64,000 bases of DNA, taken from contig JAOPGA020001156.1 in NCBI GenBank assembly GCA_026419775.2, positions 1 through 64,000 of the forward strand. Direction: 5' to 3'. This document shows, piece by piece, positions 1 through 64,000 of the stretch. Every line of letters starts with the position of its first letter. Positions within the stretch are counted from its first letter, which is position 1. The notes below the pieces were generated by a model. It saw nothing but the letters and a program-made list of their open reading frames with translations. It had not been told where the DNA came from and did no database searches. The position numbers and the translations under genes are program-made. The stretch comes from Acrasis kona (lineage: Eukaryota; Heterolobosea; Eutetramitea; Acrasida; Acrasidae).

Positions 1-200
1 TGTATGCTTATTTAATAGTCAACCAATATGTTCGAAGTCACACAGATGCTGGAAATATGTTATTTTATTACCGAAAGAGACGTGGCAAGAAATCAAAAAG
101 GGCTCTTGTGGAAACACCACGGATACTTTTGATGCTGTGAATTTCACACAAACACAGCACGAAATGTCAACAACCGGTTGATCCGAAAAAGAATCCATCC

Positions 201-880
201 GTGAAAGAATTCAATTTTTGGAAGATTGAAATGAAGCCTATCAAAATAGGATCCTGGAACGGTAAATTTACTTCTACCAAACCACCGCTGACAAACCGCT
301 CCCACAACATTGTCAACCTCCTCTTTAAGGTTGACATTTTATGCATCCAAGAGACCCACTACCTCCATTTGGAACTTCCCACCCTCCAACACAGTTTTGA
401 AAAACTTGGCCACATATGTATAGGACATGGATTGACAAACAAAAAAAAGCATGGATTGGTTGTTATCATGAAAAAGAGATTTCAAAACAATGTAATTATT
501 GTCTCCCGGAAGAACTCTACGTACAAAGGTCGAGCGATATGTATTTTGATTAACCTTGAACTCCACCCTACCACCATTGTCTGTGCCATACCAGTACCAC
601 CTCAAACAAAGAATCATTGGAAATTGAACAAGAAATCAAAGAATGAATTACAGGAGCATGTTTGAAAGACATGTCATTATTATCGCTGGTGATTTCAACA
701 TCTAAATTGATGATTCTTCAAAACGTGGTTGCCACCTTGCCAATTTCACGGACAAATTCCACCACTCTTCAGCAACAAACTCGCCCACGTTCTCGGGAAA
801 GTGCGTTGATAAGGCAATCATCTTTTTTTCCTGCTCAATTTCACTGCACTACCAAGTATTGAAGCTGTACCTACCCGCTG
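201..880 (+). pseudogene. Decayed LINE-type endonuclease (EEP fold) fragment
   Basis: The first open stretch (201-665) reads like the N-terminal half of the exonuclease-endonuclease-phosphatase domain of non-LTR retrotransposons: an IGSWNG start, a VDILCIQETH motif carrying the catalytic Glu, then GLVVIMKK. The next conserved block, IIIAGDFNI (673-702), sits in a different frame and is followed at once by a TAA (703). Later coding-like sequence, including CVDKAIIF, continues in that second frame to about 880. One frameshift plus one stop therefore break the domain, and no reverse transcriptase follows. Known family role: nicking target DNA for target-primed reverse transcription. This copy is an inactive remnant. 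Confidence 0.7.
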
Positions 881-1227
881 GTTTCCAATTTTTCATGTTA
901 TCAATAATCAACAAATTAAAGTTTAAAATGTAATATTTATTGCTTTATATTGCTTTTCATGTTGTTGTGAGTTTGGCCATTATCCTTCGCTGTTGCGACG
1001 TGATTTCATTGTGAGGCGATAGCCTAGGGTGGTCGACAAATCAATATAGACCCAGTAGAACTCTTTTACGATTTCGCATGTATAAAAATAATACACCGCA
1101 TCACATGCCTAAATTAATTAATACATGCATCACATCGAGTTCTTATAATTAACGAATGTATTAAAGATGTAAAATTTGGCAAAGTAAGGAGTTTATTTAA
1201 ACAGGATGATCTCTTGACGCCAATCGA

Positions 1228-2010
1228 TCAACAACAGTAGCCAGCTTCTCTAGTCAATTCAATTCTTGATAGCCTGTCATCATTTGGTTTTTGATCTGCT
1301 GCAACAAGTTTCTCTACCATCTTCTCCATTGCAGTGTACATTCGCTCCCTACTTTTGTTCGATTCTTTGTCTGGATTCCTCTTGTGCTCTTGCTGCTTGT
1401 ATTTGGCGAAGTTTCTCAGCAGCGCGACTTTGAATCTCGTCACGAAGCACCTGGGTGTTGTTTTTGTAATCGTCTCTTGATTTCTTGACCTCTTCAATTG
1501 TGCTCATTGAAGCAGATGATTCTTGTGTCTGCATGGCCGATTTTTTTACCCTCGTCGAGCGCCGCTATTTCATGCTCTCGTAGCCTCTTCTTTGGTACCT
1601 GCTCCGCGTCTGACCCACTATTGTCGCTATAAATTGCTTCTGTGACCTTGGTACGATTGCTTTTTCCCTTGCCAGTGCTAGAGCGCTCGCTTGCAGAAGT
1701 AGTAGCAGAGCGAACAGCATTCTTAATTGACTGCTCACTGCAGCTGTAAGTTTTCATTATACGGGCAACTTCCTTATTCTTCAAACTACTCACCCAACTT
1801 CTCTGACCTGCCATGTGAACACGTACAATGGTTGCCTTGACGTCGTTTGGCAGCCGTATTCGCTTCGGCTACGGCTTTCCAACTTCCTTGTCCTCATCAT
1901 CTCCACCATCGTCCTCATCGTCGTTGTGGTGAATCTGGTTTCATGGAATCATCTGAGTCAGAGCCAGGTCGCTGTGAAGGCCTGCGTGTTCAGATTGTCA
2001 AGAGTTGGAG
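1228..2010 (-). pseudogene. Decayed coiled-coil ORF with N-terminal basic/HTH-like region
   Basis: On the minus strand an acidic stretch is followed by a basic segment (KRIRLPNDVKATIVR), then MAGQRSWVSS at 1814 and Glu/Lys/Arg-rich helical sequence. The frame breaks at a seven-A run near 1549 (removing one A restores reading into MQTQESSASMSTIEEV) and again near 1360, after which RERMYTAMEKMVEKL continues in another frame. Three frames joined by indels suggest a dead gene. Composition recalls retroelement ORF1 or a DNA-binding accessory protein, but no diagnostic motif is present, so function is unassigned. It lies in the same decayed island as the LINE fragment. Confidence 0.4.
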
Positions 2011-2272
2011 ATGATGGGGAGGAATGACCTCTACTTTGTCTATAATTCCTGATTGCTGATCATCCGTTTCCTGTTCCGTAGACCGGTCTACATGCTCTTT
2101 GTTCTGTGCAGTTTGATTTCAAATTAATTCCGGATGATTCCGAACAACCAGAAATTGAAATGGTTCATGTGTGCTTATGAATGAACTTGAGGACTTGGCA
2201 ACGGAAAGGGTCGTAGTGGAATACCCTCTTTTTATTGAAAAAGCAGCATCACAAATCGTTCCTCAATCCAAA

Positions 2273-2536
2273 TCAGGACAGATGCATGAGAAGCCTGGAT
2301 GGTGTCTTCGGAAGAATATCGTAGCGTCCGGAACAAGTAGCAAACAATGAACAACCTTTTTTAAAATTGCGTTGGGAGTGTCCGGCTGCATGACATTGCA
2401 CTTTTGCATATAAGGTGTCAACAATTAAGGCAACATTCACATTCACCAACATTCTAAGAAACCCAAGCCAAAATTTCAAGCACCTCATTCCCCTGCTTGC
2501 CTTCCAGAGAACACCAAGACCCGCGCAATGACTCAC
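2273..2536 (-). pseudogene. Possible retroelement ORF1 fragment with degenerate zinc knuckle
   Basis: This minus-strand reading frame contains VQCHAAGHSQRNF, which resembles a CCHC zinc knuckle (C-x3-GH-x4-C) whose first and last cysteines have been replaced. Such knuckles are typical of Gag/ORF1 nucleic-acid-binding proteins. It lies between two other broken minus-strand frames (3130-4095 and 1228-2010) and may be part of the same dead element. There is no clear start, and the similarity is one short motif, so it could be chance. Confidence 0.25.
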
Positions 2537-3129
2537 CGGAATCTACTCCACAGCATCACAGATTTGACAGATTTTTAAAGTCTTGGTGCCTTCAATAATT
2601 TCATCGCCTCAGTGTTGTTGACATCATACTAGTGATCCCCGAAATGACACCGCTCCAGATTCCTCAACCACTCCCGCGCATCTAGGAAATGACAGCACTA
2701 CCGACGCTACCAGTGAAGTGGGGGAGGCTATGATTTCCAAACACCCATGCCAAACCAACCACAAATGTATCCTTTATAGCCAAATGATACCATAAAGAAA
2801 AAGAAGGTAAACACTGCCATTGAAGATAACTAGAAAACATTGCCGATCAATTGGGAATGATGGGACGACATATGAAGAACAATTTTAAATGCCAGAAAGA
2901 GCTGCTGAGAAAGAAAAGAGAATAGAGAATGGACTTCAGGTGCAACCAACATTAATTGAGACACCACAATACTCAAGAGGAAATCATGCGACATTTGTAA
3001 GTTTGTCCACTTTGAATTGGTTAGCTGCACAAATAGTTGACGGATTAAATAATTTATTTATTTATACAAATGGGCCAAAGGCCTGCTTAGAGTGACTGGG
3101 TGCGTCCGGTGACTTACACCAGTTTCACT

Positions 3130-4095
3130 TTTGTTTAGTGGTTCTTGATTTCTTTTTTGGGGTCACGGTAATTTCTTCTTCCTCTTCCATTTCTGTGTCT
3201 ACTTCGTCTTCCTCTTCTTCTTTGTCATTCTTAGTCCTCTTCCTTCCTCTAGTTTGGTGGGGACTTTCTTTTTCGCATCAATTTTGCTACAAAGTCCTTT
3301 CATCATCTCCATCATCTTATTGAATTTTGAGTCCATACCAGTATAAGCCGAGGTGACGTTTGTTTCTAATTTTTAATCTCAAACTCTTGGGTGTCTTGTC
3401 GCTCGGAAATCAATTTCATGCTTTGGGCACATTCTTTGATTTGACTTCTAGTGGACTCTTGGTCCATTCGCATGTCTTTAATTTGGTTAAAGATGGCCGC
3501 AAGGTTGTTTTGACTGTTGTTGTTTGTGGCGTTGTTTTTGTTGTTGTTAATGGTTGGCTTCCATTTCAAAAGTACCTTCCAATCACCTTGTTCCTTTCTG
3601 TCATTGTTGATGATGGTGGTGAGAAGGATTGAACTACAGTAATGTCTGTCGAAATAATTCTTCGTATGTTGTCGTTTACAATTTCGCTTTTTTCTTGACA
3701 CTTCTCTTCTCAGTCTGTGTGAGAGCACCAAAGCATGTTCTTTGTAGTAAAAGGTGACCATGCTGCTATCCTTGTCCGTTCTTGCATGGTGACGGTATTG
3801 ATCAGAATCTTGTGAAAACTCAAATCTATAACGAGTTAGGATACTTCGATATAACACTACTTACTCCTCTTTTCCTGCCACCCTTGACGTATCATGTACG
3901 AATTGTGACTACTTGAGGCATTCGCTTTTGGCAACTAAAGATTTCCTTGATTCGGTGATTTGTGGTTCCTGAAATTCTGAAGGAGGTCGGGTATGTATCG
4001 TGTGTTGATTTTGCTTGACTGATTCTAGTAGTTGTCCCGACTCGATCACGATTGCTGTCGTTAACAATACCATTCTCACCACGAAAGGAATCCAA
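3130..4095 (-). pseudogene. Decayed coiled-coil ORF1-like sequence
   Basis: The longest frame (3857-3366) ends in an Asn-rich linker and a helical segment (LAAIFNQIKDMRMDQESTR). Immediately after its stop the coding signature continues in another frame (NVTSAYTGMDSKFNKMMEMM), then shifts again into an acidic tail (EEEEDEVDTEMEEEEE) near 3200. A further fragment lies at 4095-3892. Serial frameshifts in a continuous coding-like tract indicate a pseudogene. The layout of helical region, linker and charged tail is compatible with LINE ORF1, but I recognise no defining domain. Confidence 0.4.
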
Positions 4096-4232
4096 TATCT
4101 TTACGTTGTCTTCGAGGATTTGGTATCACAAAAAATGCTCTGTTAAAAATTTCTAATCAGAATCATGGGCACTCATTACAATAAAAAAAACCTACTAAAG
4201 TAATCATGAATAAACACAACATATTTTATTTA

Positions 4233-5906
4233 TTAAATACTAAACATGAATCCATTCTTAAACAAAGGAATGTTGTACATTTGTTCCACCCTAAACACAG
4301 GTTGCCTAAAAGGATTCGCTAAAACAGGTGTCCTAAATTCACCACCATAAACAGATAACACGTTCTGTTTAAGATATTCAGGTGCAAACTCATCAGTCTC
4401 AGTTATATAAAAAGCAGGTTTATTCATTCCTGCTTTTCTGTTCCTTATAATAACTTCTAGAGCATCTAACCAAGTTCTAGATGCAATCAAAGCAGCATCA
4501 AGCGCCACAACAACATCAGGAACAACACTTTTGCCCTGAACCATATAATCCTGCAAAAGAGCATTATGGAAGGTAAAAGTCATTGTGTGATCCATCGCCT
4601 TTAAAACAATTGGATGCTTCACATGATAAGAAGGAACGTCAGGACCAATCATATGAATATCTATTTGATTAACATTAGGCAACAAGTACAATAACTCTTT
4701 CCACACGCCCAACTGACCAATTTCATTTCCTGGACCTGCATACCACATTACAATCTTATCTTGTTGATGTAAATGATTAAGTACAATAATGTGGTATAAA
4801 GTAAGTGGATAATGTAATAACAAGGCAGCAAAACTATCTTTTGGAAGTTTTCTCCACTCATAGTAATCCTTCCAATTGTTAAGCACAAGGTCATTTGGAA
4901 GGAATTCAGAGAAATTATCAAGATCAGGAAAGTGACCAGGAGGTAATCCATGAGTCTCATTTCCTTCATTTCTTACAAAGTTTTTTATTAAATTATTAGA
5001 TGAAGGTGAGTCTAAGCAACACCCACATTCGTATTTCCACAATCCTACGGCGTGGAGGTCTCTAGACATGAGCATGACGCTCTGTCTTAATGGTTTCGTA
5101 GTTTCTTCAATAAAGGAAAAGAAATCCAGCTCGTCAATGAGTTGAGCTTTGTTTTCGTTCCATTTTTTAAAGTATTTACAGTAGAGTTTATGATTGGATC
5201 CATTGATCCAGTCACGTTTTTGACAAGTTGGACTGCAATAATAAACGGCATGACATGCGGAACATAATTTGACATTTTCACTCTCTTGGTAGCATGCTCG
5301 ACATCTCAATTTGATATTTACTTTGTACGTGCATTCAATGTTGAGTTCATTTTTGAGAATCATTTCTTTAACATCGGGGAGATGTTCGGTTATGGTTTCG
5401 ACGAAGCAGAATGTTTTGGGACGATGAGGTTTTGGAAGGGAATTCCTCGCATCCGCATCGGACATGCCTGCGACTTTCATCATGTTGATTGTAGGTTCTT
5501 GTAGGAAACATGGATGAACGATTGCAAGGCATAATGCTTTGTAGATCAGCTGTATTTGGTTATGACGGAAGGATGGTTTTAGATGGACTAACCTTTGCAT
5601 CCGGTGGTTTATCTAGTGGAATACCAGCTAGGACCACTCTCGTTGAATTCGTCACTTCTATTTGTGGATTCCATTCTAACTTTGATAATTAATTAATCAT
5701 GTTGATAGGTAACGTACGTTGGTGAGAGTAACATAAAAAGTATCATCTTTTTGCTCCTGTGATCTTGCGAGTTTAGCACCGGATTCCATTTTTTCGTTAG
5801 CCATCTTCTCCAAATCTCTTTCGCTGAATGGCATAAAGTTCTTCATCATCCTTTCCAATGGATCCATTTGAGCGGTATTCTTCTTCTTTCCATTCTTCTT
5901 CCCCAT
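4233..5906 (-). CDS. MYND zinc-finger protein with Mss51-like C-terminal domain
   Basis: Three exons: 5906-5718, 5679-5593 and 5549-4233, about 530 aa. Introns of 38 nt (GTACGT..AAG) and 43 nt (GTTAGT..CAG) keep frame. The start MGKKNGKKK follows an A-rich leader. The MYND finger is clear: CRACYQESENVKLCSACHAVYYC, then CQKRDW and HKLYC. The C-terminal ~230 residues (MWYAGPGNEIG, IHMIGPDVPSYH, VVVALDAALI) resemble the domain that follows MYND in fungal/animal Mss51-type proteins, which help translation and assembly of mitochondrial cytochrome oxidase. Whether this protein is mitochondrial is inference; no strong presequence is seen. The first in-frame ATG of the last exon lies in intron 2 and is not the real start. 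Confidence 0.75.
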
Positions 5907-6287
5907 TGTTTTTGTTGTTTTTTTGTAATAATAATTGAACCTCAACGAAGGTCATAAATGCTATTACGATTGATAACGTACCCGAGAGTACAATCATTAA
6001 TCTTTACGGAAAGACGCACATTCACCATCGTGAAAAGTTTTATGAAATCCAACAGTAGCCGAAAGATGGGGACAGAATTAATGGGTACAGAGCAAACAAC
6101 TCCGTAAACGCATAGACATCAGATCAGCGAAAATCATGTTGTAGGAAACAAAGATTTATTACATGAAATACAAAGGTTGAGTTGCTCTCACAACCCACCA
6201 CAAATAAAAAGTGAATCAGAACAAATAAGATTAATCCATCACCAACAAATCAATCATAAATAAATGTAACAAAATATTTTCATGTAA
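5907..6287. other. Intergenic region, 5' of MYND gene and 3' of BTB gene
   Basis: About 380 bases between two minus-strand genes. The part next to 6288 is AT-rich with AATAAA-like motifs on the minus strand (around 6255-6262 and 6204-6209), suitable for 3' end formation of the BTB gene. The half next to 5907 holds the A-rich leader of the MYND gene. No RNA gene or repeat was seen. Confidence 0.5.
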
Positions 6288-9035
6288 CTATTCTTCATGT
6301 AAATAATGAACAAAAACGTCGCTCGATCTCAATGATTTCAAAACCAAATCTTGAAGAGATTTAGGATTCGAAGAAATGTAATCGACTGTATCCTTCTCTA
6401 ACGAAACAAAACTCTGGTGTATATCAAATATAGATTTTCTCAAGGACGATATCTCGTAGTAAACAACAAGAGCAGATCTCACTGACGTGTAGTTCCTGTC
6501 GACAACTTTATCTAAATGTGCCATGAACTTTTCAAGCCAATATTTCTTCTCTTCAAAAACTCTATAAAGACGACAAAAATCAGTTATAGAAGCAATGGAA
6601 GATAACACAAAACGAAAACACTCATTCATGGTGATTTCAAAATTTTCTGGATTACAAGGCACGTCATTCTCTTTTTGGTATGTAAATATTCTTGCGATTT
6701 GAGCACCATCAAGCATGGAGATGACTTCTTCTGATGTCACTTTATCACACAATATGGACACATAATAACGACCGGAATAGTCATAATTCAGATCGAAAGA
6801 AACATTCTCATCATCGAAAAAGTGTTTGGTGTAGAAAATTAAAAACTCTCTACAGTCATAGATGGAGGAGCGGACTATACTTGTCATGATTTTGAACCAT
6901 TTCTTGACTAAATCATCAAGATGCACTTCTTTCAAAACAAGCAGCAGTTCCATTATCTGGTCAACCAATACATTTTTGTACAAGTCAGATTCTAGAGGAT
7001 GACTCAAGATAACATCAGAATATTTAATGCCATTGGGAACATTACTCAAGATACTAATCAAAGTATTTTGGTATTTACTTTTTAATTTTTGAATGATTGA
7101 GCTTTTCAGAATGATTCGGTTGGAGTTGATGTGATCAATTCTTTTGATCAACTCCGGAGTGTCAACAGTTTGACACGATATGATGTCATAAATCTTATCA
7201 GGAATAACATTTAAATCAATTCCGGCATGATCCAACACGTGCAAAACATCAATCAACTCGTTCAAAGAGGTAATAAAATTCTCCGATAAATCATCGATAA
7301 TATAATTTAGAATTTCTTCTAATTTACCAGCGTCACAAGAACAACCCTCTTTGATTTTTTGCCAATGAGTCAACATTGTCAAGAGGGAATGCTCGTTTGC
7401 CATATCAATTGTATACTTCACGCCATCAAAATCATACTTGTTTATAATTTCAATAAAATACAAATTATTTTTAAAGATTTCCGTGATACAATTTAATTTC
7501 AAATCAGACAAGATTGGGTGTTCCATAAAGTAATTAAAAATAAAATCAAAAACAAACAAAGCATCAATGGTACCATCTGTCATTCTAACGTCAAATGAGT
7601 GATAAATTCTATAAAACAATTCATCGAGGCCCAAAAAATCAGCAGTAATTGCCAAGTCAACCAAACCATGTTTATCAATTTTGGAAATTTCCAACACTCC
7701 TCCGTACATGTAGCTCAGTGCAATCTCCAAACTAGTTTTTGATTTGATATTTTGATCAAAAAGACTCAAATCGACACATGTTTTTTTTACATGATCATCT
7801 TGATCGTCATTACAATCTTCATCAAACATGTTACAAAAAAATCGAGAAGTAGCAGACAGGACCTGACCATGACAAGGATAATCAGTATCAAGGTATTTTA
7901 CAATCATATCGGAACAGAATGTCCTTTGGAATGCACAAGACAAAACAAAATCATACAAATCATCCTGACATGTTGGCAGGGCATTATAATGCTCTTGAAA
8001 TTTATTTTGAAATTTATTAGATTGGTCCAAGATGGAATGCAAATTTAACACCCTTGATAAATCAACTTCCACCACTTCATTCGAATAATTATTCAAAATC
8101 AGTAATTTGTTGTTGTGCGAAAATAAACCAAAACTAAAAGGTAAATTGTAAGAATGTTTGAACACAAATCCGCTCGGTAAATGTATGGAGTCAACCGTGT
8201 CTTGGGACTCTGCAATAATCAGTACCGTCGGTGTGATTAGATGAAACGAGTCGACAAATGTGGATCGAAGTTTACGAAGAGGCGTGGTCAACTGCCAAGT
8301 TTTTTTGTAAACGTCCAAAGTGTAAATGTAAGTTCGATGGTATTCGATCATGACGAATAGATTGTCTCGAGATGTACAATTAAACTCTCGATCCAAAACA
8401 ATTTCGTAACCCTCGGTTTTGGGCACTTCCCAATTTGTCCATGATGCGTCCGAAGGGTTATATTCGTACATTGTCAACGTGCACATGTCGGCAAAGAGAA
8501 TGTTGTTGTTGGGAAGTATGGTCGATAGGAATGTAGCTGGCTTATGTGGAAGTTCGGCAGTGTATGCGAATGGAGTTTTGATGCATTTGAGTGTTGGAGT
8601 GTTGTTTGCTTCTTCTTTGTATATGGCCTGATAGACGTTGATACTTGTCGAGAGAATCGCCACCACAAAGACGGATTTTGTGGAATGATGGTAGATGGAC
8701 GACAAGCTTAAAAATGTTGCATCAACTTGGTTGATTGTGTACTTAACGGTGTTTTTGGATCTGATGCCGTCGTCCCCGTAGGCGAGTGTCTTGATGATTA
8801 TTTCACGATATTTTTGGCTAGGTTTCATAAAGAGTAGGAAATGGCCGGGCTGATGATATTTTATGATGGATTGAGATGATGTGTCATGTTCTCTTTCAAT
8901 CTTGTTAAGAACGAATCCATACAAAGACCATTTTGGAACTTTTGATAAAGTTACCATCCGTTGTTTTTTGGTAGGCGTTTCTATGCCGTCTGTTGTTTGT
9001 GAACTCTGTCTCTTCTTTGGAGTTCCCCTTCCCAT
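6288..9035 (-). CDS. Large BTB/POZ-domain protein, probable nuclear localisation
   Basis: A single-exon 915-aa protein. Residues 1-30 are basic (GRGTPKKRQ, PTKKQRM) and resemble a bipartite nuclear localisation signal. Residues about 35-330 are beta-rich with repeating short strands, compatible with a propeller-like fold, though no kelch or RCC1 consensus is visible. Residues about 360-480 form a BTB/POZ domain: FCSDMIVKYLD, CHGQVLSATSRFF, ALSYMYGGVLEI, AITADFLGLDELF. The rest is helical with no recognised domain. BTB proteins dimerise and often act as cullin-3 substrate adaptors or chromatin regulators; which applies here is not shown. The TATATA-like element at about 9068-9074 lies 33-39 bases before the start. 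Confidence 0.8.
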   Translation of the reverse strand: MGRGTPKKRQSSQTTDGIETPTKKQRMVTLSKVPKWSLYGFVLNKIEREHDTSSQSIIKYHQPGHFLLFMKPSQKYREIIIKTLAYGDDGIRSKNTVKYTINQVDATFLSLSSIYHHSTKSVFVVAILSTSINVYQAIYKEEANNTPTLKCIKTPFAYTAELPHKPATFLSTILPNNNILFADMCTLTMYEYNPSDASWTNWEVPKTEGYEIVLDREFNCTSRDNLFVMIEYHRTYIYTLDVYKKTWQLTTPLRKLRSTFVDSFHLITPTVLIIAESQDTVDSIHLPSGFVFKHSYNLPFSFGLFSHNNKLLILNNYSNEVVEVDLSRVLNLHSILDQSNKFQNKFQEHYNALPTCQDDLYDFVLSCAFQRTFCSDMIVKYLDTDYPCHGQVLSATSRFFCNMFDEDCNDDQDDHVKKTCVDLSLFDQNIKSKTSLEIALSYMYGGVLEISKIDKHGLVDLAITADFLGLDELFYRIYHSFDVRMTDGTIDALFVFDFIFNYFMEHPILSDLKLNCITEIFKNNLYFIEIINKYDFDGVKYTIDMANEHSLLTMLTHWQKIKEGCSCDAGKLEEILNYIIDDLSENFITSLNELIDVLHVLDHAGIDLNVIPDKIYDIISCQTVDTPELIKRIDHINSNRIILKSSIIQKLKSKYQNTLISILSNVPNGIKYSDVILSHPLESDLYKNVLVDQIMELLLVLKEVHLDDLVKKWFKIMTSIVRSSIYDCREFLIFYTKHFFDDENVSFDLNYDYSGRYYVSILCDKVTSEEVISMLDGAQIARIFTYQKENDVPCNPENFEITMNECFRFVLSSIASITDFCRLYRVFEEKKYWLEKFMAHLDKVVDRNYTSVRSALVVYYEISSLRKSIFDIHQSFVSLEKDTVDYISSNPKSLQDLVLKSLRSSDVFVHYLHEE

Positions 9036-9812
9036 CTTTGATGAACTCTTCGATCTAGCAGTTTACAATATATAGGGTGTTTACAACAGAGAAAATCAAT
9101 GAAAACATAAGTTGACTAGATTTTTCTGCACCACGATAAGCAGCAGCGCTGCAAATGGCAGCCATAACACCTCATCATCCTCCAACAAAGCGTTTAAGGT
9201 TAGAAAAATTATGATACCAGGGCACAACAAATTCCATCCTGATAATTTGTTCTCTCTCATTGCTCGTACCTTCCGTGTTAATGATAGTGTACAGTGAATA
9301 CATAAAGTAAGTAAACCAGTCGCTTTATTGTATACTAAGGTTTGAGGTTGGATTCCAACTTGTCATGCTAAAAAGCACATTTTACAAGTCAATGAGGGTT
9401 TCTTGTCACACAACCATTCATACAGTTGAGAATTCACGGGTATCAATGTTGTTTATAAGTTCTGGTTTAGAGGCGCCAAGGTGCTTCTTGTACTTCGGAT
9501 TCATAAGAATCTCCTCATTACGGCCCCTCTAATGATTTTGCGGCAGTCTTCTCCGCATCTTCATACTGGTTTCTTCTTTAGAAGCGTATGATAAAACCAT
9601 GTAAATTCAAAACCGACATGCCTTTAAAAGCTCACTTTTTAAGAATCAGAAGACATTGAGAGCACTGATATTCATGATAATAATTTAAATTCATGTCATC
9701 TTCAATTTGGAACTGATTGTGCTTATTTAAGAAAATATGCATTTATTCTTAAGAATACAATCTTACTTCTCCCAACCCATAAGTACTTTATAATGTTTTG
9801 AAACAACAAAAC
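9036..9812. other. Intergenic region containing a decayed copy of the 27-kb Cys-rich exon
   Basis: Apart from the duplicated fragment at 9123-9205 (separate entry) I see no gene. AT-rich sequence with AATAAA-like elements precedes the 3' end of the next minus-strand gene. Confidence 0.5.
9123..9205 (-). repeat. Degenerate copy of sequence at 26978-27073
   Basis: Both places share AGCGCTGCAAA, GGCAGCCAT, TCATCATC, TCCAACAA and GCGTTTAAGGTTAGAAAAA in the same order. On the minus strand the 27-kb copy can be read as [14 protein letters not shown]; here a deletion after the EDDEV block and point changes destroy that frame. The shared block includes CTAACCTTAAACG, a plausible intron branch-site region, so the duplication spanned an intron-exon border. 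This copy looks like a pseudo-exon. Confidence 0.6.
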
Positions 9813-12429
9813 TTAAAAAATGATTTCAATTCCTTCGAGTGCTTTTTCAACGCCTGTTTTTGCATTGTGATGTGTGTGGTCAATTATTCTTGTTTTGAAG
9901 TCGTTATAGTCTTCAAAAAGTTCTTTTTCTCTTTCACTTCGAATTCTATCTACAAGCTTAATATTGTTTAAAATCAAAACAAGGATTGTATGAGTATCAG
10001 TGTTTATAAAGACCTGTTTGGATGTTATATACGACCAATGAAATCTGTGTGCAATAAGTGGGCCATAAAACTCCTCGAATGAAGATCTATTAAACACAGC
10101 AATGCACTCGTCTTTGTTTAATTTAACTTGTGTCGGGCACTCATAGTGGTTGGAGACGAATACAAACAACTTGAAATCAGTGAGACCGGTATAGAATGAT
10201 TTGAATGCTTTGATTCGCTCACCTTTAATGTCATCTGCATTATGCCCCAAATCCTTTGTTTTATTCCTCCTGGGCGTTGCTAGCTTCATCTTATACAAGA
10301 TCGTAAGAGCAACGCCATCTACAGATTTCTTCTGTTTTGATTCTGGGTACAATATTTCATCTTTTTCTGAAATGTCCAAGGTGACAGCTGCATCAAACCC
10401 TTCAATTTTTTCTACGTTTGTGAAGTACACATTACGACTATTCCCAATGTTCTTGTCCTCTACACTCTCTAATGTCCTGGCTGCTCGACCATTTGGGTTG
10501 ATTGATGGATCTTTTAGTTCGTCGCTTTTACATTCGCCAACATTTACAAGAATGTCCTTCATATTGTCATTGGAAAACTTTGCACCCCTAAACATGTGCC
10601 CAATTTTGATATTTTCAAGACCAAGTAGGCTACGCAAATTCCCCGCGATGACACTATACGCGACAAAGAAATTTTCGTATGTCTCTCCTTGTTTTGGCAC
10701 ACTTTCCATGACAGAACGAATTTCTTTGAGAATAGATTTATGGTTATTGCTTTGAATAACGAGACGCACGAATACATTTGGCATGTCACAATAATAACGA
10801 CCGTCTTGTTCCATCCTCAAACTATATACTCCGGTCTCTGATAAAGGTAGCAATAGTTTTACGTCTTCATGAAATACAGGATCCTTTAGAAAGCAATAGT
10901 AGAATGCTTTCTTGATTTGTTCTGAATACTTGTCATCATATAATATTTGTTTGTAACCTTCTAATTCAATGTCTACTTTTAGTTGGATGTCATCAATCCT
11001 GCGCACATTTAAATGTTTTCCATTCATGAAATCATTGAAGGACTCTGATTCGGCTTTATCTTTGATCATCTCAGTGGTAGATTTCAAAAAATACTCCAGT
11101 GCCCTGGGTATATTGTTTTGTAGAGCGGTATGGATAAACACTCTACAACTACTCCAGCCATCATACAATGTGTTATCATAATTTTTTAAAACCTCAATAA
11201 TACCATCAGATTGTAGCGACGGGAGCGGGATGCGCACAGATTTGCGAGCACTTTTTCTAACGACTTCATTAAAGCTTATAATGCTGGTGCCACAAAATAC
11301 TGGTAACAGCACCACGTTGTGTACCACTCTCAAAACATTTGATGCAATTGCATACATGTTGTGGAACAAGGTCAAGGTGCCATCTTTTTCGAATAGCTGG
11401 TTATACTCATCGATTCCAAAATATATCAAGATCATTTCATCCTGGCTCATGTTGCGAGCAGCTCTGTAGTGATAGGCTACATGTCCAATAGCATCATTCA
11501 TATTGGGATAACCACCAAGTACTTGCGCTATTTCTTGTGAGAAGGAATCCAAATCTCTGCCACAAACTTTAGATATAAAGTATCCATACAGCAATCTTAT
11601 TGGCGCCGAGTGACCTGAACAGTCTGTACTACACACAGTCGATCCATTTCCATAACTTGTGAAGATCTGCAAGCAGTTTTCTAAAAGTCTGTTGAAACGC
11701 TGATACTTTTCACTGTTGCGATTCTTCTTTGAGAAGTTAATCATTTCGCCAACAGCCTCTTGGCACATTCTTGTTTTACCTGTACCAGGACCGTTTGAGA
11801 GGTCAACATTCTTAACACTATTTTTATCAACATTTGCGTTGGGATCCTTTTCAAATGAATCAAGAAACATTTCGGACGTTTTGAAACAGGCATCGTAAAT
11901 TGCTGCTACACTAACTTCGCGATCAACTAATTTCATGTTTAAGTTTTCGGTCGTGGCAATTAGTTTGTACTGATATACATCAAAATGTTGCGATAACAGG
12001 TCGTTGGCCTTTTTGAAATCTGTACAAAATGTTCCTATAAGAAATTAAATTTTGTTAAACAATTAAACTTACCGACTTCGAGATTAGGAGCATACTTAAA
12101 TCTACCTTGTTCATCCTGGGTAAGTTTGACTCTCTTCTTTGGGGGCTCGCAATCCTGTGGAAGTATTTCTTTTTTTACCACACACTCCATTACCCACTCG
12201 AAGGTTACAACTTTACCCACATCACCAACTTCAACTTCAGTCGGGATTTGATTATATACTTGATACGTATTCTATTTGTTAAAGACTTCTTTGAAAAGAA
12301 TGTTACCTCATCTATATTTTTTTTTTTGCATACTAAGCCTCCGTTGGCAGCAATAGTAAACATGACCTTAGAGGCTTGTTCAATCGGACCACTTATGTAG
12401 AAGATTTTGTCTTTGAAAAGTTCTGTCAT
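9813..12429 (-). CDS. BRCT - Crinkler-type P-loop NTPase - PD-(D/E)XK-like nuclease fusion protein
   Basis: Three exons join in frame: 12429-12307, 12271-12073 and 12034-9813 (introns of 35 and 38 nt), giving 847 aa. Residues 1-95 form a BRCT domain (KDKIFYISGPIEQASK, ANGGLV, VVTFEWVMECVVKKEILP), followed by a basic PPKKRVKL nuclear-localisation-like stretch. Residues about 185-400 are a STAND/AAA-like NTPase: Walker A GPGTGKTR (189-196), Walker B LIYFGIDEY (about 310-318), sensor-like VFCGTS. Near residues 655-675, FDAAVTLD followed by PESKQKK fits a D..ExK restriction-endonuclease-fold core, then beta strands and FNRSSFEEFYGPL. This NTPase-nuclease pairing is known from Crinkler (CRN/RHS-type) effectors and related selfish elements. 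Fusion to BRCT is the odd part. The nuclease assignment is inference. Confidence 0.7.
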
Positions 12430-12516
12430 ACCTTCAAACTTTTTTTCGGTATTACAACTCTATACCTTCCTTTTCCTTCTTAGATGACAATTTGTTGAAG
12501 AATGAGATTTTTATTT

Positions 12517-13377
12517 TTACATGTGGCCTATGGCACCACTGTGGTCATCGTTATAAAGCAGTGTGTTTATGATTCCGTAAGACTTTTTAGGTGGCTCCTC
12601 CAAACTCTTATCCCTCCGAACTCTACACGACCAAACCATTGCATCATGCCATTTATTGTCTCTCATTTGAATGATTTTATTAAAAAGCCCACTTGTGACC
12701 CACCCGCTATAATCTGTAAAGTATGTTTGAGTGTACCTTGTCTTGTTGGGTCCCAGTTTTTCAAAGACAATGCCTCCACTGGCCACGGCTCTAATGTATC
12801 CTTTATCTGGAGGGCAGTTTGGGTGCTTGACGCTTTTCCTAATCATGATATAGCCATCTTTGTATCTCCTAGCGCTGTGGATGAGACAAAAATCTCTGTT
12901 GCTCATTGGGAATGGAAGGTTGTACTGAAATTTTAGTACGGTTAGGGCGAATGCTGAAGATTCAATGTAGTCAATTTCGGTGATTGCACTAATCTCCTTC
13001 TCAATTTTTTGAATACAGTCCTTGTCCGTGTAAGCGTGAAATACCTCCTCCACACTGTACGGAATAACTCCAGTTTCACACATTTTCTTCGTTCCCTTCT
13101 TCCCATTATAAAAGACTGATTTACTAATCATGACCGTTCTATTATCACTTTTGAACACTGTCTCCCACATGTCTTTGTCTTTTATGTCTGCCAATATTCG
13201 ACTAAAATCCTCTTCTGTAACCTGTATCTGGTTTGGGTCATAGAGCATACCAGCATTCTTTTCATTGTTACAATCAGGATTGACCTTGTAAGAAGAGTTC
13301 AATCTCTTCATTACATCTATCGAAGGTCTCCTAAGGAACGAACTTTTAAATGAACCTAGTGCATTACTCGATGTCAT
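12517..13377 (-). CDS. START-domain lipid-binding protein
   Basis: A single-exon 286-aa protein. Residues about 55-270 read as a START domain: TVMISKSVFYNGKKGTKKM, the VEEVFHAYTD helix, PFPMSNRDFCLIHSARRY (close to the family's P..sRDf block), and the C-terminal amphipathic helix region near GWVTSGLFNKIIQ. START domains bind one lipid or sterol in a cavity and move it between membranes. The N-terminus is short and basic; no transmembrane helix is seen, so a cytosolic protein is likely. ATATAAC (about 13386-13392) lies 9-15 bases 5' of the ATG on the minus strand. The ligand cannot be told from sequence. Confidence 0.8.
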   Translation of the reverse strand: MTSSNALGSFKSSFLRRPSIDVMKRLNSSYKVNPDCNNEKNAGMLYDPNQIQVTEEDFSRILADIKDKDMWETVFKSDNRTVMISKSVFYNGKKGTKKMCETGVIPYSVEEVFHAYTDKDCIQKIEKEISAITEIDYIESSAFALTVLKFQYNLPFPMSNRDFCLIHSARRYKDGYIMIRKSVKHPNCPPDKGYIRAVASGGIVFEKLGPNKTRYTQTYFTDYSGWVTSGLFNKIIQMRDNKWHDAMVWSCRVRRDKSLEEPPKKSYGIINTLLYNDDHSGAIGHM

Positions 13378-13505
13378 GATGCCGTTATATAACTAAATTA
13401 AAACCTTTTAGTTAGTCTGATGATCATTCATGATCGACTTCTGAAAATGATACAAAACCAAAAGATACAACACAAAATTTAATATCAAACTAAATAAAGA
13501 CAATT

Positions 13506-15215
13506 TTATTGTGAAGACTGTTTTTGGATTGTGCTGTCATCAGCGATCAAGTTCGCTATATTTCGGCCGCTATTTGGGTTACTACAAACAAGGATTACAA
13601 AAGAATCTTACCTCCAAGCAGAAGCCTCCATCGCAGAAGAGAGACTTTCGACGGAATTAATGTAATACAAGTTTTCAGAAAGTTTGGCGGGAAGTCTATG
13701 ACCCTCTTCAAGTGCTTCTAATAGTGGATAACCATATTCAAAGTCATGCTGATATACAAAATGTTTTTCTGAAAACAAGGAGTCAAGTTCCTCTCTCGTT
13801 AGCCTCTCCTTTGATTGTACTTTATAAATTCTACAATTATTCTTCACATCAAACCATAATGCTTGGAAGGTCAAGAATGGACAGTTATTTACATCTATTG
13901 AGTTAGAAGAACATCGCATGTGTGAGACATCTACCTGCTACTTTCGTGGTTCTAATGACTAATGGGACGCTACCAACATTTTCACACTTGAAGTACTTGT
14001 GGTTGGGAACTCCACTAACAACAGCCAAACAAACCGGAACAAAATCTCTTTTTGGAATTTTACTTAAAAGTTGGTGCGCATCAGGTACATTTTTTATTTC
14101 AACGTTTAATTTTTCAAATGGAGCACCAAGAACGACTACATCAAAAACTTGAGTGGATGATTGACCAGATGGTCCTTTACTTGTCACTTGATATTTTCCA
14201 TCGTGAACCTGAAAATACATCATCAATGACTTTAAGTGAATGAATTTACCTTTTCAATAAAAGTGACTTTAGTGTTTCTCTTAATTGTGCATTTTTCAAT
14301 GCTTTTTGCAACTTCCTCAAAGAATGCTCCGTTACCCTTCTTGAACGTTCTTAGTTTTGAGCTGTCGCCTAATGAAAGTTATTAATAATGTTTGTAATAA
14401 ACTTGCCTGATAGTACTGTTGTCAACATTGCCATCGAATGGTAGCGATCTAAATTTTGCGAATAAATGTTTCTTGTTACTGGCTCAAGTACTTCGTTTAT
14501 GAATTTATCACTTACTCCGTACTTTGATAGGATGTTTTTAGCATTAATGTGAACCAAATGGACGGGCATGTATTTGCCGAAGGCAGTGTAGTAATCAACA
14601 TTGTTGAAATCAAGGAAGAGTTTAATGACATTATCTCCACCTTCCTTATCCTTGAACTTTTTGATTCCCAAGATTGAACCGAAACCGTAAGTGAAAACCA
14701 TACTAATGATGATCATTAATTGGTGTAATTTCTTATTAAAGAAGGACAAGATGGTACCCAAATACAAAAAGTCTTTGAAAGTATCAATTAATATTTTTTG
14801 GATTATAGAAACAAAGTAAAGTTTTGTAGGGCCACGGTATACAAATTGTTTTCCATCCCATACACCCAAACTCTCGACATCATCATATATATTAATTGTC
14901 TCCACAATCTTGTTGGTATTGGCGTTATTTTTCATCTTCTCCATGTAGTCCTCCCTGACTTTGACCACTGTTGGATTTACGCCTGTGTGATAGATGGATC
15001 CACCAAGATCTACTATAACATCATCCGTGACTTTGACTTGCTGTAGCCTTCCTCCCATCTTGATGATCATGGTTATTTCAATACTTGGTACTTACGTTGC
15101 TGCTTGATTCAAATATAGTAATATCGGTGTCTATATTCTTCTCAGCCATAAGCTTATCGAGATAAAATGAACTAGTGCAAGTTCCACATCCACCACCAAC
15201 GAAAGCAACCTTCAT
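13506..15215 (-). CDS. Prenylcysteine oxidase-like FAD enzyme
   Basis: Six exons: 15215-15096, 15058-14407, 14368-14250, 14208-13935, 13894-13612, 13581-13506; 507 aa. Exon 1 gives the dinucleotide-binding start VAFVGGGCGTCTSSFYL and the acidic strand end ITIFESSS; exon 2 continues MGGRLQQVKV and DLGGSIYH. Later blocks match the family (DRYHSMAMLTTVLSG, GNGAFFEEVAK, DVVVLGAPF). The last exon ends SNPNSGRNIANLIADD. The known enzyme cleaves farnesyl- or geranylgeranyl-cysteine to free Cys and an aldehyde, with FAD, in the lysosome. Intron 2 uses a GC donor (GCAAGT, 14406-14369), while the others are GT-AG and 32-41 nt. No clear signal peptide; the N-terminus starts directly at the FAD fold. Confidence 0.8.
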
Positions 15216-15880
15216 ATTGTTGTAATGAAACCTTTTCGAAGTTAATTTGTAAAAAAAATTAATTGAGTGGAGTTGAGGTCCTTCAAGTTCGGGAGGCGAA
15301 GATATATGGCAACCTTAAGTAATGCTGAAGACTCAAGGTGTAAATACGTTCTGTGACCCAGAGTAATTAATCGAAGGTAAATACCGTTACTAACAATTAC
15401 GAAATTTCAATTAGCTTGTATTTTATAAAAGTATCATGAACGTTGTTTATGTGGTAAGAACGATACCACTTCTATGTTTTCTATCAAGAATTAAAAATTC
15501 TGACTTAAGTACCATCAAACAGCTTTATCTTGGTCGTGAGAATGACAACAATGGATAGCTACACCAAATGACTCCTAGCTATCAAATTTTTTGGCGGTAA
15601 CAACTTGAGCTATTGTTCGCTTTGTAAATCCTAAATTGAATAAGGGTAACGTGCACGTGTGCAATTCAAGTTCCATGTTCTACTGCGGACCAAATACAAC
15701 TAGTCAACTAAATCCTTTGACTTCAATGTCAACGGGTAAAAAGTTGGGGGTTAAAAATATAGAACGTAGAGTCATTGTGTGGACTTGTTTAATTCTGGTT
15801 AACGTCATTCAAAATATCAATTTCTAACACACTACACCAAACGGCAACACAAAACTGTCAAAACTAAAAACACACAAAAA
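15216..15880. other. Divergent intergenic region
   Basis: About 660 bases separate two divergently transcribed genes, so both promoters probably lie here. An A-rich leader (AAAAACACACAAAAA) directly precedes the ATG at 15881. I see no RNA gene, long repeat or further ORF with coding character; the frame at 15636-15827 has none. Confidence 0.5.
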
Positions 15881-18800
15881 ATGCCTAGAACTAGATCTAG
15901 CGACCCCGTTGTCAGGTCGACGAGAAGAAATAAAATCGCGTATGACGAAAGTGCAACTGAATTATCCGAAGAAGAATATAATGACCCTGACGAAGAAGAG
16001 GATGAAAATACGATAATTATGGAATCAGAAACTTCCGAAGGAGAAGCACAAGAAAGCGATGATTTTACAGTCTCAGACGTTACTACAAAAAAAAAATTAA
16101 AAGGACCACATCCACGTCTTGGATCACGAGGAGGTAGATTAGGAAGACCACCCAAAACAAAAAACACACCGCCCCCAGTCGTGGAACCAAAAGCAGAAAA
16201 GAAATCAGCGCTCGCTCTTTGTGACGCATTACTATCACTAGGTGTCGCAGCTGCCACGCTTTCAGAATCAGATCAAGAAAAAGAGGACGCAAAGAATAAA
16301 ACGGACACAAACAACAAATCGTCGCCTTCGTCACCTCCATCGGATGACTCATCTCAAGAAGAAGAAGAAGAAGAAACCAAAACAAAACCAAAACCCATTT
16401 CAAATAGAGGAAGAGGACGTGGAAGAGGAAGACCAAGAAAAATTCAAAGATCACAATCCACAAGAAAATCATCTTCTCAGTCAACTTCAACTCCCACAAG
16501 AATAACTCGACTACAATCAAAAAAGGAAAACAAACAAAGCGAAAGCGAAGAAGAAGAAGAATCCAATTCAGAATCATCATCATCGGAGTCCAATGAACAA
16601 GATCAATCGGACATTCAAGATGACGAATTAACATCAGAAGACAAAACACCGGCAACTGATGACGATAATAACAATACGCTGACATTAAAAACATCATCAC
16701 CAAAATCTAAACTTTTAAAAACCACAAATCAAACGAAAAAACAAAATCAAATGAAAAAATCAATCAAAGTCGAAATGGACCCATCGATGGTGATTTTAAC
16801 TGAACAACCATCATCGGATCAAGACAGTAATAACAACAATACCAAAAATTCAGAAAAGACAATAGTAAGAAGGAGAAGAAGAGTTCGTCATTACACAACT
16901 ACTGCACCATCTACTATAATCAATAATGACATGAACGATAATCATCATGACAATACTACGATCGTTAATGACCAAGATAAAAACAATGTAGTATTACCAT
17001 TAGGTCCACCTCCACCTCCGACATGGACCTTACATAGTTGCATCAACTTGTCATGCAGAGGAAACACAATAGGCGACATTAACATGTTTATATCCGATCC
17101 AAGACTTTTGCATTACAAAATGTAAGTTGAAATTTCGAATTCCAAATTTCATCCTCCATTTTAGATTTGATCATTTTGAATTGAACATCAAAAAGAGAGT
17201 ACCCGTCGATAAAATCAATTCCATACCAAACTACTTGTTTGATTTTCTACTGTTCGAACCAAAATCAAATCAAATCGAAGAAAAGTTGAATCAATTTTAT
17301 TCCATTTTGAAATTAGATCAAATGGTTAGTTTTTATTTTGTTACTAATTGGTTATTTTTTTTATAGGTAGGAGTGATTGAGTTGAATGACGAAAAGAAGA
17401 AACAAAATGAAGATGGCGATGCCATGTTGTTATTTATACCAGTTGGAACCAAATTGGGCGTTCATATTAATTATGAGAGCGGTAATAATCATAACAAATC
17501 GATACAATGGCTAGGTGCAATCTTAAAGTCAAAATATACATCTTGTTCTAGTGGTGTTGAGGACGGTGGTCATGACGATGTTGGACAAATCAGTAAAGAA
17601 GAGAATGGCGATGAAGAAGATATTGTGTTACCACCAATGATACCTCCACCACCTCCTTATTCTGAAAAACCATTTATAAATGTAGTGTCGCCCCCTAAAA
17701 GTTACATTTGTAGGTTGATAAGGGATCAATTGAATTTGGTACTATCCGATCAACAAGTACTGACCATTGTCGAAATCGTAAAGACTAGTTTGTTGTTATC
17801 AATCGATACTACTCTATCCACACCTCAACAATGTATTGATCATGACGATGAAGGAGGTGGAATAAAGAAGAAGAAATTTATGATTGATGACGAAAGTAGT
17901 GAACATGATGATGATGGTGATATGGTGATTGATACAAAACAAAATGTAGTTGATATTAATCTAAATGATCGATTATATACACCAGAGAGTGCTACTCATT
18001 CTGTAACTACGCCAACAACTCCTAATCCATCTCCTCCTTCTCTCGAATCATTATCATCGACGATAAACGGCGTAGGTGGTGATAAAGGTGGTTATGATGA
18101 ACCAGAACATACTCCACCACCACCTCGTATAGAATCTCCAAAATCAAAAAGACATTCATTGGCGGCAGATAGTTCATCTACATCATCTGATTCCTCTGAT
18201 TCTTGTTCATCTCCTCATCGCATTCGTAAGGATCATTCGACATCGTCCTCCTTTTCTTCAACAAGGAAATACAGAAGAAGCGAATCATCTTCTAATCATC
18301 ACCACCACTTTTCTCATCCAGATTCTTCCACCTCTAATAATCACTCTCACCACAATAACAACAACTCTCCATTCTTTGATCACTCTTATCATAATCGCTC
18401 GACTACAAAATCCCAATCGCACTCTCCAATTCACAAATCATCTTTTCCATCCATTATCAACTCTTCCCCACCCAATAACCATAATAATAACTGGTACAGA
18501 CACAATGGTAGTAGTAACAACAGTACAGGAGGTGATGGTAACGAACCACCTCTTAAAAAGAGAAGAGAAGATGTTCAAGAGTATCCATCTCGTGTGTTGA
18601 GAATAGTTGGTAGATTTTCAGAAAATTTACCACCAGAGGAAATCAATCATGATTTTGTAAAGTACGGTCGGGTGAGATTGGTGGAAATTTCAAGAGATTA
18701 TAGAAGTGCATTTGTTGAATTTGACCGCACTGATGATGCAATTCTAGCGAGGAGAAAGCTAGAAGGGAGTAGTAAATATCCTAAAATTGATTTTTATGAC

Positions 18801-18953
18801 AGTCATCATCACCATAATCATTATCGTGATTCATCGAGTAGTGGTGGTAGCACTCGGTATAGAGGTCATTCTTATAGACACGAAAATAATTATAAAAGAT
18901 ATGGAAGGCAATCTATTGATGTGGAACAGCAGCAACATGTTGCTAAATATTGA
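15881..18953 (+). CDS. AT-hook / SPOC-like / RRM nuclear regulator
   Basis: Exons 15881-17121, 17165-17324 and 17367-18953 (introns of 43 and 42 nt) give 995 aa. The N-terminal 400 residues are acidic and Ser-rich with AT-hooks: GRLGRPPK and the stronger RGRGRGRGRPRK (about residues 176-187). A beta-rich region from LHSCINLSCRG through FDHFELNIKKRVP, LFDFLLFEP and AMLLFIPVGTKLGVH resembles a SPOC domain, which binds phosphorylated CTD or corepressors. A long Ser/His/Asn-rich linker follows. The C-terminus has one RRM: SRVLRIVGRFSENLPPEEI, VRLVEISRDYRSAFVEF. The order SPOC before RRM is the reverse of Spen/SHARP proteins. Role in transcription or RNA control is inferred; the SPOC call is moderate. 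Confidence 0.65.
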
Positions 18954-19162
18954 AAAATATAATGTAAAATAAAAAAATATATTTATTAAAATAATAATTC
19001 CTTTTGGTGAAGAATGGAGTGAAATGTCGTGCGTAAGTTGTTTGAAGATGTGGATAATGTGTTTATCGATTTTATTTCAATTGTTCTTGTTATGGTCGGG
19101 GATGATGTTATTACAAGGGATTAAAATAGCAGTAGGGTTTTTATGATTTAAAAAAACAAAGC

Positions 19163-19423
19163 ATGAGCAGCTCAGAACAGATCCCGGCAGACAAAGAGAT
19201 CGAAAGACAAGAGATTAATGCGACTACGAGTAGTCTTGCGAAGACACCAGAAGAAGGAGGGATGACTCAATTCATCAAGACTGTAGGAGGCGACGTTGCA
19301 AATATAGCGAACGAGTTGGGGCAGACTGCTGTTGAGAGTGCACTTTCGGTGAGAGATGCTGTAACGGAGACTTTTAACCCCCAACCGCAACTAAACACAA
19401 CAACTGACCAAGCCGATAAATAA
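19163..19423 (+). CDS. Small acidic hypothetical protein
   Basis: An 86-aa protein, MSSSEQIPADKE.., with no membrane segment. The middle (about 35-70: GGDVANIANELGQTAVESAL) is predicted as an amphipathic helix, somewhat like small LEA- or perilipin-like proteins, but no family is recognised. An A-rich leader (AAAAAAACAAAGC) precedes the ATG, as in neighbouring genes. The stop lies 13 bases from the stop of a convergent gene, with AATAAA overlapping the junction. Confidence 0.55.
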   Translation: MSSSEQIPADKEIERQEINATTSSLAKTPEEGGMTQFIKTVGGDVANIANELGQTAVESALSVRDAVTETFNPQPQLNTTTDQADK

Positions 19424-19436
19424 ATGTATTTTTTAT

Positions 19437-19859
19437 TTAGTGTGTATTGTTAATGTTTTCAAGAATTTGTCTACAGCCATCCATGTTAGCCTGTTCTATG
19501 TTCTTTAAAAGTACAGTGTATTCTTGTTCGGTTAGATGATCTTTTTTGTTTTGGAGTGCGTCCCAACACACCCTTTGTTGAGCTTGTGTAATTAATTTAT
19601 TACCTGTGGTTGCCATGTCCATTCCGCACAAAAACATGTTGTCTGACCCTGTTCCTTTGCTCAGGTTCAGTATGGAATCCGTCATGTTGATCTTTTCTTG
19701 CGTAGTGTATTTTTTACTAAACGTAGGGTCTTGCGAAAAGGGGAGCATATTGTATATTTGACTAGAGTGTTTATCAAAGTATTCTTCTAGTGGAACATCG
19801 ATATTGTTGTGCGTGATGAACTTTGCATCGGGCAAAGTGTATGGGTTGTTTTCTTGCAT
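19437..19859 (-). CDS. Small hypothetical protein
   Basis: Starting at the in-frame ATG at 19859 (MQENNPYTLP) the protein has 140 aa. An upstream methionine at 19904 exists but adds a poorly coding stretch. The sequence is helical and polar (YFDKHSSQIYNMLPF, LTEQEYTVLLKNIEQ) with three scattered cysteines and no signal peptide. No family is recognised. It converges on the small gene at 19163. Confidence 0.5.
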   Translation of the reverse strand: MQENNPYTLPDAKFITHNNIDVPLEEYFDKHSSQIYNMLPFSQDPTFSKKYTTQEKINMTDSILNLSKGTGSDNMFLCGMDMATTGNKLITQAQQRVCWDALQNKKDHLTEQEYTVLLKNIEQANMDGCRQILENINNTH

Positions 19860-20258
19860 GCTTAAAATAGAATTGATAGTGTGATGATACTTTATTAAAA
19901 ACAAGATTAAGTACCCGATCGGTGGCCTGGTGATTATAGTAGATGCGTAAATGATTTACATCACTAATAGTCTTGTTCATTTAGTAGTGGCCGTTTCAAA
20001 TCCCGGATGGTTTACTCAGATGTGAACAACTCATATTTCGTTCGAGTTTTGTATTTGAGATGTGTTCTTTTTAAAGGACTCACCGCAAATCAAGCTTTTA
20101 CTATGGCTAAACTACAGAACTTGAAACTCTTGAACTTAGTGACCACTCTATTGATGACTATTACTTCAGTTTCAAATTTAAGAAGCTCTATGCTTCCAGT
20201 CAAACATTTATGATCGGGGCCTACACAATATCTTGTAACGCGGTGATTGAGATTTACA
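19860..20258. other. Intergenic region upstream of the TIG/EGF gene
   Basis: About 400 bases. An open frame at 20110-20340 overlaps the start of the next gene in another frame and has no good ATG; I regard it as chance. No RNA gene or repeat is seen. Confidence 0.4.
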
Positions 20259-23154
20259 ATGCACATAGTGTTAGCTGTCACACTGCTCCTGCTTTATTGT
20301 GGAACAATAAGTGGGAGTGGATGGGCAAGAGTGTCACTTGATGACAATAATTCACGGCACACATCGATTTTCCCTCCTCCTTCTTTGACTTTACTTCAAC
20401 CAATTGAACAATGTGACGGAAGCGTTCCACACAAACAAATGCCCGTCGTGAATGGTAAGCATAAGAAAGCGTTATTTCTTAAAAAGCCTATAGATGAAAA
20501 CGGAAATTCCTACTCTCTTTTTTCAAATGCCACAAACTTTATTCAAGTTATTTCTCATGATACTTTTGGAGCCACACGTTGGATCTATCATATCAGAATC
20601 GCTGGAGGAAGAGAAGTCGATGCAGCCATTAGTCTCATCACTTACGGAAAATCACAAGTAACTGAGAATATCATCACCGTCAACACACAAGATTACATGC
20701 ACCTAATATGGACCGATGGGTCATTATTTAAATCATTCAAACATTCAAATATAGGTTCAGTAACAACGGATGCTGTCCAAGACAGATTAAGAACCACTTT
20801 TTACGGATGTGGAAGTGACATTTGCTTCTTTACGGATGCTTCGTCAGTTAAAAGAGTACAATTCAATTTAACCCACAAACATTCTTTCAAACATGCATTC
20901 ATAATTGTTACCACAGATGAATACCATACAGATCTTTTACTTGCCGTTGCTTCACATTTAGATGGCGGGTCATCAACCCTCATTGCTGTTTCTGTTCAAA
21001 ATCAGACGCTCAAATGGACTTTAGAACTACCCTTTGAAACTACCGCGGATCCTGTCCTTCTCTATGAAACACTATACATGACCCATCAGAATAATGTATT
21101 CTCTTACAATATTTTCAAAAACGAATCAAATACATACAATAACGTCACAGACCAGAATATTCGCGGTATCTCCACGTATGGTCTTAATGACTTGATATTC
21201 AATTGCGACGACGGTGCTTTATATAGAGTCAACTTTTTTGCCGGCAATTCAACAATCATATGGTCGCTAGTGGAGTCAGGTGAACTAACGACGTCAATTA
21301 CTTCTTTGAAGGATCAAGGTTAGTTTCATTCTTCATAAACTCATTAACCTTGACAGTGTTAACAACTGCTCTAGATGAGAATGGAAACACTCAATTATTG
21401 GTATACAATACAAGCAGTGGTGATTTATTATCGTCTACGAAGTTTGAGCAATATGGAGGAAAAATCATCAACACGGGATCACTATCGTTTTCCAGTGATG
21501 GATTAATCTTACTTCAAGCCCTCGTTAAATTAGAAAACTCCGACAGTTACGCTTCGCAACTTTTAAGAATTGGACAACTCAACATCGAAGAAGTCACACC
21601 CGCCAGGATCTACACAACAGACTCTCATTTGAACATTACAATAACAGGCACGGGCTTCACTACATTTTCACAAGTTAATTGCGTCTTCTTTAAAAGCAGC
21701 GTGCACATCATCTCACAAGCAGTCAACATCAACAATCAAAGTGTGGAGTGTGGACTTGGACATTTACCCGAAGCTTGGTTCAAGAAGGCAGATACAATAG
21801 ATCTTTACATTACAGTCAACATTACCCAAGGAAGTTTCCATCAGGTCTACAAGTCAACGAAAGAAACCGTTCAAGTTTTTCCACCAATTGTGATTGAGGA
21901 CATTTTTCCATTTGCAATACCAGAAGGAGCGGAGTTACCAGAAATTAAGGTTCAGGGAAAACAATTTAAAGTAATGGATAGACAAGCTAAGAAGGCTACA
22001 TGTAGACTTGTGTATGAAAAGGATCAACAAATAAAATCAATTACTGAAGGTCTTGTCGAAGCCGACGACCAAGTTTTGTGTAATTCTTCTTCATTGTTGA
22101 CTGATCTACCTGTCGGTAATTATGTTCTGCAAGTTGGAATAGAAGATCAAAGTTTTTTCGCTAGCCGTGTTTTATTTTCAATTTACAGTGAGTCCTGTCT
22201 TGTGTGAATTTTAATGTTCATGTTTTAGATGTTCCTTTTGCGAAGAATCTACTTCCTAAAATAATACCAACTGCTGGTAACGAACAAGGCTTCCACGAAT
22301 ATTCTTTTGAATTGTCTGGTTTTGATGCGGATGTGCTGTCAAGTCGGAAGTTGGCCAAGTTGTGTAAATTTGAACATGACGACCAGTATTCTGCTGCTAC
22401 ATGTGTTCCCTCTGGTGGAAAGACTTCTTGTTTTTGTAAGCTACCTGATTTCGATCAACCAAGGTCAGGTCTATACTTTAGTTTGAATGGACAACATTTT
22501 AACAAGACCGAAATGTTTGTGGACACATATGGTAAGTTTTTTGTTGATACTGTTGTTTATTGTCTTTACAGAACAACCCATCTTGAGTAGTTTACATCCA
22601 TCACAAGGAAATTTATCAGGAGGTACCCTAGTCGTAATTGACGGAGAAGATTTCTTTAATACTACATCAATAAAATGTAATTTTGGTGGCGACCAGCTAT
22701 CTGTTCCCGCAACATTCATCTCCAACTTTAATGTGTCTTGCATTTCACCAGAATCAGAAATTCCCACGACTGTTTTGGTTTATGTGTCGATGAATGGGAT
22801 AGATTACGTTTCTGGTATAAACGCATCTTTTCAATATCAAATGCGGCACTCTTGTCCTGGTGGTTGCTCTAATCATGGTGTATGTGACCAACTTAAAGGT
22901 GTGTGTGATTGTTACGAGGTAAGTTTTAGACAATTTATAAAATTCTAAAAACCAAGATGTATACCGGAACAAATTGCGAATTGAGGTTGGGTAAGACGGG
23001 ACACTGGACGTACGTCATCATATCTATATCAGTCTTGAGTGCATCTTTCCTTGTTTTTTCTGTTTTTGTGTGTATTTTTTACAGTTACAAAAAGAACCTG
23101 TATAAGAGACTGGTAGATGAGAGACAGAAGAACGATATCTCGAGTGCTTTGTAA
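20259..23154 (+). CDS. Secreted/transmembrane TIG-repeat and EGF-like surface protein
   Basis: Five exons (20259-21318, 21357-22187, 22229-22531, 22572-22918, 22957-23154; introns 38-41 nt) give 912 aa. The start MHIVLAVTLLLLYCGTISG is a signal peptide. Residues about 30-420 look like a beta-propeller-type ectodomain (PQQ/WD-like repeats such as GGSSTLIAVSVQNQTLKW). IPT/TIG domains follow (ITPARIY-type EEVTPARIY..ITGTGF; SSLHPSQGNLSGGTLVVIDGEDFF), then one EGF-like unit (CPGGCSNHGVCDQLKGVCDC), a TM helix (YVIISISVLSASFLVFSVFV) and a short basic tail. TIG/EGF/TM proteins in social amoebae act in cell-cell recognition (tiger family); a role like that is plausible here, but orthology is not shown. 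Confidence 0.8.
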
Positions 23155-23466
23155 ATAAATAATATTGTCATTTGTAAGGGGATGAACAATAAACTACGAC
23201 AAAGATAAATTATATTACATGTTTGTTGTTGTATACCCAACAGGATGATATCTCATAATCCAACTCATGTCATGTTCATCAATATGTAGTATTTATCTAG
23301 TAAGACTATCCCTGTTTTATAGTAGTTTATGAATATCTTCGTTATAATAATAGTTATTTAATTGTAACATTGACATTTGACATAGATTCCATTTCTTGTA
23401 CTGATTTCCATATATAAAGCAACCGAAATCTCACTGAAAAACAATCACAACACAGAACACTCCAGT
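23155..23466. other. Intergenic/promoter region between two surface-protein genes
   Basis: About 310 bases with an AATAAA downstream of the TIG gene near 23188 and, at its end, the promoter of the EGF/mucin gene (TATA box listed separately). Nothing else is seen. Confidence 0.5.
23411..23419 (+). promoter_or_regulatory. TATA box of the EGF/mucin gene
   Basis: TATATAAAG lies 48-56 bases before the ATG at 23467. An A/C-rich leader follows. The spacing fits transcription starting roughly 20-30 bases before the ATG. Confidence 0.55.
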
Positions 23467-24426
23467 ATGTTAAGGGCAACCATACTTGTTCTCCTCTTAT
23501 CAGTTTGTGTACTAGGTGATATCAGAAACGGAGGTAATGAGGCGTCGCTGTCCTCATGTGCTCGGGCAAAGTTAAACAATAACGAAGTAAAAGTTGTTTG
23601 CAGTGGTCATGGCGTTTGCCAAAATGATATCTGCAAATGTTCACTAGGTTATTTTGGAGATGAATGCGAAAGTTTGGAAGTGTGCCATGCAAATTTATCA
23701 GGAGAAAACAATGCATCGCCGGCGAGACTTTCAAAAAAGTCTTTGTCTTGTAAGCCAGAGAATCTGTCAGGAGAAAATAATGCCTCTCCAGCGAGATTGG
23801 CTATTAGCAGTATATGCAGCGGCCATGGCTCTTGCTCCGGTGAGTATTGCTATTGTGAAGCTGGTTGGCAAGGAACTAACTGCGAGATTCCATGCCTTCC
23901 TTACACAACAGGTCATCCTGTGGGCACTAATGCAACACATGCCTCAACACATTCTCCAGTTTCATCAACTGAAGCACCAACTACATCAACACATGCTCCT
24001 CATACAACAGAAGCACCTTTAACAACATCACCTCCAATAACGACAACAACAGCTCCAACTACCGAAAATCCAACAACTGAAACACCCTCAACAGAAGCAC
24101 AAACCACTGAGATACCAACCACTCATCCAGCCACAACTACCGAAGCACCCACCACAACATCGCCCCCAACATTTTCACTTCAACCATTCCCTGAGGCCAC
24201 AGAACCACATTCCAACCCGGTGCTAGAAGTCCCTACATTACCCAATATTCCAATAATGTCATTTAGCCCTCTACCAACCACACCAACAGTGGTTGATCCA
24301 CCAACAGTTGTTCCAAGAGACCAACAAGTGAGAGAAGCAGATTCCTCTCACAGTTCAAGTTGTAAGCAAGAAGTACCGTACATGCTTCTTATCGTCGTTT
24401 CGTTCTATTTGTGTCTGTTCTTATAA
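23467..24426 (+). CDS. Secreted EGF-repeat, Thr-rich mucin-like surface protein
   Basis: A single-exon 319-aa protein. A signal peptide (MLRATILVLLLSVCVLG) is followed by two EGF-like modules (VCSGHGVCQNDICKCSLGYFG and CSGHGSCSGEYCYCEAGWQG). Between them NLSGENNASPARL occurs twice, 23 residues apart, a recent internal duplication with N-glycosylation sites. Residues about 155-290 are a Thr/Pro/Ser-rich mucin stalk (TTEAPTT units). The C-terminus ends in a hydrophobic helix (YMLLIVVSFYLCLFL) with no cytoplasmic tail, which favours a GPI-anchor signal. Probable surface adhesion or coat protein; it lies head-to-tail after the TIG/EGF gene. Confidence 0.75.
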   Translation: MLRATILVLLLSVCVLGDIRNGGNEASLSSCARAKLNNNEVKVVCSGHGVCQNDICKCSLGYFGDECESLEVCHANLSGENNASPARLSKKSLSCKPENLSGENNASPARLAISSICSGHGSCSGEYCYCEAGWQGTNCEIPCLPYTTGHPVGTNATHASTHSPVSSTEAPTTSTHAPHTTEAPLTTSPPITTTTAPTTENPTTETPSTEAQTTEIPTTHPATTTEAPTTTSPPTFSLQPFPEATEPHSNPVLEVPTLPNIPIMSFSPLPTTPTVVDPPTVVPRDQQVREADSSHSSSCKQEVPYMLLIVVSFYLCLFL

Positions 24427-24554
24427 AATAAACTCATTTTTAATGTACGATTCTGAATACTAGTTAGTGGGTCGTACCTATACCGTGAATTTGAGTCTTA
24501 AATACGCCAGATTCTGGAAAAGATTAAATTATAATTAATACATTCACGAGATTT

Positions 24555-26853
24555 TTATTCTTTTCTGACAATCTTGACATTATCAATCAAACCACCTTGT
24601 TCTTCAATGATCGAAATTATGTTTCCATTCTCCTTTACAAACTCTGGAGGAATGTGGTAACTTGTCTGAGAAGGTTGATCGCACATTGATTTGTCAATAA
24701 CGCTGCATGGGTAAGTGCCAACACACTTGCCTAGAATAGTGTAGTACATGCCCAAATCAAATCCATTAACATAAATGTGTCCTCTGTTCAACGTACCAGC
24801 ATCTACTTTAACCAGTACAGGATTAGTAACTGCTTGTGCAGACACCTTTTGAGGAACGTTAAATTTGGCTGTATACCAGGTCAAGGCTTTATTTTTGAAT
24901 TTTTCAAGTTGGTTGTCCCAATGGACCAAATCTCTGTTCGACTCTTGGTAAATCTTCAAATATTCACCGGCAAGTTTCTTCTGATGAACCCATGTAGTGA
25001 CTGACTTTCCAACATCTTTACCATTAATAATTAAATCGCCAATGACACCTTTAGTTTCTCTAGTATCTGGATACACTTCATTGTGTTGTCCATAAGAGAC
25101 GGACAAAATCTCCAAAATGTAACTGTTTTTATTTGTTTTAAATTCTAATTTATAATTTCTAGTCCCTCTTACTTCAATGTCATAAACTTGACCAATATAC
25201 TCTCCATCAATAAAGACCAAATAAGCATTAGCAGCCATACCATTGAATGACAATTTGGAGACTTCAGCAGAGGGTACAGATACTTGTGCTCTGTACCACA
25301 TTCTATGAGTGTCCTCTCCAGTGACATTTAACTGTTCTAACAACTTACCGCTGACTAAAAATGGAATAGTCCTACTAGCAACAACTTGTTGAAGTGAACC
25401 AAGAGGTTCGCTCCATGCACTCCATTCTAATTTATTAACTACATCTTTTTCAACCATCTTTGGATACTCTTTAACAATACTGGTATCATAAACCAACTGG
25501 TCATCTCTACCAACAAGAACCTTTATACTCTTTTTAGACATTGTAATATTTTTATTATTATACAACAAGGCTACAGTAGAAGTAGCGCTGCTGTACAAGA
25601 AAGTAACTTTATTATCACCAGAACCATACTCATAAACTTGTTGAGAAGTTCCGTTTCTCCATGAACTAGTAGAAGGATCCCACCAAGGTAACCTCTTTGC
25701 AACAGCAATGTCCTGACCCAACAACACTGAAGAATACTTTATGGCGATTTTGTGCATGAAGCCACAATGAGAATACTTTGGTTCATTTCTAGTTCCATCA
25801 CTATACAAATTAGCATCATTTGCATAATTAGTAGTAGTGGACGCACTAGCAGTTATGCCATAGTTATTACCACCATGCCACATGTAATAAGCATGATAAC
25901 TACCTCCAGCAGCTATCCATCCAGCCACAGAGTATGCAAGGTTTTCAGTAGAGCGATAACCTTGGTATTTACCCCACCTCTGAAACCATGCCTCATTTTC
26001 GGTCATGGCCAGTGGTTGATTGGGGTGATCCCTGACATGTCTGCTAGTGTACCCCTCATCAACGCCATTACAAGAATTAGCGGCGTTGACTGTGCCATTT
26101 GCAGATTTACCACCACACATTAAGAATGGAATATCTAATTTAAGATTGGCAGAGAAGGCGCCGCACCAGTCGACATACTCGTCGCTCCAGTTAATCTCGT
26201 TTTCAATTTGTGACATTATGATTGGACCGCCATTTCTTGCAAGGTATGGCTCAATTAACCTTGAAATGTCAGTGGTGAACCTTGCCATTTCCTTTTGCCA
26301 AGGGGCATTTGTGGTGCGAAGTTTTAGTCCTTCGATTTGTTGGAGCCAAAGAGGAAGACCACCATAAGTCCATTCTAAGGTTGATTAGGGAAAATTGAAT
26401 GGAGAGAAATGTTACCTGCACAAACGTATGGTCCGAGACGAAGGTTGACAAAGAGACCTTCTTCGCGAGCAATGTCTAAGAATTTGAACACATCATTGTT
26501 GAATGAGAAATCGTATTCTTGACCTCTTACTTTCTCGTGGGCGTTCCAGAACACATAGGTTTGGATCAAATTCATGCCGTTTTCTTTTGCTTTTTTGAAT
26601 AAATCTTTCATATGTTGAGATGTCTGAAATTGACAAACTTACCTCTCCATTGTATTGGAGTTGATCTTGGGTAATGTATGACTGCGGCAAGAAGTATTGT
26701 TCTCTTGCCGTTGATCGTGAAGGCCCTGGAGTCATAACCAACTTGGTAGGGCTTTCCTGACAATTGATCGTACGTAACCCAACCGGCATCTATAGCCACC
26801 GTGAAAACAGAGATTGCGCACAGCAAATATGCTGCGACTAGGACTTTCAACAT
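24555..26853 (-). CDS. GH35 beta-galactosidase, secreted or lysosomal
   Basis: Three exons, 26853-26643, 26604-26416 and 26374-24555, give 739 aa (introns of 38 and 41 nt; acceptors chosen so that [14 protein letters not shown] and [17 protein letters not shown] are rebuilt). The signal peptide is [22 protein letters not shown]35 landmarks: [31 protein letters not shown] with the acid/base Glu, and [10 protein letters not shown] for the nucleophile region, followed by beta-rich C-terminal modules. Family enzymes remove terminal beta-galactose from glycans; length matches plant-type members. Likely digests food or wall polysaccharides. The start overlaps by 7 bases the stop of an upstream same-strand ORF. 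Confidence 0.9.
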
Positions 26854-27227
26854 TTTATGAAATTATTTTCATCTTCAGAACTCCGGTTGCTGTATAATGC
26901 TGTGGCTAACTTTGGCAAAAAGAGCACCGGTTCAAAAGTTACAAGACTGAAAACGGTTTTCAAGACATTTCTTCTTTTCTGCGCACGATACAAGCAACAG
27001 CGCTGCAAACGGCAGCCATGACACTCACAAAACACTTCATCATCTTCCAACAATGCGTTTAAGGTTAGAAAAAGTATTAATGGAGTCGTTGTGAAATAAA
27101 AGAAAAATAAATTTATAAAATTACATGTCTGATTGCTTTTCTTTACCTCCTCCCATCTCCTCCATAGAAGGTAGATATTCTCTGTACACTCTTTGATTAT
27201 ACGCTCTTCCTCTTCCAACAAATCCAT
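26847..27227 (-). CDS. Small Cys-rich hypothetical ORF overlapping the GH35 start
   Basis: Begins [13 protein letters not shown] with an N-terminal helix and contains a cysteine cluster ([15 protein letters not shown]). It is open throughout as 126 aa; alternatively an 81-nt intron (27124-27044, GTAATT..GGAAG, branch-like CTAAC) gives 99 aa and removes the hydrophobic insert. Its stop overlaps the GH35 ATG in ATGTTGA on the same strand, unusual in a eukaryote; either its 3' end lies inside the GH35 promoter or it is not a functional gene. Part of it is duplicated and decayed at 9123-9205. No family recognised. Confidence 0.4.
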
Positions 27228-27633
27228 GTTGTCATGTGTTTTTTAGAAGAGCTGCTGTTTGATTCTGGCAAGTTAATCAAATCAAGAGCTTTGGCAGAAT
27301 CTTATATCTTTTTCCACACTTTCTAAAATTTATTTGTGGTCCAAGACTGGCATGCCAGTGTCACCTTGTTGGACAATTTCTGTCTTGACATCATTTTTAT
27401 CATCATCATATCGTTGGTGTTCCTCTCCTTTTTTTGTTTCGATAATTCGAAGAGTGATGCAACTCAAAATGGAGATTTTTGCATCTCAACAAAAACGTCA
27501 TTTATGTTGTCTGTAAATGATCGCGCACTAAAGCGTTTAAGAACTAGAGGAGTTGATAAACGTCGATCAAAAATACTTTCCAAAGTTCTCAGGCTGTCAT
27601 CCTCCAGGTTGTCCAAATCTTTACAAGATTGAC

Positions 27634-28296
27634 ATGGATTTGCTCTCAAACCTTGCGAATTGTGTTGAGGATGACATTGATGAAGTTACCCGCAAATGTG
27701 AAAGATGTCTAAGAGCAAGGTGCGTATGTGATTTCCTTCCAGAGAGCGCTCTTTCAACAAACTACACAAAAAACATGAAGATCATTGTTCTCCAACATCC
27801 TAGTGAAGCAAAGGAATACAAAAATACAGTTAACCTTATGAAAGTATGTTTAAATAACGTATACATACTAAATGGGTCCAGATTTAAAAGCGATGGTGGT
27901 ATTTGGGACCAAGCATGCGCAGACAAAGATGGTACTTTTCTACTATTCCCAAACAAAAATGCAATTGATGTAAAAAACTTGTATAACGATGTTGCACCCG
28001 ACGACCGTCCCAATGTTATCAGGCAGCTTGTTGTTATAGATGGCACGTGGAACAGCTGCAGAAGAATTTACGGCAAGAACTTTGACATCCTCAACTCAAT
28101 GCGAAAACTGTGCATATACCCAGAGACCCCAAGTAATTACAGAATCAGAAAGCAGCCAAATATAAATTGTCTCTCTACTATTGAGGCAGTGGCATACGTT
28201 CTACTAATTGCAGAACAGGATCAAAATTTATATGATGAATTAACCAGGCCTTTGGATGGTCTGGTGGAGTCTTATAAAAAGATTGAACAAACCTGA
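27634..28296 (+). CDS. DTW-domain protein (probable tRNA-uridine aminocarboxypropyltransferase)
   Basis: From the ATG at 27634 the protein has 220 aa. A zinc-binding cluster (CERCLRARCVC, residues 22-32), IVLQHPSEAKEYKNT, and the signature VVIDGTWNSCRRI (DGTW, residues 136-139) followed by RKQPNINCLSTIEA define the DTW family, which adds an acp group from SAM to uridine in tRNA (TapT/DTWD). The open frame extends upstream to 27553 without an ATG (CHPPGCPNLYKIDMD reads coding-like), so an upstream exon is possible. The motif form D-G-T-W rather than D-T-W is common in the family. Confidence 0.75.
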   Translation: MDLLSNLANCVEDDIDEVTRKCERCLRARCVCDFLPESALSTNYTKNMKIIVLQHPSEAKEYKNTVNLMKVCLNNVYILNGSRFKSDGGIWDQACADKDGTFLLFPNKNAIDVKNLYNDVAPDDRPNVIRQLVVIDGTWNSCRRIYGKNFDILNSMRKLCIYPETPSNYRIRKQPNINCLSTIEAVAYVLLIAEQDQNLYDELTRPLDGLVESYKKIEQT

Positions 28297-28675
28297 ATTA
28301 AACATTATTTTATAACATTTACATTCTTTACCTAATGAACATTTCAACATTTAGCACATCGGATTATTTGTCAAAATGGCTTTATTCATCTCATACTGTT
28401 TCAAAAATGGTCCTCATATAAGGTATTCAGCGACCTGTATACCTTGTTGTACATTTCACATTATTTGTACATTTCAGATATCCGCGTAAAACTTTCAAAG
28501 AGCGGAAATGGACTTAATTTATTATTAAATCCGGAGAAGATGAAACATTTCTAAACAACGCGCTAGGTATTAGTAAATAGTGTGTTAACAATCTATGTTC
28601 TTTAAAAAAAGTTTATTGGTTCTGATTGTGTTTTTTCAGACTTCTAATTCTTGATGATTTTAACGATAGAGATAG
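28297..28675. other. Intergenic region with a short direct repeat
   Basis: Convergent 3' ends of the DTW and helicase genes. TTGTACATTTCA occurs twice at 28447-28458 and 28465-28476. No gene or RNA is apparent. Confidence 0.5.
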
Positions 28676-31498
28676 TTAGACCAACATCCAGTGCTTGTAT
28701 TTTTTTTCTCTTGCACTGTTCACCTTCACTTTCTTGTTCTTTTTAAGAACGTTCAACGCTGTAAATATTGAATCAGTGGCGTCCTTTTTCTTTCCGATCT
28801 TTATTACATAAGCATTGTCGCTATACTCGCCACGATCGATTTCATCACTGCTGAGATGCAACAGTAAATTCTTGTTCTTGAGGCCTTCTTTTAACTCTTT
28901 CGCAGTCCAACCGTTTGAATTATATTCAAGCGATTTCATATGTAGAAGTAATGCTTCCCATTGTGGAGTCTTTCTCTTATTGATGAGTCTATCAATGTAA
29001 ACATCATCTTTACCAACGTTCTTGGCCTTTAAACAAAACCTGTCTGTATAGGCGCGTATAGGACCGCACAAATGTTTACTTGCTACGTTTTCGTTGAACC
29101 ATAAGAATCCATCGATTACGTTCTTGTGGTCGGTTATGTTCATCTTTTTTAGTGCTTCGATCAACTCTAATCCACGACCTTGATTGTCTAACTGGTACAG
29201 CTTTCTCATTTCCATTTCAAAGTCTATAGCCAGCTCTAAAAGTTCGCGCGTGTCTTTGGGGCACCATAACCTCCTTTCGGCCTTCGACTTGTCTTTACTA
29301 GTGATTCTTCCAGACGCTTGAATCAGGTAAGCCATTGTCCATTTCCTTCCACTCTCGATATATTGATCGGTCAGAACATACCTGTGTTTGCTGTCTTTGA
29401 GACGCAAGCCACGTCCTCCCATACGTCCAGTAATACAGACAACAAATGGATTGATTTCGCATTCGCTGAAAAGAGCGTACGCACAATCATAGACAGTGCT
29501 AACCAACTTGCGAAGCTTCGAAGGCTTGGATTCGATATTGATAATTTGGATATCTTCGTTGAAATTGAATTTTATCTCGACGTCGTTGCTGTTTTGATCA
29601 GTGTTGATATCGGTAGTGACGTTCCTAGCGATCTTCTTGAGAATGTCGTCAATTTTCTCTCCTTTTTCCTCCAGGATCGAGCACAGTTCATCGGTCAAGT
29701 ACAAGCTTCCCGATTCAGGTGTCTGATTGTAGACAAACACAACGGCTGGCACTCCTTCTTTCAAGTCATCAACATTTGAGCAATCCCAACTATCCAACTT
29801 GTTCCTCAATGCCTCAGCAAGCTCTAATTGTACAGTGTTCGAATTTTGGATAATTCGTGTGTTGATGAGTAGAGAAATATGATTTTGAGGGCTTTTGATG
29901 TTGACTTCATCAATATTGTTTGAGTTGTACCTCTCGACCAATGATTGTATGATCTTATCCAGCGCACCTGAGTGTGCATCGTAGACGTCTTTAGATTCTT
30001 TGAGATCTCGGCACTCGTTGACTTCTTCAATTATAACACTACGTGTGTTAAGCTGGTTTTTCTCCGTGCTGAAGCCAACATAATTCTTGCTGACGGGAAG
30101 ATCGATAACGTTCACTCTCTGCTTTATTTTGCTATCAGGGTTCACTAACACACTTGGATGCCAAGTTGCAGAGACGCCGACCAAACAGTAACTCTTTTCG
30201 TGCATCGAACCACATTCAATAAAATCTTGAAAAGAAATGTCACGCTTATCTGGATTAGTTTGCTGATATTCATCCGGTTCAGAGTCGGTTTCTGAATCGC
30301 TACTGTCTGATGCATTCGCACAGTTGTCGAGACTTCTTCGATGGCCTACAATACCTGTGTGCATGAAATTCTTCTCGGTAAGGTTCTTATCTCTATTCGA
30401 CGAAGCCGCCATCTCGTCGCACTCATCGGTCACAACAAAGAATCGACACATGCCACCTTCGATTTCACCACTATCATGATCATGTTTGTTGAGTGCCTCG
30501 ATCAAGTTCGGATTATCGTTCTTACTAACTTCCAAGAATTGCTTGTCCAAAGTGGCTTTGTTTTGACGACCCAGAAGCACAATGGCACCGTGGAGATCCC
30601 CAAAATTATATACGAATTTCTTGTTCTTATAATCGGTGATTGTGACGTTGAATTCTTTTTTAATCTCTTTCTTCAAAAGGCTTCTTGATTTGTTTTTTTT
30701 GAGTTTGGGTTCGTTCTTTATGATATGATTCACGCACGATTTCTTTACACTGTTCAGATCTTCTTTAATGTTGTTCATGCTGTCGTCCCCTCCTACATTT
30801 CTAACCAGACATACTCCTACTTTGCTTAGACCCATGGACATCAAATAGGTCAGCACAGCTTGGAACCTTGTTTTGCCAGATTGAGTTTTGCCTGCTGCAA
30901 TGTTCAACACAATGTCGCAGTGTTCGGGGCCTCGTTTGCTACAAATGATCTTTCGAATCTCTGGATATCTGCATGCGAGATACTTGTACAACACTTGTAC
31001 TCGACGAATGTGCTGTGAATGGAGTGCTCCATCAGGTCTGTATTCCTGAGACTGGAGCGACGTGTCTATGAACTCCAGATCCAATGGTTGTGGTGGATGT
31101 TTCGTTTCGTCACTTAAAAGCAAATCTCCTAGCCGAGGTCTATTCTCAGAATCTTCTTGTTGGATCGCAGGCACTCTGATGACTAGAGAGGATTCGGAGT
31201 CTTGTCGGGCTACCTTTGCGGGAGGATTGTTCTCATTAAGAGTAGGTCTTTTTCTATTATTCTCAATCATTCTCAACACTTCCCTCAGAAGCTCTGGATC
31301 GTTAATTCTATTATCACCAATTGTGATAGTAATTTGTTCGTCATGTATCGGGCCGACTCTCTGCTCTTCGTCCAGCATCTCATTCATCAGGACACCGTTC
31401 GCAATTTGGAGGTTGATGTCAGCGCTTGATAACTGTCGATTGCTTGTCGAATGTAAGACAGCGTTGTTAACATCTAGCACCGAGTTTGAGAAATCCAT
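28676..31498 (-). CDS. Divergent SF2 helicase-like ATPase with DECD box
   Basis: A single-exon 940-aa protein. Residues 1-150 are acidic/low complexity. SF2 motifs: I, NIAAGKTQSGKTR (199-211); II, VVTDECDEM (355-363); III, GVSATWHP (441-448); V, GRMGGRGLRLKD (691-702); VI, IQASGRITSKDKSKAER (727-742). The large gap between motifs I and II contains a Lys-rich insert. It resembles neither DEAD-box RNA helicases, Snf2, nor RecQ, and the block after motif V (QYIESGRKWTMAYL) is unfamiliar; Z1-type or mobile-element-borne helicases are the nearest idea, by inference only. Lack of introns, unlike many neighbours, and nearby hairpins and a piggyBac-type finger hint at a mobile origin. Confidence 0.65.
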   Translation of the reverse strand: MDFSNSVLDVNNAVLHSTSNRQLSSADINLQIANGVLMNEMLDEEQRVGPIHDEQITITIGDNRINDPELLREVLRMIENNRKRPTLNENNPPAKVARQDSESSLVIRVPAIQQEDSENRPRLGDLLLSDETKHPPQPLDLEFIDTSLQSQEYRPDGALHSQHIRRVQVLYKYLACRYPEIRKIICSKRGPEHCDIVLNIAAGKTQSGKTRFQAVLTYLMSMGLSKVGVCLVRNVGGDDSMNNIKEDLNSVKKSCVNHIIKNEPKLKKNKSRSLLKKEIKKEFNVTITDYKNKKFVYNFGDLHGAIVLLGRQNKATLDKQFLEVSKNDNPNLIEALNKHDHDSGEIEGGMCRFFVVTDECDEMAASSNRDKNLTEKNFMHTGIVGHRRSLDNCANASDSSDSETDSEPDEYQQTNPDKRDISFQDFIECGSMHEKSYCLVGVSATWHPSVLVNPDSKIKQRVNVIDLPVSKNYVGFSTEKNQLNTRSVIIEEVNECRDLKESKDVYDAHSGALDKIIQSLVERYNSNNIDEVNIKSPQNHISLLINTRIIQNSNTVQLELAEALRNKLDSWDCSNVDDLKEGVPAVVFVYNQTPESGSLYLTDELCSILEEKGEKIDDILKKIARNVTTDINTDQNSNDVEIKFNFNEDIQIINIESKPSKLRKLVSTVYDCAYALFSECEINPFVVCITGRMGGRGLRLKDSKHRYVLTDQYIESGRKWTMAYLIQASGRITSKDKSKAERRLWCPKDTRELLELAIDFEMEMRKLYQLDNQGRGLELIEALKKMNITDHKNVIDGFLWFNENVASKHLCGPIRAYTDRFCLKAKNVGKDDVYIDRLINKRKTPQWEALLLHMKSLEYNSNGWTAKELKEGLKNKNLLLHLSSDEIDRGEYSDNAYVIKIGKKKDATDSIFTALNVLKKNKKVKVNSAREKKYKHWMLV

Positions 31499-31656
31499 TG
31501 TTTGTTAGAATTTGAAACACCGAAAAGACTTCTTTCTAACCCTATTTAAGAGTTCTATTAATATTCAAGGCTTTGAAAGGCTTAAGACTCCTAAATTTTA
31601 ATCAGTTACAATGAAATTAACTAATAGCGGGTTCCACGGAGAACAATCTATATTAG

Positions 31657-31678
31657 ACTATCTTCTAAAAAAGATAGT
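31657..31678. repeat. 8-bp perfect hairpin
   Basis: ACTATCTT and its complement AAGATAGT are separated by six bases. It lies about 160 bases upstream of the helicase ATG, in an otherwise empty AT-rich stretch. Confidence 0.6.
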
Positions 31679-31773
31679 TTCAAAAAATACTTGATTAATT
31701 CTGTTGGATTTTCGTTTGAGACAACAGACACTTATTTAACCAGATCAGTCTCCCGCCAAAACGAATTTGGAAG

Positions 31774-31795
31774 GTGTGCGTCAATCGACGCACAC
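31774..31795. repeat. 9-bp perfect GC-rich hairpin
   Basis: GTGTGCGTC-AATC-GACGCACAC: nine paired bases around a four-base loop, extendable by a G-T pair. It is the most stable inverted repeat noticed in this AT-rich region and sits between the helicase gene and the zinc-finger fragment. Function unknown: terminal structure of an element, protein-binding site, or transcription-related. Confidence 0.65.
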
Positions 31796-31836
31796 TAACC
31801 ATTCCCAATCCATCAACAATTATCAAATGGTCACTG

Positions 31837-32166
31837 TTACACAAGATGTTTTATTGATTCTGCAAATTCGCAGTATTTGAACGAATCAAAGCAAGATTTA
31901 CACATGCACTTCCCACACCTGTCACAACCAAAGTAGCTTCTAGTGCGCACAATATTCTTTGTTGCCACGCCATCTCTCTTTTGTGACCAGTAACACACTG
32001 CACAGTTCCCTCTTTTCTCCTTCATCCGCTTGTATGTGTGCTTCACCTGATTTTTCTGTTTGGGACAAAGAGCATTTGAAAGCCTTTGAAAGTACAAACG
32101 TTTCAGCCTGGGTATATGAAACGTATCTATTTGTGGATGCTTGTTGTGAGTGTGCATCGCTTTCAA
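31837..32166 (-). pseudogene. piggyBac-type transposase C-terminal zinc-finger remnant
   Basis: The frame begins near MKAMHTHNKHPQIDTFHIP and ends with a cysteine array RGNCAVCYWSQ..GCDRCGKCMCKSCFDSF. The spacing C-x2-C, then about 20 residues, C-x2-C-x4-C-x3-CF matches the cysteine-rich domain at the C-terminus of piggyBac transposases and domesticated PGBD proteins, where it binds the element's terminal repeats. No catalytic DDD core is visible upstream, so it is a fragment or a domesticated stand-alone finger. Other RING/PHD-like fingers are an alternative. Confidence 0.45.
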
Positions 32167-32914
32167 AGGTGATCTTGTTTATTAATGGTCGGTTGGTCAT
32201 GTCTGTATTATTTATTGAAGTTCGGAGGTTAAAAATAAAAAGGAGATAATTACAATGCTTGTCTCAAAATCCGTGGAGGCGAAAGTCTAGCAGAATTCAC
32301 TCAGAACATCAGCATCAATGCGAGACAACTGGTAATAAACTACAATACCGTAATGATGTTAAATAATTGTAATAACTGGAGTTCGAAATCTAAAAATATG
32401 AGAAGCAGCATGATGCTACAATTTGACAATAACAACAAACAAATGAAGAGTGCGACAGATTCTGCCGTTCAAGTACGAGCAACTGTCCGATGAACATCCT
32501 TGTGCTAGATTCTGCAGAGGTGGCAGCCATGTTCCAGTAATTAGAACTTGCCACAAGAAAGGGTACTATGACGACGAATATAGAATCCATCGTACAATTT
32601 CATTTCTGTTGTCAATTAAGGTTGTTCACAATGTACTCTGCATTGAATTGATGCGCGTTCAATTTTTTTACTAAATATTTACGTATTCGTAATGTCCGTT
32701 GTATGAATGATCAGGTGCAAGGTAAGGATAAAAATTTTCCTTCTCGTCAGTGACAGCGTGTAGATAACCAATCAATAACAAACACAACAAACGTTTGGGT
32801 GTGAATTTAAATGAAAAACCATGCTCCGACTACATCAACTCAAGTTTAACGTAGAGCAGAAATTAATCAGATTGATTGGAAACATTAAATCAAAACAATG
32901 GGGGATATCATTGC
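32167..32914. other. Long intergenic region
   Basis: About 750 bases. A plus-strand frame at 32450-32674 includes a Cys-containing stretch (HPCARFCRGGSHVP) but lacks a start context, signal peptide or continuation; not called. No RNA gene seen. Confidence 0.4.
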
Positions 32915-32995
32915 CGTAAATTTAATTGACACTTTATTTTCATCTTCCTTAAAGAAGAAATAAATATTTTTAACTCTTTATTTTTAGTTTTCATC

Positions 32996-33004
32996 TATTT
33001 AAAG
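32996..33004 (+). promoter_or_regulatory. TATA-like box, left duplicate
   Basis: TATTTAAAG lies 46-54 bases before the ATG at 33050 and is conserved at the same distance in the right duplicate (60036-60044, minus strand), although nearby bases have diverged. An A-rich leader follows. Confidence 0.5.
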
Positions 33005-33049
33005 AACGAGACAGTTATCTTCTCTCTACACAAAAAAAAACACAACAAC

Positions 33050-33880
33050 ATGTCAACAGCAAACACTCTATTACCAACAACTGTACCAACAAAAGTTTTA
33101 GACGGTCCAGGAGCAACCACCGTCACTCAAACGACAGTCACACAAACAGCTTATGCCGCACCAGTCGAAGCCAAGTCACAAGTACTATCCCAAATCATGG
33201 GTGCCCTCATGGGTCTATCCATGTTTATTGGAGGTGTTCTACTACTAGTCGGTGCCGCCATCAGTTTGGCTGACTTTGGATATCACTACGTCGCCAGTGG
33301 TGTTCTCTGGATTATCGCCTTCTCCTTCTTCACATTAGCATCTGTATTCTCCTTCATTGGAGGATTTGACCTTGGAAACAAGAACTCAAGGACACCATAT
33401 CACTTTTTGAACATTATCGGAAGCATTGCCTTCTTCTTGGGAAGCATCCTTATGATTATTGGTGCCGCTTTATGGTTATCAGGCACAGATAGATTTGATA
33501 CTTTCAACGCTGGTACTATTATTTGGATTATTGGTTCCTCATTAATCCTTGCCTACTTCCTCTTAAGAAACTATGGTGCCATTGTGGATGGTATTTACTT
33601 GTACCACACCTACATGAACAACTTGACTAGTCGCACTAACGGTGCCACTACCTTCGAAGTTGCACCAAAGAGTCTAATCTCAAGTTTGTACTTGAACGGT
33701 ATTGCAACAGTCATGTACACTGTCGCTTCAGTTCTTTTGTTGTTAGGTTCCATCGCATGGACTAGTTTCCTCAGAACATTCTTCAGCAGGTCATTCCAAA
33801 CTGAAGCAGGTGTCTTGTGGGTCATTGCTGGTTCATTGTATCTAATTGCCGGCTTGTTACAAATTGCAGCACGTAGATAA
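33050..33880 (+). CDS. Six-TM hydrophobic protein, copy A
   Basis: A 276-aa single-exon protein. Residues 1-45 are Thr/Pro/Val-rich and cytosolic-like (TTVTQTTVTQTAYA). Six hydrophobic helices follow, e.g. GALMGLSMFIGGVLLLVGA, VLWIIAFSFFTLASVFSFIG, IIWIIGSSLILAYFLL and VLWVIAGSLYLIAGLLQIA. The pattern resembles YrhK-like or tetraspan membrane proteins, but no family is recognised. Strong codon preference (TTG/CTT Leu, GGT Gly) and a consensus leader hint at high expression. An identical protein is encoded at 59161-59991. Confidence 0.8.
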   Translation: MSTANTLLPTTVPTKVLDGPGATTVTQTTVTQTAYAAPVEAKSQVLSQIMGALMGLSMFIGGVLLLVGAAISLADFGYHYVASGVLWIIAFSFFTLASVFSFIGGFDLGNKNSRTPYHFLNIIGSIAFFLGSILMIIGAALWLSGTDRFDTFNAGTIIWIIGSSLILAYFLLRNYGAIVDGIYLYHTYMNNLTSRTNGATTFEVAPKSLISSLYLNGIATVMYTVASVLLLLGSIAWTSFLRTFFSRSFQTEAGVLWVIAGSLYLIAGLLQIAARR

Positions 33881-34255
33881 ATGTAAATAAAATTAATTTT
33901 GTATTATGCGAATGTTATCTTTCCTTATCGACAACTTTTTGGCATCTGTAAAAGAAAGTTAGGTGACTCATTGTAATGAAGGTTGATTCAACTCAACTTT
34001 AACGATAACTGCAATTGATGAGACGTGAGGGGAACTATTAGTGATAAGGAAGGGGAATAATCTAGCAATGGTAAGTGGAGGACAGCATTTATGAAATATT
34101 GGTCTGGAAAGTAATTTTATACCAAGGCATTTATATCCACCCAAGAATGCTACGAATGTTGTGTAGCTCGTTTCAACATCTAGAAACGTAATTCCCATCA
34201 GTATATTTGAATCCTATTATAACAACATTTTTTTAATACTGATTTTTATTACTAC
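33881..34255. other. Intergenic region holding the 3' end of the duplication
   Basis: Contains the AATAAAATTAAT polyadenylation region shared with copy B and, after 34040, unique sequence. A minus-strand frame here (34198-33968) runs into the duplicated flank and is not thought to be coding. Confidence 0.5.
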
Positions 34256-35647
34256 TCAATAGTGAGCAGAGCGAATACCACAAGTGGATCTGCCTGCTAA
34301 TGGAGCCAAGTTACTTGCTTGTACAACACCATTGGAATAAACATGACCACTAGACATACAGTACGAACTGACTGAACCGTGAGAATTGGACATCATAAGT
34401 GTGTTACCAGACACCCAAGTGTTCATCTCAGATCCGTCAACCCATCCTAATTGACCTGGGTTGATTGTGATGGGATCTCTGGTCAATAATGAGAAATCGT
34501 TAATGTTAACTCTGTGTAAATGTAATAAACTGGAGGATGGTCTGTGTAAAATGTTCATAATGTGGCGGTTGCATGGATCTACGTTCAATGCTGCTACACT
34601 GCATCCACCTCCTAGTCCAATACTGTTGGTTACACCCAATGCTGCTTCAGCACCAAGGTTTCTAAGACCAACACCCAATCCAGCTCCTACTGCTAATCCT
34701 GCTCCAAGTCCAAGTCCCAATAGTCTTTCTTCTTCAGAGATTGGCTCTTGTTGTTGTCTCTTGAGCCCAACACCTAGTCCTAGACCAACTCCGAGGCCAA
34801 GACCTAGAACTAATTGTCTGCTTGATGCTACGCCACATTCAGCGTTGATATCATAACGATTTAGATGATTCTGTTCCATGCAAACCATGGTGTCATCATC
34901 AGCATACAATGGAACACCAACTGTGTTTGGAATGGCTGTTCTGGCTGCGAAAGTGTTCAAATCAATCATGCTGTATCCTTGAATGGCGGGACTTGTCACA
35001 ATAAGTGTTTTGGAGGATTTGAGAGAACCAACAATGTTTGCTTCTCCATTAAAGCATGCAGATCCTGGAATTAGGGCCAAGCTGAGTAGATTGTGTCTTG
35101 TGTAGCAAGTTCTCTCCTCACTTACAAGGCTCACGTAAATATAGTTCTCATCTACGAATTGAACTTTGGATGTTGCAGGAATTGTCATTGAACCTAAAAC
35201 TGATCCTCCAGATAAGTTAAGAGTTGATAGAACTCCTGCACCGTTATTGATACCAGTTGCAATGGCGTGGCGTGGTGAAAGTACTCTGCAAGAATTGGGC
35301 AAGAATGGTAGAACATGACTTCCGATGGTTCTTGCTCCGGCGTCAATCACTGAAACAACTGGAGAGGTTCTGTCAAATTTGTAGAACAATCCAGTACCAC
35401 TCGATGCTGAGAAGCACTGTGATCTCTGTCCAATTCCTACTCCTACACCTAGTCCAAGATTGATACCAGAGGTGCAGCCAATGCTTCGTCCGTAACGGCG
35501 TCTCCAGTAATTGTGATGATTGTGGTGATGGTGATGGTGGTTGTGACCTGCTAATGGGTTTCCTTCATGACCAAGGAAGCCGAGGTGCTCATGGGCTAAA
35601 ACAACTGTTGCATATATGCACAAGGCGACTAATGCTTTGCTTATCAT
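34256..35647 (-). CDS. Secreted poly-His, Gly-Leu repeat protein
   Basis: A 463-aa single-exon protein. A signal peptide (MISKALVALCIYATVVLA) is followed by a His tract (HNHHHHHHNHHNYW) and a basic RRRYGR site that could be a processing signal. Two long Gly/Leu/Val tracts of the form GLGLGVGLGLG occur around residues 64-72 and 285-335, separated by a beta-rich domain with repeated short strands (propeller-like). The tracts could be membrane-active or self-assembling. A minus-strand TATA-like box (ATATAAAA, 35686-35679) lies about 32 bases before the ATG. No family recognised; extracellular matrix or metal-binding coat protein is a guess. Confidence 0.65.
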   Translation of the reverse strand: MISKALVALCIYATVVLAHEHLGFLGHEGNPLAGHNHHHHHHNHHNYWRRRYGRSIGCTSGINLGLGVGVGIGQRSQCFSASSGTGLFYKFDRTSPVVSVIDAGARTIGSHVLPFLPNSCRVLSPRHAIATGINNGAGVLSTLNLSGGSVLGSMTIPATSKVQFVDENYIYVSLVSEERTCYTRHNLLSLALIPGSACFNGEANIVGSLKSSKTLIVTSPAIQGYSMIDLNTFAARTAIPNTVGVPLYADDDTMVCMEQNHLNRYDINAECGVASSRQLVLGLGLGVGLGLGVGLKRQQQEPISEEERLLGLGLGAGLAVGAGLGVGLRNLGAEAALGVTNSIGLGGGCSVAALNVDPCNRHIMNILHRPSSSLLHLHRVNINDFSLLTRDPITINPGQLGWVDGSEMNTWVSGNTLMMSNSHGSVSSYCMSSGHVYSNGVVQASNLAPLAGRSTCGIRSAHY

Positions 35648-36028
35648 TTTGATGATGTTATGTTGGTAATCGCGTCGTTTTTATATTTCGGCACCTGTTG
35701 GATAAAGAATGTATTTGACTCCAATAAAGGAAATAATAAGACTCTTCGTAAAAGATTCGAAGAGATTTATATTAAATTGAGAATTTTCAGCTATTATATG
35801 GTAATGTCTTAATCTACCGCCCGACTCATCAGTGTCGAGATACTATTTTATATATTTTTTCAACAAAATATTTACGAAAAGACCTAAAGACAATAACGTG
35901 AAATAGAAGTAAAGAGGATGATTGAAGGAAGTGATCTATCTTATAATGTAGGTTTATGCATAAAGTCAGTGTTGTAAATGAAAAAACTAATATGGTAAAG
36001 AATGTACTAAAAATAAATAAAAGAGATC
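35648..36028. other. Divergent promoter region
   Basis: About 380 AT-rich bases between divergent secreted-protein genes. Contains the TATA-like element of the minus-strand gene; nothing else supported. Confidence 0.45.
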
Positions 36029-36543
36029 ATGCGTGTCTTCTTGTTCATAGCTTTTCTCGTGGCTGTATCTTCATGTTCAAGGATTCTTGACTACGAAGAG
36101 ATCTCATATGAACGCGCATCAAACCCTTTAAAATATTCAAAGTATTTGGCTGGCAAACTCGGATTAGATAACAATGACAATGTCCCTGAACCTGCACTCT
36201 ACCATCAAGACTATAACGTTGGACGCCAACAAGGAACTAACATTAAAGCACATTTTGATTACAGAGTAGACCCAAATAGAAGAGTAAAGAATGCTTATAT
36301 CAAGCTTCCGGACCATGTACCTAATGAAAACAAGAAAGATAGATTGCACTTGAGAAATAGAACAGATCGTAAGAAGAGTAACCAATCATGCTTATGGAAC
36401 CAGTCCTGGGGGTAAGGTTAATGTCAAAAAACCATATCGGTCCAGATGGAAGACTCAAACTATCGATGTCTCCAGATAAGAAATTTGGAAACAATGTGCA
36501 TAGATATCGTAATGCCCCCAAATTGTACGTTGAGTATCAATGA
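36029..36543 (+). CDS. Small secreted protein
   Basis: Two exons, 36029-36368 and 36404-36543, joined by a 35-nt intron (GTAAGA..CCAG) give 159 aa; the splice replaces a stop with the well-formed tail MSKNHIGPDGRLKLSMSPDKK..LYVEYQ. A signal peptide (MRVFLFIAFLVAVSSC) precedes a polar, Lys/Arg/Asn-rich mature part (DYRVDPNRRVKNAYIKLP). One or two cysteines only. No family recognised. Its stop lies 47 bases from the convergent kinesin stop. Confidence 0.6.
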
Positions 36544-36590
36544 ACATCATACTTTCACAATAAATATTCATTTTATTAGCTAAAGATGAT

Positions 36591-39110
36591 CTATACAGTC
36601 AGTTTGGATACTTCCGCCCTCAAGTCCATCATGTCTTCTTCAAACTCTGCAAGATTCAATAAGGACACCAAATTATTTGCCCTATGGTGGACACCCAATG
36701 AAGGTTGGCCGTTCTGGATGATAATTTTCATATCGTATCGCATTCCATTTTTTAGTAATCTGCTATGCTCATTAGCTTGCTGGATGAGGGGCAGCACTCT
36801 CACTAGTTGCTTCTCTAATCTTTCAGGTCCCAACAACTTCTTCGAAACAGCACTAAACAACTTGGTCATGCCATTTCTTGGGCTCTTACGTGGGCTTACA
36901 TTGGCACTTCTTCTTCCTGGAGTGATTCTTCCAGTTGGACTCGCTCTACCTGGGCTGAGTTGACCAGCTTGCAATCTTTCTTCATTGACGATCAGAGTTC
37001 CGTTTGGAATTTCAATTTCGGGAACTTGCACGGAAAGTGGAGGTGGTAATCTTGCTCCTGGAGAGTTGATGGATTGATATTTGGCTTGAATTAAGACCTC
37101 CGGCGTTGGAAGACTGATAGTGATGTTTTGTTTGGGAGATGAAATGCGAGGAGAGGCTAAAGTACTGTCTGACTTTGTAACAAGACCAATATCAAGTGAT
37201 AAACCTTTAGTGATTTTGATCTCATCACGTGCTAATTCCCAATCATTTACTCTCAAATCAGCAACTGCATCCTTCACACAAGTAGAGAATTTGAAGAAGT
37301 AGTTACAACCAAGCAAGATTCTGTCGCCACTTTCCAGTGAGCACTCATTGGTAATCTTTTTACCGTTCACAAACACAATGGATGAATTTATTGGTGAAAT
37401 CGTAATTCTCTTATCGTCAACCATAGCACTTCCAAACACATTGTTATCCTTATCTTCAATCATGATACCGGCATCACATTCATCTACCCTGATGATGCAA
37501 TGATGAGGTAGGATAGATTCGCCAGACAGCACAAAAGTATTAGATACATTACTTCCAATACTGACCTCTGGAGTATTTAAATAATACAACAACGCTCCAG
37601 TCAACCTAGAATCCTGATTCAAATTAAACAACAAGGGAAGAACATCTGCATTTTCTGGTGCAACCAAATCAGACACACCAGTTTCGCTTTCTATTTTTTT
37701 TCTAATTACATTCAATTTTGCTGCACTTTCTTCGGACTCCTTTGCTAATTTCCTAACACGCTCAATCTCAACATTAGCTTTCTCCAAGTCATCTACCAAC
37801 CTATTTCTCTCTTGTTGTAACTCTTTAAAATTCTCTCCGCTCTCTAAACTATCCAACATTTGCTTCAACCTCTCAATTTCTTGTTTCAGATTCCTAATCA
37901 TACTTACATTCTCATCCTCGTTTACAATGGCCTTGTTCTTGATGTTCTTTGCTCTGTTGGCATAACGTAATGTACTTAAGGTCTCTTCGTAGTTATCTGA
38001 ACTAGGAGATAACGTAGCTATCATGATGGTCTTGCTATTACCACCAAGCGATTGCTTTAAAATGTAGGTCAGTACTGAATCTCTGTATGGTACGAAGATT
38101 TTAGAAGGATCTTTAGCTGAAGATTGCTCAGCTAATTTATTAATCACGATTCCTAAATTTGTCAAGGACAAGTTGATGGCGGTTCCTTCCTTTAGAGCTT
38201 TACCAATAGCCCCTGTTTTACTTTGGCGTTCGCTACCAGCCAAATCAATCAGATTAATGTTCGATTTCTATATTGTTAATTTTTAACAATTAAATGTACT
38301 TACCTTCTCTCCAAAGACAAACTCTCCATCGTTGAGTACAGTTGTTGTCTTGAATGACAATTTGATTTGGAAAATAGTGTGAGCTCTAGAGCTAGTGTCG
38401 TTCATGTTGGTCTTTCCAATACTGCGAGCCTTATTTCCCCTCTCCATGAGAGCAATGACCTCCTTGTGAGTGTACACATCACAGTTTTGAATGCCTTCCA
38501 CGTAGACACCTAATTTGGGGTCCTCGCGAATGGCAAGTCCCTTTGCGTTCAATGAACTATCATCTGAAAGTAAATCCTTGACCTAAGGTAAATGTTATAG
38601 AATGTAAAAGAAAGAGATGGCTTTACTTTTTCGTTATAGATTTCCATCATTGAAACGCTGACAGAGTAGGTGGAGGACTGGTCCTCGTTGATCCTGTCGA
38701 ATAGCTCTTGACAAACTCTGGGAATGATGCCTGGGTCCTCCTTAGAGCCCATCATTGTGTAACTTTTTCCGGATCCAGTCTGACCGTAGGCAAATATAGA
38801 TGTGTTGTATCCCTTCCACGAGTTATCAAGCACGGCTGTTCCAAGGTCGTTGAATACGTCTTGTTGAGAGGTGAACGACGGCTATGATGCGGCTGTTAGG
38901 GAGATGGATGAAATGGATAATTACCTGAGCTTTATCTAGAGAGTCATAACTATGATCGAATGTGAATTTGTTTTCCCTTCTACCACCATCTGGCTCTGTT
39001 ATGATTGTCTGCTTGTCAACCATAGTCACACACTTTTCAGTGTTCATCACGAGCTCTCTGGTATTGAAAGGCCTCATGCGAACAGCTACCCTGACATTAG
39101 TTTCACTCAT
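36591..39110 (-). CDS. Kinesin-3 (Unc104/KIF1-type) motor, no PH domain
   Basis: Four exons (39110-38926, 38882-38627, 38582-38304, 38267-36591; introns 36-44 nt) give 798 aa. The motor domain starts [16 protein letters not shown]-loop [15 protein letters not shown], switch [12 protein letters not shown], switch [11 protein letters not shown] coiled coil follows ([16 protein letters not shown], then a long helix), then an FHA domain ([30 protein letters not shown]), the hallmark of kinesin-3. A Pro/Ser-rich linker ([17 protein letters not shown]) and a short C-terminal helix end the protein. Kinesin-3 moves vesicles toward microtubule plus ends. The usual C-terminal PH domain is absent, so cargo binding must differ. 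Confidence 0.9.
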
Positions 39111-39481
39111 GATTTGCTAGATCTCTGAAATATATTAAAATTATCTTTTCGAATTCTTGATAAAGGCAACAAAATGTAAAAATAGACATAATTCTACTGA
39201 TTTCAAGCCATCACTTCAAACATGATCATTAGTACTTATGCTTGGTTCAAATAAGACAGGATTAGAATTAGTCCATTTAAAAGACGATGAAACGACTGTC
39301 AAGATGCACAACACACCATAATTCTGTAATCTTTAATAACATCGATGGGAACACAAGACTAACGATGGGAATCAGAAGAAGGAAGAATTTTAAAATTTTT
39401 TTTATGGTGTCCGAATATACACTTAACATGACACCACACAAATTTATCACTCTCGCATACTTGCAAAACATTATACAATTT

Positions 39482-40293
39482 TTACTTTTTTCCGTCCTTT
39501 AGGATATCCTCGCACAATTCAATAATACGTTTGGAGTTGACCATCTCTGCAATCTTCTTAATGTCGACCACGTTGTCGGTGTTAATGTTCTTCATGATCA
39601 TGCTCTCGCACTCGACTTGCAAATCCTCCAACAAGAACTTGTTGGCCAAAATCCAAACGCCGACCACATCATTGACCTCGACATCAAACTCACGAGTGTA
39701 GACGTACTTCAAGATTGCCTCCATTTGCTTCTCGGTGGCGTCTTCGATTACAATTTTCATGGTCTTCTTCTCCTCATTGTCGACGTCACCTAACAACATG
39801 CCGTGGAAGTACTTGCAAGCCGAAGTCAAGATGACGGCATGGCATGGCACCTCTACGTCGCTTCCATCACCGCGACAGATTAAAGTAAGATCGCTCATGC
39901 TGTATTGACCCCTACGTAAATTCTCGAATGCCCACCTCATGTTCTTCCACCAGGTTGATTCGGGAACGGCAACATTCTTAGTCTTATCCAAGAAAGTTTC
40001 TGCAATAATGTCCAAACGGTTAATGCCCAAATACTTTGCAGCCTTAAAATAAATAAAAATGTTTTTATAAGAGTTGAGGTTACCTCTTGGGTCTCCTTGA
40101 TCAAGTCCTTATCGGTATCTTTGTCCCAGCTCACCTTGTCTGTGTATAAGTATTCAAGAACTTCTTTAAATGCTTTGTTTGTAACTTTTTTATCTAAAGT
40201 GATCTGTGCGCGACCTTCGACGGTTGAGATTGCTGTTCCGGTGGTATCAATTGATTGATAGTCCTGGCTGTCATCAACATTTTGTGTGCTCAT
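39482..40293 (-). CDS. BTB/POZ-domain protein
   Basis: Exons 40293-40084 and 40042-39482 (41-nt intron, GTAACC..TAAG) give 256 aa. The C-terminal part is a full BTB domain: YSMSDLTLICRGDGSDVEV, CHAVILTSACKYFHGML, ILKYVYTREFDVEVND, ANKFLLEDLQVECE. The N-terminal part (FKEVLEYLYTDKVSWDKD..AAKYLGINRLD) looks like the second half of another BTB domain, without its first half, so either the protein is a tandem-BTB remnant or an upstream exon was missed. Likely cullin-3 adaptor or scaffold. Confidence 0.75.
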
Positions 40294-41059
40294 TCTTGCG
40301 TGGACTTTGTCTGATTGATTTTTCAGAAATGGTTGTCACTTTGTACAAAGAGTTTGGGGGCAGTCAACGAAAAAGAAAAATATCAATAAGCAACTTGAAT
40401 CTGAACTCTATGATTGGATAGTAATAAAGTGACCAATCAGAATCTAGTTCTTATTAAGATGTTGTAATTAATCGATGTTAAGGTTCGCAGAACTTCGAAT
40501 TTGAACAAGACACGTGCAAAAAGCACTACTTTTGCAATAAAAGCTTTTAGAAATAAAAGTTTGAGAGCATTAAAAATTGAAACAGCTTTATTTTTCAAAG
40601 TAATGCAGGATAAAGACCGAGCATGTGCTTCAATAAACCTTGTTTTGATTTTGGGTTGCATTGTAGGCACCAATTTGTAGCGTTGTATTAAGGTATGTTA
40701 TTAAAAAGTCGACCATGATGTTGAAGAGTTTGTTACCATGTTCGTCCGACCAAAATAAAATGTACTCCATTTAACATGAATACTTCATTCTTCAAAAGCA
40801 GTGCTCAATGTCTTTATTGCTCTGAACCCTCTACAGCCAGGCTATAAATGTGGTTTAACATGAAAAAGCTATCACCTTCAAATCGTCGTAGGCCTAAAAG
40901 TGGATTTAAAACCACACGCTATACATAAATCTCACTTGACAATGAACAGCGTTATTTTCACAAGTGTGGGTAACCAACACTGTCCAAACCGTGATTTTTT
41001 TCGTTATGTTTTCTGAAGGTGTGGTTGATCAAATCTGGCTCAAAGTTCAACACAAGATA
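40294..41059. other. Divergent intergenic region
   Basis: About 770 bases between a minus-strand BTB gene and the plus-strand ISWI gene. A minus-strand frame at 40437-40673 has hydrophobic character but no good context and is not called. No tRNA or repeat detected. Confidence 0.4.
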
Positions 41060-44000
41060 ATGGGAAGAAAGAGGAAGCAGATTCAACGTGAAGATCAATC
41101 AGATGAAGGGCACTCTGACGACGAGAATGAACAAGATGACGATGGTTCAAAAACAAATAAGGATGACATGGATTATGAGGATTCAGGAAATGACGACGAT
41201 AACAAAGGCAAAAAGAACAGAGGTAAAAACCCCAATAAGAATGAAAAGGAGCATTTGGATAGAATTACACACATGAGAGAAGAACAGCGCAAATTACTTC
41301 GACAACTTAAAGATAAACAAAGCGAGACCGGAGTCGCCGAAGAAGATGCAAACGAAGAAACCAAAACCATGCAAACCAGATTCAAATATTTACTTGAACA
41401 GACTGAAATATTCTCACATTTCATGTCTGGAGGACCGTCAGGCCTACGTCAACCAGAGAAGAAGAAGGCACCTGGCGGCAGAACAAGAAAGATGACAGAG
41501 AAGCAAGAGGATGCCGAAATCTTGAGAGAAACATTAGAGGACGAAGACAAGGAAACTGCTTACAATGGTCACGTATCAAGCAGAATCACGAGCAGCCCAT
41601 CTTTTGTGAAAAACACAAAGCTCCGCGACTATCAATTAGAAGGATTGAATTGGTTAATAAAACAATACGACAACGCTGTTAATGGTATTCTTGCAGACGA
41701 AATGGGTCTCGGTAAAACTGTCCAAACCATTGCATTCTTGGGTTATTTGAAATTCATCCGAAAAGTAAACGGCCCCCACATTGTAATCGTCCCAAAGAGC
41801 GTAATTAGTAACTGGATCAACCAAGTAAGTATCCACACAATACATCTTCCAACTCCTCCAATAGACCGGCACATGGTGCCCCGACTTGACCATTTTCAAA
41901 TTCCACGGAAGCAAGGAAGAAAGAGAAGAAATGAAAAAGGAAGGCCTCAACGAACATTTCGACATTTTAGTGACGAGCTACGAGATCGCAACCAAAGAAA
42001 AGGCAGCACTCGGTAAATTCAACTGGAAGTACATCATCATCGACGAAGCCCATCGCATCAAGAATGAAAACTCAGTTCTCGCCCAATGCGTCAGGACGTT
42101 CAACACCCAATACAGATTACTACTAACGGGAACCCCATTACAAAACAACCTTCACGAATTATGGGCCCTCCTAAACTTTTTATTACCCGAAGTATTCGAC
42201 AGCGCCGAAGATTTCGATTCGTGGTTCAATCTAAAAGAAGGACAAGCCGAGACCGAAATCATCGCACAATTACACAAGGTCATGAAACCGTTCATGTTGA
42301 GAAGATTAAAAACGGACGTCGAGTGCGAAATTCCGCCCAAAAAGGAGATCATGGTGGAATGTGGAATGAGCAAGATGCAAAAGGAATGGTACAGGAGCAT
42401 ACTGACAAAGGACATGAACGCATTGAAGGGCGGAGAAAAAATGAGATTGTTAAACATTGTGATGCAATTGAGAAAAGGATGTAATCATCCTTATTTATTC
42501 GATGGAGCAGAACCAGGTCCACCCTACGAACTCGGCAATCACCTGATTCAAAATGCAGGAAAGATGGCCCTGCTCGATCGATTATTAGCAAAGCTACAAG
42601 CACAAGGGAGCAGGGTATTAATATTTTCGCAAATGACTCGCATGTTGGACATTTTAGAGGATTATTGTTACCTCAAACAATATAGCTACTGTAGGATCGA
42701 CGGCCAGACCAGTGGAGACGCACGTGAAGCTCAAATGGACGAATTCAATCGACCCAACAGCGATAAATTCATCTTTTTGCTATCTACGAGAGCTGGAGGT
42801 CTCGGAATTAACTTGGCGACAGCAGATACGGTCGTGATTTATGACTCTGACTGGAATCCACAAGCAGATCTTCAAGCACAAGATCGCTGTCATCGCATAG
42901 GTCAAAAAAAACCCGTAAATGTGTATCGGTTGATCACCAAGGATTCCATCGAAGAGAAAATCTATCAGAGAGCCGTAAAGAAGCTATACCTTGATGCAGT
43001 GGTGATTCAACAAGGTAGATTGGTGGAACAAGAGGGTAAAATGAGTCAGAGCGAACTATTGAGCATGATTCGATTCGGCGCCGAAGAAATCTTCAACTCT
43101 ACCGATTCGTCCATTAGCGACGAAGATTTGGATGCCATTCTAACGAGAGGAGAAGCCAAAGTGAAGGAGATCGATCAACAATATAAGGAAACTTGTCAAA
43201 ACAATTTATTGAATTTCTCATTACATCAAGATGCGAATCTGTACGAATTCGAAGGATTAGATTACTCTCAAAAACCAACCACCAGCATCATATTGGACCA
43301 AGAAGAAGAGACGTGGACGGAAGAGAGCATCAAGGACTTGTTGGACAACGACAAGAACATTGAGGACATTATCGTTAGCGACGAACGCAAACGTGTTTTG
43401 ATTTATTTCAGAAATAAGAATTCGTGTGTCAAGGCATTAGAAAAATTAAATTGCCAGATCACGTCAAGAGAGCAAAGTATTGTAGGAGGAACGATACCTT
43501 TATACAAATGTTGGAGGAACAGGCTAATAAGGAATTGGATAAACGAAGAGTGGATAGGAGAGGAAATGCAATTCAGGACAAGCAACCATCGTCCAATGAT
43601 TCTCAGTCAACCTTGTCGACAACCAATCAAAATCAACAAGAAAATAAATATAGCGACTTTCAGTTCCTTAACGTCGACAAACTATTGGAGTTGGAGGCAA
43701 ATGAAGCAAACGATGAGGCCAACCAACAACAAATTTCACAACTTTTGAAGGAAGGCTTTCCTGACTGGACCAGAAAGGATTTACTTTGTTTCATCAAGGG
43801 ATGCGAAAAGTACGGAAGGAATGACTTGCAGGCCATCAGCAGCGAGATTGAAACTAAATCATTCCAACAAGTTGAACAGTATTCAAAAACATTTTGGGAA
43901 CGTTACAAGGAGGTTTCTGATTGGGATAAATTAATAAAGAGGATAGAGAAGGGAGAGGCCTACTTGAACAAGATGAGCAACAACAATTACATGCTAAGGT

Positions 44001-44323
44001 ACAAGACACAAAAGTTCAAACGTCCATGGAGCGAATTAAAGTTTAGTTACGGACAGAACAAGGGAAAGCAATACACGGAACAAGAAGATCGTTTCATTGT
44101 GTGCATGACTACTAAACTTGGCTACGGTAATTGGGAGGAGGTCAGGAATGAGATCAAGAATTCTTTTGAATTCCGTTTTGATTGGTTCTTTAAGAGCAGG
44201 ACTGCCATGGAGATTCAGAGGAGATGTGACTCTTTGATTAGATTGATTGAGAAGGAACATGAAAGTGACTTGCCGAACAATGAAAAGAAACAAAAGGACA
44301 AGAGACCAACAAAGAGTACGTAA
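41060..44323 (+). CDS. ISWI-type chromatin remodelling ATPase
   Basis: Exon 1 is 41060-41824, then a 40-nt intron (41825-41864). The Snf2 ATPase shows [49 protein letters not shown] and [11 protein letters not shown]. The acidic region and NEGIL-like block precede it. C-terminal [31 protein letters not shown], then [11 protein letters not shown] and [21 protein letters not shown], diagnostic of ISWI. Between ATPase and SANT the frame changes; a 32-nt intron (43426-43457, GTGTCA..CCAG) restores it and gives 1063 aa, but the donor is poor and an indel cannot be excluded. ISWI spaces nucleosomes in the nucleus. Confidence 0.9.
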
Positions 44324-44346
44324 AAAAGAATAAAATAATTTTTTAA

Positions 44347-45780
44347 TCATCTTGCATCAAGAATGTTGTCTAATTCATCCAACTCCTTGTCGGTTGCCGC
44401 GTCTGGTAGGGTGACGTCGATAAGGTTTGTGTGTTGTTTGATGCAGTTTAAAAGTCTTGAAAAGTTGATTAGTTTGGTGTCGTCGAGGTATAGATTTTGA
44501 ATGTGGTTGTTTGCGTCCAACAAGTCACAAATGGAGTCGATGCACTGTTGACCTTGTATGAGTGGATTCTTGGAGAAATCAATTTCGTTGATTTTGGAAT
44601 TGTTTCGTATGGCCTCACATAAAAGTATTGCTTGTTGGCTGTTGATGTTTTTGCTCTGTAAATTGATTTTGGTGAGTGTTGGGTCATTGCTTTGAACTTT
44701 TTGCAAAATGTTAGTGACCTCGTTGCTCTCTTCTGTGGTTGTGATTGTAACTTGATGTTGACTTTGGACTGTAATTGATGGTTCTTTGGTGTTGTCTGTC
44801 TTTGCTTGGAGGTCCTTCGCTTGTTCCAAATCCTTTATTTGAGTGGTTAATTCTTTGATTTGCTTTTGTAGATCATTGACTTGAACTGAATGCTCCTTTG
44901 CTTCATTCTCTGCTTTGGTCTTGAATTGTCTTAGTCCAACCAGTTCAACTTCGTCTTGCTCATGTTCTTTTTTGGCACTCGATTGTTGGTCAATATTCCT
45001 TTGAAGTTGTTCAATGTCCTGCTTTAGCATTTCTTTTTCCTTCAAGTGTTTCTCTTCAATTCCCTTGTATTTCTCCAATTCAGTGTTTAGGTGTTGAGTT
45101 TGATCAACATGAGTTTGAATCTGTTCTTGTAAGGTTTGGACAAGTTTTGTTTGTTCATCATATTCTTGTTGGAGAGATTCCAACTTTCTGTTTGATTCAT
45201 CCACTGCTTTTGAAACACTGCTCTCATCACTAATCTGACCACGAAGCATGTCATTCTCACCCTGTACTTCCTTGAGTAACTCTGACTCATTAATGTACTT
45301 TGTGTTGAATTTCTCAATGATTTGGGCATCTGACTCGGCTTTTAATTTCAACTTGTTTAGTTCATCGTTTAGCTTCTCATTTCTTTTTTGATGCCGACGA
45401 GTAGATCCCTCCTGTTGTTTTTTTAGTCTGTTAATCTCCTCTTTCAATCCATCCACTACTTCTTTGTGCTCATTTGTCAACTTCTCAGCTTCAACAACAG
45501 ATTGCTCTTTTTCAATGACCAATCTCTCACATTTGATGAGTAGTGTTTTGTAATCAATTCCAAGCTTCTCCAACTCATCACGTAGTTTTCCATCTGATTG
45601 AGAGTTCGACTTATCTGCCGGGGTGTAAATATGATCGTTCTCAGTTTCATCTGCAACTAGTTTGATCAGTTGCCTTTTCTTCCTCCTCTCTTCTCGCTTT
45701 GACTCCCTTGGAGTTGTTGGGCTCTCGGATTTCATACCATCCAAGACATCTTCTGTGTCAAGGTAACTGTTCAGTGCCAT
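44347..45780 (-). CDS. Long coiled-coil protein with C-terminal leucine-rich repeats
   Basis: Start at MALNSYLDTEDVLDGM gives 477 aa; the upstream in-frame extension to 45813 is poor. After a basic KREERRKKRQ stretch, residues about 75-350 form a continuous coiled coil rich in Glu, Lys and Gln. The C-terminal ~120 residues hold about four LRRs of the ribonuclease-inhibitor/tropomodulin sort (TLTKINLQSKNINSQQAILL, KINEIDFSKNPL, HIQNLYLDDTKL). Such layouts suit cytoskeletal scaffolds. Convergent with ISWI; stops are 23 bases apart. Confidence 0.7.
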   Translation of the reverse strand: MALNSYLDTEDVLDGMKSESPTTPRESKREERRKKRQLIKLVADETENDHIYTPADKSNSQSDGKLRDELEKLGIDYKTLLIKCERLVIEKEQSVVEAEKLTNEHKEVVDGLKEEINRLKKQQEGSTRRHQKRNEKLNDELNKLKLKAESDAQIIEKFNTKYINESELLKEVQGENDMLRGQISDESSVSKAVDESNRKLESLQQEYDEQTKLVQTLQEQIQTHVDQTQHLNTELEKYKGIEEKHLKEKEMLKQDIEQLQRNIDQQSSAKKEHEQDEVELVGLRQFKTKAENEAKEHSVQVNDLQKQIKELTTQIKDLEQAKDLQAKTDNTKEPSITVQSQHQVTITTTEESNEVTNILQKVQSNDPTLTKINLQSKNINSQQAILLCEAIRNNSKINEIDFSKNPLIQGQQCIDSICDLLDANNHIQNLYLDDTKLINFSRLLNCIKQHTNLIDVTLPDAATDKELDELDNILDAR

Positions 45781-46218
45781 TGTTTTATTGAATTGACATT
45801 GAAAACCAGTCAAACTTCAAGAGTGGTTGACATAATGATATCTTGAAATGAAACAGATTGATTTTATTAGCACGATACGTAGATAATATCGACAAATGGT
45901 ATGTTTTTATGGCGATTCTTGTAGAATCATACCAGACTTCAGCATGAATCAATAGACAGTCTGAGATTGCAGTAAGACCTCCAAAAGGAACTTGATGTTC
46001 CAAATTTATATAGTTACGTATCCATTATTATAATGTTTAGCACAAATTTTAAGAGAACTATAGGTTCATTAATCAACAGTTTCAAGCAGTTCCAATATTG
46101 ATTCTGTTTCTATTTCTCGATTTTTCGAACAAAGTTTGGGTTTGGGAGAAAACCGACTGTTTTGGGCCTCGTCAACCAACGTATTTGTACAAACAAGTAC
46201 CTACCAGGTGATATAGCC
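45781..46218. other. Divergent intergenic region
   Basis: About 440 bases. A TATATA-like motif (near 46006-46012) may serve the minus-strand gene at distance. No further feature is supported. Confidence 0.4.
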
Positions 46219-47657
46219 ATGACCATGATGGAAAGCACTTCATCCTTGTTCGAGAACCATTCTCGTTACCAACAACAAATATTAGACGGAATCAAAAGTA
46301 CAAAAGACCAGATGCAACTATTGAAGAAACTAGTAGATTCACAAGACGACGACGCTTTAGGGGTTGTGGTAGAGCGCGTGAGTACACACAATTATATAAC
46401 AATATTAAACTTTTATAGCAAGAGCAATTGGACGAATTAAAAGCTGTCAGGCAGAGGCTACAAATTGTTCTTCAACAATTTCATGGACATGTATTCGCCT
46501 TGATAGACCTTAACAATGAGATTAATTTGGTCATTGATGCCTACAATACAAAAAGTATAATTCAAAACAAAATACAATCTAATATTCTAATAGTCTCCAA
46601 CTCTAGAATATTCTCTTTCACAAATAGCAGAAGGCCGTCTCAGGAATCTGTAGATAGTGGCAATACCGTCACCGGTGTTGTAGAAATACCAAAACCTGTC
46701 CCTAAAAAAAATAACGACTTTATGCTTTTTGAAGAGTTTATTAATGATGAGCCTGGTGTGGCATTAAATGGAAGCTCGTCCACAGTTCCCTCTCCTCGTT
46801 CAAAATCACCTAGAAGTAACTCTCCTAAACTCAACCCTAGTCACTTTCAATCTCCACCCAGCCCAACTGATAGCTTTTTTGATGGAGAGAGGTCCATCGT
46901 GTCTCCTCTTCTCAAGGATGACGATGTCACGTCCAGCGCCCCATCTAGCATCTCATCCACTGTCAAAACACTTTCTGCTGCTGCCGTTTCCACATCCTCT
47001 ACATCTTCCAACACTGTGTACTTTAGCGGCATCAAGTCTGTTGACGAGGACCATATAGAGCCGATAGTCGACGATACCAACATTCAAACCGTTCACAACG
47101 AAATCAGCACAACAACAATCATGACCTCTGGTGACGACGACACATTAACTGACGACATTGACACGGCCTTGACTGATGATGTTGAGTTGCACCCATCACT
47201 ACGACAATCGCTTATTGGAGAGTTTGAGTCGCCACGCCAAGACATTCGTCGTGAAACAAGCAGTACTTCAGAGTTGGATAAACTTTTAGATGGAATCATG
47301 GGCTTCGATGAGGACAACATACCCGTCACACCCATTGATGTGGAAGGAGCCATACAAATGTTGACAAGGTCACCTGCTACAAGCATGACGAACATTGCTG
47401 ATGTACCATTAACTTCATCTCTCAGTTTAGACAATATAGTAGAACCACCAGTCAGGCAGCCGACAACAATTAAGAGCCCAGACGCAAACAGCATGTTGGA
47501 CGAATTGATTGGAACGAAACCTAATGGAGAGGTCAAGAGCGGAGTTACAAGTAAAATCTTAAGAATGTTCGAAGACGTCGTTATAGAAAAAAAAGAGTCA
47601 AAAGAGTCACCAAGCTACGTCCAACGGAATCATTCTTCAGGAAACTTTGATTTGTGA
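46219..47657 (+). CDS. GAT-like adaptor protein (TOM1/GGA-related, no VHS)
   Basis: Exons 46219-46377 and 46419-47657 (41-nt intron GTGAGT..ATAG) give about 465 aa. A further 39-nt segment with GTATAA..ATAG at 46556 could be an in-frame retained intron. The N-terminus (QILDGIKSTKDQMQLLKKLVDSQDDD, then QEQLDELKAVRQRLQIVLQ, IDLNNEINLVIDAYN) forms a three-helix bundle like the GAT domain that binds ubiquitin and Arf in TOM1/GGA sorting adaptors. The remaining ~370 residues are Ser/Pro/Thr/Asp-rich and disordered with repeated phosphosite-like SPR motifs. A VHS domain is missing. Endosomal sorting is inferred. Confidence 0.5.
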
Positions 47658-47929
47658 AAGTTTTGATTGTATTTGTAATTGTAAGATATCGGCTTCTTGT
47701 TTGGCTTTAAAACCTGTGACTTCCATCATGAATGTATTGGTTGATGTTATAAAGTTATTTATTTTGATTTGCTTGAAGCCAATTTTCGATCCTTGCAAGA
47801 TTCTCCCCAAAAGGATTATTTACAACACTAAATATAGTGCTGCAAATACAATATTCTGTCTAAATTTATTTGAAGGTTTAATTTGCCTATCTTTAACAAA
47901 ACACTTGAGAAAGTCCGGTCAAATAAACA

Positions 47930-49114
47930 ATGATAGACGTTCAACAAATGGAATGGTATGAGTGGATGACTTACCCTTTCGGTGCACCTGTTGTGTTCTC
48001 CATTATAGTTTTGTTCTCAACACTTTGTGAGATACACCCGGAGTACGTTAACGGCATCAACTCAAACGTAGCCACTTCTTTAGTTCGATGGAACGTGTCA
48101 CTCTCAACACTAAACTATCAACTAATGAACTACATTCTATATCACAGAAGGAAGTTTTCACAAATCATTCACGGCGTAACCTTCTCATTAGATGGTTTGC
48201 TCTGGACGATGCAGTTTCATCATTTTATTAAAGATACGCCCATATGGAGGTACTTTTTTATTTTTTTCGCTGCTAGCGTTCAAATATTAACATACAATGA
48301 CTGGAAAGGTAGGCTCTTCGACTCAATGTTATTTTTCTAACTGTATACAGTGAGAATCTTCTTGATGCATGTTCATTTTGGTTACTTTGTTCTCGGTGGC
48401 ATTTGTTACAGACTAACTGCTGATATTCACTGGATGTTCGCGCTCACCTCCCTACTCCTAGTTGTGAACGCCCTACTTCGTGTATTGAGTCACGCACCAG
48501 AGCCTTTGCCCATTAATTACTTTTCCATGAAGAATCCCCTACCCATCGCCAACTGGTGGAAGATGCAAGAAGTTTACACTCTTTTCCTTCAGAAGCCATT
48601 AACCATGTACTGGGCCGTGTGCATTGCATTCTGTTCAGAATTACAAGCTGGATTACCAGTCCGCCTCGTCAACAGCTCCTGGCTCATGGTTGCCTACAAA
48701 TTTGCAAAATTCTCAACTCCAAGAATGAACATTCCTCTGTTTGAGTCCACCGCCAATTACATTGAAAAACGAGGATTTTGGAACCCCGATCAAGATAAAG
48801 TGACATTGAGGAAGACAGCAGGTGGTGCCGAAGGAGAGGCTGAGGAAACGGATCGGTTTGAACCCTATGTGGAATGGATGCAGAAGCCGCCCACTACGGT
48901 CGACTTTGAGTTGGGTTTGATGGAAGCCTTCAAAGCAAACAATACGGAGGAGTCAAAAGTGATTTCTACATTTTACACGGAGGGAAGTAATGCTCTCAAC
49001 CAGATTGTAGCTTCAAGTATAAAGTTAAAAAGGAACAAGTCGGTTTCTTTATTNAAAAAAAGAAGAGTGAACAGTTTTTCCATCTCTGAGAAAAAATCTC
49101 TTAATGTAAAATAA
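47930..49114 (+). CDS. Multipass membrane protein of unknown function
   Basis: Exons 47930-48308 and 48351-49114 (42-nt intron, GTAGGC..ACAG) give 380 aa with about six to seven hydrophobic helices (PVVFSIIVLFSTLC, YFFIFFAASVQILTY, YFVLGGICYRL, WMFALTSLLLVVNALL, TMYWAVCIAFCSEL). The C-terminal ~130 residues are soluble, with a basic end (LKRNKSVSL). One ambiguous base N at 49054 leaves one codon unread. Family not recognised. Confidence 0.65.
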
Positions 49115-49145
49115 AATTGATTATTATTGTTTGTATTACATGTTT

Positions 49146-49358
49146 TTATTGTTCTCGTTCTTTTTCTCTTTCTGCTTGTTGTTGTCTGATGATGTGATTT
49201 GGTCTTAGAACATTGGTATTGAGTCCAAACACTGTAAACAACACGAGCACTGTGAATGATGTGATGGTGTATTTGTACTTCTTATAAAATGGTTTATTGA
49301 GATGCTCCCTCATTTCTTTTGTTACATAAAACCGTCGTCCTTTGGTTTGAAACATCAT
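49146..49358 (-). CDS. Small single-pass membrane protein
   Basis: A 70-aa protein: basic N-terminus (MMFQTKGRRFYVTKEMREHL), one TM helix (YTITSFTVLVLFTVFGLNTN), and a charged C-terminal helix ending EREKEREQ. This size and layout match small mitochondrial inner-membrane assembly factors, but no motif proves it. Its stop is 31 bases from the convergent membrane-protein gene. Confidence 0.5.
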   Translation of the reverse strand: MMFQTKGRRFYVTKEMREHLNKPFYKKYKYTITSFTVLVLFTVFGLNTNVLRPNHIIRQQQAEREKEREQ

Positions 49359-49528
49359 GTTTGATTTTTTTTGTTTGTGTCAACCGGAATAATTAACCAC
49401 CCGATTCCATTCATAGAGCAATGATGGACTGTGTGATTTGAACCAACACCTCTACTCCCACACCAACAACTTCAGGGACTAATGAACACTAACGCAATAT
49501 TTATAGAAGAATGTTTGGAGAATGCAGT

Positions 49529-50959
49529 TTATTCTTTTGTTGAAGACAGCTGTTCGTAAAAGTCTTGAAACCCTTCATCATAAATAAATGGTTTTTCGTT
49601 CTCTTTGTACGATTTGGCAGGAGTTTTGAACGGCAATTTAAAACCAGGGGGTAGATTTTTAAATAGCACACCAAGTTCATAATTTGAAATTTGCAATTGT
49701 GTTTCATGTTTTTGTAGTCTACCCCAGGCAGACATTGAGAAGTTATGACTCCCTACATACACCCAACCAGTGGACCCGTCTGAAGTACCATCAACTTCAC
49801 TTTTATGCACAATAATCTTGGAGTGTGCGAGATTGCATCCTTGTGATTTCAAATTACTTTGATAATCGCAAAAGGCATGAGTTGGAAATTCTTTACCTGA
49901 ATAGGCACTGGACCTCAAACAAATTACACCATTTACTTTACTATTTTTCGCAGTGTCAACAGTTGGAAATACAATTTTAATCTGATTTTTACGAGTACTA
50001 GAAGAAGGTGAAGGAACATAATCTACATTACAAGATTTTGTAAATTCTGATAACCATCTTGTATATAAAGCACCAACGCTGGACGTTTGAATATATAAAT
50101 CATTGTTTTTTAGTACCTGTGCTTGTTGCGATGTTATGTTGTTTCTAACTAAACTTCTAAGACACATGTGTCCATATTGACTTTTTGCGCTACCTTTGTG
50201 GCACCCAGGTACACTTGGTACCAAATCTACTTTTGCGTCAGAGAAATCATATCTCATGAGCCATTCATGAGGTAGTTCACAAGTTAATCTAGACCAAAAC
50301 TTGCACAAGTCTTTTTGAAAGGCATTACCTTGAAACATTTGGTCGTTCTTCAGTTTAGGAAAATCTTGCACCCATATACATTGTGTGTAGTCCTGCCAAT
50401 CGCTAGGTGTGAGGTTTGCCGAAGAGATTACAACACGGAGAAATCTTGGAAATTCAAGCAACATCAGTTTTGCATGCACAATTGAGTGAGATGGTAGAAG
50501 GTATGGATGACAAACACACATAGATGATTTGCCTATTCTCATCGTTTTTCTTCCCTGTTCCTCTCCATCCTCTCCTGGTCCTTGTTTCCAGTGTTCAATT
50601 AATGTGACTGGAATGTTTTTTGTTAGCATGGGTATCAAAGAGAAAATGAAGTCATAGTTTACACAAAATGAGGACAGTGCAGCACTCTCCAGATTGTCAA
50701 CATCTAATAGTTCTTTAATGGTGACTAAACGTTTACTTTTAGATTTCTTTCTATCTTCAGGTTGTAGCCTGTTATAAAAAATATTTTCTCCATCAAATTT
50801 TAAATTTAACTTTTCATCAGCGGCCAAGCTCTTTCGGATGACATCTAATATCTCCTGATAAAAGTCATCATCATCACTATTGCCGCTATCTATCGATTGC
50901 TTATATTTCTTATAACCACTGGACGAGTCCTCCTCGGACGTCTTTGATCTCTTCATCAA
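49529..50959 (-). CDS. TDP1: Tyrosyl-DNA phosphodiesterase 1
   Basis: A single-exon 476-aa protein with the two HKD-type motifs of TDP1: HAKLMLLEF (H162, K164) followed by VVISSANLTPSDW, and HSKIIVHK (H379, K381) followed by YVGSHNFSMSAWG. The N-terminal 70 residues are Ser/Asp/Lys-rich and dispensable-like, as in the family. TDP1 removes topoisomerase I-derived peptides from DNA 3' ends by a covalent His intermediate, in nuclear (and mitochondrial) repair. Length is near the core of animal and fungal enzymes. Confidence 0.92.
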   Translation of the reverse strand: MMKRSKTSEEDSSSGYKKYKQSIDSGNSDDDDFYQEILDVIRKSLAADEKLNLKFDGENIFYNRLQPEDRKKSKSKRLVTIKELLDVDNLESAALSSFCVNYDFIFSLIPMLTKNIPVTLIEHWKQGPGEDGEEQGRKTMRIGKSSMCVCHPYLLPSHSIVHAKLMLLEFPRFLRVVISSANLTPSDWQDYTQCIWVQDFPKLKNDQMFQGNAFQKDLCKFWSRLTCELPHEWLMRYDFSDAKVDLVPSVPGCHKGSAKSQYGHMCLRSLVRNNITSQQAQVLKNNDLYIQTSSVGALYTRWLSEFTKSCNVDYVPSPSSSTRKNQIKIVFPTVDTAKNSKVNGVICLRSSAYSGKEFPTHAFCDYQSNLKSQGCNLAHSKIIVHKSEVDGTSDGSTGWVYVGSHNFSMSAWGRLQKHETQLQISNYELGVLFKNLPPGFKLPFKTPAKSYKENEKPFIYDEGFQDFYEQLSSTKE

Positions 50960-51030
50960 TCAAAGGAAAAATAAATTACAAAGAGGTTCCTGGAACAATA
51001 AAACAAGAGAAGGTATTCATCGATATTCTT

Positions 51031-51535
51031 TTATTTGATGAGTTGAATTGTCTGAGTTACATCACAAACCGAGTGCCAACTCCACTCACACCCAAAAATC
51101 ATTTCAACTTTCAGTAATGGAACGTTACCGTATGAATGATCCTGTGTCATTTGTCGGCACCTGTATGTTTTAAGGTTACGTATTCCTTTGAGATGAACAA
51201 GTGCTGCATCGGTGACTTGATCGCAATAAACCATGTATAGATTGTGTATTCCCTTAAGATGTACAAATGCCGCATCGGTGATATTTCCGCAGTGACTGAT
51301 GCTAAGAGTGTATTCCTTGGAGGTGAACGAAGGCTGCGTCAGTAACTTTGTCGCAATAAGTCATGTTGAGAGTATGTATACCTTGGAGATGGATGAAAGC
51401 GTCATCAGTAATTCGTTTGCAACCCCCCTCATGTCAAGAGTGTGTATTCCTTGGAGGTGAACGAAGGCTGCACCACCGATTTGATAGCAACCACTGCAGT
51501 GATTACAGATGATAGTTAAAACACGACATTTATTT
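51031..51535 (-). pseudogene. Decayed 24-residue LRR tandem array
   Basis: At least five 72-base units encode VTDAAFVHLKGIHNLYMVYCDQ-type LRRs. Frame is lost twice: one unit reads CTCTTAGC with two bases (AC) missing compared with its neighbours, creating a stop near 51313, and a run of six G near 51420 shifts the frame again. The 3' part (51234-51031) stays open and ends in a non-repeat tail. Such short F-box/AMN1-like LRRs are common in protist multigene families. No start or upstream domain is present. Confidence 0.6.
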
Positions 51536-51548
51536 TATAATAAAATAT

Positions 51549-52964
51549 TTACAGCAATGACTCCACCAAGCCTTCAAATTCATTTTCAAACAATCCAGTA
51601 TTGTAACCATCTTCCAAAATAGAAGTTAAATTTAGAGTTAAAAAGTCCGTCTCTTCATATACATCACAAACAGCGGACGACTGTTGATTTTTTATTATGT
51701 TCTGTTGGTTTGTATATTCCCATATCACCTCTTCTAACCTACTCTTCAGATCGTTCAATCTGTACAACCATAAATTAGACGAGTTGGAAATGTTTTTAAC
51801 GGCCGTGTAGTCGTCCTTCAGTATTTGTAAAAGTACGTCTCTGTCTTCCGATCCACTTTCAAAATCTTCAAGGTGAATGTTGGCGGCTGCGTCAATGATG
51901 AAACCAATCATCTTAAAAATCACCTTGTTGTCGATAATCATTCTTGTAATGTAATCGGCTTCTCTTCTAGCGTTCACATGGTGTCCATTATTTTTGTAAA
52001 ATTCCATGAAGGCGCCATGTATCACGATACTGGTGACCCAATGTTTCATTTGAAGCATGTGGTTGGTGGGGTTGAAAACTTCTTGAAACATGTTGGATAT
52101 AGTTGTTAGTCCGTTCAAACCAAGCGGAAGCGAATTGTTTGTGTTGGTGCAAATGTCAGAATAAAGCGCCTCGACTTGTTCTTGGGAAAACATTTCCGTA
52201 AGAAAGGGGGACTGTGGGAAGTGAGGATTTTGTCCATACATTGTTTTGATGGAGTAACATCTCTCAGTGTACCTCTTTAAAATGAGTTGCATGTCTTTTT
52301 GGTTGTCGAGTAACTGCATTACTGCACTATACTCGTGTTGTATAAAGAGTAGTCTTGGATCCAGTGCGTTCCGTTGCATTTGGTTATCTATAAAGTGTTT
52401 CACGAGGCTTGCATAGACAGCCGCACGTGGAAAGTCAGCATCCACTACGCAGTATGATGCTAAATAACAGCAACAACCTGCGGTTGTGTAATTGTTGGTT
52501 ATCGTGTCGATGCACGGTGCCACTAAAGTGCGTGCTTTTTCAAAGTACTTGCCACTATCTTCTGGAAGTCCCCAGTACTTTGATAACATTGCATAAACGT
52601 AATAGACCACTCCCAACTCCTCTGGGGAAATTGAGGGATCGTTCACCTGAACTCCCTCTCTGTCTCTTTCTATTATTATTTGTGCTTTCGTAATTGCTTC
52701 TTCTGTGACCACTGGCATGTTGTAGGTTATGATGTTGGCCAATATTGTTTTTATGTCCACTCCCGAAAGTATACCAGGAAGATGGTCTTCCAGTCGTTTT
52801 TTGGTTCTCTCTTCCACGAATTGTACTTTGTTGTCGTACACACAGGTCTTTCTTCTCTTGCAACATAGACCACATGAGGGTAATTTTTTATCGCATCGCT
52901 TGTGTTGCCTTCTGCAGGTTATACATGACGATTTGGCAAGCGTCTCAATTTGGCCTGGCAACAT
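51549..52964 (-). CDS. Zn2Cys6 binuclear-cluster transcription factor
   Basis: A 471-aa single-exon protein. Residues 14-41 form C-x2-C-x6-C-x6-C-x2-C-x6-C (CITCRRQHKRCDKKLPSCGL, then CCKRRKTC), the Gal4-type DNA-binding cluster that holds two zinc ions. The remaining sequence is helical (residues about 110-330) like a fungal middle-homology region, without a clear PF04082 signature, and ends in an acidic segment (ILEDGYNTGLFENEFEGL) that may be an activation domain. Family members bind CGG-type sites. Outside fungi the class is small. Confidence 0.85.
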   Translation of the reverse strand: MLPGQIETLAKSSCITCRRQHKRCDKKLPSCGLCCKRRKTCVYDNKVQFVEERTKKRLEDHLPGILSGVDIKTILANIITYNMPVVTEEAITKAQIIIERDREGVQVNDPSISPEELGVVYYVYAMLSKYWGLPEDSGKYFEKARTLVAPCIDTITNNYTTAGCCCYLASYCVVDADFPRAAVYASLVKHFIDNQMQRNALDPRLLFIQHEYSAVMQLLDNQKDMQLILKRYTERCYSIKTMYGQNPHFPQSPFLTEMFSQEQVEALYSDICTNTNNSLPLGLNGLTTISNMFQEVFNPTNHMLQMKHWVTSIVIHGAFMEFYKNNGHHVNARREADYITRMIIDNKVIFKMIGFIIDAAANIHLEDFESGSEDRDVLLQILKDDYTAVKNISNSSNLWLYRLNDLKSRLEEVIWEYTNQQNIIKNQQSSAVCDVYEETDFLTLNLTSILEDGYNTGLFENEFEGLVESLL

Positions 52965-53759
52965 TTTTATTGAGCATTCATCAGTAGACCCATTTAGAAT
53001 TTTCCCACCTAAAAATACAATTTGAAACTTTCAAAGACAATTTCTCATGTACTTCAGAAAATGTAGCTTTATTCAATAATGTTTCCATGCACCGAAAATT
53101 GCTCAAGAAGCACATCAACTACAGCATCAACCTTTGCTTCAAGTGTGACTATCGCTTCTTCGTTTTTTATTTATTATTCTTCGCTTGGTGGGGCCTTACA
53201 GCTTTTTTCAGTCAAACTGAAGAGAGAAGCTTCTACAGTTCCAACCTTGTTCCAATATAAACCTAGGAGGCCTGTACATCTACAACTGTATGGTATGAAC
53301 AAGGCAAGTCTCTGTTATATGTAATACGTTTAGTTGTTACTGTTGTACATTTTCCAACTTTGTGATATAGTTGTCAGAGCACTATTGAACAATTTTTTTC
53401 TTCTCTTTGTTTGGTTTTTGTTCTTTTTGTATTTTTTTAGTCTCCTTGTTTGGTTTTGTATAAAATCAATTTCTTGATGCTATTATAAAATGATATTTCT
53501 GATACACTTTGATTGTGGGAGGGTTGGTGGTTTGTTTTGTCATTTTTGTTTTTTATTTAGTTGACCAAAGCTTACAAAAAATTGGAAGCAATTTTTAAAT
53601 TTGATGTTTTAAGCACAGGCTATTCCAGATTATATACGTAAAGATGGCTTTCTCCGACTGTCTGATAATCGTTGGAGCAACAAAAAAATGTTAATGTCAG
53701 TTTCTTTCCGGAACAATTAATATTAACCAAAAGTATTTGACATTTGACTGAATGCAAAC
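52965..53759. other. Intergenic region with a possible short minus-strand gene
   Basis: On the minus strand at about 53320-53075 a coding-like stretch (YWNKVGTVEASLFSLTEK, then after a possible 45-nt intron IVTLEAKVDAVVDVLLEQF) ends with TAA and an AATAAA. No ATG was found upstream, so it is noted but not called. 53380-53600 is T-rich low complexity. Confidence 0.3.
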
Positions 53760-56700
53760 ATGAGCACAGACAGGGGCGTCGAGACGAAGGAAATCCATCA
53801 CAAGCTAACAAGAAGCAACAGTTCAATTTTCGAAAAGATTAAAAGAAGATCGGTGCTTGTGAAAAATGCACTCACAAGCAATGGAGCTTTAATTGATACA
53901 CAAGATTTTAGTAACTATGCAGCACAAAGAGAGCGCACAAGAGAACTCCAAGGAACCATGAAGTCACCAACAAGCCCTTACTCTCCCATCTCTCCTCTAA
54001 ATTCCGTCGTAAAGATGGATCAAGAATATGAGTACGATGAAGATGAAGTGGACGCGGATGCAGAGCCTCCTGCTAGCGTTTATGAAGTTATTGTGTCAAT
54101 GTCTCCTGAGCACATTCCCCAACTCACAAGTACACTAGACCAACAACCAGTTAAATGTTTCTCTTTGAATCTAAGAGGACGTAAAATGAAGGACAAGCAA
54201 TTCATATTCATACAAGAGGCCTTCACAATGCTTCATCAAACCATCGAGTCTAATTCTCCTTATAAGTCCTCACTTCCTCCGCAGTCAACAAACAATAAGC
54301 CAGGTCCGACAGTTTTAGATGGTATTGAGTACTATGGGTCTAGTGATGTGTTGATTCGATCGATTGATGTAGGAAAGAACCAGTTGACCATTGTTGGATT
54401 AAAGACCTTTTTCGATACAGTCGCCCTCGTCAACCAAGACGATGCACCATCAACAATAAATGCATTACGCATCAGACTAGATAAAAATCTATTGGATGAT
54501 GAAGCTTGTTTATACATTGCAAACATTTTAAGGAGCCCCCTCAGTCGTATACAATCGTTAGATCTTTGCTTCAACAATAAAATCACTGATCTTGGAATTC
54601 GTCATCTTTGCGACGCTCTAGTAGCACAACAAGTAGAACCCGAACTGAGCGATGGTCAACACATTAAATTAAAGTCGCTAAGCATCATTGGAACAGGCCT
54701 TACCGACATTGGACTCCGTAACGTTCTTGAAATGATTTCCATCAACCACCACATACAAAGACTTGATTGTCACAGGACCAAATCAACAGTAAGAGAAGAT
54801 GCCATCTTTTTGGATCCCTTGATGCTAGGAGAACTCATCACCTACTTGAGGCGCAACAAAGGAGAGAGCGTTGAATATGCAGTGACAGCAAAAAATGTTC
54901 CTATTAACGACCTAAGACCACAAATGGCCCAATCCCACGCCGAACGTTTAATTGAGAGGAGTCATTCGAAACTAATGAGTTATCAGGTCATGAACTCTGA
55001 GAATGGATGGAGAGTGGAAAGAGACATTATAGAGTCACAAATAAGAAGGTTGATTAGAGAAAATGAATTAACAAGAGCAGAAGCCGAAGCCAAAAAACCT
55101 TTAATTACTTATCAAGAACCGGAAGAATCCAAAAGTACCTCTCACGACCAGTCATCAACATTAATTGATTCCAATGATGAAGAACAAGTCGATCCATCAC
55201 AATGCAAGATCAATCAAGTTACCGTTTCGCATCAAACCAATTCCAAAAATCAACTCCACGTTCAACTCTTCAGCAAAAAATCACAACCCATCACTCACGG
55301 AGGTCAACTCTTCGACGTTCAGTTAAGCAACATTGACGGAAAATTCATCTCTTCCAAACACTTTAAAACATTTTTACATGATTTTGATGATGGAACATAT
55401 TCAATCACATACTTTTTGGATCCACTATTAACAAAGGGTCAATACGATCTTCACATTAAATTGGATACTTTGAATCAACAATCCAATCAACAACACCTCC
55501 AAGGATGTCCATTAAGAATTAATGTGGAAAATGGACCCATTCCAAAATTAAGTAAATTAGAGTCGCATCACAATACTTTTAAATCCATTGTTGGTCAGCC
55601 CCTAAAGTACTCCATTCATTTGAACGATCGTAATGGTCAACCAGTCGATTCGAATCAAGATGGTCAACCATCCACATTTATCATGTTGGCTAATCGTTAC
55701 GAATCATATGATCCCCATGTTCAGAATCTAATTTTGGACGTTCAATCCGTTACAATCACAAACGATCACAAATCAGAAAATGGCGGCATTTTTAATGTGG
55801 AAATCATTCCCGATCAACCTGGAATTTACCTCATCGAATGTCTCGGTAAGAATCACATCACCGATGGATTCGATCACTTGTTGAATTCTCCAATTCTCCT
55901 ATCGGTCAACCCGGTACTTCATCCCGTCTTTTGCCGCGCGAGAGGACCTGCACTTGAACCTAGACAGTTGGGCGGTAAAAATAACACATTTACTATTTTT
56001 AGCATGGACCGAATGGGTAATCACATTAGAAGTGGCGGAGAAGAGTTTACTGTGGAGATGTTTGATTCTGACGGAAATTTAATTTCTAGAAATGTACAAA
56101 TCGTTGATAATAAAGATGGTTCGTATTTGGTCAACTTGGACCAAACACAAACTTTTAATAGTGGTGAATATTGTTATCATGTTAAGCACTCTTCTGGTGT
56201 GCACTTGTTTAATTCTCCATTTAAAGTTTTGATCTATCATGATGAGGTCATGTCCGCACAAGAGAGTAGCCTTGTTGAAGTTGGTAGAGTTTATGAAGGA
56301 CAAACACATTACTTGCACGTCCAATGCCGTAACCAAAGTGGCGAAACGATTCCTGTGGATCATCGTCGCTTGGATTTAAACATTCGGTTGGACCAACCGC
56401 AAGGTGAACCTTTAGTGGTCCGCAGTGCTCAGAACAGCGACTTTGATCATCGAAATGGTCACTTGCTTGTCCGTTGGAAACCTGTTGTTAGTGGAAAATA
56501 TGCTGCCCATGCCCAATTGAAACATGCGACTGCTGGTGATGTGAACTTGAAAAACTCTCCAACTACAATTGTAGTTCATCCTTATGATCAGGCACCACAC
56601 AATAGTCATATTGTTGTGAGGATGAAACAGGACGGAAGTAAACAAAGTGCTTTGGTGATCTTGAGAAATCATATGGGAAAGAGCGTAGGTAGAGGTGGGG

Positions 56701-56876
56701 ATAAGGTTGTTTGTAACGTGAAGCATACTGGTTCTGGGGATGAGATGTCGAGTAATGTCAAGGATTTGAATAATGGTGCCTATCAGTGTGATTTTGATTT
56801 ATTGCTTCCTGGACATTATCAAGTTAACTTTATTGTAAATGACCAAACGCCAATTTGTAGGTCTTGTACTTTGTGA
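53760..56876 (+). CDS. Leucine-rich repeat - filamin repeat protein
   Basis: A 1038-aa single-exon protein. Residues 1-110 are disordered with SPTSPYSPISP sites. Residues about 125-400 hold ribonuclease-inhibitor-like LRRs (SIDVGKNQLTIVGLKTFFD, RIQSLDLCFNNKITDLGIRHL, IQRLDCHRTK). After a linker, residues about 495-1038 contain filamin/ABP280-type Ig repeats: each has the D.dGtY..tY core (DDGTYSITYFLDP, KDGSYLVNLDQTQ, NNGAYQCDFDLLLPGHY). Filamin repeats crosslink or scaffold actin-binding proteins; no calponin-homology actin-binding domain is present, so LRRs replace it. Likely cytoskeletal or signalling scaffold. Confidence 0.8.
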   Translation: MSTDRGVETKEIHHKLTRSNSSIFEKIKRRSVLVKNALTSNGALIDTQDFSNYAAQRERTRELQGTMKSPTSPYSPISPLNSVVKMDQEYEYDEDEVDADAEPPASVYEVIVSMSPEHIPQLTSTLDQQPVKCFSLNLRGRKMKDKQFIFIQEAFTMLHQTIESNSPYKSSLPPQSTNNKPGPTVLDGIEYYGSSDVLIRSIDVGKNQLTIVGLKTFFDTVALVNQDDAPSTINALRIRLDKNLLDDEACLYIANILRSPLSRIQSLDLCFNNKITDLGIRHLCDALVAQQVEPELSDGQHIKLKSLSIIGTGLTDIGLRNVLEMISINHHIQRLDCHRTKSTVREDAIFLDPLMLGELITYLRRNKGESVEYAVTAKNVPINDLRPQMAQSHAERLIERSHSKLMSYQVMNSENGWRVERDIIESQIRRLIRENELTRAEAEAKKPLITYQEPEESKSTSHDQSSTLIDSNDEEQVDPSQCKINQVTVSHQTNSKNQLHVQLFSKKSQPITHGGQLFDVQLSNIDGKFISSKHFKTFLHDFDDGTYSITYFLDPLLTKGQYDLHIKLDTLNQQSNQQHLQGCPLRINVENGPIPKLSKLESHHNTFKSIVGQPLKYSIHLNDRNGQPVDSNQDGQPSTFIMLANRYESYDPHVQNLILDVQSVTITNDHKSENGGIFNVEIIPDQPGIYLIECLGKNHITDGFDHLLNSPILLSVNPVLHPVFCRARGPALEPRQLGGKNNTFTIFSMDRMGNHIRSGGEEFTVEMFDSDGNLISRNVQIVDNKDGSYLVNLDQTQTFNSGEYCYHVKHSSGVHLFNSPFKVLIYHDEVMSAQESSLVEVGRVYEGQTHYLHVQCRNQSGETIPVDHRRLDLNIRLDQPQGEPLVVRSAQNSDFDHRNGHLLVRWKPVVSGKYAAHAQLKHATAGDVNLKNSPTTIVVHPYDQAPHNSHIVVRMKQDGSKQSALVILRNHMGKSVGRGGDKVVCNVKHTGSGDEMSSNVKDLNNGAYQCDFDLLLPGHYQVNFIVNDQTPICRSCTL

Positions 56877-56935
56877 TAATAAATCCTCACATACTCGTAA
56901 TTAAGAGTTTATTATTGAACGCGTGATGTCAATTA

Positions 56936-57286
56936 TCAAATCTGACAGTTGTTTTCGGCTGTGTCTTTTTTGATGGATTTTTGCTTGTGTATCTCCCTCC
57001 TCAGAGTGTACATAAGCATAATGGTTTGTTTTTTGGCGTCACCTAACGTTTTCACTGCATCCCTACTTTTGTGTTTCTCTTCCTTTATCAAATGCTCAAC
57101 ATACTTATTGTCCTCTATAATTTTATAGAGTTCACCCAAGAGCCTTTCTTTGTTCTTCAGCGCTTTTCTTTTTTCGATGAGAAGAAGTTGTATTGATATG
57201 TTGTTGTCTCTTTCATTCAATTGCATGTGCTGTGTTATTTTATGTTCAAATATTTGCTGGAGTCTCGTATTGTAAGGATTGCTCAA
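56936..57286 (-). CDS. Small coiled-coil protein
   Basis: A 116-aa, almost entirely helical, Lys/Glu-rich protein (LLIEKRKALKNKERLLGELYK, KQTIMLMYTLRREIHKQKS). No TM or signal. Size and layout are like small MICOS, dynein-light-chain-associated or centrosomal coiled coils, but no family is recognised. Stop is 60 bases from the convergent filamin gene. Confidence 0.5.
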   Translation of the reverse strand: MSNPYNTRLQQIFEHKITQHMQLNERDNNISIQLLLIEKRKALKNKERLLGELYKIIEDNKYVEHLIKEEKHKSRDAVKTLGDAKKQTIMLMYTLRREIHKQKSIKKDTAENNCQI

Positions 57287-57397
57287 TGATTATTAATGAC
57301 TGTAACTTTATAACGAAGCCTAGTAGAAAAATACAATATATGATATTTAAAAGCAAAGTACTTATTCAAGAAGATTTTCAATCAGATGCAAATAAAT

Positions 57398-58229
57398 TTA
57401 TTCAAATTGATTAAAAATTTCCTTCTTATAATTGTCAATTAACTTCAAGTCTGGTGGGCAACTGAGTTTACTTATCCTGACTTTATTACATCCGTACCCA
57501 AGACAAACAATAGGCACATGATGTGTAAAGTTTAATGCCCGGTACCCTGTCTCCTTCCCACATACACATCCGTCAATTATGGTGTAAATGTTTCCAATTC
57601 CACCCATGTCTGTTAAATCAAAAATAATTTGTATTTTCTTGTTCAGTAAATGCAAATCCGAGTGATGCTTTGCACAAAACCCCTTTAAACAGGTTAAAAA
57701 GTTGATGAAACTAACTTACGCCTCTACCAATCATACACTGCCCTGGTCTATAGTAAGGAATTAATCCCACCATCACCATTTTGTCCTTGTTCATGCATTC
57801 AATGACCAACTCCAGAAAATATATCTCTCCCCACTTGTATCTCGCATTAATAGGAATAATGTTCCACCCACCAGAATTACCACTGTCCTCTGCGACCGTC
57901 TCGTTCGCGCTCAAAACAACATGTTGGAGTCCTGGTTTGCTTACAACGAATTGAAGATTTTGTTGAACCGTGTCTCTCATCAGCCTAATAAAGCTTGGTG
58001 CGAGGTGTTCATTATGATTATTATCCGCTGACACAATATCAATGTCTGAGAAGTATAACTGCTCTGCTGAACTCATTCGCCAACTTGCTCGGTGGGGTAT
58101 CACGTCCTTAGCTTTCAGATCAAAATATTTTTTTGACTCGGAGTGACGTATTGGATTTAACCTGTTAAAAGTCAAAGGAATGGTACCGATCTCCTGCTCA
58201 GTAACTGGCGTTACCACTTGATTTCCCAT
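57398..58229 (-). CDS. SPRY/B30.2-like domain protein, possibly myristoylated
   Basis: Exons 58229-57720 and 57682-57398 (37-nt intron, GTAAGT..AAAG) give 264 aa. MGNQVVTPV has the N-terminal Gly and small residues of a myristoylation site. The central part (GGWNIIPINARYKWGEIYFLELVIE, then MVMVGLIPYYRPG) and the second exon (IIFDLTDMGGIGNIYTIIDG, ALNFTHHVPIVCLGYG) follow the SPRY order of ligand-binding loops (W..iP, G...). The call is moderate. A TATATAAATAG-like motif lies only 3-12 bases from the ATG, so translation might begin further in. Confidence 0.5.
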
Positions 58230-58603
58230 ATCTATTTATATGGTGACTGACGGATGATGTCAAACATGAATTATTTGTAAGCTTATTTAAAGAAAGTATT
58301 GGAAAATGGAACAGATTTTATCACATAAATCACTCAATATTTTTGTTATAGTAAGTGGCGTATATAAGTGTGGACTTGCATTGGTCAATTTAAAAAGACG
58401 ACACTAATTACAATGATTACTATCATATGGCCTACTCTCGAGTGCAGAACACACTAAAGGATAAATCCAGGGGTATAATTATGTAGTCGCACTATTTAAC
58501 AATTCATATCGGATTGAGAGTTGATAAAAGCACTTGACATTCCTCAAATTTGGTCTTTAGTGAACAATATCAACACTCGCAAAATTTATTGGAAGGTTAA
58601 AAT

Positions 58604-58685
58604 TGCATTGACGGGGATTTTCTAATAAAACGAACCCCGGTCTAGACGATGGCAACGTCCAATTCTACCACTAAACCATCAATGC
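58604..58685 (-). tRNA. tRNA-Gly(GCC) with an 18-nt T-loop, possibly a pseudogene
   Basis: Minus strand. Acceptor stem GCATTGA/TCAATGC pairs 7/7; the A box TGGTTTAGTGGTAGAA is canonical; anticodon stem GGACG/CGTCT (one G-U) carries loop TTGCCAT, anticodon GCC. The T stem CGGGG/CCCCG pairs 5/5, but the loop is TTCGTTTTATTAGAAAAT, 18 nt instead of 7. Removing 11 nt (TTTTATTAGAA) gives the standard TTCGAAT. The extra segment interrupts the B box and contains TTTT, a Pol III terminator. A TTTT follows the 3' end at about 58596-58600. Either a recent insertion killed it or it is an ectopic intron. Confidence 0.75.
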
Positions 58686-59000
58686 ATGTGATATAATTTT
58701 TTATTATCATGATTGATAACCTTGATGTGCAGGAAAAACTGTGTATTCTGCCTTAGTCGTCAACACACGAAACAGTATTTCTATTTAGTTGAATCTTTAA
58801 TTGACGAGGAACACTGTCGCTTCATGCGTGAGGCAATTAAGAAACGCAGAATGTACCTGTTTGAAATGGTTTGAATTGTTTAATTACCAGTTGTCGATAA
58901 ATTGAATTCTTCAAGGCTCTAACGATAGCGTCCACTCCGATTAAGTTCCCAGTCGTAGCATTGTTGGGCGGATATATAAAGCTTTGAGCATCAAATTAAT
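58686..59000. other. Intergenic region
   Basis: About 310 bases between the tRNA-like gene and the right duplicate. A GATATATAAAG element occurs at 58970-58980 on the plus strand with no gene behind it. No other feature is supported. Confidence 0.4.
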
Positions 59001-60127
59001 TAATAGTTCTCCTCATGTCTCATCAATTGCAGTAATCGTTAAAGTTGAGTTGAATCAACCTTCATTACAATGAGTCACCTAACTTTCTTTTACAGATGCC
59101 AAAAAGTTGTCGATAAGGAAAGATAACATTCGCATAATACAAAATTAATTTTATTTACATTTATCTACGTGCTGCAATTTGTAACAAGCCGGCAATTAGA
59201 TACAATGAACCAGCAATGACCCACAAGACACCTGCTTCAGTTTGGAATGACCTGCTGAAGAATGTTCTGAGGAAACTAGTCCATGCGATGGAACCTAACA
59301 ACAAAAGAACTGAAGCGACAGTGTACATGACTGTTGCAATACCGTTCAAGTACAAACTTGAGATTAGACTCTTTGGTGCAACTTCGAAGGTGGTGGCACC
59401 GTTAGTGCGACTAGTCAAGTTGTTCATGTAGGTGTGGTACAAGTAAATACCATCCACAATGGCACCATAGTTTCTTAAGAGGAAGTAGGCAAGGATTAAT
59501 GAGGAACCAATAATCCAAATAATAGTACCGGCGTTGAAGGTATCAAATCTATCTGTGCCTGATAACCATAAAGCGGCACCAATAATCATAAGGATGCTTC
59601 CCAAGAAGAAGGCAATGCTTCCGATGATGTTCAAAAAGTGATATGGTGTCCTTGAGTTCTTGTTTCCAAGGTCAAATCCTCCAATGAAGGAGAATACAGA
59701 TGCTAATGTGAAGAAGGAGAAGGCGATAATCCAGAGAACGCCACTGGCGACGTAGTGATATCCAAAGTCAGCCAAACTGATGGCGGCACCGACTAGTAGT
59801 AGAACGCCTCCGATAAACATTGATAGACCCATGAGGGCACCCATGATTTGGGATAGTACTTGTGACTTGGCTTCGACTGGTGCGGCATAAGCTGTTTGTG
59901 TGACTGTGGTTTGAGTGACGGTGGTTGCTCCTGGACCGTCTAAAACTTTTGTTGGTACAGTTGTTGGTAATAGAGTGTTTGCTGTTGACATGTTGTTGTG
60001 TTTTTTTTGTGTATAGAGAAGATAATTGTCTCGTTCTTTAAATAGAGGAAAACTAAAAATAAAGAGTTAAAAATATTTATTTCTTCTTTAAGGAGGATGA
60101 AAATAAAGTGTCAAATTGAATTCACGA
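59001..60127 (-). repeat. Right copy of the 1.1-kb inverted duplication
   Basis: Reverse-oriented partner of 32915-34040, about 25 kb away. Contains promoter, coding region and 3' flank. Differences include GTCGTGAATTC versus CCGTAAATT at the outer edge and single substitutions in the leader; sequence beyond both borders is unrelated. Confidence 0.9.
59161..59991 (-). CDS. Six-TM hydrophobic protein, copy B
   Basis: Encodes exactly the same 276 residues as the gene at 33050-33880. About nine third-position differences (for example CAAACC for CAAACG, TCA for TCC, GGC for GGT, ACC for ACT) are all silent. This shows the duplication is not an assembly artefact and that selection or recent conversion has held the protein constant. 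TATA-like TATTTAAAG is at 60036-60044. Function unknown, probably abundant membrane protein. Confidence 0.8.
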   Translation of the reverse strand: MSTANTLLPTTVPTKVLDGPGATTVTQTTVTQTAYAAPVEAKSQVLSQIMGALMGLSMFIGGVLLLVGAAISLADFGYHYVASGVLWIIAFSFFTLASVFSFIGGFDLGNKNSRTPYHFLNIIGSIAFFLGSILMIIGAALWLSGTDRFDTFNAGTIIWIIGSSLILAYFLLRNYGAIVDGIYLYHTYMNNLTSRTNGATTFEVAPKSLISSLYLNGIATVMYTVASVLLLLGSIAWTSFLRTFFSRSFQTEAGVLWVIAGSLYLIAGLLQIAARR

Positions 60128-60681
60128 CATTGAGCTGTAAATCTCTTATTACAATATCCAACAATTTGTTTTGATTTGTGAGCAAAACAATGATTAACAA
60201 CGGGACGGTTCGACCAAACCTATTGTTTTGAAAACACAGCGTGAGTAGCATAAGCTTATTGCATTCGCCAATTGTCGCAAGCCCGGATAATTCAATCTCA
60301 GAGTGTAGGTGGTCAGAGGAAATCAGGCTGAGTGTGGAGCATGGGTGGGGATAAAGTTGCTGCCAATATCAGAGAGGTTCCAAGATTTGTTTAGTAAAGT
60401 TGAAAATGCGTTGGAGGAGAGGCAGTCAAGGGTAGGAAATAAATAATTATTGAGGTTGTTGCAGTTTAAGTACTATTAGATAGATAATTTCATTTACAAT
60501 GCTTTATTTTTATCCATTGAAATGTATTGGTGCGTGCGAGCGAACTCCAAATGATCGGATTTAATCTATCTGGGAGTTAATTTCGCCTGGTCCGATTTTG
60601 AGAAAAGTCCTACCATGTCGGACCGCAGTTGTGTACAAAAACGGATGTCTTTTTCACACCACTAACCAAGAAAAAAAGAGA
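60128..60681. other. Divergent intergenic region
   Basis: About 550 bases between the duplicate and the NOX gene. An in-frame extension upstream of 60682 has no ATG. No RNA gene or repeat was seen. Confidence 0.4.
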
Positions 60682-62391
60682 ATGGACATACATAACGTTA
60701 CACAGAACATTACACGAAATGGCTCGTCACACGATCATGGACACGGTCATGGATCCACCATACCACAGTTCCATCTCTACGTGACGGCCGCTGTGATTCT
60801 GTTCACGTTGGTTCTAGGAATACTTATTCAGCTTGCTGGCAAGTTCAAGAGAAGTCTGGCCTTTGACTTCCTGCTACAAAGACAAATCTTACCTACGAGT
60901 AATAATAAAATACTAAATTTTCTCCAATATAATCTGTTGGCTGAAATGACCTTCTCGGAACTCTACTTCGTCCTAGCGTATTCTGCACTTTGCGGTGTAT
61001 GGTTCGCATACTCATACTTCTCATCAGGAGGGAATCTATCTAGCGTTGTCACATGGGCCAAAGCTACAGGCTGGGTAGCCGTCCTTAATGCCTCCTTCGT
61101 TATACTTCCAGTGGCTAGATACTCATTATGGTTCAAGGTCTTCGGTATACCATTTGAGAGGGCCGTTAAATACCACCGGCTATTGGCATTTTGGAACCTT
61201 TTTATTGTAATTTTGCACACGATATTCTTCACAGTAAATGCCGTCAACAGAGGAAGGTTTATTAATTTATTCAGTTGGAGCTCAAGTTTCAGCAGATACA
61301 ACAAATTGGCAGGAGTGATTGGAGGCTCATGCTATTTAATCGGTACCCTCGTGTCTTTGGAGTGGGTTAGAAGACGATTTTGGAGATTCTTCCTCTGGTC
61401 TCACATTGTTCTCAACATGGGTGCCATCGCGATGGTTGTTATTCACGCTATTTGGAGTAAAACATTACAATACATATCCATCAGTCTTGCACTATACACT
61501 GTCGACTTGCTCATGCGCCTAATTCTCGGATACATTATGGACGCCAAGCTAATCAGCGTCGAGTACATTAAAAACTGCAACATTGTCAAGCTTGTAATTA
61601 ACAAGCGAGGGTTCAAGTACAAAGCAGGGCAATGGGTTTACCTCACAATCAGCACCCTTGGATGGACTGATGCACAACCATACACCATTGCAAGCTACTC
61701 TGAAGATCCTGAGTCTCAAAATACAGTTACAATCTTTGTCAAGAACATGGCAGGTCCAAAGGAAGTCGTCGGCGGCAGGTGGTCAGAAAGGCTGGCAATG
61801 TGGGCTCAGAAAATTGAAAACAAACAAGCTTCCATCAATGATGCCATTGTTCGCATGGAGGGTCCCTATGGAGAGGTTGGTCATGACTACGCCGAATATG
61901 ACACCATTGTGCTTGTCGCCGGTGGTGTTGGCATAACAGCAATGTACAGTCTCTTTAAGTCCATCGTAGAAGGACATCGTTGTAGTGAGCCGTGCTGCAG
62001 CATGAAGAAGGTTTATCTAGTTTGGGTCAAGAAGAGCAATAGCATGTGGAATATGTTACCAGAACTACTAAAGTACGAAAACATTGAAAACAAGACATAC
62101 ATGGAGGATAAGAGACATTGTGAAATACAATTATACGTTACAGAGGATGTGTACGGAAGTGACTTTGCAGCAGTGAATGGATCTCAAGTATTCCAAGGAA
62201 GACCAAACTTTAAGCAACTTTTAAGTGATATTGCGACGGAGAGGAACAATAGAGTAAACGATAACAGTCGATACATTTCGGTTTGTGCATGTGGACCTGA
62301 CGCGATGGTCAACCAAGTACAATCAGCATGTTGGTGGGGAAACAGCAAAACAACACGGTTCCACTTTCATAAAGAAACTTTTGAATTTTAA
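60682..62391 (+). CDS. NADPH oxidase / ferric reductase-like bis-heme flavoprotein
   Basis: Start MDIHNVTQNIT follows an A-rich leader; 569 aa. A His-rich N-terminus (HDHGHGHG) may bind metal. About six TM helices carry paired heme-ligand histidines H165/H179 and H241/H255 (spacing 13 between), the bis-heme arrangement of NOX/FRE proteins. The cytosolic part has the FAD site (QPYTIASYSED), a GPYGEVGHD block and the NAD(P)H site VLVAGGVGITAMYSLFKSI, ending with a C-terminal aromatic FEF. Moves electrons from NADPH across a membrane to O2 or ferric iron. No EF-hands. Sequence favours the ferric-reductase side, but it is not decisive. Confidence 0.85.
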   Translation: MDIHNVTQNITRNGSSHDHGHGHGSTIPQFHLYVTAAVILFTLVLGILIQLAGKFKRSLAFDFLLQRQILPTSNNKILNFLQYNLLAEMTFSELYFVLAYSALCGVWFAYSYFSSGGNLSSVVTWAKATGWVAVLNASFVILPVARYSLWFKVFGIPFERAVKYHRLLAFWNLFIVILHTIFFTVNAVNRGRFINLFSWSSSFSRYNKLAGVIGGSCYLIGTLVSLEWVRRRFWRFFLWSHIVLNMGAIAMVVIHAIWSKTLQYISISLALYTVDLLMRLILGYIMDAKLISVEYIKNCNIVKLVINKRGFKYKAGQWVYLTISTLGWTDAQPYTIASYSEDPESQNTVTIFVKNMAGPKEVVGGRWSERLAMWAQKIENKQASINDAIVRMEGPYGEVGHDYAEYDTIVLVAGGVGITAMYSLFKSIVEGHRCSEPCCSMKKVYLVWVKKSNSMWNMLPELLKYENIENKTYMEDKRHCEIQLYVTEDVYGSDFAAVNGSQVFQGRPNFKQLLSDIATERNNRVNDNSRYISVCACGPDAMVNQVQSACWWGNSKTTRFHFHKETFEF

Positions 62392-62486
62392 TAAATTACA
62401 TTTTTTTCAACTTGAAGGACAGATTAATCTTTTTGCTTCCTTCCCTAGTATGCTTGAGATTTAAAAAGGAATCCTGTGATGTATTT

Positions 62487-63422
62487 CTATGAGGTATACA
62501 AACACTGGGTTGAATCTAAATTCTTTCCATTTGATGCATAGAATTTGACTCGTTTGATTACTTTTTGTACATGTGCAAGTTCTCTCGACAGCTCTTCCTC
62601 ATTGTGTCTTGTTGTAATGTTTTTCTCCTCAATTGCATTCTTTCTGCGTCTTGATTGCTCTTCTACCGAGATCTCACTCTCCTTTTCCGGATTACCAAAC
62701 ATGTTTGCAACGTGTTGCATCAATCTCGGATTTGACAATTCGTCTAGTATTTTTGTAAGCTCCTTCTGATTCTCATTAAATTTTCGAGTCCTCGTCTGTG
62801 TTACAGTTTCTTCTGGAGGTTTTTCGTATCTAACATAGTCATCATCCATATATTGGTTTTCATCAACTACATCAGGTGTTAATCTCCTTGAATTAATTCT
62901 ATTTTTCAAACTGCTCAAGTACAGAAAATTATCATGTACTTCTTCTATATTATCTTGTATGTTGGTTGCGTCCAAGTTTAATTCTCCTCTCATTATAGCC
63001 TCGGCTGTAATTGGGCTAATTGGCTTCAAAATTGGTGTTGTTGGGCTAGCGTTAAGAGTTAATGTATCATTGTATGGTTCCACGACAATTAGTTTTGAGG
63101 GAACTATTGATAATTTTGGTTTTGCCTTGACGTCATCAGAACGAGTTCCATGAGAGGGCTTATGTGAAGGAGATGAGATTTTAGGTCTCTCAAGCTCAGG
63201 CGGTAGAGTAGAGCGATGTATAATCAATGAAGATAATGTAGAGTCACTTCTTGTTGTTAAGCTAGGCGAGCCAATGGAGTTCGGAGTTGAAGTGTTTGAG
63301 TTGCTCTTTTTTTTGTTTTTGACCTTGTTTATGTTAATGGGAGCTATTATCGGAGCTTTCTTATTCGCAAGTGGGGATTTGGTCGAGCTCTCACAATAGC
63401 TGTGAAGTCTAGAGACGTACAT
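62487..63422 (-). CDS. Disordered plus coiled-coil hypothetical protein
   Basis: Start at MYVSRLHSYCESS (ATG at 63422) gives 311 aa. Residues 1-150 are Ser/Thr/Pro/Lys-rich and disordered with SP/TP sites. The second half is helical (NENQKELTKILDELSNPRLM, EEQSRRRKNAIEEKN, ELSRELAHVQKVIKRVKFY). No family is recognised; perhaps a cytoskeletal or nuclear regulator. An in-frame non-ATG extension upstream was ignored. Confidence 0.55.
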   Translation of the reverse strand: MYVSRLHSYCESSTKSPLANKKAPIIAPININKVKNKKKSNSNTSTPNSIGSPSLTTRSDSTLSSLIIHRSTLPPELERPKISSPSHKPSHGTRSDDVKAKPKLSIVPSKLIVVEPYNDTLTLNASPTTPILKPISPITAEAIMRGELNLDATNIQDNIEEVHDNFLYLSSLKNRINSRRLTPDVVDENQYMDDDYVRYEKPPEETVTQTRTRKFNENQKELTKILDELSNPRLMQHVANMFGNPEKESEISVEEQSRRRKNAIEEKNITTRHNEEELSRELAHVQKVIKRVKFYASNGKNLDSTQCLYTS

Positions 63423-63695
63423 TGTCTCTTTCAACGTGACAAATTTGGCTGTAGTTGGTATAGGACACCATACTTGGAAAGCACATTACAATCGCTCAAA
63501 TTTCTGTTACTAACATTATATATTGAGCTAGATGTGTGTTTGCTGTACGTGGCAAGCGTGATTGTTAAAGAATCCAACGATTCTAAACGAAACTAAAATC
63601 AAGTAGTTACAACACTTGTAACATCCATCTTTTTGACTATATCAGGAAAGCCTGCTATGACATTTGAAACTACTTTATAATTAGAAAGTTCAACC

Positions 63696-63947
63696 ATGAG
63701 AAGCATTCAAGTTTTCGTCTTGTTGTTGCTCGCACTGTTCGTCCTATCAGATGACAGCCTGAGAAAGAGGAACAAACTAATGAACGTTGAAGATAAGCCA
63801 GCACCTGCTCCACCTATGAACAATGTAGGACCAGTGTATGCAATTTCAGTTGAAGAGATTGAGGATAGAAGAAGAAGAGGAATGAAATTGTCAAATTTGG
63901 ACGTATCTAACAACATTGGGGCTAACGTCGCTGAAATTTTAGAATGA
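63696..63947 (+). CDS. Small secreted peptide precursor
   Basis: An 83-aa protein: signal peptide MRSIQVFVLLLLALFVLSDD, then a basic/polar peptide (LRKRNKLMNVEDK, EDRRRRGMKLSNL) with dibasic or tetrabasic sites that could be processed, and no cysteines. No family recognised. Similar in plan to the secreted gene at 36029. Confidence 0.55.
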   Translation: MRSIQVFVLLLLALFVLSDDSLRKRNKLMNVEDKPAPAPPMNNVGPVYAISVEEIEDRRRRGMKLSNLDVSNNIGANVAEILE

Positions 63948-64000
63948 ACGTCTCCACATTTTAATGACTATCACCATGTATAAATATGATTTCAATAATT

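Follow-up and report, generated by a model that had tools for sequence, protein, structure and literature searches.

A BRCT domain spliced in frame to a Crinkler-RHS-like NTPase in the predicted product of an Acrasis kona gene

Removal of two predicted GT-AG introns from the minus strand of Acrasis kona DNA leaves a single frame of 847 codons plus stop (12429-9813 of the window, the whole 64,000-nucleotide stretch analysed here), in which a BRCT domain precedes a P-loop NTPase. The BRCT-NTPase fusion is real as sequence and apparently old, and its layout appears to be common to a paralogue in the same genome. The gene is built like a Crinkler-RHS (CR) protein, with a BRCT domain occupying the place of the header, and its product may act on DNA in the nucleus of its own cell.

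Results

The features along the spliced translation are listed in Table 1. The 35- and 38-nt introns that a preliminary description had proposed have GT-AG ends and restore the 847-aa frame with no internal stop, and the motifs that it had placed along the frame (VVTFEWVMECVV, Walker A, the Walker B-like motif and GFD...ESK) are all present; splicing of the 847-aa product remains predicted. The neighbouring genes at the locus, START and BTB, are ordinary. A 298-aa piece of exon 3 (window 9816-10709, minus strand) stands in the database as a separate protein, P0003, as expected from intron-blind gene calling.

Table 1. Features of the query gene, in positions of the window
Feature	Position	Strand	Description
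Exon 1	12307..12429	-	ATG and first BRCT half, residues 1-41; spliced translation
Intron 1 (predicted)	12272..12306	-	35 nt, GT-AG, phase 0
Exon 2	12073..12271	-	Second BRCT half and basic linker
VVTFEWVMECV, BRCT second half	12179-12211	-	Within exon 2
PPKKRVKL basic patch, residues 84-91	12122..12145	-	NLS-like
Intron 2 (predicted)	12035..12072	-	38 nt, GT-AG, phase 1
Exon 3	9813..12034	-	P-loop NTPase, REase-like segment, HhH-like tail, stop
Walker A NGPGTGKT, residues 188-195 (GPGTGKT 189-195)	11772..11795	-	Translation and alignment A2
Walker B-like LIYFGIDEYNQL, residues 310-321 (LIYFGIDEY from 310)	11394..11429	-	Translation
REase-like GFD...ILYPESKQ, residues 653-675	10332..10400	-	D...ExK by eye
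HhH-like tail	9879..10010	-	Aligned with helix-hairpin-helix-like tails of relatives

The spliced residues 1-108 matched the Pfam model BRCT_2 at positions 4-80 with 32.2 bits (E 1.4e-7; cut-off 27.3), compared to 17.1 bits for exon 1 with its read-through and 15.1 bits for exon 2, both below the cut-off. This score, together with the paralogue described below, bears out the proposal that a BRCT domain is spliced in frame onto a P-loop NTPase. The same residues scored 19.8, 17.6 and 13.7 bits with LIG3_BRCT, BRCT and BRCT_3, each under its own cut-off. Profile-profile (HH) comparison of the two-member header with nine further BRCT domains from this genome gave a score of 43.7 (42.8 for the query alone), and the maximum over 40 column shuffles was 16.1. 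The nine-domain profile comprised seven of the eight genomic BRCT loci and two repeat-borne domains; L005, which contains stops, was excluded. Against PDB sequences, the spliced BRCT returned 13 weak matches up to E 10 (best E 0.042), ten of them to BARD1 or TopBP1 and three to kallikrein-7.

BRCT domains are marked by a Gly pair after helix 1 and by the Trp of helix 3, and those that bind phosphopeptides have a pocket of Ser/Thr-Gly plus Lys. The query shows NGGLV at 29-33 and TFEW at 64-67; inspection by eye found SG at 13-14 and, ahead of the Trp, no lysine where the spacing would call for it. Behind the domain lies the basic patch PPKKRVKL, which we take to resemble known nuclear localisation signals. 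Shuffling residues 1-140 produced KKRx[KR] in 0.3% of cases; for the less strict K[KR]x[KR] the figure was 20%, and the patch is not kept as such in the paralogue.

That paralogue, C418, is the nearest one, 43% identical to the query, with an 864-aa predicted product and introns of 37, 36 and 39 nt. Its first intron (37 nt, phase 0) falls at the same aligned residue as intron 1 of the query and its second (36 nt, phase 1) within about 3 aligned residues of intron 2, phases in both genes being assigned by eye. Because the N-terminus of C418 by itself matched no Pfam BRCT model, its BRCT call relies on the alignment, on the intron and on the shared VVTYEW. The two proteins are identical at 22/70 residues of the BRCT domain, 14/56 of the linker, 130/278 of the NTPase, 80/219 of the middle part and 92/207 (44%) of the end (residues 641-847). 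With dN at 0.57 and synonymous sites (dS) saturated, the divergence fits that expected under long purifying selection.

The G, G, K and R of the Walker A pattern GxGKxR are invariant in 7/7 rows of alignment A2, as is the DEY of the Walker B-like motif; the C76 row is an unspliced reading with a 13-residue insertion in the Walker A region. Pfam gave AAA_19 for the query, with no more than 13.3 bits under a cut-off of 25.1.

The claim of a nuclease-like C-terminus fared less evenly: D...ExK is readable in the query, but it is poorly kept among the relatives. Seven sequences reach the segment (the query, C418, C744, C821, C76, P0002 and P0004; P0001 ends upstream of it), and read by eye the D is present in five and the strict ExK in one, the query. 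At the ExK position C418 has EVL, C744 and C821 have QHK, C76 has EQL, and P0002 and P0004 have DQR. A second ECK in the query (residues 608-610) is unconserved in A2. AlphaFold models of exon 3 reached a pLDDT of 31.1 alone and 33.1 with four database rows, and because both were unusable we treat the REase fold as hypothetical. A nuclease-like C-terminus of the query is possible.

Six tails were scanned with Pfam. P0002 matched HHH_3 (20.6 bits), C821 matched HHH_6 (18.9 bits), and C76 matched HHH_6 (18.5 bits) and DUF655 (22.4 bits), the last being the sole match among the six tails to pass its cut-off (22.2). The query tail gave 15.8 bits with DUF655, a family that presumably belongs to the HhH clan, and the tails of C418 and P0004 gave no HhH-type match. 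HhH-like matches were found in 3/6 tails and were weak; the tails align.

Relatives were sought in a collection of 5.8 billion proteins, where about 8000 word-sharing candidates were scored per search, so that all counts are lower bounds. Of the 7999 candidates scored for exon 3 alone, none reached E <= 0.001. Profile A1 recovered at least P0001 and P0002 among 7998, and profile A2 at least P0001, P0002, P0004 and P0003, the fragment of the query gene, among 7993. P0002 (EukProt, 988 aa) and P0004 (JGI, 721 aa) are like the query in the NTPase and, by eye, in the REase-like segment and tail; unlike the query, they have D...DQR in place of D...ExK and no BRCT was seen in them, nor was one seen in P0001. 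The N-terminus of P0002 looks ubiquitin-like by eye, as in a typical Crinkler header, and had no Pfam match. Searched back against the genome, P0002 led to C418 and P0004 to nothing. Viral contigs gave 42 pattern matches and no confirmed relative, and the exon-3 profile met only three sub-threshold pentatricopeptide matches among PDB sequences. An NCBIfam scan of five proteins gave no useful match, and a PADLOC scan of the query gave none.

A protein search of the genome with exon 3 found five NTPase loci (six rows, C76 appearing twice): the query, C418, C744, C821 and C76. The header is of BRCT type at the query and C418, and another module takes its place at C744, C821 and C76. This non-BRCT N-terminal module occurs at nine places in the genome, and a Pfam scan of one copy gave no match. 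At C363:6200-8420 (L056) it is followed by the start of the NTPase only and then by unrecognised sequence, a truncated member of the family.

The NTPase copies of C744 and C821 (L016:1-2731 and L017:3207-5924) are 98.2% identical over 2.7 kb, the shared tract beginning at the ATG, and their flanks are unrelated on the one side covered by both contigs; over 603 codons the dN/dS between them was about 0.84, a near-neutral value. The NTPase gene of C76 is bracketed by a 143-bp direct repeat (L018:4307-4449 and 8078-8220, 97.9%), whose source is the end of the neighbouring kelch/F-box-like gene (named by eye). The gene is arranged as if inserted with a duplicated piece of its target.

A second family in the genome pairs a BRCT-like ORF with a nuclease-type ORF. 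At its six intact loci (C76, C334, C667, C744, C676 and C550) the PD-(D/E)xK ORF comes immediately after the BRCT-like one on the same strand, overlapping it or within 30 nt; the two ORFs are presumably joined by a short intron. The D, E, K and Q of the PD-(D/E)xK site are kept in all six intact copies. The search gave twelve rows for eight loci. Two of these loci, C37 and C671, are decayed, and because C334 and C667 are 99% identical the six intact copies amount to five distinct sequences. This pair (L045:3461-5369 and L046:3377-5277) is 99.0% identical over 1.9 kb, with a dN/dS of about 0.12 from six changes. PADLOC PD_DExK matched weakly in both members scanned, and a PDB sequence search with the family gave no match.

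The headers of the second family are BRCT-like in their first half only. BRCT_2 matched 3/6 N-termini, at best with 22.5 bits and below the cut-off, and the HH score against the BRCT profile was 31.5 over 46/71 columns, where shuffles reached at most 16.0. No match was obtained between the profile built from the query and C418 headers and that of the second family (HH probability 5.5%), which suggests that the headers of the NTPase family and of the second family were probably acquired separately. The NTPase genes of C744 and C76 have second-family genes close by, separated at C76 by the kelch gene. At two of the five NTPase loci a second-family gene is no more than about 3 kb away, compared to about 0.01 of five loci estimated within 5 kb by chance (eight loci in 37.35 Mb).

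Several of the 50 BRCT rows in the genome come from short BRCT genes repeated in two sets, one at L026:1499-1879 (C815) and L027-L030, the other at L022:2838-3257 and L023:2885-3274 (C295, C465) and at L019, L020, L024 and L025. These copies were suspected of belonging to the family under study, which they do not. In L026 an ORF that by eye is RNase H-like, of LINE type, comes after the BRCT ORF, and BRCT domains may ride on retroelements in this genome. The window itself holds a LINE endonuclease-domain-like ORF (141-662, plus strand; by eye) and two ORFs sharing MSTANTLLPTTVPTKVLDGPG in opposite orientation about 25 kb apart (32930-33877, plus strand; 59164-60066, minus strand).

Comparison with CR proteins showed an overall likeness in layout. 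In the parts of the literature considered here, CR proteins are described as joining diverse headers to an NTPase and an REase and as occurring in free-living eukaryotes (PMC5289972, following Zhang et al. 2016), the Rhizophagus CRNs as having REase, NTPase4 and HhH domains (PMC6131194), and the Ubl-NTPase-REase layout is restated in a further paper (PMC11064341). The query has a header, a P-loop NTPase and, by eye, an REase-like region in the same order, and its HhH-like tail recalls the Rhizophagus CRNs. It differs in that a BRCT domain and an NLS-like patch stand where CR proteins have a ubiquitin-like or helical header, and its relatives differ in their degenerate active site. The comparison is with published layouts. 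Eudicot CR proteins with Myb-type headers, for which an aim at intracellular invasive DNA is suggested in the part of PMC5289972 considered, are like the query in carrying a nuclear, DNA-linked header for a translocation header, although theirs is HTH and not BRCT. The second family shares with the query a BRCT-like part ahead of a nuclease-like one; unlike the query, it has no NTPase and its D...ExK...Q site is canonical.

The label 'Crinkler-type' given in the preliminary description finds support in the domain order and none from the family models. The Crinkler model PF20147 and the RHSP model PF07999 had no match in the genome, and the control for each model also gave none, so that absence from the genome does not follow. 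Although the gene is built like a CR protein, it should not be classed as a Crinkler: it lacks the ubiquitin-like header, and the other features are not decisive. Among the papers listed by the literature search no link between Crinklers and BRCT domains was found, the word BRCT being absent from PMC5289972; a BRCT header may still figure among those tabulated by Zhang et al. 2016.

Discussion

We tentatively propose that the gene encodes a BRCT-headed, CR-like NTPase that works as a nuclear DNA-targeting enzyme of its own cell and not as an exported toxin, a reading that we hold at a little under an even chance. The basic patch would allow entry of the protein into the nucleus, and the BRCT domain could dock it onto a partner located at chromatin or at DNA ends. 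Bound NTP would gate the nuclease-like module, the HhH-like tail would hold the DNA, and DNA marked as damaged or invading, for example retroelement intermediates, might be cut or trapped. The spliced frame, the BRCT domain, the Walker motifs, the C418 paralogue and the second BRCT-like/PD-(D/E)xK family support this role, together with the basic patch, the five NTPase loci, the relatives outside the genome, the weak HhH-like tails and the published CR layouts. Against it stand the rarity of the strict ExK (1/7, with E-V-L in C418; D in 5/7) together with the unusable models (pLDDT 31.1 and 33.1), and the missing Crinkler and RHSP matches in a genome where the controls were silent too. The C418 N-terminus has no BRCT match of its own and the second-family header is only half BRCT-like; the basic patch is unconserved in C418 and its looser pattern arises in 20% of shuffles; and the BRCT pocket has the SG but not the lysine.

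The main rival keeps the nucleus and drops the cutting. The protein would then be a nuclease-dead, NTP-driven DNA-binding factor with a relic REase segment, serving the cell's own repair or chromatin through its BRCT, NTPase and HhH parts. The unconserved triad, with ExK in one of seven sequences while DEY and the G, G, K and R of Walker A do not vary in any of the seven aligned rows, and the long-term constraint between the query and C418 both point in this direction. However, the query retains D...ExK, and conservation of residues 641-847 is close to that of the NTPase region (92/207 versus 130/278), and we consider loss of the nuclease unlikely, though it deserves serious weight.

An effector or toxin of Crinkler type, exported against other cells, would share its layout with the CR effectors, and the CRN effectors localised to date are described, in the part of PMC5289972 considered, as accumulating in the nucleus in planta. 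Yet the BRCT match begins at residue 4, no signal-peptide-like start was seen by eye, and no Crinkler header was found in the genome (the control being silent too), which makes export improbable. The two families might also act jointly as a BRCT-guided nuclear immune system, in which a Crinkler-like NTPase and a PD-(D/E)xK nuclease would be recruited to breaks by their BRCT headers and would cut retroelement integration intermediates, the targeted elements carrying BRCT domains themselves. This joint reading, with all its parts, we consider improbable.

That the query gene is part of a selfish or mobile element, like the trypanosome RHS genes, seems very improbable. Its family does show the 98.2% identity of C744 and C821 over 2.7 kb followed by unrelated flanks, the C76 copy bracketed by the 143-bp direct repeat of the kelch gene, and dispersed nuclease-family copies, two of them decayed. 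The query, in contrast, is single-copy in the genome, 43% identical to its nearest paralogue and placed among ordinary START and BTB neighbours, with no self-match in the surrounding 11 kb (blastn, E 1e-5, a search that short repeats would escape), and the 98.2% tract has an ATG at its start in place of a transposon-typical repeat. The earlier suggestion of a selfish device is thus unsupported at this locus. The fusion of two adjacent genes by an erroneous gene model is the least credible alternative and barely worth entertaining: both introns are known as predictions from DNA alone, but C418 has a BRCT-like N-terminus and keeps both introns in position and phase, the BRCT score is recovered by splicing only, and the spliced frame has no stop between the BRCT and NTPase parts.

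CR and Crinkler proteins are known mainly as injected effectors, and their use in free-living organisms is unexplained. The BRCT domain and the NLS-like patch of the A. kona protein suggest a testable role in the nucleus of its own cell. If this is true, some CR proteins would be aimed at damaged or invading DNA. Two BRCT-type-headed lineages in one genome would mean that conflict nucleases had independently recruited a reader of DNA damage.
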